64,000 nt of DNA from the NCBI RefSeq assembly GCF_000150955.2, contig NC_011692.1, positions 310,001 to 374,000 on the forward strand, written 5' to 3'. Below the pieces are notes generated by a model that was not told the origin of the DNA, ran no database searches, and saw only the letters and a list, made by a program, of their open reading frames with translations. Position 1 is the first letter of the stretch. Every line of letters begins with the position of its first letter. The DNA is from Phaeodactylum tricornutum CCAP 1055/1. Its lineage: Eukaryota > Bacillariophyta > Bacillariophyceae > Surirellales > Neidiaceae. This document shows, piece by piece, positions 1 to 64,000 of the stretch. Both the position numbers and the translations under genes were made by a program.

Positions 1-673
1 GATCGAATCGACGGTGGGTAGTAGTAGTGTGCGTGTGTCGGAAAGCTTTGTGGGAAACGTACTAGACTAGACTGCAGCAGAATTGTCCGCTTGACAAAGC
101 ACACTAGACGGCACAAGCGGAGGTAATACGGCATTCACATCGAACGGGACGAATCGAACCACCCCCACCATCATCATGGTCGCGCGACGGTGCGAAACAG
201 CCCTCTAATATTTTGACCGGAACGAGGGTTACTAAGGGAATGGAACTTGCGGCATTGCCGTGATTCCGCGCCCGTCGTCCCATGAAAGGGAATGGACACT
301 TACGTACAATTGGTTTCTTTTGTCGCACCCCCACGTATTGATATTCGAACACGGGCTATCTACCCCATAGTGCCCCCCCCCCCCCGAAATATCTAGAGAG
401 TTAGGTACCTACCTAGCTAGTCACGCAATCTGACCCCAATCAAATCCAATTGTACATAAGGGAGCAAGGTATCCGGTGACCGCGTCCCGCCGGGGGAAAA
501 GGGCAATGCTCTCTTTCACCGCAGTATCATCCCGTACTCGACCGTAACACGCACCCGTGAGGGAGTGCGCCCCACGATGGTCGACAAAACGGATTCGAAC
601 GACACTTACAACATACACACTCCCCCGGAATCTCCCCGTCAATCCTAATTATTCCCACATATTCATTGTTCGC
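1..673. other. 5' flank of methyltransferase gene, no gene seen
   Basis: No reading frame here has recognisable protein features. The stretch holds a run of 13 C at 373-385 and otherwise mixed-composition DNA leading to the ATG at 674. It presumably contains the promoter and 5' UTR of the methyltransferase gene. No core promoter motif could be assigned with confidence. Confidence 0.5.
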
Positions 674-2356
674 ATGGTATCGGTAACCCGCAAACGCATT
701 CAGGGCAATCACCGCCGCGGATTGCGGCGTCCCGGCAGCGACGCGAGTCGCGAAACCCTCGGTGCCTTGGGCCTGGCGTTCCTCAGTGTCGTCTTTATCG
801 CTTACGCCGTTCTGGGTACGACGGACGAGACAACACCGGTGACGCCGGTCCACGCCACTCCCGACACTGTCCCTGGAGAACGGGCGGTAGCCTGGGGGCG
901 GGGGGATCCGGAACATCCGCGATTGCGCATCGCATCGTCCGCGGCCGATCCGCTCCGGACGGTACCCGACGACGCCAACGGCGAAGCTTACAACGCCGTG
1001 GCGTTGGATATTCTCCAAGTTCTCAATTGTCAACAACTTTTGAATACCACGAGTTCTCCGAACGACGAAGTCGTGGACGATGCCTCGTGGCGCCGGCGTC
1101 TCGAACAAGTCACCACGGATTCGCGAGACGAAGAAGAAGAAGAACGCATCGAGTCCGAGCTGGAGGACCAAGACGACGACTGGCACGGTGGGTTGGTGTC
1201 CAATCCCACCGGGATGCATCTCTTTTGTTTGGCAGCCTTGGACGAGTCCGAGTCCAACGCCGCTATTGCGCAAGTCTGGAAGTCCAAGATTCACTGTGAC
1301 GCCACGCACACCAAACAAAGGGCGTTACTAGATCTATGGTCCACCGCACGCACCGAACTCAGCAAGATCGTCCTGGAACAAACCCTCCGCTTGGTGGAAG
1401 AAACCGAACGCGACCTTTTGGGGACCAACCTACACCTCTGGGCGCCCGCACGCGACTCCGGCATCGACTACACTCTACGGATCCTCAACGACCCGGACGC
1501 CGGATCGGCCGACCGGGGTGGGGTGCTGGGTCTCGACGAAAATCTCGGCGTCGACAAGCTCTGGGTCGACGTTGGTTCCGGATTGGGACTCACGTCCATG
1601 GCCATTGCCCTACTCTACCCCGGCACGCACATTGTTACCGTGGAAGCCGCCAAACCCAACTGGCTCCTCCAAAACATGAATTGGGAGTGCAACGACTTTC
1701 CCCATCAGAGTCGGCGGGATGTCTTGTTGGCCGGCGTCGGGCCTAGTACGCACACTTCGCTCCTCGCCAAGTTCATCTGGCGACCCACCGCCACCACTTC
1801 TACGCGTTCCTGGACCCCTAGCTCGGAACGAACCCCCGACGACCTCGAACTCGCCGTCAAACTCCGCCCCTGGACTCAAATCCTTCGCGAAGCCGATATA
1901 CCCCGCGACAAAATCGACGTCCTCAACGTGGACTGCGAAGGTTGCGAGTACAATCTCATCCCCTCCCTGGACGACGCCGACCTCGATAACATTTCCACCA
2001 TTATGGGTAACGTACACTGGGGCTACATTCCGCTCGCCAAAAAGCCTTCCTCGAGTCGGGCCCGACTCACCCACCAACGCCTCTGCGTACACGAAAACTT
2101 TGCCGCTCTCGCCAAGGAATGTTGCGCCTTTCCCGATCTACCCGTCGTGTCCTCCGTAGCGGGAGAAATACTCGTACACGAACGAGACAATGCCGACCAG
2201 GCCTCCCCAGTTTTCCCCGCCAAAGCCTCCACCGTGGTCGACGTGGCCGGTCCCCTCTGCGACGGGTTCGACGATTGGGCCCGTGAAAATGACCTCGACA
2301 CGGTGGAATCTGATTGGGGATGGTTCCAGATTACCAGCATGGCTGAGGAAGATTAA
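674..2356 (+). CDS. Membrane-anchored FkbM-like SAM-dependent methyltransferase
   Basis: Predicted 560-aa single-exon protein. I start it at 674 (MVSVTRKRIQGN) rather than at the in-frame ATG at 557, because the 674 start gives a short basic tail followed by one hydrophobic segment (about residues 29-48, LGLAFLSVVFIAYAVLG), the pattern of a type II membrane protein facing the secretory lumen. Next comes an acidic low-complexity region, then a Rossmann-type SAM-binding motif (VDVGSGLGLTSMAIA with an acidic VTVEA strand), then KIDVLNVDCEGCEYNLIPSL, which is typical of the FkbM/METTL-type family, and a conserved-looking HWGYIPL. FkbM-type enzymes commonly O-methylate sugars or other small acceptors, but the substrate here is unknown. 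It is convergent with the ABCA transporter gene, 206 bp between stops. Family assignment is fairly sure, biochemical role is not. Confidence 0.75.
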   Translation: MVSVTRKRIQGNHRRGLRRPGSDASRETLGALGLAFLSVVFIAYAVLGTTDETTPVTPVHATPDTVPGERAVAWGRGDPEHPRLRIASSAADPLRTVPDDANGEAYNAVALDILQVLNCQQLLNTTSSPNDEVVDDASWRRRLEQVTTDSRDEEEEERIESELEDQDDDWHGGLVSNPTGMHLFCLAALDESESNAAIAQVWKSKIHCDATHTKQRALLDLWSTARTELSKIVLEQTLRLVEETERDLLGTNLHLWAPARDSGIDYTLRILNDPDAGSADRGGVLGLDENLGVDKLWVDVGSGLGLTSMAIALLYPGTHIVTVEAAKPNWLLQNMNWECNDFPHQSRRDVLLAGVGPSTHTSLLAKFIWRPTATTSTRSWTPSSERTPDDLELAVKLRPWTQILREADIPRDKIDVLNVDCEGCEYNLIPSLDDADLDNISTIMGNVHWGYIPLAKKPSSSRARLTHQRLCVHENFAALAKECCAFPDLPVVSSVAGEILVHERDNADQASPVFPAKASTVVDVAGPLCDGFDDWARENDLDTVESDWGWFQITSMAEED

Positions 2357-2562
2357 CGAATCGTTCAAGACTAGTCACAACCGTGGTTCACCAATGTGTA
2401 AATTTTTAACCATTTAAAAAGTCGGAATTGATTACTTTTGCCTTGATGTAAAAATACCTATCCGCGTGAAATCGTGTGTACTGTTGTAGATAAGTCGTGT
2501 GTGCGTTCGTGCGCGTGTGTATGGGGCAATTGCGTAAACGTTAAAACGTATCGAGAAAATCT

Positions 2563-5500
2563 TTAAGAGTCGTCCCGACCTTGCTTGAGCTTTTCGGCTT
2601 CCGCCGCGTGCATGTTGAAGACCTGTTCGAGACTGGTTTGGCTGACACCGTAATCCGCCAACATGAGGACCTCCTTGTTTTCTTCAATACTCGAAAATAT
2701 CTGGGAAATACGAATACCTTGGGACGGCACTTCGTAACGAGCTTTGGAATCCTGACGTTCACGAAGAACTGAATGCGGGTACTGCTCCTTGATAAACGCA
2801 TCGAGGTCACGCATCCGAAGTTCATTCGTGGCAAAGGCAGCAATCTCTTCCAAAGTTGCTAGTCCGGACGAGGCACTCTTGTAAACCAAGTAGCCAGAAG
2901 GATTGTGAGTCCCGATCATGTCGGACAGGTACGTGTCGCCCGTTAAAAGCTGCAGGGTCTTCTGGCACTCGTCCACGTTAAAAAAGACGTCGTCCTTCAC
3001 ATCTCCCGTTTCCTCGTCGATATGGGCGCCCTTACTTTCTGCTATTTTGGTGAGGTTCTTGCGATAGTCAATATCTTCATTGTGCAAAATCTTGACCTTT
3101 AATTCGACCTGGAAGCCCTGGCCGAACTTGTTCTTCAGATGCTGCGCAGATCCGAGACAGCGCAGACGACCGTTCGCCATGATTCCGATCTGTGGGCAGA
3201 GCGCTTCGCATTCTTCCATAGAGTGAGTCGTCAAAATGACCGACGTCTTCTCGTCAGCGGCAACGTTGGCTCCTGTGACCATGTCGCTGATGAGCTGCCA
3301 GATCTCGCGACGGGCAACCGGGTCAACTCCTGTAGAGCATTCGTCCAGGAAGACAACTTGGGGTTGACCAATCATGGCGCAAGCCAAAGAAAGACGACGC
3401 TTCATGCCACCACTGTAACCGGCCGCGAGACGGTCGCTGTCTTTATCACTCAGACCAACTTCTGTGAGCTTCGTAGCTGCAGCTTCCTTTACAAACTCCA
3501 ATGGGATGCCTTTGATGGCGGCATACAGTTCAACATGCTCTCGACCCGTCATATTATCGAAGTGAGCATCAAACTGAGGACAATATCCAATGCGACGACG
3601 AGTCTTTTCGGGTTCGTTCGCCACGCTAAAGCCTGCTAATGTCGCGTCCCCAGTAGTTGGTGGGAATTCAGCAGTAAGCATTTGCATCGTTGTCGTCTTT
3701 CCCGCGCCATTGATACCCAAAAGACCAAAGCATTGTCCAGGAGGAATACCTAGCGACATGTTATTGACAGCCAGCTTTCCATTGTCGTAGCATTTGGTCA
3801 GCTTACTGATTACAATCAAATCCTCATTGGCCCCGCCAGACAGGACACGTTCCTGTTCAGCAAGAACATCGTCGTCATCGGGGATTGCGGTAGTTATATC
3901 CATTGCATCCTTTGATTTAGGACCACAGAAACACTGGAATGTGATGAATCGGACAAATTTACGCCAGATAGAAACAGCACGGGGGTTGCTGGACCACTTG
4001 TCAATTTGAATCGCAAGTAGCATGTAAAGGACGCTTTCCAACGCCAAGAAAATGACTTCGATGAGAAGGACAGGTTCAGACCATGCGACAACACGCTCGT
4101 TCTCCAAAAAGTCGAGTGTTTCGATGTTGATAGCATAGAAAAGACCTTTGCCAAGGTTAAACGCGGGGATGAAACGAAGGACCCAGATAACGATATTGGC
4201 AGCGTCAATCAAATTCTGCTTCGGTTCAGCAGGGTTTTCGTTGCCAAGCAAGGTCAAAATGAAAGCTGTGAGAGGTCCGCCCATGCCAATCAAAAACCCA
4301 CTGATGATCATAAAGACATTGCACAAGCTCGGCGATGAAAAAGCAAAGGAGAGGCAGTACGTGAACCCAGCAGATGCAGGTCCATACAAGAACAGAATCG
4401 CAATGACTCCGCCAACCACGCCACGCTCGGTTGTCGTAAGGATGTCAACCCCGAACGCGAAAAACAAAATTACGGTAATCCAAAGTGGAAATTGGTAGTT
4501 CATCACGTCCCAAAAAAAGGTCGAAATCCAATAGGCCGACGGTTCAACTCCGGCAACCGTTTGTAAATGCTTCGCTTTCGATTCCCTCTCAGATACAACA
4601 AAGGTTGCGAAAGCTCCAGATATAAATGGAAAACTCAAGACAACAAGGAACCATGCGGAAAAAGCATCCTCAGCTTTTCCGAAATTCCCTTCGAGTTTAG
4701 TAATAGGCAGCGGCGCCAGCTTCGTCTGGATTGTAAAAGTATCAGAATTCAAAGCTTCTCTGGCTAAAGCCTGGTCGGCTAGACTCTGGAATAAAGGCGA
4801 CACATGCAGAGCAGTGAAGTTGTACTGAATAATGTATCCCACTCCTCCAAATCTGCCACAATCCTCCACATTTGTATAATTGACCGTGTTCGCAACACAT
4901 TGACTAAAAACTGATTCGTTGTAAGCAATGTTGGAATCTGTGACGCTACCCACTTCATGTTTATAGAAAATTGCGCCATACTGAGAAGCAGGAAACACCG
5001 TGCTGGAGTTGAACAAACTCAAAGACGCCTTTGTAAAAAAAAATAACATGTTAGCGACCGAAAGAATCGAAATTTACCGTGACAGCAATCGATGCTTACC
5101 TCAAACACAGTGCTGGCTTCAATTCCTTCTGCAGATGCGCCATTGATGCCATTCAATGTGCTCGTTACTTGATCTGACTCGGTAATTGAACAATTGGTGG
5201 TCTCATCCTCTAGACGAGCTTGATATCCACAGAAGAAGTAGGTCTCATCAGTATCAGCAATCGTACTGACTGGGAAACTGTACGCACAACTTCCTGGTTG
5301 GCAGGTAAAGCTACTCTGAGGGTTGTTAAAGACAATAGGATTCCGCGGCATTCCCGTGAAATCAACATTGTAATCGTCTAGAGTCAGCTCAATAGGTGGT
5401 AAATCTCGATCGACGGGAGCAAAAGTAAGGATAATGAGTCCAATCAGCACAAACAAGCATGGGACAATCGTAGTGCACACCCACGCCTTTTTGTCACGAC

Positions 5501-8500
5501 GGAAATTCGCGGCACGCTTCCGAAACAAAGCTTTGACATGAGTCGTAAAAAGACGGTCGTTCTCTAAATCCATTCGAGAGCGTTGGCTCTTGTCGGCATC
5601 CGCGGCTAAAGGAGTGGCACCATTCGAGCCAATTTGCCTGGAGGAAGCAAGCTCGGCCTTCTCAGTAGACTCTCCTCTAGCCACCAAGAGAAACACTTCA
5701 TCCAGTGTTGTGATGCTGACTCCATAAGAACTTATGATGCCCTTGTCAATTTCCTCATCTAGTCCTTCAAACATGGGCGTAAACTTGGAGGCCGCACCCA
5801 TTGGCAATTGGTAACTCATCTCAGATCCAACGTTACTCAATAAAGAGGCCTCGTGAACATTATCCGTGACAATTCGTTTCAACTTATCGTCATTACCGTG
5901 AAGAGCATCCATCGTGCTTGCGCTCGCACCAGTATCTCCATTCTTGATTGCAGCTTTGGCGGCGAGCTTCTCAATTACAAGCTGATAACCGACTCCGTAC
6001 GTCTTTTTCAAAAACAAAGAGCTTCCGCAACATCGCAGACGACCTTCCGACATGATTGCAATCCGATCTCCAAGAATGTCGGCTTCATCCTGCAGCAAAG
6101 ACCACGAATGTTAACGACACGCGAGAAAGAGGGAACTTGTAATTACTATCGTTCCAAAAGCGTACGTACCATAAAGTGAGTTGTGAGAATGATGCAGCGA
6201 TCTTGGCGGTATTGACGGATGACATTCCAGGTGAACCGACGAGAGAAAGGATCCATTCCACTGGTAGGTTCATCCAAGAGCACAACGCTGCTTCCTCCAC
6301 AGAAGGCTATTGCTACGCTTAGTTTGCGTTTCATGCCGCCACTTAGGTTTTTCGAGAAAGTGTTGCGCTTTTCTGAAAGGGCAACGTCCTGAATGACTTG
6401 GTCAATCTGCGCTTCCGCGTCTTCCTTCGACATTATCTTATACTGTCCCTTCAAACGAGCAAAGAATTGTACGTGTTCGCGTACGGTCAACATAGGGAAG
6501 AGGCAGTCGTGTTGCAAACAAATACCAATATCCTTACGGATATTGGTCATGTCTCGACGGATATCTCTGCCCGCCACGGTTGCGGATCCTGCTGTCGGCG
6601 CGAGAGCACCGGTGAGCATTCCAATGGTCGTCGTCTGGGAAAGGAAGTATTTCTGTGAGAATCAAAAGTAATTGCAACGAGCCGAGCTGCAGTACCCTTC
6701 CACCAGCGTACCTTTCCCGCACCATTGTGTCCCAGCAACGCCGTGATTTGTCCGCTGTACATGCTGAGACTAAAATTGTCTACCGCCGTCTTGTTTCCAA
6801 AATCCTTACGCAATCCAAGAATTTCAATATTCTTCCCTTCGGATTGGCGTTGCAGTGCGTCACCGACAGGCTCGTTCGGCACAGAATCTTCAATTTCCGC
6901 ATGGTGCGCATGGTCCATGTCGTCCATACCGTCACCTTGACCAAATCCGCAGCACTTGAAAAGAGCTGTACACGGGAAGTGCCAAGGTTGCGCCTGGCCA
7001 TAATCCGGTTTAATAACACGATTGAGGTAGAAAGTGAGTAATCCCCAGAGAATAATATCTCCAATCAAAGAATTTATCGCGCTGTTGAATGTGTAACCTG
7101 AAGGGTAGTCCGACTCTCCCACACTGCTGCTTTGTGCGCCGACACCTCGGTCCTCTAAATTACCAATTTCTTGCAAACCAAACCCAAAGGCGGCGGCTGG
7201 GTGCAGGCTCAAAAGAGAGAGTAAACCGCTACTGGCGTCTTGGTAGTCAATGGAAATTGAAAAGAAAACACCAATAAAGAACAAAAGCAGCCCGATCAAA
7301 ATTCCGCGTGTCGCTTTAGACGCCAGCGTCGCAACTGCCATTGAGAATACGACAGTCGACATGAGCGTCAAGACCCAAAAGATCCAGAGGTAAAAGCCTG
7401 TTGAGTTCTTAAACATGGCTCCCGAAACAGCGGAGACAATGGTAGCCGTGACGATATGGAAGACGGCGAACGAAATGAACCAAGACCAGCCAATGTCTGA
7501 TTCGGTCACGCTCATCATTTTCATGAGCTCCTTTTGCCGAAGTTCCTTTTCACGGCAAATGAATCCAATCATGGAGGCAACTGGGTAGAGAAAGCCTAGA
7601 ATGACCTGCAACGGCATCACCTCTATGAGCACGCAGAAAAAAAGAACAGCCAAAAAGTGAGCAAAAGGTCTTTCAGTCCACGACCCCTTATCCGTACCAG
7701 CCGCTACATACCGGCAATGTCTCCAAAGAAACCCGTTGTTTCGAAAGATCGGGCGGGAAACTGCACGTACTGAACCCCAGCTTCGGCTACAAAAATTCCC
7801 TGAGCTTCGGCACCGGAATCGGCTAAAATAAAGTCATTGACCAAACGTTGCATGGTTAGCACACCGTTGTAGACATACTGTCCGGTACAGGAATCTTGGA
7901 AAGGACCCTGGTTCGGTGAACCATCTTCCGGAACGCAAACGTCGTCCTCCTTGGCAAATTTCGCCAAGAACTGATCCGTTGCTGGAGTAGTACGGACCGC
8001 AGGACGGGCTTCTTCTTTGGGATTGTTGAAATTAGTCGAGTTCTGAAGAAAGGTGAGAAACAAGATACAAGATGTTAGCTTAGTGTAAAGGAAGGCTCGG
8101 AAATACGTATATATATAGGTAGATGGATACGAGCACATATACATGTTGCATCGTCACGATAACGATTGACGTACCTGGCGCAACCAGTACGAATACGAGT
8201 CGGCCGCGTTTCCTTCAAACACGATGCCCATGCCAATTTTGGGAAATTCTGAATCCCCGTAGCGAGTATCCCTCACGTACGTGTCCATTTCTTCAGGGGA
8301 ATCAAAGACCTGGACGAAATCGAACAAAAAGGGCATCGACGTGCGGAGTGCGGGATAGCGTTCGTACATCCAGGAGGCAAAGGCGGAGGCCCGGGCGGCG
8401 CCGCCTTGATCCGTGGAGGAAGATCCGGCGACGGCCACCATGGCGTACTCACAAAAGTTGCTGGCATCCTGTCCGTCTTGGTCGCAAAAGCGTACGTCAC

Positions 8501-8950
8501 ATTTGACGAAGGGCACCTGCCAGTTGAAGCCTTCCGCGGGCATCCCGGTGATCGAGAGTCCGTCCCCGCTGCCGGGAAAGAAACTCTCGCTTGTCTGACA
8601 CACGCGCTTGGCTTGCATCGCGGTGACGTAATCTTGAAAGGTCAAGGGGGTCAGAGCGCGACTGCCGTCCGGAATGAATTCCGGAATCACCTCCGTTCCG
8701 GTGTTCTCACCCGAGTTTTCGACGGCCCATTTGGTCAAGACCAATATACCGACAAAGAAGACGGGCAAGGCAATCTCGAGAAGCTGATATAGGATAAGAA
8801 CGCACGAGGTGAGAAGGGGGATGATGGTAAGTAGTGGTAAATGCCGACGCGAGGAAGGTGCTATAGCATACATACCGATCCGATCCAGTTGCGACGACGA
8901 TAAATCACATTCCGGCGCATCAATGCGCGCCAGGCAATGGAACCCAGCAT
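2563..8950 (-). CDS. ABCA-subfamily full ABC transporter (7 exons, 1948 aa)
   Basis: Reconstructed exons, 5' to 3': 8876-8950, 8175-8783, 7712-8042, 6712-7622, 6170-6634, 5100-6089, 2563-5028. All six introns are GT-AG, 71-132 bp, and phases match throughout. The protein starts MLGSIAWRALMRRN and has the ABCA order: first membrane segment (LLEIALPVFFVGILVLTKWA), large extracytoplasmic domain, TM cluster, NBD1 (Walker A GHNGAGK split from TTT by intron 4 near residue 642; LSGGMKRKLS; LLDEPTSGMDP; TTHFM-DEADILGDR split by intron 5), second TM half, and NBD2 (GINGAGKTT near residue 1566; YSGGMKRRLS). ABCA proteins move lipids across membranes; the substrate here is unknown. In NBD2 the sequence after Walker B is LDECSTGVDP, Cys replacing the usual Pro. 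It diverges from the GH3 gene with 1.5 kb between starts. Confidence 0.93.
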
Positions 8951-10446
8951 TGTTTGTGCAGTGACGGTTCCAGTGACGGTTACAGCGAGCGTTGGCGATC
9001 AATCTGCCGGCGGAGGATGTCGCGAGTACGGCGTAAGGTTTGAGGTAGACGAGCCGACGAACACTGTCAAACTCCAAAAACAAGTGTTGTTGGGTCGCCT
9101 CTTTGGTTTTTTGTGATCCAAAAGGCAAAGGCACTCCCAGGCTGGAGAGAGATTTTTTTAATGTCGCTTCGCACGAATGCTGAAGCAGCTTGGTCCGAAA
9201 CAAGAATGAAGCAACCGCGCAGAGGGAAAGTCGGTGCAAGTCACACTGAATCTTTTCTGGTTGTTCCAAAAGTGCGAACGTTTTCTCCCTCCACCCCTGA
9301 AAACAGCGAGCGCCACGGGCCGGCGCCGAGTCGTGGAGGAACACAGACGAGCTTCCTTCGAAAAAAGCAGTACAGTCTCTACGAAGATAATTAGGGACTC
9401 AAATCGGCAGACACGACTGAAAGGTCCGATCGTTACAAATAGGTTGCTGCCGGAAGGAACTTACGGAATGACGTCAGAGGGAGCAACACGGATCACAGTC
9501 AATTTCACCAGTTTTCGGAAGGTTCAGAAGATATCCGAGGTTTTTCCCGCATCCGTAATAAGGTAAGTGTAGCTGGCTTTGTGTCTCTCTAGAGAGTCAG
9601 TCAAGCGTTTTACTGTTAGTTTGGAAAATCGCGAAAATCAACAGTAAGTTTGTTCCCGATTCGCAAATGGAACCGGATTGCGAACGTTCGCATTTGTCAA
9701 CATTCACTTCCTAAGCTGACTCGATGTTTACTATTTAGTTACGTCACATAGTGTCGTTTGCATGGGGTCTGACTCCGAATGTCGTGGAGCTCATCCTGAT
9801 CGATCATTCATTGGTCCATCATAAGTTTCAGTAAACAGATATCCGGGGGTACCACGTCATACTGATGATATAACGAACAGTGCAGACGCCAACTGTGGAG
9901 AATGGAGTCATTCCTTGTCAATTTCTGTGTCCGAAAAACAAACCCACGACCAGCAACGTTTTATGTTTGCACGGGACGGGACAGACAAACAGCGGTGGGA
10001 CACTTCGGTGAGTGGCCAGAGACCCAAAAGTCTGCCGAGACTTGTTCCCTCGAATTCTTTCCTATTGTAACCGATACGCTCTGACTGCGATTGGCACCGT
10101 GCGGGTAACTGGGTGACGGGATAGTCCTCGCCACATACCTCTCTTCATATCTTTACCAAGCCACCGAACAACCCCCTACCGAACAAATCATTGCCTGCCT
10201 TCTGCAGAACTCTCGTCACTCCCCACAAAAGTGTTGCCGCTGTACATACACCAACACACCATACAGATTACCGAGACTGGGTATCGGTTGTTGCACAGTA
10301 ATCGAGCCGCACGCGGCAACATCCAGCCGAAGAATTCGGTCGAACAGATTCTGGTTCTCTCTCGGCGTTTCCACAAAGCTTCCAACCAACCCAAAGGTAC
10401 CAACGAAACGCTCTAGACTCCGAGTCGATCGAACGCTTTTCTTAGT
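8951..10446. promoter_or_regulatory. Divergent intergenic region between ABCA and GH3 genes
   Basis: This 1.5-kb stretch separates the two starts and contains no convincing coding sequence; the open frames are short and lack protein-like composition. It presumably holds both promoters. Three ACGTCA hexamers are present: a full TGACGTCA palindrome at 9469-9476, ACGTCA at 9741-9746 and ACGTCA at 9854-9859. These match the bZIP/CRE-type core reported for CO2-responsive promoters in Phaeodactylum. Function here is not shown. Confidence 0.5.
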
Positions 10447-13071
10447 ATGAGCAATACGAACAAGGCGGAATCACACCAAACACTCCGTACCGTTACCGAC
10501 GATGATTCCGTGACCATGACTGCCTCGCCGGATGTCCAGTACCACCAAACCAACTCCACGGATCCGGACGTCGAATGCCCCCCGTCTACTCCAACATACG
10601 TCTCGGTGCATGACTTGACTTTGGAGGAAAAACTCTTGCTGCTTTCCGGTCAAACCTTGTGGTTGTTGCCGGATTTGCCCCGCTTCAATTTACCTTCTCT
10701 CACTGTCGCCGACGGTCCCCACGGCGTGCGCAAGCCCGTCAAAGAGCTGTCGCTACAGGAAGCGCTACCCGCCACGTGCTTTCCCACCGCCGCCGCTCTC
10801 TCCTGCAGTTGGGACGTGGATTTCTTGCGCCAAGTGGGTATCGCACTCGGCAACGAATGCGCGCACTACCAGGTCGCCGTCCTCCTCGGCCCGGGCATGA
10901 ACCTCAAGCGCCACGGCGGCGGCGGGCGCAATTTCGAATACTTTTCCGAAGACCCCCTCGTTTCGGCCAAACTCGCCACGGCCTATGTACAAGGCGTCCA
11001 AGCCAACGGACGCGTCGGCGCCTGCATTAAACACTTTGCCGTCAACAATCAGGAATCACACCGATTCGTCGTGGACGCTGTCGTCGACGAACGCACCGCA
11101 CGCGAACTCTACTACCGCGGTTTCGAAGCCGTGGTCCGCGACGCGCAGCCCGCCACTATCATGTGCGCCTATAACAAAATTAACGGCGTGTACTGTAGCG
11201 AAAACGAATTCTTGAACACGCAGTTGCTCCGCGACGAGTGGGGCTTCCAGGGCGTGGTGATAACGGACTGGGGTGCTACCAACGATCGGCCGGCCGCCAT
11301 TGCCGCCGGCATGGATTTGGAAATGCCCGGATCGCACGGAGCCCACGGCAGGGAAATACGGCGCGCCCTTCGGGAAGGGACGGTTTTGCGCATGGAACAC
11401 GTCGACGCCTGCGCCCAACGTATGCTAAATCTCATGTGCCGGTACAAAGAATCGGTTCGGGATACCTACGAATTGTCGAGCTGGCATGATCAGCATAAGT
11501 TGGCCAAGCAAGTGGCTATGCAGTGCGCCGTCTTGTTGCAGAACCAGGGCAATTTGTTGCCGCTGAAACAAGGAACGTCGGTAGCCGTTATTGGAGACTT
11601 TGCCAAGGAACATCCCCGCTACCAAGGCATGGGGAGTTCGCAGGTCTGCACTAATTCTGTCGTAACGGCGTACGATGAGTTGTTTCGTCATACGAAGGAC
11701 GTTTTCTTTGCACCCGGATACCATGCCGATGACGACCATATTGAAGCCGTGAACGAGGAATTATTGGCCGAAGCGGTGAGGGTGGCGCAGCAAGCCGAAG
11801 TCGTCTTGTTGTGCCTGGGACTTCCGGAAATTATGGAGTCCGAGGGTTTTGACCGTTTACACTTGAATATCCCTGCACAACACAATGCTCTAGTGGACGC
11901 GGTTAGCAAAGTGAACAGTAACGTGATTGTGATGTTGAGCAATGGCGGAGCGATTGAGATCCCGTGGGCTGACAAGGTCAAAGCTATTTTTGAAGGCTAC
12001 CTCTTGGGTGAAACCGGTGGAGCCGCCACGGTAGATTTGATTTTCGGTGTGCAATCGCCCTGCGGCAAACTCGCCGAAACCTTTCCAATTGTCCAAGAGG
12101 ACATACTCGCAGACCGGTACTTTCCGGGCAGTCGCGATCGTGTGGAGTATCGAGAAGGTTTGGATGTCGGCTACCGTTACTTTGACACCGCCCAAAAAGA
12201 CGTTCGTTTTCCCTTTGGGCACGGATTGACGTACACGACCTTTGAATACGGCAATCTTAATGTGCAAGTCAATCGCGACGATGCTACATCCAAATCTGTG
12301 CATGTCTCGTTCGACTTAACCAATACTGGCGCAGTAGCTGCCAAGGAGGTTGTGCAATGCTATATTCATCAAGACTCGCCGTCGGTTTATCGACCTGTTC
12401 ACGAGCTCAAGTATTTTTGCAAAATACATTTGGAGCCTCAGCAAAGTAAACAGGTAGAATTTGATCTCCTTACCGATGCGTTTTCGTTTTACGACATTGG
12501 AGTCTCAGATTGGACGGTAGAAGCTGGTGGTTTTGAAATACGCATTGCGTCGAGCAGTCGAGACATTCGCTTGGAAGCGCCTGTAGTATTTGCGGAAGGG
12601 CGTGGGCCGAGTGATCTGGCGAAGGAAACCTATCCTCCCGTTGCTGGAGGTGGCACACTCAGTCAAGTGGACGACGAAACATTCGCTAAGCGGTTTGCGA
12701 AGAGAAAAGAATTTGTATTGGCAGAATGCGTGGCGTCTGCCGAATCTAGTACGGTCTCAAGAGTTGGCGGTTTTCATCGGAATTCGCTACTTAAGGAAGT
12801 AGCAAGTCGCAGACTTATGGGCAAGCTCTTACTGTCAGTTGTTCTATCCGCGGCAGCAAAAGAGGTCAAGAAAGGACCTACCCGAAAAAGGCAAAAACGT
12901 ATGGTTCGAGCCAATGTGGAAAATCTCCCGCTTCGAACGCTGGTGCTATTCAGTAAAGGTGTACTGAGTTTTGAACTGCTGGATGCCTGTATTGCAGCCA
13001 TGAACTACCAGGTATTTCGTGCCATCGGAGGCTTTGGTTTGGCTTTTGCCTGTTTATTTAAACGAAACTAA
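10447..13071 (+). CDS. Glycoside hydrolase family 3 (beta-glucosidase-like)
   Basis: Single-exon gene, 874 aa. Domains in order: N-terminal low-complexity tail (about 1-50); GH3 TIM barrel beginning LTLEEKLLLLSGQTLW, with DGPHGVRKP, KHFAVNNQE and the nucleophile motif VVITDWG (Asp about residue 274); the alpha/beta sandwich domain with ESEGFDR (about 464-470), where the acid/base glutamate is expected; a fibronectin-III-like domain (from about FPFGHGLTYTTFEY onward); and a roughly 140-residue C-terminal helical, basic tail ending FACLFKRN. No PA14 insert is evident. No signal peptide is visible, so the enzyme may be cytosolic, acting on beta-glucosides or oligosaccharides. The lack of introns and the C-terminal helical tail resemble bacterial GH3 proteins, which may hint at transfer (inference). 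Exact specificity cannot be told from sequence. Confidence 0.9.
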   Translation: MSNTNKAESHQTLRTVTDDDSVTMTASPDVQYHQTNSTDPDVECPPSTPTYVSVHDLTLEEKLLLLSGQTLWLLPDLPRFNLPSLTVADGPHGVRKPVKELSLQEALPATCFPTAAALSCSWDVDFLRQVGIALGNECAHYQVAVLLGPGMNLKRHGGGGRNFEYFSEDPLVSAKLATAYVQGVQANGRVGACIKHFAVNNQESHRFVVDAVVDERTARELYYRGFEAVVRDAQPATIMCAYNKINGVYCSENEFLNTQLLRDEWGFQGVVITDWGATNDRPAAIAAGMDLEMPGSHGAHGREIRRALREGTVLRMEHVDACAQRMLNLMCRYKESVRDTYELSSWHDQHKLAKQVAMQCAVLLQNQGNLLPLKQGTSVAVIGDFAKEHPRYQGMGSSQVCTNSVVTAYDELFRHTKDVFFAPGYHADDDHIEAVNEELLAEAVRVAQQAEVVLLCLGLPEIMESEGFDRLHLNIPAQHNALVDAVSKVNSNVIVMLSNGGAIEIPWADKVKAIFEGYLLGETGGAATVDLIFGVQSPCGKLAETFPIVQEDILADRYFPGSRDRVEYREGLDVGYRYFDTAQKDVRFPFGHGLTYTTFEYGNLNVQVNRDDATSKSVHVSFDLTNTGAVAAKEVVQCYIHQDSPSVYRPVHELKYFCKIHLEPQQSKQVEFDLLTDAFSFYDIGVSDWTVEAGGFEIRIASSSRDIRLEAPVVFAEGRGPSDLAKETYPPVAGGGTLSQVDDETFAKRFAKRKEFVLAECVASAESSTVSRVGGFHRNSLLKEVASRRLMGKLLLSVVLSAAAKEVKKGPTRKRQKRMVRANVENLPLRTLVLFSKGVLSFELLDACIAAMNYQVFRAIGGFGLAFACLFKRN

Positions 13072-13549
13072 ATTGTACAAACCGTGCTCTTGACAGTGAG
13101 GTTTTTCGTCAAGTAAACTCTTCTGCCTATTATTGGTTCCGCTGTCACTGTGAAGACGCTTCCATCAGGCTCTGTCTCCGTTAGAGCAAACGAATTCCAA
13201 AAAAAGTATGGTCACTTCCAAAATCCCTGAAATAGCAGATAAGGACGGATATGTCATTTAGCTAAAAAATATATATCAAATTTTTTTAGAGCGCTTTTGA
13301 AGTAAAGTCTAAAAACAAGGAGCTTCAATAATTCTGAGTTGATTTGCCAGCTAGCTGCAATTTGTCTTTACCAAATCCAAAACTCTCCTTCAAACAGACA
13401 TAAGGGTCTGTGAAACAATGACTTGATCCTTTGTCAAAAAGACTGCCAAGTAAAAATCAAGATTTTGGTTCCGTGTTGTTACCATTTGTACAGCACGTTC
13501 ACATATATTAAGGAACACTCCTACTCCGTGACCACAACGGCAACATAGC
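13072..13549. other. Intergenic, GH3 3' flank and LRR gene promoter
   Basis: About 480 bp between two same-strand genes. AT-rich patches occur around 13260-13290 and 13310-13330. No open frame of note. Nothing else recognised. Confidence 0.5.
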
Positions 13550-14548
13550 ATGGCTTCGCACTTGGCGGAGACGTCTTCGGGGGAGCTTCACCTTTCGGAC
13601 GGCAAGAAAGGTGGCCTTCCCGAGCTCCTGAAAGCACTCGAGTCGATCAATGTCCGCTCTATTCATTTGGACGGTAGCTCTTTGGCCGACTGGGAAAAGG
13701 CCCAGGTCGAGGAACTCTTAAAAAAAATTGGAAATCTCTCGAGTATGCGGTCTCTCCACCTTTTTGGTGGGTCATTCACAGCTCTTTCACTGGCCGAGCT
13801 ACTACGCACTGCTTCTAAACTACAATTCTCCGAGATTGGTCGCACCCTTGTTGAAGGGGACGAAGATGCAATTTCCGACTTCAATGGGGCTCTGTATGGA
13901 CACAAATCCTTGGAAGAGTTTATTGCTATGGACTTCGACTTTTGCTTGGATAAAACAAAATTGGAAACCTCAATAGACGATTTGATCAAGAGTTTGAGCA
14001 CGATTCCAACTCTTCGTGTAGTGAAAATTGAAGCAAGCTCAGAACACAAGATGTACTGTTCCAAGTTTTGTTTAGCTCCATTGATGCGCGCAAAATCATT
14101 GACGACACTTTTGTTGGCTCGTTTGCCTTTGGAGCCAATGCATTTCAACATTCTGGCATTTTCCATTGCCCGATCCAGTCTAATTTACCTTGCCCTTCCG
14201 TACACCAATATGGACGATGAAGCCGCGGCGAATCTCTCCGCGGCCTGTGTTGCAAGCGATGCAGTGGAAGAGATTGACTTTTCTTCCAACGAAATTGGTG
14301 ATATTGGTTGTATCGCTATCGCTTCTAATTTGACTGAAACGAAAACAGTTCGCGTCGTTCGCTTGGAAGGCAATAAGGCGATTGGATCGAAAGGATATGG
14401 AGCTCTAGCAGAGATGCTCACTGCGAACTATAGTGTGGAAATTCTAGAAATCGGGCACGGTGGCGATGCCGCTTGTCGCGTTGTGATTGATGAACAGCTT
14501 AGCAAGAATAGAGCTGTACGTCGAGATATGTCAGCCCATGCGGCCTAG
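13550..14548 (+). CDS. Leucine-rich repeat protein, RNase-inhibitor type
   Basis: Single-exon 332-aa protein starting MASHLAETSSGE. It has irregular leucine-rich repeats of the ribonuclease-inhibitor kind: LRVVKIEASS, LTTLLLARLPLEPMHF, LIYLALPYTNMDDEAAANL, VEEIDFSSNEIGDIGCIAIA, VRVVRLEGNKAIGSKGYGALAEML. The N-terminal half is more degenerate but keeps the same rhythm. There is no signal peptide or membrane segment, so it is probably cytosolic or nuclear. RNI-type LRR proteins act as protein-binding scaffolds (RanGAP and NLR-like proteins share the fold); nothing here identifies a partner. It is convergent with the UBR ligase gene, 277 bp apart. Confidence 0.75.
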   Translation: MASHLAETSSGELHLSDGKKGGLPELLKALESINVRSIHLDGSSLADWEKAQVEELLKKIGNLSSMRSLHLFGGSFTALSLAELLRTASKLQFSEIGRTLVEGDEDAISDFNGALYGHKSLEEFIAMDFDFCLDKTKLETSIDDLIKSLSTIPTLRVVKIEASSEHKMYCSKFCLAPLMRAKSLTTLLLARLPLEPMHFNILAFSIARSSLIYLALPYTNMDDEAAANLSAACVASDAVEEIDFSSNEIGDIGCIAIASNLTETKTVRVVRLEGNKAIGSKGYGALAEMLTANYSVEILEIGHGGDAACRVVIDEQLSKNRAVRRDMSAHAA

Positions 14549-14825
14549 ATAAATGGATACATACATAAAACAATTTCACCATATTTTGTTGATTGTGAGC
14601 TTCAAGAAAGAAGCAAATGGGTTAAAGAGCAAGTGAGAGCGAACAGCTCATTTTGTTGCCTCTACCGAGTGTGGCCGAAGTCATGGCAATTCATGGCCTT
14701 ACCCCAGTGATTTTAGACGGACTTCTATTCAGGTCTGGCTGAACCTTTTGCTTATCGCCGTATGTTTGGTGTATGAAGAAGTGGTTAAATATGCAACGTC
14801 GACCTAATTCTTCTCGACGAAACGG

Positions 14826-17800
14826 TCAATAAAACTCCGGAAGTATGACTTGTCGTGAGCTTCCTCGCTCAGCCACAACCTGTTGTCGTACACCGTGCCC
14901 GTACCAAATCTCCTGTAAGTGCTCGTACCGTGAGGCATCCAAATTCAAGGGTCGCCCTCTGTATTGAGGTGTCTCGCCATGACTGTCGACATATGGGCTG
15001 TGAATGTAGCACGCTTTCGACTTGTGAAGGAGCAATCCAGAGCATTCCTGCAGTAAAAAAAAGACTCCCGCACCGGCACCACATTTGTTTGCGTGGCGAG
15101 TGCATTCGCCTTTCCCGCCTGCGTTCAATACCTGGCCACATATAAGACAAACTGCTGTTTGTTCGCAGTCGGGTAGCAGGGTCCCTAGTTCCGCGTACAA
15201 ATCGGTGTAGGATGTTGGAATGACTTTGATATGGGGGTGTGTCAGAAACTTTTTAACACTCAACTGAGAAAGTTCCTGGGAGAAACCGCCAAGCAGAGGG
15301 ACCGTCTTCTTTGATGTGAATGAAAGTAGGGTTGGTGAGGGAATTTGCCGAATCATGACGGATGATTGCCGTGAAAGAAGGGACGTGCGCTCAACGGAGG
15401 CAGCTACATGAGCCACAGAATACTGCATTTGAAAATTTGGATCGTCCCTTTCTCCGGAACAGCTGGCTTTGCTGAAACTTGACGTTGAACCCGTAGATGG
15501 CCAGTCTTGCACTCGATAGCCCTGGGTCCGATGGAGGCGAGATTGGAGCATGGATTTGGGATCGGATGGTATGAAATCCTTCATTCCCTCTGGTATAGCT
15601 TTTTGTGCGTGAAAGCAAGCCTTTCTATACCATTCCGAAACAACAGTTTTCACCAAATTTGAATCCATAATCACTTCAATGTCCTCGAGCTTGAAGAATG
15701 ACGAGAGTTCCTCAAAAATGTGAAAGTTCGAAGGGCTATCATGGACGTCACTCAGTAAGATAGAATCATTTGGAATATATCGCCCGATGGCACCAGGTAC
15801 TAATACCTGCAAAATAAGCCCAGCATCCTCAAGGTATGAGCACGCAGCAGAGCATGCTAAGGAAGTGGCTGACTGAAACAATTCCAAAGAGAAAGGAACG
15901 TCCGAGGATAACACGCAACTTTCGGTACTTGAAAGTGCCAAGTGAAGAAGTTTGCCACAACCTCTCATCCAGGAATTTGTGGACGAGGGAGACTCCTCCC
16001 AAGATTCTAAGGTCTTCTTCAGGTCGGCTGCGTACAAGTCTGGATGTCTCAATCCAGAAATTGGTAGATGCATGGCGCCGAGCAAGACCTGCAAAACTCT
16101 GGCGAGTAATCCAAGCCTCAAAAAGCCTTCACAATCTTCCACAACACTGTCTACTCTTTTTCGACTTGCGAAATCGTCAGGAAATATAAAACTTCCTTGC
16201 CTCGAGAACGGTAGAGGCCATATCATATCCAAAGAGTCACTACGTGCGCGGCCCCTACCACATGTTGCGCACATTGCGGCAACAACGTGTGTGAGAACGT
16301 TCCCAAAAAGGACCGGGTAAACTACGGGAGCTCGTTCCGGCATCGTCAAATCAGCCGCCACGGAATTCATTTCTTTCGCTTGTACTGGAAAAGCGAGAAC
16401 AAGCTGCACCAAATCACCTGCAACTGCTCCAGCGGCAGCCATCACGGCAAGTCCAAGGTAGCGAAGTTTGCCGAGACGGCCGTTGAAAGGTTGAAAGCCA
16501 TCATCCTCCAAGGAAGGTTGGGACATGATAACAAGACGCCCGTCGCAGACGACATCCTTTATACCAAATCTGGAAAACACAGCGTCGTGACCAGTATCTT
16601 GTCTGCTCGCTGCTGCTTGAGCTGAGTTTCTTACTTTCCGAAAGGCTCGTCTTGCTTCAAATGCTTCGCAGCTACAGCTATAGGCGAATGATTGGATCGA
16701 CAGCAACAGTTTAGAAAGCAGCTTCTCTCTGGACATCTCTTGTTTGAGCTGGTCTGGCACTGTTTGAATAAATAAACACGATGGCCACTGTGGCAAGAGG
16801 ATTAAATGAGGATTCCCAACCAATTAAATTTGGGTACGTGACATTTTTTACTTACATCCACTTGATCGCTTCCAGAAAATCTATTAAGCATGTTATATGC
16901 ATATTTTTCGACGATATAGTGACGGAACTCCCCAAAAAGGTCATGTAGGTGTTCGTCACCTAAACGTTTACTATCGGCCCGGTAGCTTAGGTCGGATATT
17001 TGGTCCATGAATCTTCTCCAGACTATCGTTTCCCCAGTCGATTCCTCAGGATCAGAAACTTGTACCGATGAGTTTTCTAGTTGCGAATGGCTGCTGTCTT
17101 CGGCTTGGAAGGCGCGGGGGCGCAGTTTTCGACGAACAAAACGTGGGGTACGCATCATGGCATTCCATGCAGCATACAAGTCTTTCTTACGCAGCGATCT
17201 TACAGCCCGCCTACGGTCTGTTTTCTTCGCCGCAATCCCATCCATCATTCTGCCTGTGTACCTCTGTCCATCAACAAACGCGCTCTGACCATCCCATTCT
17301 ATACCAGATCCCAGTCTCGTCACCCACCATGGAGTGGTGGACAGAAAGTCGTGGAGTGATAGAGGCTCGTCTGGCTGGGAATACTCGCTACGGAGTTCCC
17401 CTAAGCTCTCGTTAATTTTGACAATGTCATCAGCTGGTTCCCCACCCTGAACTGGTAAGCATGTTGGGGATTCGATCCAATCAATCCCAACATCAATAAA
17501 TGGCACCAAACAATTGCTCAATCTCTGGCAGAGAGGACAGCGGAACTCATCGCGTTTTCCGATAGCTCTGTCTTCGCGATGCGAAACTGTTGCCAAATAG
17601 GACTCGCAGCACTCGCTATGAACTGCATGCCCACAAAGCGCTGTATGGATCCCTACAAACTCACGGACCGGAGAGGCCGATGAATCAAGATCAGGAGGTG
17701 GTCCTCCCCCTTTTAGAACGGTACTAGCTTGTGCGTAACCAACGAACCCCAGGGCATTCTCAGTCTTGCGGCGACTCCTTTTCCTTTGACTCTCGCCCTC

Positions 17801-20800
17801 ATTCCCGCCAGCTCTGTCAAACATTCTATTTCCGGTACTTTCTTCGTCGTTGCAGATAATACATCGAGGTCGACCTTTCAACAAGCGATTGGGAATACCA
17901 TCCTGTTCAAGACCAAATGTGTCAGATGGAAAAGGGATTTGTGGGGTCGACACTTCGTCTTCTGTTCCACCAGGGGTGGTGATGCTTGATGCCCCACTAA
18001 AGGCCGAACCGAAGCTCGTAGCTCGGATTGGACGATTCGGAGTTGTCGCAACCAGTTCGGCATCAACCGACGGCCCCTTTTGACTAGTGTCTTCGTCAGA
18101 ATCCCCAACATCTAGTTCCATCATGGTTGCAAACTTTGCAGCTTGAGCTTTCATTTTTGCCAGAGCTGCGTTTTTGGCACGTAGCTTTCTTTGAGCTATC
18201 TCAGACTGGTTTCTTTCATCTTCATTGGTGTCAGCTGAGTCTGTTTCAGCAGGCCGCAAAATCCTTGCCGCCTCGGAGTTATGTTTGGCAGAAAAGTCAC
18301 AGAGCCACGCCGCTCCAGCACGTACACATCTGTCTTGGGCCACGAAGCCTCCGACAGTGCCGCCATTCACAGCTAGCCGTCTCAAAAGCAATAGCATGCT
18401 TTCTTCCTCCAGAAACCAATCACACTCCAACAAATTCTGAGGCTGCGATAGCATTGCAGTCGCAATCCAGTCGCTCACAAGAGGAGGCGACATGTCGTCT
18501 CGATTATAGAAGACGCTTCCTACAGAACCGCCGCCATGTTCACGCCATTCGGTGTCAGATTCTGCTGCGTCTCGCCATGCATACACACCGAGAGTCAGCA
18601 AGTGCACCGCACGAACCACAGCTGTTTCACTTTTCTCCGAACTATCGTATGCAGTTTTCCCAGGTAAATCATTGATGTCTCTCGAAGTCTTTTCGCGGCA
18701 ATGTAAATGCAATACTCTGTACACCAGGCCTAGAACTGTTGCATCTGCTGTCGTGTCTCGTCTAAGCCTGGCAAAGAATGGATGCGGCTCAGGCGGCGTT
18801 GGGGCGTACACTTTAGGTTCCCAGCCAAATGGTAAAGAAGAGTCTGCGTTCGGGCGCGGTCGACCCTCGGCAGCTGTTTGGTGATTTCGAAGGTTAATGT
18901 GATAGAAAGAGGGGTCGTAAGACTCCCATGCTGTCTTATGTAGTCCCCACCTTATGGGTCCTGTCTTTTGCCCTCGTATGATATCAGCGACTTCCGACAC
19001 AACAGTTGATAGAACTGCTCCCGAAGCATCATCGGGATTAATCGTTTTTCCTTCCTCGTTAAGCAAGACATTGTCTCTATGAGAGAGAACGTGATGGCCA
19101 TCTTGAAGCTCACTGTGAGCTTTTGGACCCGATGCTAAACGATGCACTACTTCACGATATAAACGCCATCTTGCTTGCCTTGTCATATGCTCTGTATCCT
19201 GAGGAACAACATGAGGCAATTCACCAGCAAAGACAATCATTGTATGGAGAAACTCTTCGAGCAAAACAAGAGAAGACGCAACATCACGAGCAATGGAAAA
19301 AGACCACGGCAAGGCCAAATCGGTGGGCATTGCGTCCTGAGGCAGCCTTTCAGCGGAATACAGACCTTGTTCCACCTCTTCCAAGTACTTATTTATGTTC
19401 CAATTCGGAGCCTTGCTCAGGCCGCAAAATTCGAAAATACCAAGGCGGTGGAGCAACAAGTTCACAAAAAAGGCCATTCCAACGTCCGAGTTTGGTCGGG
19501 AACTTGAACTCTGATGTTGGGTCCGGCCAAGAACGGCGAACTGGGCCAAAAGCAGATCTGCGTCTCGCATGCTTCGGCAAAAGGGGGGCTCCGCATAGTT
19601 CAACACTTGATCGCCCAGGGCAGGCCCGTTGCGGCGCCAAAGCGACGCACGAATCTGGGATGCCCTGGATAAGACGAGTACAGGAAACTCCATTAATCCG
19701 CGAAAAAGCTCGTCTTGATCTCTCGGAGACAGTTCGCTTCGCAACAGCTCCATAAGGCCAGCCATCCCGCCCGTAAGATCATGCTTACGTAGGCACAGCT
19801 CTCGTATACATCCAGCTACGAATCGGTGCAAAGGCAAGTGAAAGCTAAAAGGGGTAACTTGGGAAATGGGAAGCTGCCTCATTGCCAGTGCTGTCCCTCG
19901 TTGTGCTGCAATGGTCGAAAAGGGAAGACTTGCGGGACATCGTTTGTGGACTTCGATTACGGAAGAGTTTGGAGTTGAATCGTAAAATAAGACTTCCGAT
20001 TTCTGCCACCGAGATACCCCCTCCACCAGAATGTGAAACGTAAGCTCGAGACAAGGCATGAGATTTCGTGAAAGAGGGGAAGTCGAATCGGTGATCGGCG
20101 ACGGCTCTTCATCTTCCCAGCTTAGCAAGCGTTCAAAAATACTACCAAGCGAAATGCTAGCATTAAACGCACCCACCCATCCACGAGATTCATCTTCGAC
20201 GTGTCCGAAAGTCCAGTGCCTCCAACTCTGTGGATCCATAAACTGTGCAATGCTCAAGACTTCAATCCAGTCGCCCAAAAAGGTGCCCCCTTTGGCTGCA
20301 AAGAGCCGCGGCATCCCCTTGACATTCAGTACGCACTTGAGATCAGAAATACACGGCGAATATCGGCGATGAGCCAAAACATGATGATTCGGATTGAGTC
20401 GCCCGTTTAGGTTCCGAGGTCGGCGAGCAACCAGCAAGGTGTCCAGTAGAGTCTTGCCCAACTTTCCCAGCAAGTCCCGACCCTGGACGAGATCCACCAC
20501 GTACTGCACACGGTTCAAGAACTGCACCGACAATTGGTAGCCACTGCGTTCCAAGACGCCCATACCACGCGCATATTTGGCAGTCACGCTCCGATATGTA
20601 TCGCAATACGCCGCTGCCAGGTGCGACTTGAAGGTCGGGACCGCCAGCAAAGTCAGCAAAAGCGAATACCAAGCTTTCATAACCCGCGCACTCATTTTGA
20701 AATCCGCCTCGAGCAGAGGCACTAGATGGCGGTTGGGTAAAATGCAGGCCGCAACAGTATTGCAAAACGGGTGACAGGATTCGGCGAGTTTGGACAACCA

Positions 20801-22419
20801 CTGCAAGACGCCAACTGCCTTTTGCTCCAACCACAGCTCCTCACGGGTCAAAATACTACAAAATGCCCCGTGCCGAGTTAAGCGGCTCGCATGCTCCAGC
20901 AAGAGTGCCCCAATTCTTGTCGATGCCACCTTGTCACCATCCATCCAAAGTTGCACCTGAGTCCAGCCCACCTCCGTGGCGACTTCCATCGTCCCCCAAA
21001 CGATCAGCTGCCCGTACGTTTTCAACGCTTTGATGAGTTTACCCAACAAAGTGTCCGTATAATAATTGGTAGATCCCAGAAATTCACGTAACGCGTCTAG
21101 CCAAGACTGTGAAGTGTGAACGTCATCGTGGTGTAGTACCAGGAACAAACCACCACCCGTAGCACCTTTACGCCCCAAAGCTTCGGCCCGGGCTTCGTGG
21201 CGCCGGAGACTATCGGCCGCGGCCCCACTTTTCGACGCCGCCGTCGGCGAAAAGACGTGAGTGCGGTGATTGAAGTTGGAAGGGCCGTACATACGCAAGG
21301 AATCGACCACCGAATGAAACCGATCCGACAAGAGGTCTTCGTCGTCGGCGGCCGTTTCATCGTTTTCTGCGGTCTCCGCAAAGAGTTCCTCATCAATGTC
21401 CATCCCAACCGACTGGAGCTCCTGTTCCAGCGGCATGGACGCGGAGCGTTGTGCCAAACTCGGTAACGATGGGGGCAGGTCTTCGTGATCCGAGCTTGCA
21501 CGCCGTAAGGGTGTTGGAGCGTGACATCGGGCGTAACCGGTTTCCCCCACAGCTGCCACGTCCCGGACCATCCAATCCACGACGGCGGGGACGACGCCTT
21601 GGACCCGATGCGTGAAGCCTTCCGGCAGCCGCGCATCACTGGCGTTTACGGCGTTGGGGCCATGGTGGGGACAAAACCCGTCGGGGTCCCAAGCTGGAGC
21701 CACAAGACGAAACAAGACAATGAGATACTTGGCGTCCGGACGATTCGCGCCACCAAAGAACCGTAAGGTAGTATTCCAAACACAATTCCCTACTGTTCGT
21801 ACGTACCATCCGGATCTCCGCAATCGCAACAACCACCGGCTTGAGCGTGATAAAAGGCAACGTCGTGACCTTCATGATTCGACTGGGAAAAACAGTTGTG
21901 ACAAAGAACGCAAGTTTCGTCGGCTTGACAGGTCCGGCAGACCCAGACGATATCGTTTTTCCGAAACGGATGTTGACAGACCTTGCGCGGAAAACTGGAA
22001 CCCGCCGCTTGCAAGGCCGCCAGCGCCGCCGCGCTGTCCGTGTACGAATCCTGCAAAACCACGCTCGTGAGAGTATTCGTCAAAGGGGCCCGCGTCACCA
22101 GGGTTTCTTCGCGTTTGTCATTCCCTTCGAGTCGTTCGAGGGCTCGGAAGAGTGCGTGATGACCGCGCATGGGAGTGACCAAGGCTACGGGCGGAGCGTC
22201 CTCTTCGTCGGCGTCCCGATCCGCACGATTCGGATCATCCAGTGAAACAACCGTGGGTGGTGGAGGATCCAAATCGGTCGTTAGGCTTTGCGTCAAGGCG
22301 TGCCAAGCGGCGTCGTAGGCGGCCTGCTGGTCCGGATCCAGCCGGATTTCTTCCGACTGCGATGGCGCCACCGCGGATGGCGAGCTGGGAGGCTCGTCAG
22401 ACTCGGAGGACATTTCCAT
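14826..22419 (-). CDS. UBR-box E3 ubiquitin ligase (N-recognin, 2470 aa)
   Basis: Three exons: 21807-22419, 16856-21693, 14826-16787; GT-AG introns of 113 and 68 bp, phases 1 and 0. The protein starts MEMSSESDEPPSSP with an acidic disordered leader. A UBR zinc box follows (about residues 160-215): VCRTCQADETCVLCHNCF, SNHEGH and CCDCGDPD. Intron 1 falls exactly here, and splicing joins it to AWDPDGFCPHHG, restoring the canonical CDCGDxxAW...FCxxHG. A long helical region follows, then a C-terminal RING-type domain (about 1485-1600; CIICNDEES, ALCGHAVHSECCESY, FRCPLCQRLSN). The last exon carries the UBR cap (CGAGAGVFFLLQECSGLLLH, YVDSHGETPQYRGRPLNL). The predicted role is recognition of N-degrons and their ubiquitination in cytosol or nucleus. 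The family is certain; degron specificity is inferred. Confidence 0.93.
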
Positions 22420-23839
22420 TGTGGTGTTTCAACGGGTCCTCTGGAAAATGGGATATGTGGAGGTGGGAAACGAAGACTGCGTGCAAGTGTCGAGAGGCCC
22501 TATACAGCACAGTACGTTTTTCCAAAAGCCTTCGGGAGGGACCGTGAGTGTTACTATTAGTCAACGCGAGACCTTGCGAGAGAACCAACCAGCCGCTCGA
22601 GTCTTTGTCACGCAGTTTGTGTTGACGTTAACAGTAAGCGTTCCGTGCTTTGTGTAGGTCCTAGGGGGTAGGGGTTGAAGTTCAGGGTAGGGGTTGCCGG
22701 GAAGGTCGTGTTCCAGATCGTGTGACAGATATGGTACCGGTACTAATTATGACTGAAATTCCACGCGTTCCATTCGAAAATAAATTCAGAGATGATTCCA
22801 TTTATAGTAATAATTGTACCTACAGTGTCGTTTTCGTCCGTCGTTTAAGAGATAGAAGACTAATGCATCGTTGCGATATAGGCAAGTATCCACGAAATAC
22901 TTAACGCTACGGCAATCACAACGCTGTCGCCGACCCATCCGATGTGCGCCAAGCTTCCCAAATTTCTGCCAGAGGCCGAAACAAAAAACACGACCGCCCC
23001 CCGTCCTCGCCAGACTCCCTTCCCGTGCCCGACCAGACGACGGACAAAACGCACGCGTACAGTTACGTGGATTTTCGCGTCCACCGGGGAAACGTTGGAG
23101 GAACGCACAGGCACTGTTTCCTACCCAGGCGAACCCCGCGCTTCATTGCACAACAGCGCCAGAGGTGTAGGTGAGTCACGCTTTTTGTAGTGCGTTTATC
23201 TGCAAGACTGGCCCGTGGCCTTTTTGTGTGGTTGTTGTCCACTATCGTCCGTTGTTCGGGATCCTCCTTCCTTTCTCCCCCGTCCATGGCCACGGAGGAT
23301 CGCCTCTTTCGTCCATCGCGGCATCGAACCGACACTATTCGCGGCACGGAATGCCGGCTTGCGCGCGTCCGTTCCCACTAGATCCTGTGTTCCGACTGGC
23401 TTGCGACTGGACATTCTAGAATATTCCAAAGTCATAGTCTAGTACCGTTTTTGCTAATTGAAAAACCCGATGTATACACAATGTCTCCATCCATGAGTGT
23501 TGTTCCTGGAAAATATATGACCGCTCGTCGATAGGAAAGACAATTCGAAAACAGCTTGCGGCGATAGTTATCGCGTCGGCCGTTGATTTGTTTGCGAAGG
23601 ACCGCTCCCGATCCATCCGTCTCGAAAAATCGCCTTGTTTGGCTCATACCACCACTTCCACGAATACGAAGATTCCGAGGAAGTCTTTATACTAGACGAC
23701 TCGTGTATTGCCTTTGTTCGCTGCCTTTCTCTGAAACAACACAAAAAGTCTCCACTGTTCGTTCCTATCCTGATCTCTTTCGTCTCACCCCTCGCTTCGG
23801 TACACGCGCACCTTTCTTCGACCCGCACAGACGAACCCG
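22420..23839. promoter_or_regulatory. Divergent intergenic region, UBR ligase and START-like gene
   Basis: 1.4 kb between two divergent starts. Short open frames exist on both strands (for example around 22940-23190 and 23583-24302), but they are Arg/Pro-rich, overlap each other in several frames and show no domain. It presumably holds both promoters and the 5' UTRs. Nothing more specific was recognised. Confidence 0.5.
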
Positions 23840-25225
23840 ATGGCTCCACGCTTACGCACACGGTTGTTGGTCGCCACCACTACTCCGACGGAAGGATGCA
23901 CGCGGACGTCGAGAAGCGACGGTCTCGGTACACCACCACGACCCACATCGGAGGCGGTGTCCGCATCGACGGCCACTACACTCCCCTCCTCGCCCCGTAA
24001 CCGATCCATGGCGACCGGCATGGTTTCCTCCCAAGGGAACGTGGAGAATTTGCAAGAGAGTCCCACCGCGACGACGACGTCCCCGGAAGAATCGGCCCTC
24101 GCCCGCACCACGACGGCGGTCCTTCCGCAGTCTCCTCCAACGACCACGCGAGTCACGCCCCAGAAGGAAACGTCCCCGCTGTCAACCACGGAATCCATCC
24201 AAAGTCCGGAAACACTCCTCCACAAAGACTCGCGTGACGCTACGAAAGCACCAATCGTCTTTCAACGCACAATGTCCAGTTTTATTCGGGTCGCTGACTT
24301 GAAGCTTGACGATGGGACGATTTATACGGACGAAGACGAAGACTTGTTGTCGGACGACGATGCGGTGCCCAATTTCCACACTACGTCGGTCGACCCCCCG
24401 CCCGGAGTCATCCTGGATCCGAAGGAACGTTGGGTTGCGTTGGACGACGGCACCGGCCGACACGCCCCCATTGCACCCCACGTCGTTCGCGCACTCGCCA
24501 ACGTGGGCAAATCCTACGCCTTTGATCAGACGCTCTGGACTCCCGACGGGAAAACGGCCAAGGTTGTCAAGCACAACGCGCCGGGATGGCACACGCAAAC
24601 GTGGCGGACCGACGGGGTTTGGGATTGTCAACAGTGTGTTTCCGAGGACGTACTCGTGTGGTCCGGAGTCTTCCCCACCGGATTTTACGGCAGTGATCTA
24701 CCGGCCGTGCGATCCGCTTCCGTCATTAATATGTCACCACAGGACTTGGTGGATTTGTTATTGGACTCCTCGCGAGTCCAGGAGTACAACAAACTCAGTT
24801 TGGGACGCATTGATTTGCTCACGTTGCAAGCCACCATGGAGGACGGTCCGTTTGGCGGGATTACCAAAGTCATGCGCAGTGAAAGCAAACCACCGCTGGT
24901 ACGCAAGACTCTCCAGTTTACCAGTATCTGCCACGTTCGCAAGCTGGCCGACGATTCCGGCTACAAGATTGTGTCCCGCGCGGTCACGATGCCGACCGCC
25001 GCGGACCAGCAATCCACCAGTGGGATTGGTGCGGTCGGCCCCGTCATGCACAGCGAAATTTTGCTCGGCGTCAATATACTGAAACGGATCGAAGGGGCGC
25101 CGAATCAAACGGGACTGGTAACGGTCAACCACATTCGATCCCCCATGGTACCCATGATGATTGCCAAACGTATCGGCTTGCAGGCTTCGTACAACTTTGT
25201 ACACGATTTGCGGCAATGCTGTTGA
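23840..25225 (+). CDS. START/SRPBCC-like lipid-binding domain protein
   Basis: Single-exon 461-aa protein. The first 140-200 residues are Ser/Thr/Pro-rich and probably disordered. The C-terminal half (about 200-461) has the look of a START-type helix-grip domain: TWRTDGVWDCQQCVSEDVLVWSG, MSPQDLVDLLLDSSRVQEYN, a run of beta-strand-like segments (LRKTLQFTSICHVR, YKIVSRAVTM) and a C-terminal amphipathic helix (MVPMMIAKRIGLQASYNFV). START domains bind lipids or sterols; the ligand cannot be told. No transmembrane segment. Its last eight codons and stop lie inside a tandemly duplicated 120-bp unit, so a second copy of the tail (VHDLWQCC, stop) follows directly downstream. Assignment to START is by pattern, moderately sure. 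Confidence 0.7.
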   Translation: MAPRLRTRLLVATTTPTEGCTRTSRSDGLGTPPRPTSEAVSASTATTLPSSPRNRSMATGMVSSQGNVENLQESPTATTTSPEESALARTTTAVLPQSPPTTTRVTPQKETSPLSTTESIQSPETLLHKDSRDATKAPIVFQRTMSSFIRVADLKLDDGTIYTDEDEDLLSDDDAVPNFHTTSVDPPPGVILDPKERWVALDDGTGRHAPIAPHVVRALANVGKSYAFDQTLWTPDGKTAKVVKHNAPGWHTQTWRTDGVWDCQQCVSEDVLVWSGVFPTGFYGSDLPAVRSASVINMSPQDLVDLLLDSSRVQEYNKLSLGRIDLLTLQATMEDGPFGGITKVMRSESKPPLVRKTLQFTSICHVRKLADDSGYKIVSRAVTMPTAADQQSTSGIGAVGPVMHSEILLGVNILKRIEGAPNQTGLVTVNHIRSPMVPMMIAKRIGLQASYNFVHDLRQCC

Positions 25226-25439
25226 ATACCCGTCAAATCAGCGTCGTCCAGAACTTGGAACCAATGTCGCATGTATAGAATTGCTGAAACTTACAGTCAT
25301 AGGGACCGACCGGAACTGGTACACGATTTGTGGCAATGCTGTTGAATACCCGTCAAATTGCGGTCGTCCAGAACTTGAAACCAAGGTCGCATGTATAGAA
25401 TTTCTGATATTTACAGTGCTTAGGGACCGACCGGAACCG
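25199..25439 (+). repeat. Two-copy 120-bp tandem duplication over a gene's 3' end
   Basis: Copy 1 is 25199-25318 and copy 2 is 25319-25439. They align over their whole length with about 14 differences and one single-base indel, near 88% identity. Each begins with GTACACGATTTG and ends with GGGACCGACCGGAAC plus two bases. The first 27 bases of copy 1 are the last codons and stop of the START-like gene; the same 27 bases in copy 2 differ at only one position and are also open to a stop. The remainder is the presumed 3' UTR. Confidence 0.92.
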
Positions 25440-25462
25440 GCCAATGCGTTAATTACAGTTAT

Positions 25463-26812
25463 TTACTCTACCGTACGGCGTTGTGCTAGGAAATCGGTCA
25501 CCGAATATCCGTTCGGCGTGTGTGTGGCGTGGCGGCGGCGGTCCGACAAAAAGGCGTCGGTGAGCGCCACGGCGCGCGCCTGTTGCTGGGACCGGGGCAA
25601 ATCACTGACTTCGGGAAAGGCGTCTGACCGGTAACTGGCGAATCCGCAGTGGGTACCTCCCTCGAGGACGTGTTCCTCCAACGAGGGCGGGAACCGCGCA
25701 CGCAAAGTCCGCCACTTGTCGTCGCTCCCGAACGTCTCGACAATACTATCCCTGGAACCCTGGATCAGCAGCATGGACAAGAAAGATGTCTGTGGCAGAG
25801 TTTGATGGGTGTGCGACAGATCGTTCCAATTCGGAAAGGGTGCTACTCCCCAGGCCACCAACTTGGTCACCCCCAATTCCTCCACCACGTGACTGGCGGT
25901 AAATGCTCCCAACGAATGTCCCACTAGGTACCAGGGCACGGTGGTGCACGGCCCGGCCGATGCGGTTCGATAGCGTGCCCAGACGCGGGCGCGGACGGCC
26001 CGGAGCCGAGCCGCGTGGCAGCCGAGTTCCGGAGTCGCCAACCGCATGGGTTCGGCCCCGACAACCACGACGAGGTAGCCTAAATCGGAGAGCATGGCGG
26101 CGGGTGCCGCGTAGGCGGTGTGATCGACGGCAGCTCCGGGGAGAAACCAGAGAGCGGCCCGACAACGTGGTGGTGGTGGATGGGTCGACGACGACGGGGG
26201 CGGTAGGTAGACGTCGTACGAGCGGGTGCGATAGGCTCGTCCGTTGGTCACCGAGTCGGCCAGTATTTGCCAAGCATCCAACAAAGCCGGGGTTTGCAGA
26301 TTGCGCAAGGCCGTCATTTGGGCAATTAGTTCACGGACGGTTTGTCCGGCGGCCAGCGTCCACGAGAGACACCAGGGACACGCCAAGAGGGGCAACAACA
26401 GTACGAACCAACGATCCAGCCGTGCCGGTGTCGAGGTTCCACCGCAAGGCCACAGTTCGATACGATCCATCGTTGGTGATGCGGACCCCATGCGTACGGG
26501 TATCTCGTTGGTACGATACCGCGTCAGTAAGTGGTAGTACCCCCCGGCGGGAACCAGTACACCCCAAAAGGCGTGCCGCAAACTCCCCAGATCGACTTGC
26601 CGCAAACGTGCCACTCCCCACCAAGTCCAGGGAGAAGCCAGTTGCAGCGTGTTCCACCAAGACGTTCCCCATGGTCGACGGGCACGGTGACGGAGTACGC
26701 GCAATTCACGGTCCGTGTTCTCGGCGTGGCACGTATCCTCGTCGAGCGGGGAGGCGGAGGGGTCGACAGGCGGAGCCGTAAGCGACACCGATGATTCGTT
26801 CCAATCCTTCAT
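25463..26812 (-). CDS. Alpha/beta hydrolase, possibly membrane-anchored
   Basis: Single-exon 449-aa protein (start MKDWNESSVSLT). The middle has a hydrophobic stretch (RWFVLLLPLLACPWCLSWTLAAG, written here only as its region, about residues 132-153), which could anchor it in a membrane. The C-terminal hydrolase region shows ALWFLPGAAVDHTAYA (oxyanion-hole area), the nucleophile elbow YLVGHSLGAFTASHV, an acidic SRDSIVE and the expected catalytic His in EGGTHCGF. This is the Ser-Asp-His order of an alpha/beta hydrolase of lipase or chlorophyllase-like shape; the substrate is unknown. It is convergent with the START-like gene (stops 237 bp apart, across the tandem repeat) and divergent from the octapeptide-repeat gene with 272 bp between starts. 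Confidence 0.75.
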   Translation of the reverse strand: MKDWNESSVSLTAPPVDPSASPLDEDTCHAENTDRELRVLRHRARRPWGTSWWNTLQLASPWTWWGVARLRQVDLGSLRHAFWGVLVPAGGYYHLLTRYRTNEIPVRMGSASPTMDRIELWPCGGTSTPARLDRWFVLLLPLLACPWCLSWTLAAGQTVRELIAQMTALRNLQTPALLDAWQILADSVTNGRAYRTRSYDVYLPPPSSSTHPPPPRCRAALWFLPGAAVDHTAYAAPAAMLSDLGYLVVVVGAEPMRLATPELGCHAARLRAVRARVWARYRTASAGPCTTVPWYLVGHSLGAFTASHVVEELGVTKLVAWGVAPFPNWNDLSHTHQTLPQTSFLSMLLIQGSRDSIVETFGSDDKWRTLRARFPPSLEEHVLEGGTHCGFASYRSDAFPEVSDLPRSQQQARAVALTDAFLSDRRRHATHTPNGYSVTDFLAQRRTVE

Positions 26813-27064
26813 GGCGTAGTGAGTGTAGGACGTACAAAGGTAGTACGCCAGAGCCCGTTTTCTTGGTTACCTTTCCATCCCTGACTGTTGTTGTTGTAGG
26901 TTCCTTTCCGGAATGTGTCCATCGAGACGCAACGAGAAAGAGTCTCGTGACGTTGCACGGGAGGGGGAACAATGAGTCCCCCGTAATCGTGAATCATTTC
27001 TGAAACACGCCGTGACAAGACTCGTTCCAAGTCTTCCCAGTCACCGTTCCGAACCGGAATCTCT

Positions 27065-27077
27065 CCCCCCCCCCCCT
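27065..27077 (+). repeat. Homopolymer of 13 C in a divergent promoter
   Basis: A 13-base C run lies 8 bp before the start of the octapeptide-repeat gene and within the 272-bp space between two divergent starts. A run of the same length occurs at 373-385. Such runs are prone to length errors and polymorphism. Confidence 0.9.
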
Positions 27078-27084
27078 TGCTAGG

Positions 27085-28776
27085 TTGGGAACTTTCGTAC
27101 AAAACCCAACCTCACCAATTCGGATTGCCGCATTCGATACAGACTTCCACGGCGAGGGAAGGGGGCCCAAGGAAGGAAGAAGTGGGAATGGTTTCGGCTT
27201 TTTTTGGACTGACTGGAAGAATATGCATCGTGCCCGGTGGATCGTCCTTTGTTGGGCCCAACCGAACGTACGGGGGACTCCCTCACCGTCCCGTTGGGGG
27301 GTCCGACGCTTCCCCCAAGCCGCAACCCTTCGCCATGGTACCAAAACGACGGATGCCGGACGAGAATTCCCGGTACGGCACGGGGAACGTCGTGGTACCG
27401 ACGATACAATCACGGACAGTGACAACGCTACCAGCAGTCTCTTGCCGTTCGCTAACGACGAATGCGACGCCGTTCCAAACGTCGCCAACAATCCCGCAGG
27501 GCCGGACGGTACTCCTCCATCGGTCACCGCCGCGGTCACCACGGATGCTTCCGACGAGACCTTCCGGTGCCGTCCTACTAGAACACCCGTTATTGTCACC
27601 ACAAACAATATCACGCAGCCTTTGCCCACCGCATCTACCGTTGGTCCGGCACCGGTCCATCACGGACACGGGGACCCGGCCCTGCATCAGGTCGAACACC
27701 GCGCCTTGGAAAAGACGAGCGTTGCTCTGGCCGAAAAGTTTCTGGAAAAGACGGTCGAACGCATTGCACCGGGACAAAAGTTGGCCGAAACCATCGTCCA
27801 CTCGGCGGCCGGGAGTTTGCTACAACGACGTGCTGGCGAACGAGTGGCGGAGCGCACGGGTGAACGGTTAGCGGAACGAGCAGGTGAACGGTTAACGGAG
27901 CGCACGGGTGAGCGGTTAGCGGAACGCACGGTTGAGAGGCTAGCGGAACGCACCGGTGAGCGGTTAGCGGAACGCACGGGTGAGAGGCTAGCGGAACGAG
28001 CAGGTGAACGGATAGCGGAACGCACCAGTGAACGATTAGCGGAACGCACGGGTGAGAGAATCGCAGCACGCGCTAGCGAACGTTTGGTAGAAAAGACTGG
28101 AGCACGCGCGGCATCGCGTCTGCGAAAGGGGATTGGTGAGCGCCTTTCGGAATACGCCGCCAAAATTCCGACCCGTTGGAATCGCATCTGGGAATCTGCC
28201 CTGGGCAGGGGAGTGGAACGTACAACCGAGCGAGGATTGGAGCGATCCGCCGAACGATTCGGAGAACGGGGACTGGAACGTGCGGTCCAGCGCAGCGGGG
28301 AACGGGCTGCCGAGCGGACGCTGGAGCGAGCTGGTGAACGCGCCGCGGAACACACGCTGACCACAGTAGGCCGAGGAGCAACTTCGGCAGTGGAGCGCAT
28401 CGCGGGAGTCTCTTCGGAGCGGGTTGCCGTGCGGGCCGGGAGAGGCTTACTCATCACTCTCCCTGCATTGGGCGGATTCTTTGCATTGTTGCTTCTCAAA
28501 TCAGACATTCAACGAATGCGTGAAGAATGGACGAATAAATCCAAATCGTCCACCTTATGTTTTGTTGGCGCAGGGCTTGCTGACCTTTTCGACTCGTTCT
28601 TGCACTTCTACATCGCCTATGCTCTTTTTGCACATATTGGGCATCAAGCCTTGGTTGTTCCCGAACAGCTCAGTATGGGCTGCGCTATAACCTCTACCAT
28701 TTGCGCCGTTGCAGGTGAGGTAATAAGTCTACATCTGCAGCGACAAAAGAAAAAGAGAGCTTTGACCAAATCATGA
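27085..28776 (+). CDS. Octapeptide-repeat protein (GERLAERT) with C-terminal TM segments
   Basis: Open frame of 563 aa; the exact start is uncertain (ATG at 27085 or 27223). The first 250 residues are low-complexity with no recognised domain. Residues about 251-338 (27835-28098) are eleven perfect-length 8-residue repeats of consensus G-E-R-L-A-E-R-T, encoded by 24-bp DNA repeats. A second, decayed block (about 375-440) follows the same E-R/E-R pattern (GLERSAERFGERGLERAVQR). Then come two or three hydrophobic segments (LLITLPALGGFFALLLL; LADLFDSFLHFYIAYALFA; MGCAITSTICAVAGEVI) and a basic tail QRQKKKRALTKS. The repeat should form a highly charged amphipathic helix. The C-terminus suggests a membrane protein of unknown compartment. 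No family recognised and no function proposed. Confidence 0.7.
   Translation: MGTFVQNPTSPIRIAAFDTDFHGEGRGPKEGRSGNGFGFFWTDWKNMHRARWIVLCWAQPNVRGTPSPSRWGVRRFPQAATLRHGTKTTDAGREFPVRHGERRGTDDTITDSDNATSSLLPFANDECDAVPNVANNPAGPDGTPPSVTAAVTTDASDETFRCRPTRTPVIVTTNNITQPLPTASTVGPAPVHHGHGDPALHQVEHRALEKTSVALAEKFLEKTVERIAPGQKLAETIVHSAAGSLLQRRAGERVAERTGERLAERAGERLTERTGERLAERTVERLAERTGERLAERTGERLAERAGERIAERTSERLAERTGERIAARASERLVEKTGARAASRLRKGIGERLSEYAAKIPTRWNRIWESALGRGVERTTERGLERSAERFGERGLERAVQRSGERAAERTLERAGERAAEHTLTTVGRGATSAVERIAGVSSERVAVRAGRGLLITLPALGGFFALLLLKSDIQRMREEWTNKSKSSTLCFVGAGLADLFDSFLHFYIAYALFAHIGHQALVVPEQLSMGCAITSTICAVAGEVISLHLQRQKKKRALTKS
27835..28098 (+). repeat. Eleven tandem 24-bp coding repeats
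   Basis: Eleven in-register 24-bp units encode GERVAERT, GERLAERA, GERLTERT, GERLAERT, VERLAERT and so on to SERLVEKT. Units near the centre are almost identical at DNA level, while edge units are more diverged, as expected for array growth by unequal exchange or slippage inside the array. Confidence 0.92.
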
Positions 28777-29006
28777 AAATCAGCATCCTCCGCCATCCTA
28801 AAAAGGGAACCAGAGCACTTGTATTTGGATCTGTTTAGGACATGCAGGACTCTGCTTAATGTAAATTCTAGTACTATACCGGCTGTGCGCGTGAGAGGAG
28901 GTCATATCAGTTATCATGCAACTACCCTTTATAATTTTGAGGAACCGTAGCGTTCCGCAGTGCAAGTTTCTCGTCAGCAAAACTCTAGGTCTCTGGTAGA
29001 TCCACA

Positions 29007-29459
29007 TCAATCTAATTTCCCTTCAAAGCGTGCCAAACGGGCTTTTCGCGCCTGTTCCACAGCGTCTTCCTCCGCTGGAAACCAAGACGGGAACCGGTGA
29101 ATATCATCGTTACTGCTCCCCAGCCTTGCTCCTCCGACTGGTAACGGATATGCTCTGCGTACATATATTCCGGCCATCAAACCCAGCGCTGCAGCGACGG
29201 CGATGATAGCCAGGTAAAAACTCCACTTCGAAGGCACTGCTTCTCCTTTCTCCGCTGCAATTTCGGCATCCGTCTTGGCATAATCGGGACGTTCAATGTT
29301 GTGTTCGTCCCAGAACCGCTGGGACCGAGGGGCAGTTTTGGCGGGATCGTGGTTGCCAGGCTCTGCGTTCGATGTCCATGTGACTTCTGTAGCCGGCACA
29401 GTAATAATCGCGAGCAAAAGAAGGAATGCAATTTTCGAGATTCTGGTTCTGTGGTCCAT
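29007..29459 (-). CDS. Small single-pass secretory-pathway membrane protein, unknown
   Basis: I choose the internal ATG at 29459 (MDHRTRISKIAFLLLLAIITVPATEV), because it gives a clear signal peptide and a 150-aa protein; an upstream in-frame ATG at 29597 adds 46 residues with no signal. After the signal comes a hydrophilic region with RSQRFWDEHNIERPDYAKTDAEI, then one transmembrane segment (WSFYLAIIAVAAALGLMAGIYV) and a tail that ends in charged KARLARFEGKLD. This suggests a type I membrane protein in the ER or a downstream compartment. The block around FWDEHNIERPDYAKTD looks conserved but I cannot name a family. Neighbouring genes give no functional hint. Confidence 0.65.
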   Translation of the reverse strand: MDHRTRISKIAFLLLLAIITVPATEVTWTSNAEPGNHDPAKTAPRSQRFWDEHNIERPDYAKTDAEIAAEKGEAVPSKWSFYLAIIAVAAALGLMAGIYVRRAYPLPVGGARLGSSNDDIHRFPSWFPAEEDAVEQARKARLARFEGKLD

Positions 29460-29878
29460 ATCCAGGCAGGATATATAGACGAATCCTCTGCTTTCGATCC
29501 TACCGATGATTGAAGGCTTGGTGGTTCTTTTAGAGTGTATCGTCGATCGCCCCCGATATCCCCAACACGAGGGGAACGACTCGCATGTCTGTTTCATGAG
29601 TCGCGAAGCGAGAAAATGGTGAACCCAATTTTAAAATTAAAATGTAAACCCTAAATGACAAGAAACATTTTGTGATGTAAATCGAACAGAAATCGTTTCG
29701 TTAGAATTACCAGTGCATTAATTCTGGGCTCGGGTAGACTTATGAGATTGATGCGCAGCTGATGAAGCAGATAATGAGTGTTACATTTCATCGGGGATAA
29801 AACACCGGATACACTTCTTCATGTCTCTGAGGATATAGATCCAAAGATTTCGGGGATCACCTCCTGGCCACAGCAACT
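29460..29878. other. Intergenic between two minus-strand small genes
   Basis: About 420 bp, AT-rich around 29620-29660. It holds the upstream region of the small membrane protein gene and the 3' flank of the next minus-strand gene. No feature recognised. Confidence 0.5.
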
Positions 29879-30529
29879 CTACAGCCGAAAAGAATCAGTA
29901 AATCTCAGACTCTGCGTATCGTTTCCGGCAGAGTCAAGAATATAGCGCTTAAGAAAGACCATGGGGTTGGGGCAGGAGCACACGACAGCTTCAGAGCGAT
30001 CGTTACGATAGGCCCATTCTTGAGCGAGTTGGATCCGACGCCTTCGTTCCTCCCGACGTAACATCTTATCATCGTACCCAACCCGCAGTAAACGATGGCG
30101 CCGGCGCTCGAGTCCCGAAAGAGGTTTCAATTTCTGTGCCCCAGCATAGTCTGGTGTGATCTCCAACTGATGCCTCTTATCGAATGCATCAACAGGAATT
30201 GCTTCTGATGTAGTATATTTCCATCCGAGAGAAAGTGGGTATTCCACAAATGGATTGTCCCCCAATATCAATTCGTAAGTACGCACATTGACGTTGGTAA
30301 ACTGGACGTGGTTCGGGTTGCGCGCTTTGCGCACAACGGCTGTTGCCGCCGGGTCACTGTGGATGTGCGCACGAGAAAATGGATGGTCCGAGGGATCGGG
30401 GGAAATGATCCTCAATCGCTTCAGCCTCTTCTGGTTCGAATGCTCGCTCGCGGATAGTTTTGAAAACGTGCTGGAGTCATCCGATGATAAAGTTCCCAGC
30501 TTTTGCAGCATGGTCATCCATTTTACCAT
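29879..30529 (-). CDS. Diatom-type conserved hypothetical protein (GDNP/LSLGW motif)
   Basis: Single-exon 216-aa protein. The N-terminus (MVKWMTMLQKLGT...) is polar and basic. The centre contains VQFTNVNVRTYELILGDNPFVEYPLSLGWKY, whose core VRxYELILGDNP...PLSLGW is a pattern I recall from a large family of short diatom proteins of unknown function, often named only as hypothetical. The C-terminal half is rich in Arg/Glu and helical (RREERRRRIQLAQEWAYRN), probably a short coiled coil or basic helix. No signal peptide, no membrane segment. Role unknown. It is divergent from the FHA-like gene, with about 610 bp between starts. Confidence 0.65.
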   Translation of the reverse strand: MVKWMTMLQKLGTLSSDDSSTFSKLSASEHSNQKRLKRLRIISPDPSDHPFSRAHIHSDPAATAVVRKARNPNHVQFTNVNVRTYELILGDNPFVEYPLSLGWKYTTSEAIPVDAFDKRHQLEITPDYAGAQKLKPLSGLERRRHRLLRVGYDDKMLRREERRRRIQLAQEWAYRNDRSEAVVCSCPNPMVFLKRYILDSAGNDTQSLRFTDSFRL

Positions 30530-31139
30530 GATGTAAAACTCTCAGCGGTTCCAGCGATGGCTTGTATTGTTCGCTTTGCTGTTTGTGTCACTTCTACATA
30601 TGTTAATTATGCGACCAATCAAAGTCTGCGCGTTTCGTGGAAGCGTCGACTCTGTTGGGTTGGTCCGCGTGTAACACATTGTGGTGTAACTGTATATGCA
30701 CTGATTCCTGGCGAGTAGTAACTCTTGGCACCCGAGATTCAGTGTTCGCAAAAAACCCATCGAGAGGAACCCAATTGTCGTCCCAAGGAGCCGATTTCGT
30801 CTGGATGGCGTTTGATTCGCTTAGACCAACGACCGGTTCCGTTCCCTGTTCTCGTTCCGAAAAGCATGATGCCTGGCGTGCTGTTCCCGGACGACATACG
30901 AACATGTCTTCTAAGTCCGGGTGCCCCTCGCTCAATGAGCTGCCGGGACTGTCGTCTAAGCACGACGATCAAATTGACTGTGAAACAGTCGTGGTGGAAG
31001 TTCTCCGACAATGGGTAGGCTGTCTGTCTCCCCTGCCGCTGGACATTGAAAGGAACAGAAGACTGCCGGAAACAAAACTAGGAGCGACCCTACCACGGTG
31101 AGAATTTCCAATGGCACGGTCTGGATTGGACTGCAGATC
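30530..31139. promoter_or_regulatory. Divergent intergenic region upstream of FHA-like gene
   Basis: About 610 bp between divergent starts. Open frames of 90-154 codons exist on both strands but overlap one another, show no domain and have no clear codon structure. It probably contains promoter and 5' UTR sequence only. Confidence 0.4.
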
Positions 31140-32707
31140 ATGCCAAAGCGAAAACAAGCGGGTCTTTCGGTCGTAGAGGTCGGTGTTCCGTCGACACAGA
31201 AGATCCGGGTGGTTCCACTTTACTCAAAGTCTAATTCGCACACGAAAGGAGTCGTTTGGTCCTTGCCGGTAACCCTGGGAAGACGTAATTTGGCAGAAAC
31301 GTGGTGGAACATGTGTCCCAATAGATGCCACGCTGTGGACAAATCATCCACGCCTTGTCGAGATTATTGTTTTCCGGTTCGGCGACGTAGCCATCGCGAA
31401 ATGCTTTCGAAAAGTATGTTAGAGGTCGACGAATAGTTGCACGTAAAAATCATCGCCAAGAATCGCGAGTTAATTCATTGGGAGGGTGAACTAGACAACG
31501 GGTCGTGTCGGCTATCGGTAGGTCCAGTCAACGAGCCAGCTTGGATGATGTTTGGGATCGAACGCCTACGAGCCGTGACACCGGATTCTTCCGTTTGGGA
31601 ACAAGCAAAGGCCACTACCGCCGGCGATCGTAAACGGAGAGTCTTGGAATTGAGCACAACTCCAGAAAGTCAATCGCCTAGCCGGAGAAAGCTGTTTAGC
31701 CTCTCTCTATATAGTCTCAACAGTCTAGAATCGCCGGTGGGTGCACAAACGCACATCTCTCGGTGCGATTCCAAACACAAAATTTTGGCCAGTATAGGGA
31801 CGGAAACGAAATCGATCGTTAATCGGCAAAACGTGCCACAAAGTGAAAAAGATAATGTGTTGCATCTCAATACGACGTCAACAATCGATGTCGAGAAGAA
31901 GACAGTACAAGAAAGCCTGAATGCAAACATAGCATATATCCAACGCATTCCGCAGCTTGAAGCTAGTACCAGCATTTGTGCGAATTCCGAAACTTCACTG
32001 ACAATCCGGAGACCTACAGAATCATGTTTTTTGGTCAACGACAAACAAAACAAAAGCCTCTCGGATGATGCGAACAGTTCGGCGGTCGATTTCGAAGAGG
32101 AAGAGAATGTGAATGTCACACAGATTCCGTTTCACCTCGCGCAAACTCTAGCGACGGGGTCCCCATCCTCAATAGAGTCACAATGCAACTCACCAGTAAG
32201 CCATGGATCTGGCCAGCCGTTAAATATCATGGAGACACCTGGATCAGCAAAGAAAGACAGCGCGTCTCTATTTCGCAGTACGGAGGAAGTTCCTCTGTTA
32301 CTACCAACGCGGCGTTGCCTCCAATTTTCAGCGAGTCAAGAGCAACTGTACGAAGAAACGGTATCAAAAGGGTCACCACGTCATTCGTATATAGAAGNNN
32401 NNNNNNNNNNNNNNNNNNNNNNNNNNNNNNNNNNNNNNNNNNNNNNNCGCAGTCAGCAGTAATAGAAGCGAGGCAGACCGATGTGCAATTATACGGTCAA
32501 AAGCCTGCAACCGCTGATGCTGTTCGCCGCTGTCGAGATTTGAGTTTGCGAGACTGGAAAGCTTTGCAGAAAACGTCACTGCTGGGAAGTTTTCGGCGGT
32601 ACATAGTGGATACTGTCCTGGACAGTAATCCCAAGGAAATAGACGAATCAACTTCGCTTCGGCTTCCGCCAATTTTGGACCCTGATTGTATTCTTAGATC
32701 GGAATAA
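31140..32707 (+). CDS. FHA-like domain protein, interrupted by TAG and assembly gap
   Basis: The frame starts MPKRKQAGLSVVEV at 31140 (an in-frame ATG at 31098 adds 14 residues). Residues about 40-125 resemble an FHA phosphothreonine-binding domain: a strand leading to LPVTLGRRNL, a Cys-rich loop (CPNRCHAV...PCRDYC), and LHVKIIAKNRELIHWEG. An in-frame TAG at 31434-31436 (codon 99) interrupts this, yet the same frame stays open for about 320 more codons up to the N gap at 32398. The middle is Ser/Thr-rich and disordered. After the gap an open frame (32448-32707) ends QKTSLLGSFRRYIVDTVLD...DCILRSE; its phase relative to the first part is unknown. It may be a true nonsense allele, a pseudogene or an assembly error. 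The FHA call is by pattern only. Confidence 0.45.
32398..32447. other. Assembly gap (50 N)
   Basis: Fifty consecutive N. The round length suggests a gap of unknown or nominal size inside the FHA-like gene, so the reading frame across it cannot be judged. Confidence 0.99.
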
Positions 32708-34356
32708 GAGTATGCAGCGATAATCTATGTCTTTTCTCGAAAGCTGTTTATTGCGGAGCTTATATGCACTGCGCACGCATACAATAGGTACACAACGCTG
32801 TCGAATCGTTTTTACTACTAGTTAGTTGTATGCCCTCTGTCACCTTACTCTCGTGACATTCGTGCTTCTAGTGGCTTGCAAAGAAACAGTATATTTTTTC
32901 AGCCTATACTCCTTTGGGTCGAACGAAAAACAAGAGCAAGTCTACGGGGATGACATCTTCCGGACTTCACTTTGCGCTTAGAAAAAGCGAAAGGAAGATG
33001 ACTGTGCGCCACCAGCGCAACTTGGTATGCAAGCTTTTTTCCGAATGGCGTCAAAAGTAATCGTACTCGCGTCTCTCATGCCAGGTGAGCAAACGCTATC
33101 ACGAGTCAATAGGGAGCTCGTTTTTAGTCAACTGTAAGTGTTAGGTCTCAAAGTCGGTAACTTACTGTTAACTGATAGCTTTCGCGGCCTACCCACGGAG
33201 ATCAATCAGAATTCTTCTCAATTGATAGATGGGATCCCAAAGAGATGTGAGCCCTACCGTTTTGTAAGAGTTTCGCAACTCCGTCTTGTTTGAGACAGCC
33301 ACTACTAGGTAGGAGAATTGTTCACAGACTATGTAGTACGCGGAGTTGGCGGCTATGTTTGAATGCAATCCCCAAAGATGACACTTCAGACATCAAAAAG
33401 TGTACGTTTAGGTCCTCTCTACAGATCCATCTTCAAAAGTCCCTCCCGCCTCGATTGTTCGACGAAAATAGAACTGTTTAGTACCTATCCATTGTCTCAG
33501 ACATAAATCTGAAGTTCTTTCACAATTTACGACATTCCTCTTTTACACACCCATTGATGGGCGGACGAGAACGTGATATAAAAAGAACGTCAAATTGTGA
33601 GAGCTATCCTTGCTGGAAATTTTGAAAATTCACATAAAGGTATTTTAGCCTTGCAGATACACATAAAGGGAGGGCGTGGTTCACTTAACAAAAATAGGCG
33701 GAGTACATATTCAATACAGCGTGACATTTAGTAGCCAATCATTGTAAAGAGAGGCTGTGCGATCTCCTACCATTCGCTCGACTCCGAGAGGTTTCATTTC
33801 CCAAAATCCCTTGCAGCAAGGAACGGGTTCATCCTTGTCGTTCGCTTTTCAAGAAGGTAAGTTGACGGTTTCGGCGTTTCCGTCGTCCACTCGCCTTTCT
33901 ATTGCATCGGGTAAGAACAAGGGTGCTGAAAATGATACATCGAAAGCTGTTTTTGCGGAAGAAGCGCGTTGGTGGGACTGCCATGGTCGACGTACGCATG
34001 GGGTCCATGGGGTGCGCCGCTGCCGATGCGTGCGTTTCCTATGTGCTCTTTTTTACTGAGTAAAGGAACCCACTGGGCCCGAATCGTGACATGACTAAAC
34101 TGGTCACGAAATAGCGATGTCTCGCATCATCCTTTGACACGGCAATCTCTGATACTCCGCATAAACGTTCAGGACGAGAAGTAGCTCTGGAGGTTCAAAT
34201 GCGCTCCACGCTGATACAACATGTGCCAGGGATTGTTGCTGGAATGATATCGTCCGTTCGCTCAGTCAAATAGCCCTTTTGTAGCGTCGTCCATTTCGAT
34301 TTGAATGCCGTGGATACTCACGATACAACCCTTGTCTTTTTTCCACCTATTGCGGA
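32708..34356. other. Longest gene-poor stretch, no supported gene
   Basis: 1.65 kb without a convincing gene. The largest open frame (33757-34059, plus strand, 100 codons, MRSPTIRSTPRGF) lacks domain features and ends in an odd Cys/Arg-rich tail. It may instead be 5' UTR or promoter of the zinc-finger gene, or hide small exons. No repeat or RNA gene recognised. Confidence 0.4.
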
Positions 34357-36441
34357 ATGAACTATCGCAGTCTGCCTCATAATCTCGGCTACGCTTGGGA
34401 CTCGGGCACTCTTCACTCTCTGAGAAATATGCTACCAATGCACGTAACGATGTCAAGTCCTCCCAACGATCTGCGTAACGTGTCTGACGATCGCATCAAT
34501 CTTCAAGATATTCGTCATTCCCGTACTGAGCTACGATACGAAACCACGATGGATGGAGATGTTGCATTTGTCCATCCTTCTACTTCCTATGAAGATTCCA
34601 TTGATCGTTCGAAGACGCCAACACATTCTCATTTCAAGCCCCAGGACTGGCAGGCAAGAAGCCCTATTGGTGACTCGAAGGAGAGTGATCACGAACTCCG
34701 TAACCCTTCTTCACCACCCAAAGAGGAGCGTCGTAGACCTCGCCATGAGCGAAATTTATCGGCACAATTTTTTGAATCGACCTCTTTGAGTGACCGCGAG
34801 CCTGACATGTTCAAGGACGAGGGCGACGCCCTGACTGGGCGGAAGCACCGCCGCATGTTCTCCGGGGGTGTCAGTAATCCTCCACAAGCCCATCGACGAA
34901 TGAACTCCATCGGAAACTCGCACGCTGTCCAACGTCAACATCACCATCGAGTCAATAGCGCAGGCTTGGATATTCTGTCTGCAGCTGTAGCTGTCACCAA
35001 GGACGAACTCGAAGGTGCCACAGGAGGCCCTATACCCGTGGCACCGTGGGATCCGCCGCACCAACAAGAGCGACCGTCTATTGGACAAGTATCGACGGGT
35101 TCGTTTGAGCAGCCATATTCCGCTCACCACGTAGGCATGAACCCTCCCCCACAACGACGTGCAGATTCTCACCCACACCGACAACGTTACATGCAACAGC
35201 AGCCACCACCACCATCAAGCGGTCCGTATCATTCCCACTACCAAGGTTATCATCCGCATCATTCCTATCCGTACTACCAGCAGGTTGGATATCCCGCACC
35301 CCCAAACCATTCACCGCCGCCGCACGAATATCCCGAACAATATTCGCAACGCCATGGAATGTACAGAAGCTATCCTTCACAGGAGCCGCACCCGGGCGCA
35401 AATAGATCTAGCCAAGGTCGCAATACTCCACCGACTCCTCCGGAGTGGAGCCGACATTCATCGACTCAGGGATCTCAGACTTTTGTGACAGCCATGGCTG
35501 TAGGGACTGGCAATCGCACGATGCATGCTTCGAGTACGCTCAAAAATGCCGGTACGAATACGGAAGAACGGCCTCCCTCCGAGGTACGGCACCACCGCAA
35601 AATGTCATCCTTAACGAGTCTAGGAACGATCCTTGGTTCATCTGTTTTCCCTGGTAATGCTACGGAGCCAGTCCCGAAGGGACGTCACCATCGTCAGACT
35701 TCTTCAAGTGTCTCGTTCCTCCAAGGCATCGATGTTGGACTAGAAGGCAACGACGCTGTATTTTTGCGAAACCTACAAGCGTCCAACTCGCTAAATCCGC
35801 ATTATGGAACCTCTATTCCGGAGGGACTATCGGATCACGATGACGATCCTGATTCAAAATCTTCTATGCACGGGTCTCGGTTAGCTTCTGGCGGTACAAG
35901 CAAACGAGTTCGTCGCAAATGTACGGTGGCCAACTGTCCGAATCGTGTTGTACAGGGCGGTCGCTGCATAACCCACGGAGCTAAGCGCAAAACCTGCAGA
36001 CACCCGGGCTGTCCCAAGAATGTCAAAAAGGCAGGCCTCTGCAGCACCCATGGCCCCGCCCGGAAAAGGTGTGAGGCTCCGGGATGTGAGAAGGTTGCCG
36101 TGCAGGCAGGAAGATGTATCGCGCACGGTGCAAAAAAGAAGCTTTGCGTTGTAGAGAACTGTACAAAGCAAGCTATCCTATGCGGTATGTGCAAGAAGCA
36201 TCACGATCGGAGCTCAGCCGATGGACGTCGTGGGGACTCGACCGCCGAAAGTGACTCCTCGCAACAGTATTGCCAGGAAGTGCCGCCTGTCCCACGGGTC
36301 AAACCGGGTCACACTCGAGGACTTTCCATTTTTCAAGAAATTTCTGCCGATACTGTTCAGCATATTTTGGAAGACACGACAACCCCGACCGGAACCATTT
36401 CAGCAGAGCAAGAAACTCAGCCCCGATCGTCTGCCTGGTAA
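34357..36441 (+). CDS. Cys/His-repeat (WRKY19-like) zinc-finger protein
   Basis: Single-exon 694-aa protein. Most of it is low complexity: His/Pro/Gln/Tyr-rich between about residues 190 and 350, Ser-rich elsewhere. Near the C-terminus (about 521-625) are four 25-residue repeats with the spacing C-x4-C-x9-C-x2-H: CTVANCPNRVVQGGRCITHG, CRHPGCPKNVKKAGLCSTHG, CEAPGCEKVAVQAGRCIAHG and CVVENCTKQAILCGMCKKHH, joined by basic linkers (AKRKT, PARKR, AKKKL). This is the zinc-binding array seen in proteins annotated as WRKY19-like in stramenopiles and in plant WRKY19; no WRKYGQK core is present. Nuclear nucleic-acid binding is inferred. The start is the first ATG; later in-frame ATGs (MLPMHVTMSS) are possible. 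Confidence 0.75.
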   Translation: MNYRSLPHNLGYAWDSGTLHSLRNMLPMHVTMSSPPNDLRNVSDDRINLQDIRHSRTELRYETTMDGDVAFVHPSTSYEDSIDRSKTPTHSHFKPQDWQARSPIGDSKESDHELRNPSSPPKEERRRPRHERNLSAQFFESTSLSDREPDMFKDEGDALTGRKHRRMFSGGVSNPPQAHRRMNSIGNSHAVQRQHHHRVNSAGLDILSAAVAVTKDELEGATGGPIPVAPWDPPHQQERPSIGQVSTGSFEQPYSAHHVGMNPPPQRRADSHPHRQRYMQQQPPPPSSGPYHSHYQGYHPHHSYPYYQQVGYPAPPNHSPPPHEYPEQYSQRHGMYRSYPSQEPHPGANRSSQGRNTPPTPPEWSRHSSTQGSQTFVTAMAVGTGNRTMHASSTLKNAGTNTEERPPSEVRHHRKMSSLTSLGTILGSSVFPGNATEPVPKGRHHRQTSSSVSFLQGIDVGLEGNDAVFLRNLQASNSLNPHYGTSIPEGLSDHDDDPDSKSSMHGSRLASGGTSKRVRRKCTVANCPNRVVQGGRCITHGAKRKTCRHPGCPKNVKKAGLCSTHGPARKRCEAPGCEKVAVQAGRCIAHGAKKKLCVVENCTKQAILCGMCKKHHDRSSADGRRGDSTAESDSSQQYCQEVPPVPRVKPGHTRGLSIFQEISADTVQHILEDTTTPTGTISAEQETQPRSSAW

Positions 36442-36646
36442 AACGCTGACTTTGTCAGCGACACACTTGTATTTTATGGCGTGACAAGCAACGCAAGTTC
36501 CGACGTGGCTTAATGAGGACGTTGGGATAAGTATCCGAGCAACCCTACTTTCAAATTTGACACACGGTCTCGCTAGCAATTTTCCCTCTCCTATTCCTAT
36601 CTGAAGTATTCAAATAATTCAAAAGTGACTTGTGTTTTTGACTAGT

Positions 36647-38757
36647 CTAGAGCAGAGATTCACTTTCAGCGAGCCTATCTAATGCCTCCTTTTCAGTGGT
36701 TTTCCCCCTCAGTAAGTTGTCCACGGCATCGTTTGCCTCGATCCGAACTTTGGCAAAAACTTCGGTAGCAACATCGCTGCTCAGGAAATGATACTTGTCG
36801 TGCCGCAGCCGTTGGTGCACAATCCTGTACGCGAACGCGGCGCATCGCGCATTATCAAAGACTCCAATATAGCGTGATCGACCGTTGAAGTAGAGCTGAG
36901 CTTGCCACTTTCCTGAGGGGCGCATCGTAACGCCCCGCGGCAGCGTGGATATGTCGGTCAAATCGATTTCACCCATGTCTACATCCATGACGGGACGCCT
37001 CGCGATGTTTCTGCTATCTTTCTTGACGGGTAATTTCTCAGCCCGCGGAACCCTTTTCTGGAATTCGAGTCTGGGTCGAACACGGGGTTCACGTTGTCCA
37101 CTTTTTTGGCGGGGCGGCTTTGATTTGACTGTTTTGTTGTCCTTGTGTTTCGCTTGTTTGGCAGCATCCTTCGTAGCCGCGGTGCCTCTCCTAGTGTATG
37201 TTTTCCTTGGTTTCCGTTCCGGCACGACGTCCGAATCAACTTTTGTTGGTCCTTCGCGCAACGGCTCTTCCTGAGCAACGCCGTCCAGCCAGATGCCGTG
37301 ACCAATGGTATCATCCTCCGGAATCACGGGCAAGTACGGTGGGCCGTATACTGCACAGTTAGGGACTGCACCAGTGTAAACCCCGGTAGAGTAATCTTCG
37401 GAAAAGACCGGCGTAGTATACAGATGATGAAAGGTCGCGTAGTTTTGATTGAGGCGTCGTGCTTTCTTTCGTCGGCGACTTTTCGTCTTGGCCGCGGCTG
37501 TGGATTCGTGGAGGGCGTCGGCTATGATGGCGTTTAACGACGTCACATCGGCAGACCCCTCCGGCAGAACCAAGGGTGGCGGGGGCATCGCTTCCTTAAC
37601 GCAAGCCACCGTGTTAGTCTCGTCTTTTTTCCTGGTATATTTTTTCTTTTTCGGTTCTGGCTCTCCCGTCGATTGTTCGTGGACCGGTACGGCGGAGATC
37701 GTGGCGGCAACCACGCTAGGAGGGATAGGGTCGTCTTTCCGTTGGGGAGTGGGTGTGTGGCGGACTCGATGTGCCATTCCGCCCCGGGTGTCGGAGGCGG
37801 ATTCCGATTCGGACTCTTTTTTCTTGCGTCGCTCGCGCTTGCTGGGTTTGATAGAGGGTGCACGGGGCTGATTGGTTTCGTCCAAATCCCCCTGTCGGTC
37901 CCGGTGAAAATCGGGATGATGGAAACTGCCTCTATTCCTGCGGGGCAAAATGAGTAGAGATACGAAACCATTGACAATGACGGTGTGAGTGTGTGTGTAT
38001 GTATGTGAGCAAAGTTGGATTGAGTGTAAAATACGGTTTGGTTCGTGGGGTGAAACACGGGAATCCAATCCGAGCAGGGCTCTGACACTATTGTACTACT
38101 TACGGACCGGGCTTCTTTTGTTTGCGAAAGCCGTAGACGTTCAATTGTCGCCGAAGGGAATCAAAATTCCCGTCTGTGAAGCAGGACAACGAGTGTGAGT
38201 GATTCGTGGGACCGTGAGTAGAACGGAATGCATTGTCGGGGGTCGATTGCGGCGTCCCGGTACGTACGGAGAAAGTATTTGGCCAGTATTTGACTCACGT
38301 CGGCACTGCGTTCCTGATGAATGAAGAATCCGGAACCATCCCTGGTCCAGTGGACCAAGTCTGGTCGGGTTAAGCTAACTTCGCGAACCATGGTATCCAG
38401 AAAGAGTCCAAAATTACATCGACACGATTGAGGCAATTTCTTGGATCCCACCGTACTGGGCGAGGCGGTGGACGAGGCGGTCCCCTCCTTGGAGGTTCTA
38501 GGACGACCACGCCGTTTTTTGTCCGACATTGATACGGTGCCGCCTGTAGTAGTATTAGTGGTAGTAATAGTAGTACTGGATCTGGTAGTAGTCGAAGTCC
38601 GCGACGCCGAGAACAAGGGTTGGTTTCGGAGTGTGTCGGACGCGTCGTCACGACGAGGCTCGTGCGATGATGGTGGAACGCGCCACGGAGTCCACGCTCC
38701 CGGAGCGAAGGCGTTCCGGACATGCGACGGATTGTTGTTGTGATTGTGGTTGTCCAT
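36647..38757 (-). CDS. Chimeric transcription factor: AT-hook + HSF DBD + AP2
   Basis: Three exons: 38268-38757, 38104-38173, 36647-37937; GT-AG introns of 94 and 166 bp, phases 1 and 2; 616 aa. The start at 38757 gives MDNHNHNNNPSHV. Residues 80-89 contain KRRGRPR, an AT-hook core. Residues about 115-205 form a heat-shock-factor DNA-binding domain: FLDTMVREV, VHWTRDGSGFFIHQ, ILAKYFL-HGNFDSLRRQLNVYGFRK (joined across intron 1) and, across intron 2, SFHHPDFHRD, the usual end of the HSF domain. The same exon continues in frame through a Lys/Arg/Pro-rich region to an AP2/ERF domain at about 521-575: RGVTMRPSGKWQAQLYFNG, RYIGVFDNARCAAFAYRIV. Nuclear DNA binding is expected. Because exon 3 carries both the HSF end and the AP2 domain, the fusion does not depend on the gene model. 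Confidence 0.88.
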
Positions 38758-40104
38758 TGAGAGACGCAAGCGGACGGACGAGAGTGCCTCTAGGTTTTTG
38801 TAGACGAGACGCCAGGAAGCGCGGGTTGGTCGACCGGTGGGCAACGGGGATCGAAGGAGGGACAAGTGAATGCAATGCACGTTGTCTGTTTTTGGAGGAT
38901 ATGTAAAAAGGGGGTTGTCGGTTTGTGTGGGTGTGACGAAGACAGGGGTAGGGTAAATGGGTAAGAGGGGGGCTTTCCAAGAGCTGCGAGTCGATTGATT
39001 TGGAACTGCACTACCAACCCTTCCACAGTAGTATGAACAGTCCCTGTAGGGTAACTTGTGCATCCACTTCTGAATAGGCCAGGATGGAATGCACAGGGTC
39101 TCGATTCGTTCTCAGACAGTCACAGTCACACAGTCAGCCCGTCTGACGTCTATTACTATACATAGAAGTCGTCTGTACTTTTACAAAAAACCTACCGTCC
39201 TTCAACCGGGGCCGGGGCCGGCCATGGTGGACACACACACACACGCGCAGACTCGGACGATTGTACACCAAGACTCTCGACCAAACCCCCGCAAGTTGGA
39301 ACGGAACGTACGGAAACCGGGCTCGAGGCGCTTCCGACCATGAGAATGGATTTCCACGTACGAGCTGGTACAAAAGCCACGAACGCTGCCACCCACCCCG
39401 CAAAAATGTTGACACATTGTCACTGAATGCATTATTGAATGTGTGTAAGTGTGTGTGTGTGTGTGGGACCGTAGGTTCCCCAACGCAATCCAATACATAC
39501 ACGCAATTCAATAACAACATAGAAAGACACTTTTCTTAGTCAGCAACGACCTCCCCCCTCTTGTTGGGTAGTAGAGAGACCTATTTGTAGGTGACGGTGA
39601 GTACCCAGAGCTGTGTGTGTATGTGCTGTGCACGACCGTTCTCTGGGACCGATCCCAACCCAATGATGTGACCAAAGGTGGACGGAACCGTGTTAGGGTG
39701 GAAGTTCAGCGAAGGTGGGGGAGGGATGGGGTGGATTCGGTTGAGATTCAGCCCAGCAAGTGACACTACATTCTGTAGGATCAGTCAGGGCGGGCTACGA
39801 CGCTTTGTGATGCTGGGGAACGGCCAATTGAATTGCCACGCATGGTATCCGTCCTGTGGGGAACTCGAACTCTTTTTGTATTCCGACCGCGTTCACGCAC
39901 GGTGTTCACTAATCAATTCCTCCGTCGTTCCACCACCGAGATACCCCGCGTGTACTTTGTAAATTTGTTCCGGTATTTTGAATTACGCCATTTTTTCTCT
40001 CACACACGCACACTTGCTCGTATCCGTCCGTTCAAACTCTTTCGTCTTGTGTATTCTCCCCACCCCAGCCCGAACAGCGACAATCACGTCCCACCGCCAC
40101 GACT
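38758..40104. promoter_or_regulatory. Divergent intergenic region, HSF-AP2 and CHD genes
   Basis: 1.35 kb between divergent starts; presumably both promoters. It holds dinucleotide repeats: (AC)7 at 39231-39244 and a TG run at about 39449-39465. Open frames on both strands here are fragmentary and shaped by these repeats. No coding sequence supported. Confidence 0.5.
39231..39244 (+). repeat. (AC)n microsatellite
   Basis: Seven AC units in a row. A complementary TG-rich run lies about 200 bp downstream (39449-39465). Confidence 0.9.
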
Positions 40105-43100
40105 ATGAATCCCGAAACGGGAGGCTCCAGCGACCCCGTCCTGGGGCACGTGCCCCGTAAGAAACTGCCACCGGTGCCCCACGCTCTGACTGCAGCTACG
40201 ACCACTCCAAATAACGCCACGGCCGGAGTGCGCATTGCACCGTTGCTGTCGGCGCCGATTCCTCGTCGTACCGACTTGCCGCTTCCGGCACGATCCCACC
40301 CGCACCCCACACCAGCATACTACCGACCATCCCACACCGACTCGTACCCTCCTTCCCACGATCGCGTCCGGATCAAAAAGAAACCCAAACGAATCGGACC
40401 TCCCGCCGTCCAGATTATTCGGGAAGATCCTTTGATTGTCAAGGTGCGGCTCGCGGGGGTGCCCTTGACGGAAGGCATACCCCGACACCGCGCTAGTCTC
40501 CGCGCACCCAAACGATCCCGACCCGCGTACCAGGAATTGGCCGACACGGATGACGACGACTTTCTCACCGAAGAAGAAATGATTTTGCCCCCGAAAAAGG
40601 TCGAAGCCGCCGACGGCACTGTTGTCGCACCAGAAGTTCACCCCATCGACGCGCCTCTACCGGGGGTCCTCCACACACTCTGGTACAGCCGGGAAGTCTT
40701 TCTCAACGTCTTTGTCCTGGAAAAGATTTGTGGTTGGAAGTCCCGGGCCCGGCTCGAGCTCATCGATCCGGAAGGGACGGTCGTGACATTGACCCGGCCG
40801 GAAGCCGCCTCGTATCAGCAAAAGGCGTTACAGGACGTTGCGTTTTGGAAGGACCCACGGGCCCGCACGGAAGTATCCCGGATACGCCCCACGGCTTGTC
40901 CCGTAGTACTAGCCATGGCCGCGCAAGTTGAAGCCGCCAAGGCTGCCCAAGCAACGGCATCGCAACTACCGGCGACCGACGGCATTCGTCTCCCTCCAAT
41001 CGTACCCAAATACCGTCTCCGCACCGCCCCGGACAATGCACGTGAGGAGCTACTGTTGGTCAAATGGCGGGGTCGTTCCTATTTGCACTGTGCCTGGGAA
41101 CGGCCCGTGGACGTGCAAAACGCCGAACACAACGTTACTGCACGCAACAAAATCAAACGATTCTACCAGGCTCAAGAACTCGCCTTTGGTCCGTCCTGGA
41201 AGCAGGTACTGGAAGAAGAACGAGCAACGGCGGCCAAAATTCACGCGCACGGACAATCCGCGGGTATAGAGGAAGATCCCGAAGCCGACCAAGGGGAAGA
41301 ACACTTTGCGCCGCAGTGTTTGGAGGTGGAACGGATTTTGGCCTGTGACGAGAACGATATGAATCTACAGGTACTGGCCAAGCAGCGAGCCTTGAATCTA
41401 CGGGCGGAACAAGACGACTTGCGACGAAAGGAAACGGAGAATCAGAAATCAACCGCCAGCGATACTGTTGGTGCCGAAGACAGCACGCCAGTGGCAAAGG
41501 TAAACAAACTGGTGGGAGGATTGATTGATGTCGCAAATATGGAACCGGCATGGGATCCCGAAGACAACGTTCGTTACGTCGTCAAATGGAAAGCGTTACC
41601 GTACGCCGAAATTACGTGGGAATACTGGAGAGACATCAAGCAAGATGCCGTAGACCAAGCCGAGGATTTTTGGTATCGACAACGTCCCCCGGACCTGGAT
41701 CAAGTACGAGCCCTCGAAAGTCGTCCGCATCCGCACATTCGAGATTTTCGTAAATTACAAGAGACACCGGTGTTTGGGATTTCGAGTCGTGATCGACCGG
41801 TGGCAAACTTGGGCGACGATACAATTTCGCAATCGAACAACGATGACGACGATGGGGATACGTTCAAGGGATTTCATTTGCGGAGTTATCAGTTGGAAGG
41901 TGTCAACTGGCTTCTGTTCAATTGGTGGAACAAGCGCTCGTGCATACTGGCTGACGAAATGGGGTTGGGGAAAACAATTCAGTCAGCGGCCTTTCTAAGA
42001 GGGCTTCAATCATTGCCGGCAACACAAGTACAGGGTCCCTTCCTGATTGTGGCGCCGCTGTCTCTGGTAAATCAGTGGCAGTCCGAGTTGCGTTCTTGGG
42101 CACCGGATATGAACGTTGTTTTGTACCACGGTTCGGCGGACGCTCGAGACTTTTTAGTGCAGCAAGAGTTCTACTATACGGATCAGTTTGTACCCAAGCC
42201 CACAGCGGTCAAATTGAAGAAGCTGAACGTTACCAAGTTCAGCGTTCTCATCACCACCTACGAAGTCGCACTTAAAGACGTGGCCGTAATTTCAAAAATT
42301 CGGTGGCGGGTATTGATTGTCGATGAAGCGCACCGACTCAAGAATTCGAAAGCACGACTGTTTGAAGAGTTGGCAATGGTGCCTCGAGAGCATTGCGTTC
42401 TGCTAACGGGCACACCGATCGCGAACGCCACCGAAGAGTTGTGGGCACTTTTGCACTTTGCAAACCCGTCCGTCTTTGACGACAAGGACTCCTTCCTGGA
42501 GAAGTTTGGGGAGATGACGGATGCGGCTCAAGTAAACGAGCTGCACAATTTGCTCAAGCCGTATCTTCTTCGTCGCGTCAAAGAGGATGTTGAAAAGTCT
42601 TTGCCTCCGAAAGAAGAAACAATCTTGGAGGTATCGTTGACCCCCATTCAGAAGACTTTCTACAAGGCTATTTACGAGCGCAACACTTCCTTCCTTTTCA
42701 AGGGAACGAAGCCCAGTAATGCACCCAGTCTCATGAATGTTATGATGGAGCTACGAAAGTGTTGCAATCACCCTTACCTTGTGAAGGGCGCCGAGGATAG
42801 AATTTTGAACGAAGCTGCCGCAAAAGTGCAAAAGATGATTGACAAGAATGGGAATGAAGTCCCCATCGACTACGGAAGCCTGTTTGGCGAGCAGCTGGTC
42901 AAGTCATCGGGTAAGATGGTGTTAATGGAAAAGCTCCTCCAAAAGCTTTTTGATGGCGGTCACAAAGTTCTGGTCTTCAGCCAGATGGTCCGCGTATTGG
43001 ACTTACTTGAAGAGCTTCTTAAACTGAAAAGGTACAAATACGAACGGTTGGACGGCTCCACGACATCTTCTGCACGTCTTTCTGCGGTGGATCGCTTCAA

Positions 43101-46100
43101 TCGGAAATCGTGCCAGCGTTTTGTTATGCTGTTAAGTACAAGGGCCGGTGGACTTGGGTTGAACCTGACAGCTGCCGATATTGTTATCATTTTCGATAGC
43201 GACTGGAATCCTCAAAACGACTTGCAAGCCATGGCTCGCGCTCACCGAATTGGGCAAACGAGGGCCGTCCGCGTTTATCGGCTTTTGACAGCTAAAACGT
43301 ACGAGATGCATATGTTTCACAGTGCAAGCTTAAAGCTCGGTCTAGAACGAGCCGTTCTCTCGCAAAATCGTGAGCAAAATGATGAAAGCGACGAGAACAA
43401 GTCGAAACGAGTCAGTGACCGAGAAGCGCAGGCCAAGCAGATTGACGAGCTTCTTAAGAAAGGTGCCTACGACGTTTTTAGAGACGAAGACGATGCCGAA
43501 GCGGAAAAATTCATGGAAACGGATATTGATCAGCTTTTGGAGCACAAGTCAAAGAAAGTTACGTACGGGACCTCAGCTACCTCGTCGTTGGGAAGTGGAC
43601 TAGGAAGTTTCAGCAAGGCAAGTTTTGTGGCCGATACCGCAGAAGGCGATAAAGATGTGGATCTCGACGATCCCGATTTCTGGTCGAAAGCTGTCGGTCT
43701 AGAGGCTCCCGAAGAAATGCCTGAAGACGTTGCTGCTATGATCGATGACGGCATCAAGAGGAGCAGAAAACAGGTCCAAGTTTACGACCCTTACGCTGAG
43801 ACAGCCGAGGCTGAGCAAAGGAAGAAGGACAGAATTGCGATGGAAAAGATGCTAGAGAAAGAGGAGAAAGACCGCGAAAGAATCGAGAAGCAAATAAAGA
43901 AGAAAGAGTACAAAGAAAAGAAAAAACGCGAGCGCGAGCTTCAAAAAGTGCAACAACCGACGGAGAAGCCGTTGTCTTCCAACCCCAAAATAGTCAAGGC
44001 GAAGGTCGAACCCATTAAGGCAGTTGTTGAGCACAAGCCAAAGAAGTCGAAGAAAAATGAGAGGCAACAGGCACTTAGGAGGGCACAAAATGAAGATCCT
44101 GCTTTAGAACGTCTGAAACAAGCTTGGGAGGGCCCGCAGCGCAACCGGGCAACAGCCGCATCGATGCGTTTTGGATTTGGTCGGTTTTGTAAGATCCGGA
44201 GCGAATCCAACTTAACCAGTTTACCTCTCCAGGATCTCGAGGTGTTCACGAGGTCCTGGCTCTATCAGTTGGCGCTACAAGTATGCGTGGCTCTTTTGTC
44301 CAAACTGGAAGATGGCGCTTCTGGAGACAGCATTCGTGCTACGTTACAAGAATGGCTGGGCTTATACAATCGTCGAGAACTCGATTGGTTGTGCGAATCA
44401 GTCAGTTCCGTCATGAGCATTCACTTGGATGTTGAGGCTCGACAAAAATTTCTGCGAATGCCTGTAATCTTAGCGGAGCCAAGCTATCTTGCCGATTTAA
44501 GGCAAGGCGGCGCTTTCCGGGCGTTTCGTCGGATGGGAATCTTGGCGCGCTTCAATAGGGTTATCGAAGAATGCCTTGATTCTATCCTATCAGCCCTAGG
44601 TCACCAAGAACTTGGAAAACGAGGCTGCGCCACCAGTGACTTGTCAACGCTCGACGCAGACTTAAAAGCTCGGTTTGTAACAACAGAGGAGTTGGCTCTG
44701 GCTATCGGATCAATTTTTACAAGCCTGAAGTTTAAAGCCCCGGCTTCATGGTGGGATCGTAGGTGTGACGTAGCATTGATAATCGGAACCTTTGTCCATG
44801 GAATGGGAAACTATGAATCTATGCGGAATGACCCCGACTTGCCCTTCTCGGATAAAATTAAGAAGACAGCACAGCGGGATGAAGCTTGCAAAGCGGCAAA
44901 CCAAACTTTTCGTTCCGCAGCGACCGCAGCCAGGAAAGCCTTTGACGACGCGTTAGAAGCTGCCCGTGTCAAAGCAGAGCTGGAAGTACAGGCAGCGGTT
45001 GCAGCTGCAGCCAAGGCTGCGCAGAAAAGAGAAGCTGACGCGGAGCTCTTGCGGAAAGGAGGGGCTGCAGCTGAGGCTGTCATCAGCAGTATGCCAGATA
45101 CTCAGGTTGAAAATGCTTTTGAGTTTGACGGAACGGATTCTCATTTTGTGACGCTTCCTCGAATGCAAAGGTATCTTCAGGATTCTGTTCGGAAAGCTGA
45201 GGTTTCTAGTATGGTATCTGCAGAAGCAAAAGCCATAACTGACACAGTCAAAAACGGAACCTCAGCTAAAGAGGACCATGATGAATTGTCCGGAAAGGCC
45301 CGTGAAGATCGATATCTTCCAATGCCAGATGCGAGAGTCCTAGACCATCGCTTTCTTCTTGTACTCGAGGCGATTGAAGAGCACTTCTATGACGACGATA
45401 CCGACAAGATGGATGTTGACGAGGCCAACCCGGACCTTTGGCTGAAGTCTGATGATGTGCTGACGAACCTCCAAATTCGGACGCAGACTCTGTCAATTTT
45501 TGCAGGCGCTGCTGTTGTGGACTTTATCAGCGAGTACTCGGGAGTAGGTCTTGGTGGCAACCAATGCGGAACTTCTCATCGGAGTTTGAATGACGGTACT
45601 GACTTCGGCTTCGGATCAGCTAGCTCTGAACTTGCACAGGTTGCGTACGGAACAGATGCGCCGCGTTTCTTGCGTGCCCTAGGGGTCCCGATGAACATTA
45701 CACGGTACGCAATTTCGGGGCTCGTATACGCGGAACCTTCATGCGTCGAGAAGTTACTACAGACAGAAAACCTACGTTACTTTGGGGATGCTTCGTCTGG
45801 AGTACCTTTAACTTCAACAGTGGAAGGTATACTTTCCCCCAAGGCTGCCACCTTGGGGGAAAGTGAAGACCAACAAGACTCAAAGGAAACAAGCTCAAAG
45901 TCAGCCAAACCACATACCAATATGAATACACCACTAACGGGGGAGCAAAATGGTGACAACTATTCCGAGTCGAGTCCATGTATTTCCGGTAAAACGGATT
46001 CCAAGGAATCTGTACATAATGGTACTGCTCTGGTTGTTCCTAATGATGGAGAAAATTCGAATCTAACAATTCGTCCGAGTCAAGATATTAGCTTGCCTGG

Positions 46101-47292
46101 CAGCAAACCAAACACAGAAACCTCGGCGAATACACGACTCAGCGACGCTGGCGAGATCACGTCCACTATGTTGGATACACTTGATAAAGACCTGACGCTT
46201 CAAAAGGAATGTACGGTAGAAACCAAACAGCTGCAGGAGAAAATGGAGATCAAGGAGAATGAGTTAGCTGAGGGAAACGTCATGATTGATCTACTTCACG
46301 CGACGGGAGAAGAAGCGAAGCCCTCTCTTCCAATAGATCCAGTCGAACTCATTACCGATGCATTCCGCGAAAATGCGAAACTTCGAGCGGCCACTTGCTT
46401 GGCTGTTCTGATGTTCGGATTCCCCACCATCGAAGGAATGGAAACTTTTGTCGATGACGTCCTTTGGAAAACTGTGCTTACCTCTTCTGGGACTCAAACG
46501 TCACCTCCCCCTCTATCATTATTTACTATTGAAGCTTTTCGTCGAGCGCTTGTGTCGTTGGCCCCTGATGTCGAGATACCTAGTTGTGAGACTTTGAAGA
46601 CCTATGTCGATTCTATCTTGCTGCCACATTGCTTAAGATTATGCATCTATGGCAATGGACCCGTGACGCGGAACGCACGAGGTAGTGAAGGAAAGTACGA
46701 AACTGCTTTTGGAGTAAGCCTGTATCCGGAACCCAGCCAAGCGCACCCGTCTCCTCTTCCGGATCCGTGCTTGAGTCTTCACGAGCACTCCATGGAGGCG
46801 CTGGGGCAAGCTAGTGCTTTGTTGCGCCGAGTACGGCTTCTACGCTCGAGTCAGTTCATCTGTCGCGGTGAATCAATCTCGGTAGCTGCTCTCGTTTCTG
46901 TAACTCGCTCTTCATTTATGCGAGCTCTCGAAGGAATGCCTGTTTGGTGGTGCCCCTGGATCCATGATTTGGCTCTGCTTGTCGAAGCTGCCACTGGCGG
47001 CCTGTTTTCTGTCATACCTACACGGGGAGAGCACTTTATCTTTTCTCCAGAGGCAATTCAACGCTTTCAGGCCTCGTCCATCCTTGGCGGACGGAAGGGC
47101 GTTTGTCCAGCGAAATTCACACCATCGGATCAAACGAGATGGATCGAGCGCCAATCTCATCAGTTTCCAACTCTGAACCAATTAGAGCGTCGATTGGCCT
47201 TTTTGTGTTCACAAGCCACGACTGACGTCGACAGCGACGATCGATACGATAACCTGCCCATGTTTGATCACGGCGGCTGGCCGCGAAATTAA
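40105..47292 (+). CDS. CHD-type chromatin remodelling ATPase (2395 aa)
   Basis: A single uninterrupted frame of 2395 codons. Order of domains: Pro/Arg-rich N-terminus; two chromodomain-like segments (about 315-355, LLVKWRGRSYLHCAWERPVD, and 489-525, YVVKWKALPYAEITWEYWRD); SNF2 ATPase from about 588 (LRSYQLEGVNWL; ADEMGLGKT at about 614-622; VDEAHRLKN at about 738-746); helicase C lobe (about 949-1052; LVFSQMVRVLDLLEELL, STRAGGLGLNLTAADIV, RAHRIGQTRAVRVYRL); the CHD-typical bridge (FMETDIDQLLE); a Lys/Glu coiled coil; and a SANT/SLIDE-like region (about 1545-1582, WWDRRCDVALIIGTFVHGMGNY). The protein should slide or space nucleosomes in the nucleus, recruited through the chromodomains. The C-terminal 700 residues lack a known domain. 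It lies 373 bp upstream of a class I histone deacetylase on the same strand. Confidence 0.95.
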   Translation: MNPETGGSSDPVLGHVPRKKLPPVPHALTAATTTPNNATAGVRIAPLLSAPIPRRTDLPLPARSHPHPTPAYYRPSHTDSYPPSHDRVRIKKKPKRIGPPAVQIIREDPLIVKVRLAGVPLTEGIPRHRASLRAPKRSRPAYQELADTDDDDFLTEEEMILPPKKVEAADGTVVAPEVHPIDAPLPGVLHTLWYSREVFLNVFVLEKICGWKSRARLELIDPEGTVVTLTRPEAASYQQKALQDVAFWKDPRARTEVSRIRPTACPVVLAMAAQVEAAKAAQATASQLPATDGIRLPPIVPKYRLRTAPDNAREELLLVKWRGRSYLHCAWERPVDVQNAEHNVTARNKIKRFYQAQELAFGPSWKQVLEEERATAAKIHAHGQSAGIEEDPEADQGEEHFAPQCLEVERILACDENDMNLQVLAKQRALNLRAEQDDLRRKETENQKSTASDTVGAEDSTPVAKVNKLVGGLIDVANMEPAWDPEDNVRYVVKWKALPYAEITWEYWRDIKQDAVDQAEDFWYRQRPPDLDQVRALESRPHPHIRDFRKLQETPVFGISSRDRPVANLGDDTISQSNNDDDDGDTFKGFHLRSYQLEGVNWLLFNWWNKRSCILADEMGLGKTIQSAAFLRGLQSLPATQVQGPFLIVAPLSLVNQWQSELRSWAPDMNVVLYHGSADARDFLVQQEFYYTDQFVPKPTAVKLKKLNVTKFSVLITTYEVALKDVAVISKIRWRVLIVDEAHRLKNSKARLFEELAMVPREHCVLLTGTPIANATEELWALLHFANPSVFDDKDSFLEKFGEMTDAAQVNELHNLLKPYLLRRVKEDVEKSLPPKEETILEVSLTPIQKTFYKAIYERNTSFLFKGTKPSNAPSLMNVMMELRKCCNHPYLVKGAEDRILNEAAAKVQKMIDKNGNEVPIDYGSLFGEQLVKSSGKMVLMEKLLQKLFDGGHKVLVFSQMVRVLDLLEELLKLKRYKYERLDGSTTSSARLSAVDRFNRKSCQRFVMLLSTRAGGLGLNLTAADIVIIFDSDWNPQNDLQAMARAHRIGQTRAVRVYRLLTAKTYEMHMFHSASLKLGLERAVLSQNREQNDESDENKSKRVSDREAQAKQIDELLKKGAYDVFRDEDDAEAEKFMETDIDQLLEHKSKKVTYGTSATSSLGSGLGSFSKASFVADTAEGDKDVDLDDPDFWSKAVGLEAPEEMPEDVAAMIDDGIKRSRKQVQVYDPYAETAEAEQRKKDRIAMEKMLEKEEKDRERIEKQIKKKEYKEKKKRERELQKVQQPTEKPLSSNPKIVKAKVEPIKAVVEHKPKKSKKNERQQALRRAQNEDPALERLKQAWEGPQRNRATAASMRFGFGRFCKIRSESNLTSLPLQDLEVFTRSWLYQLALQVCVALLSKLEDGASGDSIRATLQEWLGLYNRRELDWLCESVSSVMSIHLDVEARQKFLRMPVILAEPSYLADLRQGGAFRAFRRMGILARFNRVIEECLDSILSALGHQELGKRGCATSDLSTLDADLKARFVTTEELALAIGSIFTSLKFKAPASWWDRRCDVALIIGTFVHGMGNYESMRNDPDLPFSDKIKKTAQRDEACKAANQTFRSAATAARKAFDDALEAARVKAELEVQAAVAAAAKAAQKREADAELLRKGGAAAEAVISSMPDTQVENAFEFDGTDSHFVTLPRMQRYLQDSVRKAEVSSMVSAEAKAITDTVKNGTSAKEDHDELSGKAREDRYLPMPDARVLDHRFLLVLEAIEEHFYDDDTDKMDVDEANPDLWLKSDDVLTNLQIRTQTLSIFAGAAVVDFISEYSGVGLGGNQCGTSHRSLNDGTDFGFGSASSELAQVAYGTDAPRFLRALGVPMNITRYAISGLVYAEPSCVEKLLQTENLRYFGDASSGVPLTSTVEGILSPKAATLGESEDQQDSKETSSKSAKPHTNMNTPLTGEQNGDNYSESSPCISGKTDSKESVHNGTALVVPNDGENSNLTIRPSQDISLPGSKPNTETSANTRLSDAGEITSTMLDTLDKDLTLQKECTVETKQLQEKMEIKENELAEGNVMIDLLHATGEEAKPSLPIDPVELITDAFRENAKLRAATCLAVLMFGFPTIEGMETFVDDVLWKTVLTSSGTQTSPPPLSLFTIEAFRRALVSLAPDVEIPSCETLKTYVDSILLPHCLRLCIYGNGPVTRNARGSEGKYETAFGVSLYPEPSQAHPSPLPDPCLSLHEHSMEALGQASALLRRVRLLRSSQFICRGESISVAALVSVTRSSFMRALEGMPVWWCPWIHDLALLVEAATGGLFSVIPTRGEHFIFSPEAIQRFQASSILGGRKGVCPAKFTPSDQTRWIERQSHQFPTLNQLERRLAFLCSQATTDVDSDDRYDNLPMFDHGGWPRN

Positions 47293-47665
47293 TATAAAGA
47301 ACCCAGTGATGGAAAAACTTAAAGTAGAAAAGTGTACGTGTGGCTCGCTGGCAAAAGATAGAAATGCAGTAGCTCTTCCTACCGGTCCCCGAAAGTTTCT
47401 TCGCTTTCGGTTAGGGCTTTGGACCCGGAAATGATGCACCTGAATGTGCTAACCCGGTTATTGGGTTGCTGCCAAGCATCCTCTACTTCGCAGTAACTGT
47501 AAATCCGGGAAAGTCCCATTTCCCGTGAGCAAAGTTGCTCCCTTCAGCCAACGAGGGACGCCTGAGGTAGGCTCGAAGGCCCCAGATCCTTCAGCAAAGT
47601 GGTTTCGGCTTCTGCCTTGCTTGTCGGTATCTTGAATCGTTGCGCTTCAATTGTGAAATAGAACG
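47293..47665. promoter_or_regulatory. Intergenic, CHD 3' flank and HDAC promoter
   Basis: 373 bp between two same-strand genes, to be shared by the CHD 3' UTR and the HDAC promoter. No motif assigned. Confidence 0.5.
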
Positions 47666-49109
47666 ATGACGGGAAAGTCGCGCGTCTCCTATTTCTATCA
47701 TCCGACTTGCGTGAGTACTAGACCAAGACAACGCGGATCTGCCCAAATTTCCTCGTCCTTTGTCTAAGAGAACCCACCCTTCACAAGCTCTTCTCGATCT
47801 ACTAATTTCTTTTGTTCAATTTTCTTTCCCTCTAAACGCATGTTGCTAACACTTGGCCCGTTCTGATTCCCAGCCTCTGTTCTACTATGGACCGTCACAC
47901 CCCATGAAACCGCATCGCCTAAAGTTGGCACATCATCTCATTCTGACGTATGGCCTTTACAAGGAGATGGACTGCTACCGGCCTCACCCTGCAGCAGCAG
48001 GTGAAATGACGCAATTTCACTCGGAGGATTACGTCAACTTTATGAGTAAGGTTACTCCTGATAATCTACGACAGTATTCGGCATCGATGCAACGTTTCAA
48101 TGCTGGCGATTCCACTGATTGTCCCGTCTTTGACGGTCTCTTTGAATTTACACAGCTTTATACGGGCTCTAGTCTCGACGGAGCTTTACAGCTTTGCCAG
48201 GGAAATACCGATATAGCCATCAATTGGAGCGGTGGCTTGCATCACGCCAAGAAGGGTGAGGCTTCGGGGTTCTGTTATATCAACGATATCGTACTGGCGA
48301 TTCTGGAACTCCTCAAGGTCCACGCGCGTGTGCTATACGTCGACATTGACGTTCACCACGGCGACGGCGTGGAGGAAGCTTTCTACACTACTGACCGTGT
48401 CATGACGTTTTCGATTCACAAGTACGGAGACTTTTTTCCCGGCACAGGGCATATCAGTGATACGGGTGCCAAAGATGGCACCGGCTTTAGTGTGAATGCA
48501 CCGTTGAATAGCGGTATTACGGACGAAACCTACTTTCACGATTTGTTCAAACCGGTCATGGAGAAAATCATGCAGGTATTTAATCCGGGCGCTGTGGTCT
48601 TGCAGTGTGGAGCGGACAGCTTGACGGGAGATCGGCTTGGATGTTTCAATCTAACGTTGAAGGGGCACGCAGCCTGTGTAGAGTACGTCAAGAGCTTCGG
48701 CGTGCCGACATTGGTACTGGGAGGTGGAGGTTACACAATCCGCAACGTAGCACGGTGTTGGGCCTACGAGACGGCCGTTCTATTGGACAAGAAGGACATT
48801 CCAAACGAAATTCCATACAATGATTATTACGAGTATTATGCCCCAGACTACGAGCTTCATTTGACTCCGACGCCGGAAGAGAACATGAATGGAAAAGATG
48901 CCCTTGAAGATGTACGGACAGAATTGCTTCAGCAGTTGCAAGATTTGCAAGGAGCTCCCTCAGTAGCGATGCAACAAGTCCCCCCATCTTTTCAGCGAGC
49001 AGAAGCCACTGAAGAGGATCCGGATGTCAGGGAAGGGGCTAGCAAGACCAGATCGGGTGACGGGGTCCGTAAGCAGCATCCAAGCGAGCTTTACGACGAG
49101 GTAGATTAA
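47666..49109 (+). CDS. Class I histone deacetylase (Rpd3/HDAC1-like)
   Basis: Two exons: 47666-47710 and 47874-49109, with a 163-bp GT-AG intron in phase 0; 426 aa. The small first exon encodes [15 protein letters not shown], which joins [20 protein letters not shown] to give the standard class I N-terminus; the open frame starting at 47853 alone would lack it. The catalytic core shows [20 protein letters not shown] (the His-His pair), [17 protein letters not shown] (zinc-binding Asp and His) and [17 protein letters not shown] (catalytic Tyr). The C-terminal 80 residues are acidic and disordered, as in yeast Rpd3. The enzyme removes acetyl groups from histone lysines in the nucleus, normally inside Sin3, NuRD or CoREST-type complexes. 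The adjacent CHD gene fits a NuRD-like partnership, which is inference. Confidence 0.96.
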
Positions 49110-49142
49110 GAGTAAAAGGCTTTACCGAACGATGGCGAAATA

Positions 49143-50015
49143 TCAGTCACCTCCGACCTCGTCGGCATTAGTTCGTAAAGCTCTTTCGTATATTTCTTCC
49201 CAGTCTTTGGAACTCTTGCTCCGAAAAATTTCCTCGTTATGCTGCGCAATGGCAGCCGTTGCAGAGGGGCCCGCTTTGTCAATAGTAGAGGTCGCAACGA
49301 TGGACACCGTTGAGTAAGGACTGCGCTTTTCTAGCTGTATGGGATTCTCATCTTCACCGGCAAACAACCAGGCAGGATGAAAAGGCGCCAGTGTGACAGC
49401 ATTTCCAACATGGTCTGGATCTTCGTCTATAGCATCCAAATATTGCTCCTCCTTTTCAAGAAACCAGTCGTAAAAGGATTCAAAATCCCATCTCTCTTCG
49501 ACTTCTTCGGCCAGTATTACAAACGCAATTGCGGTATTTGAATCCAGGGTCCCCGTTTTCATTTCCAGGCAGAAACGTTCTGCAACCGCATCTATGGCCT
49601 TTTCAAATAAAGTTGTATCCTTGGTCAAGTACAGTCGTATGGCACCTTGAGTGTTTACCGAGGACGAAGCCCAGGGGCATAGATTGTGCGGTACCACAAA
49701 GTTGGCGCACCAGCTCCAGGTCCGGACAGAAGCCTTTTGCAATGAAGGACTGGGAGGGGTCGATCCAAAGCGAACGACTTCGTCAAACGAGCTTTCACCC
49801 CAATCCAGATACCAAATATTGGCATCAGAAGGAGTCGCGCAATGCCGTGTTTGGAGCCTCGCTTTTCCGTGAAATTTCCCTCCTAGTTGAAGTCCAACAC
49901 GCCGTGGTCTGTCAGCATACAAGGACGGAAACCAAGCAGCGCCACCAGTCGTTCCGACTAGAAAGACAATCGCTTCCAATGCAAAGGAAACTCCCATTTT
50001 CTGCAATGAAGACAA
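49143..50015 (-). CDS. DUF1415 protein with plastid-type presequence
   Basis: Single-exon 290-aa protein. The N-terminus (MSSLQKMGVSFALEAIVFLVGTTGGAAWFP, of which the hydrophobic core is about residues 8-25) looks like a signal peptide followed by an AAWFP site, similar to the ASAFAP-type site of diatom plastid presequences; the start could also be Met7. The mature part matches the bacterial DUF1415 (COG3310) pattern: WCANFVVPHNLCPWA, then LAPFHPAWLFAG and KRSPYSTVSIV near the end. That family has no established function. Its stop lies only 33 bp from the stop of the convergent HDAC gene, so the 3' UTRs must overlap. Family call moderately sure, plastid location inferred. Confidence 0.72.
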   Translation of the reverse strand: MSSLQKMGVSFALEAIVFLVGTTGGAAWFPSLYADRPRRVGLQLGGKFHGKARLQTRHCATPSDANIWYLDWGESSFDEVVRFGSTPPSPSLQKASVRTWSWCANFVVPHNLCPWASSSVNTQGAIRLYLTKDTTLFEKAIDAVAERFCLEMKTGTLDSNTAIAFVILAEEVEERWDFESFYDWFLEKEEQYLDAIDEDPDHVGNAVTLAPFHPAWLFAGEDENPIQLEKRSPYSTVSIVATSTIDKAGPSATAAIAQHNEEIFRSKSSKDWEEIYERALRTNADEVGGD

Positions 50016-50724
50016 AGACTACAATCAGGATTTATGTAAAGCCTGTTTTGAAGATACAACAAGGTCGAGGAAGCTAGCTGAAGTAGCCATAGGAGCCGGA
50101 AACGCAACCTACTACGAGTTATTACGTGGTGTGGTTCATTATTTCCATCTGGCCGGCGCTTCGTTAGGCTGTCGGGTCCCTGTGTTACAGTTAGTTGACT
50201 GTGAAGATCTGATCAACAACAAGAACGACATGGATACGACGTGTAAGCAATTGCCTTGTGGAGATCGAAGTCAGACTTAGTCGACAATCCGTTAATTCAA
50301 AAAGATCGGGTCTTCTTCCGACACATATCGGGGATGGTTTGGAATTTCGACATAAATGAACAACAATAGCGCATCAAATACCCTGCAATGTTATTAAATG
50401 CCCCAAAACTCGGGGCGATTGCCAAGTAAGCTGGTAGAAGAAACCAGTGTTCACGCAGTCAACAGGATTTATTAATATATTGCTTTATCAAAAGTCATCA
50501 ACACGAATTTAATTATCGCGTTGGTCAGAGTACAGGCAGGAGGAAACGACGTTGGGCCGGATGCCTCCCGTCACCACATCCCGCCGAGATCATCCTTTCG
50601 GCACTTTGAGTGGTTCCTCTCGCTGGTACCGCCGATAGCTCTCAAACGGCGACCAAAAAATATCTTCATTCGATATGAATTGAGGGATCTTTGGGCCAGA
50701 CAATATAAATCGGCTAACAGAGGT
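50016..50724. other. Divergent intergenic region, DUF1415 and Ser/Arg-rich gene
   Basis: About 710 bp. The frame of the downstream gene stays open upstream to 50521, but there is no ATG in that part, so an upstream exon or a longer protein cannot be excluded. No other feature recognised. Confidence 0.4.
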
Positions 50725-53409
50725 ATGGATACAACTTCGAACGAGACAAATCGGGGGGCAAAAGGCCTTGACGGTGATGCCCCCTTCGTCAAACATACGT
50801 GCGTCAAGCCTAAAGCAGCAGCGGGAGTCAACAATTCCGTGCCGAAGTCGCTTAAGTGCCAAGCAAAACAACCTCAGTCTCCGGTAAAAAGAAATGTCCA
50901 TGCTTTGTCAGCTGCTGAAGTAGTTTTCCGTGGAGTCTCCCGCAACTCAAGTACTGACAGTTTTGAATTCGATAGCGCTGATACATCATGGGCCGACGAC
51001 GTGATAAACGAGAAAGATCCCGGACAGCTCAGTTCAAAGACAAAAAGCATTGTACAAATAAATAAAACGAAGCTCGACGAGGACGAATCAGATTGGTTTA
51101 CGGAGATTTCCGAATGCGAATCGGATTTTACGTCTAGTGCTAGCCAGAGGCGAAAGTTCGCTGAAAAGGTAAAGCGCAAGACTGTCAAGAAAAGTACGAG
51201 AAGAGGGGAACAAAATGGAAATGACGGTACTTCTAATAGTGAAACAAGGAATTCGCCACGCTCTATCCGTAAGGACTTGAAGCAGCTGGAACCCCAACTA
51301 CGCACGAGTGTGAAGGGAAGTTCACACGTACTTTCAGAGCCTGCCGGTAAGAGCGGCGAGTCATCGTTTTTGTGCTCTGCCGATACAATAACCTCAAGAA
51401 AACAATGTAAAAATAATTTCGTAAGAGCGTTTGGTGATTCCATTGACTTTGACACTGCATTCAACGACGCATTTGGGAAAGAAGCTTTGAGCACCTCGTC
51501 TGAAAATCACCCAACTGGGAGCGGTAAGAAGCCCTTTGTGCGAAAGTTGGATGACAAACTCAGAGCCGAAAAGAAGGAGAAGAAGCGCGGTTCAGCCGCG
51601 TCATTTTCCGATACCAGGAACTTGAACAGAACGCTCTCCAAGGATAGAGTTGATGTCTGCGATGAAAAACAAACCATCAACTTTTCGTATCACGGGGTGT
51701 CATCCGAATCTCTCAAAGAAAGCCAAGCTTTCTATGCAAACAAAGATGGATTTCGCCAAAGGCGACGTGCATCGATAGGATCAAGTGCATCGAAATCGAT
51801 CAGAGAGGAAGTTGACGGTACTGTCAAACCTAAACTCTCCATCGGAGACACGATAGCAAAAGGACGGAAACCGGAGATGGATCATTCTCGACGAAGCAGA
51901 CGCTCCAGTGGTAGCTCCCGTGGTTCCAAAGGATCTCGAACGAAAAAGCGATCAAGTATCGGAAACAGCTCCGCAGGATCGGGTGGTAGCAAAGGCAAGA
52001 TTCACGAGGCAGTCAAAAAACGTCACCCCAGTAACGTCCACAAAGCAACCAGTCCAGACAGCACAAAAAACCGAAGCAGTGTAGTGGATCTATCTCAGAG
52101 AGGTAGACGGAAGAGCATTAGCAATAGATCACCCTCCTTTCCAGACGGAAAAAGTCCAAGAAATCGAGCGCAGCAGCCACCATCCGAGGACGATAGGAAT
52201 GAAATGGGAGGAACCTCTCAAATTCGAAGACAATCGAGGACCCCGAAATCACCCAGAACAAGGAAGGATTTCGACGGAAAAATACCAGGCATGGAAAGCA
52301 GCAATAGTCCGGGATGGGATGAAAAAGGAGCGAAAGGGCGAAGTGCAGAATTGGATCATTCAATGCGCAGTCTCCGATCGAGCAACGAAAGGCGCAACAG
52401 CAGAAGTCGATGGGCCGAGTGTGAGGAATCTGGGAAACCCATGGCTGAGTATTCAGCAAGGCCTCAACGAGGTACTGCACAAGGCTTGAAGCCTAGCTCG
52501 AAGGAGAAACCACGGGGAGAGAGAATGGCACGCCGATCAACAATTGCAAACGCTGTCTCGAACGATGAAGTAGGAATACCGAATTGTGACACAATCAAGC
52601 AAAAAGAGCGAGAAGAGCCATTGCAATGCCGTGGGAGGCAACTTGACGATTCCCAAAGGCGTACGGAGAGGTCTTTTGATCGTTGCAGAAGTAGATCCAG
52701 GAGTCGATCGAGAACGGACGGCACCACCACTGGTCGTCGTTTGGAAGAGCTTTCGCTAGTCAGCCATAGACCTCCAGCCCTAGTTGCAAACAAGTCAACC
52801 GAGTATTTGCCAACTGGATTGTACGGCTTAGCAACAACACAGGCACTGAGCGGCGACTTGACGAGTGGGAGTGAAAGTGGGAGCGATCAAGACCGAAAAT
52901 CTAGCCGAAATGTTTGTCTTCCACAGAGGAAATCGCTGGAAGAGCTTCTCCCGGGCGTTGCTTTGCCCAAGACCTCGAAACGGCTTTCTTCGTCTGCTTC
53001 GGTACACGCCGACTCGCTTCAGAGTCAAAAGGATCGGAATTATGGATTCTGCTCAAATTCTCTTCCAGGGGATGTCAGAAAAGCAAAGTCCGTCGGGAGG
53101 GGCAAGGATGCGGATGGACAGCTGCAAAAACGACGGGTGGTCTCCAAGCGATCACCATCCCGGCGCGAAAAGAGCAGTACGCGATCCAAAGGAACGAAAG
53201 TGTCACCAGAAAAACGCACGCCAGCATTGAATTTGGAAAGATCGGGGTTTTCCCCGCGAAACTCCAAAAGTAGACCGCAGGATCAAACACAGTTGAGTAC
53301 CGAGGTTGACCGCGATCTCGAAAGGCCTCTTCGCCCCCCACCACTCGCTCTGGACGGCACGAAACAGAAAAGTGTGGGCGCTCGGACTCGTAGAACGTTA
53401 CATATTTAA
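50725..53409 (+). CDS. Ser/Arg/Lys-rich disordered protein, unknown
   Basis: From the first ATG at 50725 (MDTTSNETNRGAKGLDG) the product is 894 aa. It is rich in Ser, Arg and Lys throughout, with no globular domain, signal peptide or membrane segment. It contains repeated short motifs: EMDHSRRSRRSSGSSRG, ELDHSMRSLRSSNERRN and LDDSQRRTERS, plus an RS stretch RCRSRSRSRSRTDG and many RRxS/RKxS sites that look like basophilic kinase targets. RS-like and LDHSxRSxRSS motifs suggest a phospho-regulated nuclear or cytoskeletal protein, but that is a guess. The 3' end is 78 bp from the convergent Hrd1-like gene. Codon structure over 2.7 kb without a stop supports a real gene. Confidence 0.6.
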   Translation: MDTTSNETNRGAKGLDGDAPFVKHTCVKPKAAAGVNNSVPKSLKCQAKQPQSPVKRNVHALSAAEVVFRGVSRNSSTDSFEFDSADTSWADDVINEKDPGQLSSKTKSIVQINKTKLDEDESDWFTEISECESDFTSSASQRRKFAEKVKRKTVKKSTRRGEQNGNDGTSNSETRNSPRSIRKDLKQLEPQLRTSVKGSSHVLSEPAGKSGESSFLCSADTITSRKQCKNNFVRAFGDSIDFDTAFNDAFGKEALSTSSENHPTGSGKKPFVRKLDDKLRAEKKEKKRGSAASFSDTRNLNRTLSKDRVDVCDEKQTINFSYHGVSSESLKESQAFYANKDGFRQRRRASIGSSASKSIREEVDGTVKPKLSIGDTIAKGRKPEMDHSRRSRRSSGSSRGSKGSRTKKRSSIGNSSAGSGGSKGKIHEAVKKRHPSNVHKATSPDSTKNRSSVVDLSQRGRRKSISNRSPSFPDGKSPRNRAQQPPSEDDRNEMGGTSQIRRQSRTPKSPRTRKDFDGKIPGMESSNSPGWDEKGAKGRSAELDHSMRSLRSSNERRNSRSRWAECEESGKPMAEYSARPQRGTAQGLKPSSKEKPRGERMARRSTIANAVSNDEVGIPNCDTIKQKEREEPLQCRGRQLDDSQRRTERSFDRCRSRSRSRSRTDGTTTGRRLEELSLVSHRPPALVANKSTEYLPTGLYGLATTQALSGDLTSGSESGSDQDRKSSRNVCLPQRKSLEELLPGVALPKTSKRLSSSASVHADSLQSQKDRNYGFCSNSLPGDVRKAKSVGRGKDADGQLQKRRVVSKRSPSRREKSSTRSKGTKVSPEKRTPALNLERSGFSPRNSKSRPQDQTQLSTEVDRDLERPLRPPPLALDGTKQKSVGARTRRTLHI

Positions 53410-53487
53410 TAAAACTAGAAAGTGTATTACCTGATCCAAACATTTTCGTGGAACGCTTCGACCATTGGTGCGATTGTACAAGGATAA

Positions 53488-55467
53488 TTAAATTGCTGAG
53501 CGTGGTGCTTCTTTACCAATGGCGAGCCGAAATTCTACATCCGCCAGGGCCATCCAACCATCTGGAATACGTACGGCCTCGACGGGTTCGGGACCAACGA
53601 ACCGTAGCGTTGCTCCCTCGAGAGCCAGCACGACGACGCCACGGGGAACGGTTCTCACCACGGTCGGCGTTTGGTGGGTGGCATCGTCGTGTGCACCGGT
53701 GTAAACGGACGCACCACTTGATCGCGTGACCTGGTACAGTCCGGGCAGGACAAGAGCCGGCCGCGATCGTTGTCGAATCCGAGCTTGTAGCGTGGTTTGA
53801 TAGTGTCGGAGCATGGTTTCGAAATCGTGCCCGTCTTCTTCGGTGAGAGTGGGTGGGGATTCAGCCCCGGACGTTGGCTCCACGGAACCGCTCGCATCCG
53901 CGGGTGACAGAATATCTGGTGACGTGGTGGCGGGCGACGGTGTTGATTCGTCGGCGGACTGTCGTTCTTGCGCTGCGGCTTGTGCCGCACGGCGTCGTTC
54001 TTGCGTCACCTCGTTGGCACCAATATCACTCCGACAGGTGGGACAGGTTTGTTGTTGGACGAGCCATTCGCGGAGACAGGATTTGTGGAATAGGTGGCGG
54101 CATACGGGCAGGGCTTTGCAGTCGTGCGTTTTCATTTCGTCTCGACAAATAATGCAATCCCGACCGGCTTGTTCGAGTTCCTCGTCCGTGACGCTGTCGA
54201 AGCGGTCCATGCTGGCCATGAGCTGGCGGTAGCGCAGAAACGCCCAGAGCCGGTCCTTGAGTGCGGCAAAACTAACGTATACTTCCCGGAACAGATTAAT
54301 TGGTACGCCGTAGTACGTCATGACAATGGCGAAAAAGGTCAAATAGAAGAGGAACTGTACGGTTTGTGCCTGCAACTCGACCGCAAACGTCAAGGTGGCC
54401 TTGTATTCTTTCCAGGTATGGAGCCATCGCGCCACGAAACTGCGCGGATAGTGGTCGTGTCCAAAATGGAGCAATCCGTCCCCTACGTATATATGCCAGA
54501 GCAACAGGTGACTCCATGCCGAGACCAGGAGAATGGCGGCTTCAAAGGCGAAGAGTATATTGACGGAGGGTCCTCTCTCGGCAATGTCCCGACCAAAGTA
54601 CTGGAGTGCGTAGAGATCACCAAGTTGGAGGATTCCCAAAAAGACCAGGATCCTCCAGTGCGCTGTCGGCACGGCGGGGAGTGGTGGCCAGGAGGCTTGT
54701 GGTGCGATCCGTTCCGGACGCCACCGGACCACGGCATCCTGCGTCATACGGACGTGCTGTTCCCGCATATTCGCCACGTGGTGTAGACACTTGCAGAGAA
54801 TGAGGACCACAAATTCCACCGCCGTCTGCACGGTCAGTTCGGAGCGGAACATGGTCAAGGCGAGACACGTTTCCGTCACGTTCCAACGAAAGAAATCTTG
54901 CAAACCTTCCGCTTCGTGTACGCGCAAGCCTCCGTTGGGTAGGAACAGACGGACGGTGAGTTGGAAAGTGGCGACGGCCGCGGCGAGTAGCGCGTTGCCG
55001 AGGACGGCACACGCCCACCGCGAGGAATGGAGATAGACGACGGCCAGATACCACTGTTCGTCCCGGGTGCGTAGTGCGTACCAGAGTGTCGCTCCGGCGG
55101 CGGCGAAACTCCACTGCGTGTAGGACCAGGACTTATTTTGGTGGGACAATGGCGGAGGCAGGGGCGGTTCTTGTTCGTCGGGGAGCGGAGGGAAGGGTAC
55201 GGCAGGATCGTCGGGTGGTGGTAAACGTGTTGGATTCGGATCGTGTGCCGATTGTCTCTGGTCTTGTTGTTCCGCTTGCTCCTGTGCCCAGAGCATTTGC
55301 TCCACGGCGCGTTCGCGCTCACGCTGGAGTCGTTGCTCGTCGTGGTCGTCGTCGTTGCCATGGTCGTCCATCGGTATGATCGTCATGTTTTTTCGTGACG
55401 AAAAAGACACGGGGGTGTCGATGGAGAGAGAGACTGCAATCGTCAAGAGTGACCGGAACCGTACCAA
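53488..55467 (-). CDS. Hrd1/SYVN1-like ER membrane RING E3 ligase
   Basis: Single-exon 659-aa protein; the start is the first ATG at 55467, with 55386 (MTIIPMDDHG) as an alternative. The N-terminal 100 residues are acidic, Gln/Pro-rich. Several transmembrane segments follow (about 110-400; LAVVYLHSSRWACAVLGNAL, WRILVFLGILQLGDLYALQYF, TVQFLFYLTFFAIVMTYYGV). A RING-H2 finger at about 437-485 reads CIICRDEM, PVCRHLFHKSCLREWL, TCPTCRSDI. The C-terminal 170 residues are disordered then end in a predicted small domain with an SGASVYTG segment. The arrangement (multi-TM, then NLFREVYVSF and RING-H2) matches Hrd1, which ubiquitinates misfolded proteins during ER-associated degradation. Diatoms also have a plastid-associated ERAD-like system (SELMA); which one this serves cannot be told from sequence. 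Confidence 0.85.
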   Translation of the reverse strand: MVRFRSLLTIAVSLSIDTPVSFSSRKNMTIIPMDDHGNDDDHDEQRLQRERERAVEQMLWAQEQAEQQDQRQSAHDPNPTRLPPPDDPAVPFPPLPDEQEPPLPPPLSHQNKSWSYTQWSFAAAGATLWYALRTRDEQWYLAVVYLHSSRWACAVLGNALLAAAVATFQLTVRLFLPNGGLRVHEAEGLQDFFRWNVTETCLALTMFRSELTVQTAVEFVVLILCKCLHHVANMREQHVRMTQDAVVRWRPERIAPQASWPPLPAVPTAHWRILVFLGILQLGDLYALQYFGRDIAERGPSVNILFAFEAAILLVSAWSHLLLWHIYVGDGLLHFGHDHYPRSFVARWLHTWKEYKATLTFAVELQAQTVQFLFYLTFFAIVMTYYGVPINLFREVYVSFAALKDRLWAFLRYRQLMASMDRFDSVTDEELEQAGRDCIICRDEMKTHDCKALPVCRHLFHKSCLREWLVQQQTCPTCRSDIGANEVTQERRRAAQAAAQERQSADESTPSPATTSPDILSPADASGSVEPTSGAESPPTLTEEDGHDFETMLRHYQTTLQARIRQRSRPALVLPGLYQVTRSSGASVYTGAHDDATHQTPTVVRTVPRGVVVLALEGATLRFVGPEPVEAVRIPDGWMALADVEFRLAIGKEAPRSAI

Positions 55468-56775
55468 CGAACCGTGTGTCGGGTTGTTCTAGGTGAAAGA
55501 CCTTGCGATGGACAACGAGGGAGTGGGGACATTACTGGAGTTCCGGGTAGCTTTCACAATCCGGGTTTCAGAAGGTCCACACGTCCGAATGGACAGTGGG
55601 ACCTGTGAGAAGGACAGGATGGTCGTTCGACGGACGTATGGGTGCTTGGAAACAACATGTGTTTCGATGTGGTACTCCGTCCGGTAGTACGGATTTATCT
55701 TTCGAACGGACGGACGCTCTCTCTCGAGGATGTATGCCCCTTTGTACGCATCGATATTTTCGTACCAGTCATGTCACGGTACCCAGCAGTCCCGCGCCGA
55801 GGATATTGTGTCGGAGCGTGGGCCTACCTTTCGTGACCGGCCCTATGGAATTCGAAACGCGGTCTCAACGGTCCCGAACCGGTCGACATTGTCTCCCGTA
55901 GGTGGGGTCTGTCAGTCCTGTTTTGTCCTAAGAAAGTACCACCAGGTATTCGTTTCGTCGATGGTCGTGGCGCGACCACGACACGAATACAGTCGATACT
56001 CCTCGGCGGGCAGGCAGGCGGAATACCGGGGTGCCCGAGTTCCCATAGAATACTTCCCACACACTCCGGCACGGCAACACCCCCGCTCACTCTCTCCCTA
56101 CTCGTACTACGGTAGTCGACTATTTCGACAGGAGTTCGACTTCGCTCCATCATTTCGGCTGGATTCCCGGCGTTACGGCCTATTTTCCACAGATACCGAG
56201 AGCCTTGGCCAAAAACAAGTCTACTCACACTCACATACACATGTAGTATACATACACACACACACACCCATTCCCTCACATAACAATCATATCCTCTTAC
56301 CAACCAACCAACCTTGCTGCCGATACCATCCACGGAAGACACACACACACACACTCTCACTACCCTCAAAGTCACTTTTAGGTCACAGCCACTCCTCACA
56401 CGTATCCAAGGAGTCGGTTTCGACTTCCCCATGGGACTTGGTTCCAACTTATCGTCGTCTCCGCTCGGTAGGAGCGTTCACCATTCTTCGAGTGATTCGA
56501 CGTTGCGGAGTCCCCCACGGACGACTCGGACTACCGTCCGGCATTCCACGGCGTGTGCGCGTTCCTCTCCCACCAGCGTTGCTCTGGTTCCGACGACGTA
56601 TCCGTCTCCTACTGCTCATCATCAACAACAACAACATCACTACTCCGTCAGTGCGAGTCATTGCCACCGCATGCCGCATCCCCAATCACCACCACCGCGT
56701 TTCTGGCTCCAGTCATTCGTTCCATCCTCCTTCTTCTCTTCCTTCTCTTCTTTTTCTCTCTTTTCCGCACGTCCC
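55468..56775. promoter_or_regulatory. Divergent intergenic region, Hrd1-like and glycosyltransferase genes
   Basis: 1.3 kb. Long open frames run through it on the plus strand but are low complexity, with CA-rich microsatellites at about 56221-56270 and 56338-56354 and a Pro/Thr/Ser-rich 3' part; they have no domain and are best read as promoter and 5' UTR. Nothing else recognised. Confidence 0.45.
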
Positions 56776-58143
56776 ATGAGCCGACGAAGACTGCGGAGAT
56801 CGCGACCCAACGCTCTGCTATTGTACAGTCTCGTAGCCTGGGGGACGCTACTCGTCTCGTGTTGGACCATCTTTGTTATACTCTCACCGCCACAATCCGC
56901 ATCCGTACCTCCCAATCCGCTACCACACCATTCCGTCGCACTCCTGCGGCAGGCCTCCACCGAACTGCGGACATCGTCAACGGGACAACGGCGTCAAGTC
57001 ACCACAGTCCAAGTCCCCGACCTGTCCTCCTGGCGCAACACACACGGCGTAGTACACGTCGTACAAACACGCTTTATGCAGTACCAACCCAACTTGTTGG
57101 ATCTGGGTCATGCCCGTTTGGAAATATTCCAAGCCCTTACCCTGCCTTCCGTCCGCGCCCAGTCCTCGCAAGAGTTCCTGTGGCTCATTCGCACCGACCC
57201 GGCCTTGCACCCAACCTTGCGTACCGCACTCTGTCACGTCCTGCGGGACGTCCCCAACGTCATTCTGGTCGCCTCCAACGAAAACCCCGAAGGCTTCCGC
57301 GCGGACGACGCCGTCGCGGACGTCAGCGACGATTCCGTCTGGGTCGGCCACGCCGACACGGTCCGGGCCTACCACGCCGCGGCACAAACCCACGTTCTGT
57401 TGGAAACACGACTCGACGCCGACGACGGCCTCGAAACACACGTCCTCGAGAATTTGCAACGCCAGGCCGCCACCGCGCTCGTGCACGCACCGGCCGTGGG
57501 ATGGCGCGTCTGGTGCGCCTCGAGTCACCTGGAATACCAACACTACAACGTGTGGGACGCTGGGGACGTCCGGGGAGCCATTGTGGGGATCAAAACATCC
57601 TACTGCGTCACTCCCGGCTTGACTTGGGGCTACGCGGTTGGTGTCGTCCCGCACAAGGTCGAATCGAAACACGATCGCATACACAAACGTGTCCCGGCCT
57701 GTACGGAGGCATCGGCCGAGAACGCCCGTGTTACGGGCTGTCTGACCCGCATACAGAACGGACGGCATCCGGCCGCGGTGCGCGCGCGGTCGCCCACCAG
57801 TGCCGGCATGGCCAATCTAATACTCGACGCCACCATGACACAAAGCGGCAACGCTGCCGCCACGATGCACAAACACAACCTACAGAAATTGCAAAAATCG
57901 CGTTGGAAAACGTTGCAGGACGATTTGTGGCTCACACTGCCCCTAGTGTTTGGGATTGTACCTGCACGGGTGTGGCAAGCCCGGGAATATCTAGAAGCTC
58001 ACATGGTTAATATTGTGCGCGATAATCTGGCCGGACAGTGTACCAAGGGACACAGTTGCAAGGAATTGAGTAAACAGGCACTACAAGTTCTGTTGGATAT
58101 GTACGAGGCCGACCAGGCGGAACCGGAACCCGAACAGCTGTAA
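56776..58143 (+). CDS. Type II membrane glycosyltransferase (rhamnosyltransferase-like)
   Basis: I start at 56776 (MSRRRLRRSRPNALLLYSLV), which gives a 455-aa protein with a basic N-tail and one signal anchor (about residues 12-33), the layout of a Golgi type II enzyme. The frame stays open upstream to 56314, but that part is low complexity. The luminal part has VVHVVQTRFMQYQPNLLDLG, RLEIFQALTLPSVRAQSSQEFLWLIRTDP and the metal/sugar-nucleotide motif RLDADDGL (about 212-219), matching the putative rhamnosyltransferase-like family (PF11316 type) by pattern. The reaction would be transfer of a sugar from a nucleotide donor to a glycan or cell-wall polysaccharide; donor and acceptor are unknown. 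It is convergent with the DMT transporter gene. Confidence 0.7.
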   Translation: MSRRRLRRSRPNALLLYSLVAWGTLLVSCWTIFVILSPPQSASVPPNPLPHHSVALLRQASTELRTSSTGQRRQVTTVQVPDLSSWRNTHGVVHVVQTRFMQYQPNLLDLGHARLEIFQALTLPSVRAQSSQEFLWLIRTDPALHPTLRTALCHVLRDVPNVILVASNENPEGFRADDAVADVSDDSVWVGHADTVRAYHAAAQTHVLLETRLDADDGLETHVLENLQRQAATALVHAPAVGWRVWCASSHLEYQHYNVWDAGDVRGAIVGIKTSYCVTPGLTWGYAVGVVPHKVESKHDRIHKRVPACTEASAENARVTGCLTRIQNGRHPAAVRARSPTSAGMANLILDATMTQSGNAAATMHKHNLQKLQKSRWKTLQDDLWLTLPLVFGIVPARVWQAREYLEAHMVNIVRDNLAGQCTKGHSCKELSKQALQVLLDMYEADQAEPEPEQL

Positions 58144-58473
58144 CGCTATCCACTATAGAGAGACTGTCAAAGCCATCAATGAATGCACGGATATAGAAAC
58201 ACGGCATTCTTTGCTTGTACGCAGGCCCAAAACCGAGTGATACATTCCGGTATCCAATCCAAACTTTGGCCATCGTGTCATTACTTGCCAACAGGACAAC
58301 AGATTGGCAGGTTGAGATCTCTTTCAAGGCATGCCGCGACCCTCTTGTCGTTGTCATGGCGACCCTTCAATTGATGAATTAGATGTGTATAAATCCCGGT
58401 AGCTTTTGTTCTACTATGGCTTAACAAGTGGATATTGTGATGAAAATTTTGTAGCGAAACCTTCTAGTCGCTG
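58144..58473. other. Convergent 3' intergenic region
   Basis: 330 bp between the stops of the glycosyltransferase and the transporter genes. It should contain both 3' UTRs and polyadenylation sites. No feature recognised. Confidence 0.5.
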
Positions 58474-59820
58474 TTACGACGTTGACTGTTGGGTAGTCTT
58501 GGGCTCTTGTGGTGCGGTAGCGGCCAAGAAGAGTGCGAACAAAAAGGCACAACCGCCGACGGCTCCCTGGACCCCGACGGTTTCCCCCAGAAACGCGTAC
58601 GCCAGCATACTGCTCCACAAAGGCTGGGAGGCAAAAATGGTTTGGGCTCGGGTCGGACCGACCGCCTGCATGCCGCCAACTTGTAGAAAGGTTGCGAGTG
58701 CGTTGACAATAAGTCCGCTCCATAAAATAACGGGTACGAGGAGACCGGACGTGGCCCAATCCGGGTTGGCCCGGAAAAAGTCGACCGTGTCACCACTGGC
58801 GACGGTGGCGCAGAGGGCGACGGACAAGGCCGCCTGCGTAGCAACCTTGGTGGTGACGAGTTGTTTACGAGGTACTTGCTTGCCCCATTTGAAGGTCTGA
58901 ATATCGTAAAAGCTGTAAAAGACGGCGGCGCCCACGCAGAGGGCGTCTCCGGTAGCCTGCTGTTGAGCAGCAACCGCTGTGGTGGCGGCTCCACTGGGGT
59001 CCTGGGTAAAGGCGTAAACTCCGAGCAAGGCTAGCCCAACAGCGAACTGAATCTGTCGGGGAATTTTTTCACCCTGCAGCCCTTGCACCACGGGAACAAT
59101 CAGTGTGGTGAGTTGGATCAAAAAGGCCCCGTGATCGGCCGTGGTGAGACTCAATCCGTAGAGGTGTGCGGTTGTGCCGAGGAACTTCCAAAGGCCGAGC
59201 TCCATACCACCCAAGACGTGTTGTACGTTCGCGTTGGGAGAGGACGTTGGGTCGACAACGTCTCCGTTCGAGGGAATGCTGTCCGCAGCCTCCTCGGTTG
59301 GCAACGCTGCCGAGGCGGTAGCCGCGAGATTGGACACGGTGGGTGTTCGTCGATCCAGCAAGGGTCCACCCACCAAAAGGCCAAGCAGTGCAACTACACT
59401 AACTCCAGCATTCAACAAAAATGGTGAAGGACCACCGTTAGCAAAGGCAGCGTGCCATAGGGGATTACAGGAGGCGTTGAGAAGCGTTATGAATCCGATA
59501 GTCAGAAAGCCTCTCTGGTATTCGTCCTCTTTCATACTCGCGAGGAACGGGTTCGTTTCGTCGGCTTCTGTGGGACTGCTCGGGCTGGAAACACGTTTTT
59601 TGCTAGTCTCCGTCAACGAGTCCGAGTTGCTAATCATGTGGACCCTCCGCCGTGTGGCGTGGTTGATATGAATCCGTGCCGCGTGCCGTACGGGCACGAC
59701 TCGTCTCGATAGTAACGACGGGACCGCAACGAGCCCTTGACACCGAGTCGGGAATGTTCCAATACATATCAGGGTCAGTATTACTATTACCAACGGAGAG
59801 CATGGCGTGCCAAGTTTCAT
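58474..59820 (-). CDS. EamA/DMT-family transporter with N-terminal presequence
   Basis: Single-exon 448-aa protein. The N-terminus (MKLGTPCSPLVIVILTLICIG) is a signal peptide, followed by a Ser/Arg/His-rich stretch that could be a plastid transit region; no clear Phe at +1 is seen. About ten membrane segments follow in two halves (FLTIGFITLLNASCNPLWHA; LLNAGVSVVALLGLLVGG; LIQLTTLIVPVVQGLQG; FAVGLALLGVYAF; GLLVPVILWSGLIVNALATFL; SMLAYAFLGETVGVQGAVGG), with the EamA-typical ELGLWKFLGTTAHLYGL and the final FLGE...GG. A loop of about 50 Ala/Ser/Pro-rich residues separates early segments. Drug/metabolite-type exporters of this kind carry metabolites or sugars phosphates; the substrate is unknown. 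Location in a plastid membrane is inferred. Confidence 0.82.
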   Translation of the reverse strand: MKLGTPCSPLVIVILTLICIGTFPTRCQGLVAVPSLLSRRVVPVRHAARIHINHATRRRVHMISNSDSLTETSKKRVSSPSSPTEADETNPFLASMKEDEYQRGFLTIGFITLLNASCNPLWHAAFANGGPSPFLLNAGVSVVALLGLLVGGPLLDRRTPTVSNLAATASAALPTEEAADSIPSNGDVVDPTSSPNANVQHVLGGMELGLWKFLGTTAHLYGLSLTTADHGAFLIQLTTLIVPVVQGLQGEKIPRQIQFAVGLALLGVYAFTQDPSGAATTAVAAQQQATGDALCVGAAVFYSFYDIQTFKWGKQVPRKQLVTTKVATQAALSVALCATVASGDTVDFFRANPDWATSGLLVPVILWSGLIVNALATFLQVGGMQAVGPTRAQTIFASQPLWSSMLAYAFLGETVGVQGAVGGCAFLFALFLAATAPQEPKTTQQSTS

Positions 59821-60686
59821 ACTGTATCAGCTGCCGGGAAGTTGTGGGAGCCGAGATGGATGCTGGCGTAGAAGGAAACGGAAAGTTCCGAGTCCGGACA
59901 AAGAGAGAGGGAGAGGTCGAATGCGAAAGCGAGAGAAGACCAACCCCTGTGAGTGTACTGGTGTTTGTGTGTGTGTCGACAAGTAGAAAGAGTCCCACCG
60001 AACGCAATGGAAGATAAGAGGGCAGTAGTAGTTGGCTTGTAGCGTCCTCGATTGGATCGCTTCTGGGCTCGTTGACGGTGAAAGCTGGTGTTCGTATGCT
60101 CGTTTGTTGGTGCGACGGGTCTCTCTAGTGCCCCGACGACTAACTAGCTAGCTAGATGTCTCCGTACCGTAGTCCCTTGTATGTTCTTGTGGAGAGCTGC
60201 TCCCTGTCGGCGGATTCGAGAATATATTGGTACGGTGGCGTTTCTAGCTAACTGTTGGTAAGTTACTGTTACCTCCTGACGATACACACCCGACCGGTAT
60301 CTAACAATAAAAAAAGATGCCGAAACAGATTCGGAATTTGTTCGTCGGTTTCGGCAATCGGAACTTCGAAGTTCGGCGACGTGTGTTAGTACACCCGCCG
60401 GCTTTCTATGGAGTGCTCACAATAAACCCGGAGATAAGTGAATCTACGTCATCGGTCCCCGTCGAAGAAAGCTACTTGTGGGTAGTAGTAGTAGTGCAGA
60501 CACAGACTCAACCACGATTGATGCCCAGCAATCCCACTGCGGCGACACTATGGCCACAATGGGAACGATCCGGGTTCACTGTCAATTCCATTTTTATTAA
60601 TAATATCATTGATAGCTTGGTTGCCATTGTTTTCGGTGAAAGCGTGACCGTATCGGCTACTGTCTGTATCTATTATTGCTAGCGGT
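59821..60686. promoter_or_regulatory. Divergent intergenic region, DMT and ISCA genes
   Basis: About 870 bp between divergent starts. An open frame at 60317-60682 ends 4 bp before the ISCA start but has no domain; it may be an upstream frame in the 5' leader. TAG/GTA trinucleotide patches occur near 60483-60496. No further feature. Confidence 0.4.
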
Positions 60687-61370
60687 ATGATGAAGATGGC
60701 TGCGACTCGAGCAACGATTCGGCTGGGCCGCGCCCTTCGGCCCGTCCGGTCGGTCTCTCAAGCCATTCGCACGTCGACCTGTATTGCGACTACACAACAA
60801 AGTCTCATACCATCACTCGTGGTTCCCACAACCTCTTACCGAAGTATGGTGATGGTGACCCAAACCAAAGCGGATCACGGCTCGGGGGAGAACCTGGTTG
60901 CCTCCAACGACGACCAGAAGAAAAGTAGTCCCCACACGAGCTTACCAACGCCAACGACCGTACCAGCCGACGATACTCACCAATCGCAATTGCTGGTCAC
61001 CGATTCCTGCTGGAACCGTGTCCGCACCTTGGCGGCTCGCAAACAACAGAGTCTCGATGACGTCTATTTGCGCGTATTCGTCGACGCGGGGGGTTGTTCC
61101 GGATTCACCTACCAATTCGAATTGGACCAGGAAGCTCTCGCAGCGGATGACGTTGTCTTTGTGCAACCGCATAGCGACGGCAACGGTACCGCCCGCGTTG
61201 TGGTGGACGAAACCTCACTCAACTACATACGCGGATCTACCATTAATTACGTCCAGGAAATGATCAAGAGCAGCTTCGAGGTTCAGGAAAATCCACAGTC
61301 GGAATCGGCCTGTGGCTGCGGCAGTTCCTTTGCCCTCAAAAACTTTGCCGCCAACCCTGCTTTAGATTGA
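60687..61370 (+). CDS. Mitochondrial A-type Fe-S assembly protein (ISCA2-like)
   Basis: Single-exon 227-aa protein. The first 100 residues are basic and hydroxylated (MMKMAATRATIRLGRALRPV), typical of a mitochondrial presequence plus linker. The HesB/IscA domain spans about 105-215: LLVTDSCWNRVRTLAARK, LRVFVDAGGCSGFTYQFEL (first conserved Cys about 136), FVQPHSDGN, VVVDETSLNYIRGSTINYV, and the CGCGSSF pair (Cys about 209 and 211) that completes the three-Cys metal site. The protein binds iron or a Fe-S cluster and, in other eukaryotes, ISCA1/ISCA2 with IBA57 build 4Fe-4S clusters in the mitochondrion. ISCA2 rather than ISCA1 is favoured by sequence feel only. A second in-frame ATG (MKMAAT, one codon later) is equally possible. 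Confidence 0.88.
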   Translation: MMKMAATRATIRLGRALRPVRSVSQAIRTSTCIATTQQSLIPSLVVPTTSYRSMVMVTQTKADHGSGENLVASNDDQKKSSPHTSLPTPTTVPADDTHQSQLLVTDSCWNRVRTLAARKQQSLDDVYLRVFVDAGGCSGFTYQFELDQEALAADDVVFVQPHSDGNGTARVVVDETSLNYIRGSTINYVQEMIKSSFEVQENPQSESACGCGSSFALKNFAANPALD

Positions 61371-61537
61371 AAACTAGCTGAAAACCACAAAGCACAGCGT
61401 TTTACAAAAATCGATCCGCAATTCCTCCTAGATTTTGTGTACATATATCTTTTGTTGTTGCTATAGCTAGCTAGCTGATTGGGTCAAGTTAGTTACCCTT
61501 GTATAAAGGGTTCGTTGTTACGCAAGCTGCGGGTCGC

Positions 61538-63238
61538 CTATGACCGTGTCCGTGCGAAGCGCCCAACTATCCGTGCCGGCTCGCCATCACACACTTGGCT
61601 AGGACTCACAACTCCGTATCGGGTCAAGATATCGGATGCTTGCTGTAACAAGGCCAAGTCCTGTGGCAAAGCACGCTGCGATTGCGGATTCTCGAGTGTG
61701 CTCCGCAGCGGATCAAAGGCCTCGGAAAACTCGCGAGCCAGATTTCCGTCAGGCCGCACCACCGCATTGTTCAAGTGACACGGAACTACCCGTTGCATAT
61801 CCCCGAAGCGGGTCGTGACGCGATCAACCCATGCCAGGGTTGCCACGGGCTCGCGATCTAGAATCAGCTTGGTGAGAATAGGTGGACAAAACAATTTACC
61901 GTCTTGGGAGATAGCATCAAAACTAGGCACATCGACGGTATCGTCCTTCCAGCTCCAAGGATACAGGGTGTCGCCAGGAATAGCACCGGCTCCCAAATTC
62001 CGCATTGGGGATGGAACTTGTTGAGATTCCCGCAAGGCCTGTGATACGGTTTTGACTTCAATTTGCGAAGGGAAAAATACTAGTCCAAACTGAACCATAC
62101 GGCGCCAGCCCCTTTGGCGTGTTTCCGCATCGTCTGTTGCTAGTTCCATAGCATTATTTCGCGCGTGGAACAGAAGGGCGCGGGGATCCTCCTGGATAAT
62201 TGCAGGTGCGTCCTTGGTAACGGAACAAACAACATCGGTCACCAGGAGAGAATGTGTGGACTTGTGGTAGAATGCCGTTTCAGAGAAAGCACCAACCGAT
62301 TGAAAGTGAAATGGTCCCAGTGTTTCGAAATCAAAATCGTGGGCCCATTCAGGCAGTGAGTTTCTACTTCCGGAAGGGTTGATGGTAGTAGGCAATTCTT
62401 GAAGACGGTTGCTTCCTACTTGGGGCAGTCCATAGAAAGACAAAGGCAGGTTAAGGGGAAAGCTCCATTGCCCTGGTTGAACCCAGGCGCTAGCGTTGGG
62501 GTATTGTCGACAAAAGGAGCAAAAAGCAGCCTTGTGTTCGAGTGCCACTGTGCCCAAGACTATATGGCGGACAGGCCCGTGCTGGGCTTCTAGCGAGTGC
62601 ATATGCCGGAGCATCTCTGGGGTTGGTGCGACAGGATTGTACACCCACAGTCCACCGCCACTTGAATTTGAGAGTTTGACCACAATCTGCCGCACGGGAA
62701 CGTTGACGTTCACAATACCTTGAATCTGATCGTGCGTCCACATAAGGTTGGGAATCACTGTTTCTTGCAACGTTTTCCTTCTCGTTCGAGTACCCGCCAA
62801 CGGTAGTAAAGAAAAGGCTACCTTGCCGATTGGCCAGTAGGTGTCTTTCGTCAATGGCGGGGTTGGTACCAGATAACTAGGGGGTGTCACGGCTGAAGCG
62901 GGAGAAGTGGCGAGAACAGTAGAGGAGAAAAATGTCGTCGTCGTTGTTGCTGCAGTCAGAAAAAAACCACGACGGGTCCGACGCGACACTGTCCGAGCAA
63001 GTTGATCCCTCCGTTCGACAGCGCCTTCATCGGCAATATTCTGTAATTTTGAATGCAGACAGCTTCTGTCATTTTTAGACGGAACCCGATGTGAAAGCGA
63101 AACCGTGTACAACTCGTTTGAACTGTGAGTGGTGCCGACAAAGCCTAGGACTTCTCGTAACCGAGCAAGCAAACCAATCCAAAGAAGCAATCGAAAAGTA
63201 TATATTTGGCAGTGCTCCATTTCGGAACAAGAAATCAA
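61538..63238 (-). CDS. DUF4336 protein with thylakoid-lumen type presequence
   Basis: Single-exon frame of 566 aa; Met1 or Met7 (MEHCQIYTFRLLLWIG) may be used. The N-terminus carries a signal peptide (about 10-33) followed by LGFVG, resembling a diatom plastid cleavage site with Phe. A second targeting region follows: SRRTRRGFFLTAATTTTTFF (twin Arg then hydrophobic, about 85-110) and SPASAVTPP (Ala-x-Ala site), the pattern of Tat or Sec import into the thylakoid lumen. The mature part matches the DUF4336 pattern of plants and cyanobacteria: TYWPIGKVAFSLLP, VRQIVVKLSNSSGGGLWVYNP, HSLEAQHGPVRHIVLGTVAL, ALEHKAAFCSFCRQYP. Such proteins have a metallo-hydrolase-like look but no settled function. 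Targeting is inferred from sequence pattern. Confidence 0.8.
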   Translation of the reverse strand: MISCSEMEHCQIYTFRLLLWIGLLARLREVLGFVGTTHSSNELYTVSLSHRVPSKNDRSCLHSKLQNIADEGAVERRDQLARTVSRRTRRGFFLTAATTTTTFFSSTVLATSPASAVTPPSYLVPTPPLTKDTYWPIGKVAFSLLPLAGTRTRRKTLQETVIPNLMWTHDQIQGIVNVNVPVRQIVVKLSNSSGGGLWVYNPVAPTPEMLRHMHSLEAQHGPVRHIVLGTVALEHKAAFCSFCRQYPNASAWVQPGQWSFPLNLPLSFYGLPQVGSNRLQELPTTINPSGSRNSLPEWAHDFDFETLGPFHFQSVGAFSETAFYHKSTHSLLVTDVVCSVTKDAPAIIQEDPRALLFHARNNAMELATDDAETRQRGWRRMVQFGLVFFPSQIEVKTVSQALRESQQVPSPMRNLGAGAIPGDTLYPWSWKDDTVDVPSFDAISQDGKLFCPPILTKLILDREPVATLAWVDRVTTRFGDMQRVVPCHLNNAVVRPDGNLAREFSEAFDPLRSTLENPQSQRALPQDLALLQQASDILTRYGVVSPSQVCDGEPARIVGRFARTRS

Positions 63239-64000
63239 AAGTCAGCAAGAGTTTGCTTAATAAGTCTGCGTCCTTCCTTATTCAAAAGCTTCCAGCATGT
63301 ACAGGTGCCTGGAGAGCTTCAGTCAGCTTCGTAACGTCGGCATTCGGCTTTCTGTTACACATCACATTATGTCTCTGTTTCCCCGTACTAATGGAAGCGA
63401 AGGGATTCGAAGGGTAGGTAGGGTGGTGGTCGACGTTGGGAAGACACCCGATTCCAGAAAGCACAGTAGACTACCAACTACTATAGATAATGATGTTTGA
63501 CTGTGAGTATTCCCTACAAACCCAAAAGTAGGAGTAGGTACACAAAGTTCCGGATTCCTCATGAAGGAAAATCATCCCTACCTCTCTTTCTGTTTTGTTT
63601 TGTCATTGACCATCAATGAGCTCTACAATGGTCCAAGAAATTCAACTCTATTGGTCGGCATTGACAGTGAAACCAACAACGAGTCTAATCCCTTCAATGT
63701 GAGTGTGAAATATGGAAACTGTCGCTGGCGTCGAAAAATGGACAAAACGATAATCAGGATCGGACTCCGGTCGTCATATAGTAGCATCAAGCGAGAAATG
63801 TGGTTGCACAGCGTACCAAGTAACATACTTGTAAGATATATTACCAGAGATGCACTGTATGATAAGCTGGATTGCTGTGAGGCCGAACGGAAGATAGCAA
63901 CATGCTATCAACTACTGCGGTATCCTCCAGATTGACAATAATGTGCATGTAGAGTAGTTTGGAACTATTCATTAAAGGAACTGGGAGCGCAATGCTGGTT
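63239..64000. other. Gene-poor right end of window
   Basis: About 760 bp upstream of the DUF4336 gene. The longest open frame (63561-63935, plus strand, MKENHPYLSFCFVLSL, 124 codons) begins with a hydrophobic stretch but shows no domain, so I do not call it. It may be promoter DNA, or the start of a gene that continues beyond the window. Confidence 0.4.

What the first reader, a model, noticed from the sequence alone, without database searches (positions are those of the whole stretch)
36647..38757. One gene fuses an AT-hook, an HSF DNA-binding domain and an AP2 domain
The sequence shows three exons with matching phases. Exon 3 contains both the last part of the HSF domain (SFHHPDFHRD) and, 330 residues later in the same frame, an AP2/ERF domain. 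HSF and AP2 are normally in separate transcription factor families; AP2 is plant/apicomplexan/stramenopile, HSF is pan-eukaryotic. A protein that reads two unrelated sites plus AT-rich DNA could link stress and other regulons. I do not know this combination to be described, but cannot search.
Basis: partly seen in the sequence, partly recalled or inferred. Interest (0 to 1): 0.75.

Follow-up and report, generated by a model that had tools for sequence, protein, structure and literature searches.

The report
Diatom HSF-AP2 fused DNA-binding protein
A model diatom makes, from one gene, a single protein that joins a heat-shock-factor DNA-binding domain to a plant-type AP2 DNA-binding domain, a combination for which I found no description; a second, differently built example turned up in public sequence data.

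Summary
The fusion is real. The three-exon minus-strand gene (38757-36647, 616 aa, GT-AG introns) reads as stated. An independent public protein, P0001 (494 aa, three substitutions, cluster of 33 sequences), runs through both splice junctions and on to the AP2 domain in one frame. HSF: PF00447, 59.9 bits. AP2: missed or sub-threshold in Pfam (16.7 against 33.3 bits when cut out), but supported by 65% identity to the genome's other clear AP2 gene, plant AP2 structures (profile E 1.2e-7 to TEM1) and fold. An AT-hook-like KRRGRPR lies upstream. A linker motif is shared with a distant relative, P0004. No HSF-type trimerisation repeat was detected, which is also true of some other stramenopile HSFs. 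Among 178 retrieved relatives, HSF plus AP2 occurs in P0001 and P0137; P0137's AP2 falls in another clade, so a second fusion is suggested, not proved (p-AU 0.111). My reading: a two-headed regulator whose AP2 supplies the second DNA contact that canonical HSFs get by trimerising. Sites, regulons and stress role are untested. New variant of a known kind.

The parts
38268..38757 (-). exon 1 (likely ATG at 38757-38755; N-terminal region, AT-hook-like motif, first half of HSF domain)
   Evidence: upstream in-frame stop at 39114
38497..38517 (-). AT-hook-like motif KRRGRPR, aa 81-87
   Evidence: [KR][KR]RGRP[KR] in 2 of 20000 shuffles; no Pfam AT_hook row; coordinates
38268..38394 (-). HSF DNA-binding domain, part in exon 1 (from aa 122)
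   Evidence: PF00447 aa 122-207, 59.9 bits, cut-off 22
38174..38267 (.). intron 1 (GT..AG, 94 bases)
   Evidence: not in P0001
38104..38173 (-). exon 2, HSF recognition helix (RRQLNVYGFRK)
37938..38103 (.). intron 2 (GT..AG, 166 bases)
   Evidence: not in P0001
36647..37937 (-). exon 3: end of HSF domain, linker, AP2 domain, stop codon
   Evidence: open frame 36647-38095, 482 aa
37877..37937 (-). end of the HSF domain (NRGSFHHPDFHRDR..)
37328..37489 (-). conserved linker motif, aa 337-390 (RRxNxNYxTFHxLYTTPVxSEDYxTGxYTGxxxNCxxYGPxYLP)
   Evidence: shared with P0004; single match in own genome
36800..36946 (-). AP2 core domain, aa 518-566
36710..36778 (-). C-terminal helix of the diatom AP2 region, aa 574-596
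   Evidence: helix 70-92 of the model; conserved in much of the AP2 set

Best explanation
A single nuclear gene of a diatom (assembly size and contig number fit Phaeodactylum tricornutum; recalled, not named by a tool) encodes a two-headed DNA-binding regulator: AT-hook-like motif, HSF DNA-binding domain, long basic linker with one conserved motif, and a C-terminal AP2 domain with an extra helix. Shown: gene structure, spliced form, both domains, no HSF-type heptad repeat by a sequence test, sharing of linker plus AP2 with one relative. Inferred: the HSF head reads a GAA-type half-site (its RQLN recognition helix is kept), the AP2 head reads a second, non-GCC-box site, and the two together give the affinity and specificity that canonical HSFs reach by HR-A/B trimerisation; the conserved linker motif may bind a partner.
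Against: No binding or expression data. AP2 is missed or under the cut-off in Pfam. Other HSF genes of this genome also score low for the heptad repeat (L002 0, L020 1, L024 3 or 0), and kelp HSFs are reported to show no specific HR-A/B region (PMC12899012, passages), so its lack need not be tied to AP2. By the alignment only 3 of 9 DNA-contact positions of AtERF1 (positions recalled) are identical, so AP2 DNA binding is not certain. P0004 shows linker and AP2 but no HSF. The kelp passage made me lower this from 0.6 to 0.55.
Confidence: 0.55

Rival explanations
1. Only one head is used for DNA. The AP2 domain is the working DNA reader (as in its non-fused diatom relatives) and the HSF domain is a relic or a protein-interaction module, or the reverse.
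For: In P0137 the HSF recognition helix has lost RQLN (TNELVSYGF) while its AP2 core is well kept; core AP2 residues are nearly invariant in the retrieved set, whereas this HSF domain is at best about 41% identical over a long stretch to other HSF loci of the genome.
Against: In this gene the HSF recognition helix keeps RQLN and the domain scores 59.9 bits; AP2 has lost most AtERF1 contact positions, yet its core is kept.
Confidence: 0.27
2. The fusion is recent and species-limited, perhaps neutral: HSF exons came to lie upstream of an AP2 gene, and relatives such as P0004 carry linker plus AP2 without HSF.
For: P0004 has linker and AP2 but no HSF in its 373 aa; no other HSF-bearing member of the P0001-P0004 AP2 clade among the 178 listed proteins, which are only part of the hits.
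Against: P0004 comes from a 1777-base contig that may lack or not splice upstream exons; in this gene too the exon-3 frame alone would show only the tail of HSF. The P0001 cluster holds 33 sequences.
Confidence: 0.14
3. Artefact: assembly join or wrong gene model.
For: Splice sites were inferred from sequence; P0137 is one contig that could be chimeric.
Against: HSF tail and AP2 share one uninterrupted frame, and P0001 gives the same joined protein from another source.
Confidence: 0.03

Closest known systems
Heat shock transcription factors (HSF; PF00447)
   Same: HSF DNA-binding domain with RQLN recognition helix
   Different: No HR-A/B-type heptad repeat detected (a feature some other diatom and kelp HSFs share); shorter wing loop than the PDB HSFs shown; carries AP2 and a conserved linker
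AP2/ERF family (PF00847), diatom AP2 proteins such as the C23 gene and FisN_16Hh127 of Fistulifera solaris (P0013)
   Same: AP2 core RGVTMRPSGKWQAQLYF.G.SRYIGVFD and C-terminal helix
   Different: No HSF domain seen in these; this AP2 lies in a divergent clade with P0004, P0007, P0008, P0036, P0041 and P0081
P0137 (unnamed public protein, 431 aa)
   Same: HSF (one whole, one partial by eye) upstream of AP2 in one frame
   Different: HSF recognition helix degenerate, AP2 in the other diatom AP2 clade, no linker motif; its AP2 too has no Pfam row
Other fusions: HSF-PAS in haptophytes, bHLH-PAS and bZIP-LOV in stramenopiles (PMC4827209, passages), HSF with bZIP in SjHSF-11 of kelp (PMC12899012, passages)
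   Same: A transcription-factor DNA-binding domain joined to a second module; HSF-bZIP also joins two DNA-binding domains
   Different: Second module is not AP2

Membership tests
HSF family | HSF-type DNA-binding domain over Pfam cut-off | tested here: met
   59.9 bits against 22, aa 122-207
HSF family | Recognition helix with RQLN | tested here: met
   LRRQLNVYGFRK, aligned to PDB HSFs
HSF family | HR-A/B heptad repeat for trimerisation after the DNA-binding domain | tested here: not met
   1 of 8 a/d positions in 123 residues; 8 of 8 in L001, L004, L005. Sequence-only test; L002, L020 and L024 score low too
HSF family | Activation by heat or stress | not testable with these tools
   no expression data held
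AP2/ERF family | PF00847 over Pfam cut-off | tested here: not met
   no row at E<=1 in the whole protein; not among the genome's PF00847 rows at E<=10; 16.7 bits against 33.3 when cut out
AP2/ERF family | Homology to accepted AP2 domains | tested here: met
   65% identity to the C23 gene, which passes the cut-off at 33.5 bits; profile hits TEM1 1.2e-7, AtERF1 about 6e-5, WRI1 9.8e-5
AP2/ERF family | Three-stranded sheet packed on a helix | tested here: met
AP2/ERF family | DNA-contact residues of the GCC-box type | tested here: inconclusive
   3 of 9 positions (recalled) identical by the alignment
AT-hook proteins | RGRP core with basic flanks | tested here: met
   KRRGRPR; 2 of 20000 shuffles, 167 for the looser pattern; no Pfam row

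The most novel reading that the evidence does not exclude
Diatoms have more than once joined HSF and AP2 domains, making a class of two-headed regulators in which an AP2 domain takes over from HSF trimerisation as the second DNA contact, so that HSF-type half-sites are read together with an AP2 site as one composite element.
Probability: 0.2. Interest if true: 0.7.

Novelty: new variant of a known kind. Interest (0 to 1): 0.5.

Why it matters
HSFs are the largest transcription-factor family counted in P. tricornutum (67 of 196, PMC4827209, passages) and mostly unexplained. A single-chain HSF-AP2 protein that lacks the trimerisation repeat gives a clean, testable case of how such a domain can work without trimers, and of how a lineage makes new regulators by joining DNA-binding domains.

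Tried and rejected
Pfam on the whole protein found HSF only and the genome scan with PF00847 missed this gene; AP2 had to be shown by other means. A search with the linker alone found only P0001, as it needs shared five-residue words; P0004 came from the AP2 search. Viral contigs: 57 and 2 stretches matched patterns, none encoding a relative. Joining P0001, P0004 and P0137 in one AP2 clade was not rejected (log-likelihood 17.58 lower, p-AU 0.111), so two independent fusions are not claimed as shown. The 150-row AP2 tree has long branches and few columns; the 39-row tree used a hand-picked 38 of those rows plus the C23 gene. The HSF part of the P0001 model was poor: no HSF-rich alignment, and P0001 starts inside the domain; it is not used.

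Heptad controls: 16 HSF-labelled loci went into each of two scripts with different motif filters. One search dropped 9 for lacking the motif (L003, L006, L007, L008, L016, L019, L021, L022, L023); one search dropped 9 (L001, L003, L004, L006, L007, L016, L019, L022, L023). L017 repeats L002. L008's tail (24 residues) was too short for a 28-residue window. L021 scored 5. L024 scored 3 and 0.

Papers: nine answered searches showed no description of HSF-AP2; two searches returned no paper, and searches listed only 15 of 2660, 20 of 21 and 12 of 78. Passages (not whole texts) were seen of PMC4827209, PMC7596299, PMC4501334, PMC12899012, PMC11267843, PMC9873189 and PMC8304369; supplements were not open to me. 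Two that could hold it, the 2010 stramenopile transcription-factor survey (Rayko et al.) and Lin et al. 2024 on P. tricornutum HSFs, are not held and were not read. PMC4827209 counts 67 HSF and 2 ERF in P. tricornutum, so databases may already tag both domains here.

Full report
WHERE IT LIES. The window is G000:C24:310001-374000 of a 27,450,724-base assembly in 88 contigs. Size and contig count fit Phaeodactylum tricornutum; that name is recalled, no tool gave it.

THE GENE. On the minus strand, exons 38757-38268, 38173-38104 and 37937-36647 join in phase to a 616-residue protein; the introns (94 and 166 bases) run GT to AG. The last exon lies in one open frame of 482 codons from 38095 to 36647 that holds both the end of the HSF domain and the AP2 domain. 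The nearest upstream in-frame stop is at 39114, so the start at 38757 is likely but not proved.

INDEPENDENT SUPPORT. P0001 (494 aa, source lgn, cluster of 33 sequences, longest contig 3611 bases) matches aa 123-616 with three substitutions (aa 445, 454, 477). It contains both exon junctions exactly as modelled and runs to the AP2 end. If lgn proteins are called without splicing (my understanding, not stated by the tool), its contig is spliced cDNA from another strain or allele. It says nothing on the first 122 residues.

THE LINKER. About 310 residues separate the domains. A stretch of about 50 residues (aa 337-390) is conserved in P0004, a 373-aa protein from a 1777-base contig that also has the same AP2 subtype (39% identity over aa 337-594, gaps included). 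It has one match in the genome, this gene. P0004 shows no HSF domain; its contig may lack the upstream exons.

RARITY. In the own genome PF00447 gives 88 exon-level matches, none in C24, presumably because this HSF is split over three exons. The AP2 protein query finds this gene and the C23 gene, with weak further rows on C5, C30 and C7 in other searches. I retrieved 178 distinct proteins (120 of 231 hits listed, 120 of 193). Two carry PF00447 in the precomputed column: P0001 and P0137; this gene's own HSF as query finds only P0001 among them. P0137 is a 431-aa single frame, one member sequence, with HSF at 42.9 bits in two stretches and a C-terminal AP2 core seen by homology only (62% identity to P0001; no Pfam AP2 row); its recognition helix has lost RQLN. 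In the 39-row AP2 tree P0001 and P0004 fall on one side of a 99/97 branch with P0007, P0008, P0036, P0041 and P0081, and P0137 on the other; forcing P0001, P0004 and P0137 together is not rejected (p-AU 0.111).

MECHANISM. Canonical HSFs gain affinity by trimerising through an HR-A/B coiled coil (established knowledge; PMC12899012 passages name the oligomerisation domain). After this HSF domain the best four-heptad score is 1 of 8, and 3 of 8 over aa 208-515, while HSFs at L001, L004 and L005 score 8 of 8. Against a special role for this: other HSFs of the genome also score low (L002 0, L020 1, L024 3; L021 5), and kelp HSFs are reported to show no specific HR-A/B region (PMC12899012, passages). 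I infer that here the AP2 domain is the second DNA contact. AP2 proteins of Phytophthora infestans bind sites unlike those of plants (PMC11267843, passages), and only 3 of 9 AtERF1 contact positions (recalled; alignment) are kept here, so a GCC-box is not expected. No step of binding is shown.

NOVELTY. Nine answered paper searches returned no description of HSF joined to AP2 in what was listed or in the passages seen; PMC4827209 names bHLH-PAS, bZIP-LOV and HSF-PAS without it. Two relevant papers were not available. I file it as a new variant of a known kind.

CHANGES AFTER RE-CHECKING. Confidence in the mechanism went from 0.6 to 0.55 and the novel case from 0.25 to 0.2, because the kelp passage on HR-A/B and the missing Pfam AP2 row of P0137 had been left out of the first weighing; the first two rivals rose slightly.

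Noticed in passing
window 34285-36441 (+): Convergent neighbour with three Zf_WRKY19 (PF24906) zinc-finger stretches, 62.7 bits.
   Followed up: partly
window 39982-47292 (+): Divergent neighbour is a CHD-type chromatin remodeller (two chromodomain stretches, SNF2, helicase C, CHD1-like HTH) in one 2436-codon open frame.
   Followed up: partly
P0121, P0171, P0178, P0081, P0003: The diatom-type AP2 domain also occurs with PHD (P0121), PF03457 (P0171, P0178) and PF20710 (P0081) and, by eye, in four repeats in P0003: it looks like a freely combined module.
   Followed up: no
G000 HSF loci L001, L002, L004, L005, L020, L024: Some HSF genes of this genome show no HR-A/B-like heptad repeat (L002, L020, L024) while others have a perfect one (L001, L004, L005); diatom HSFs may fall into trimerising and non-trimerising sets.
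   Followed up: partly
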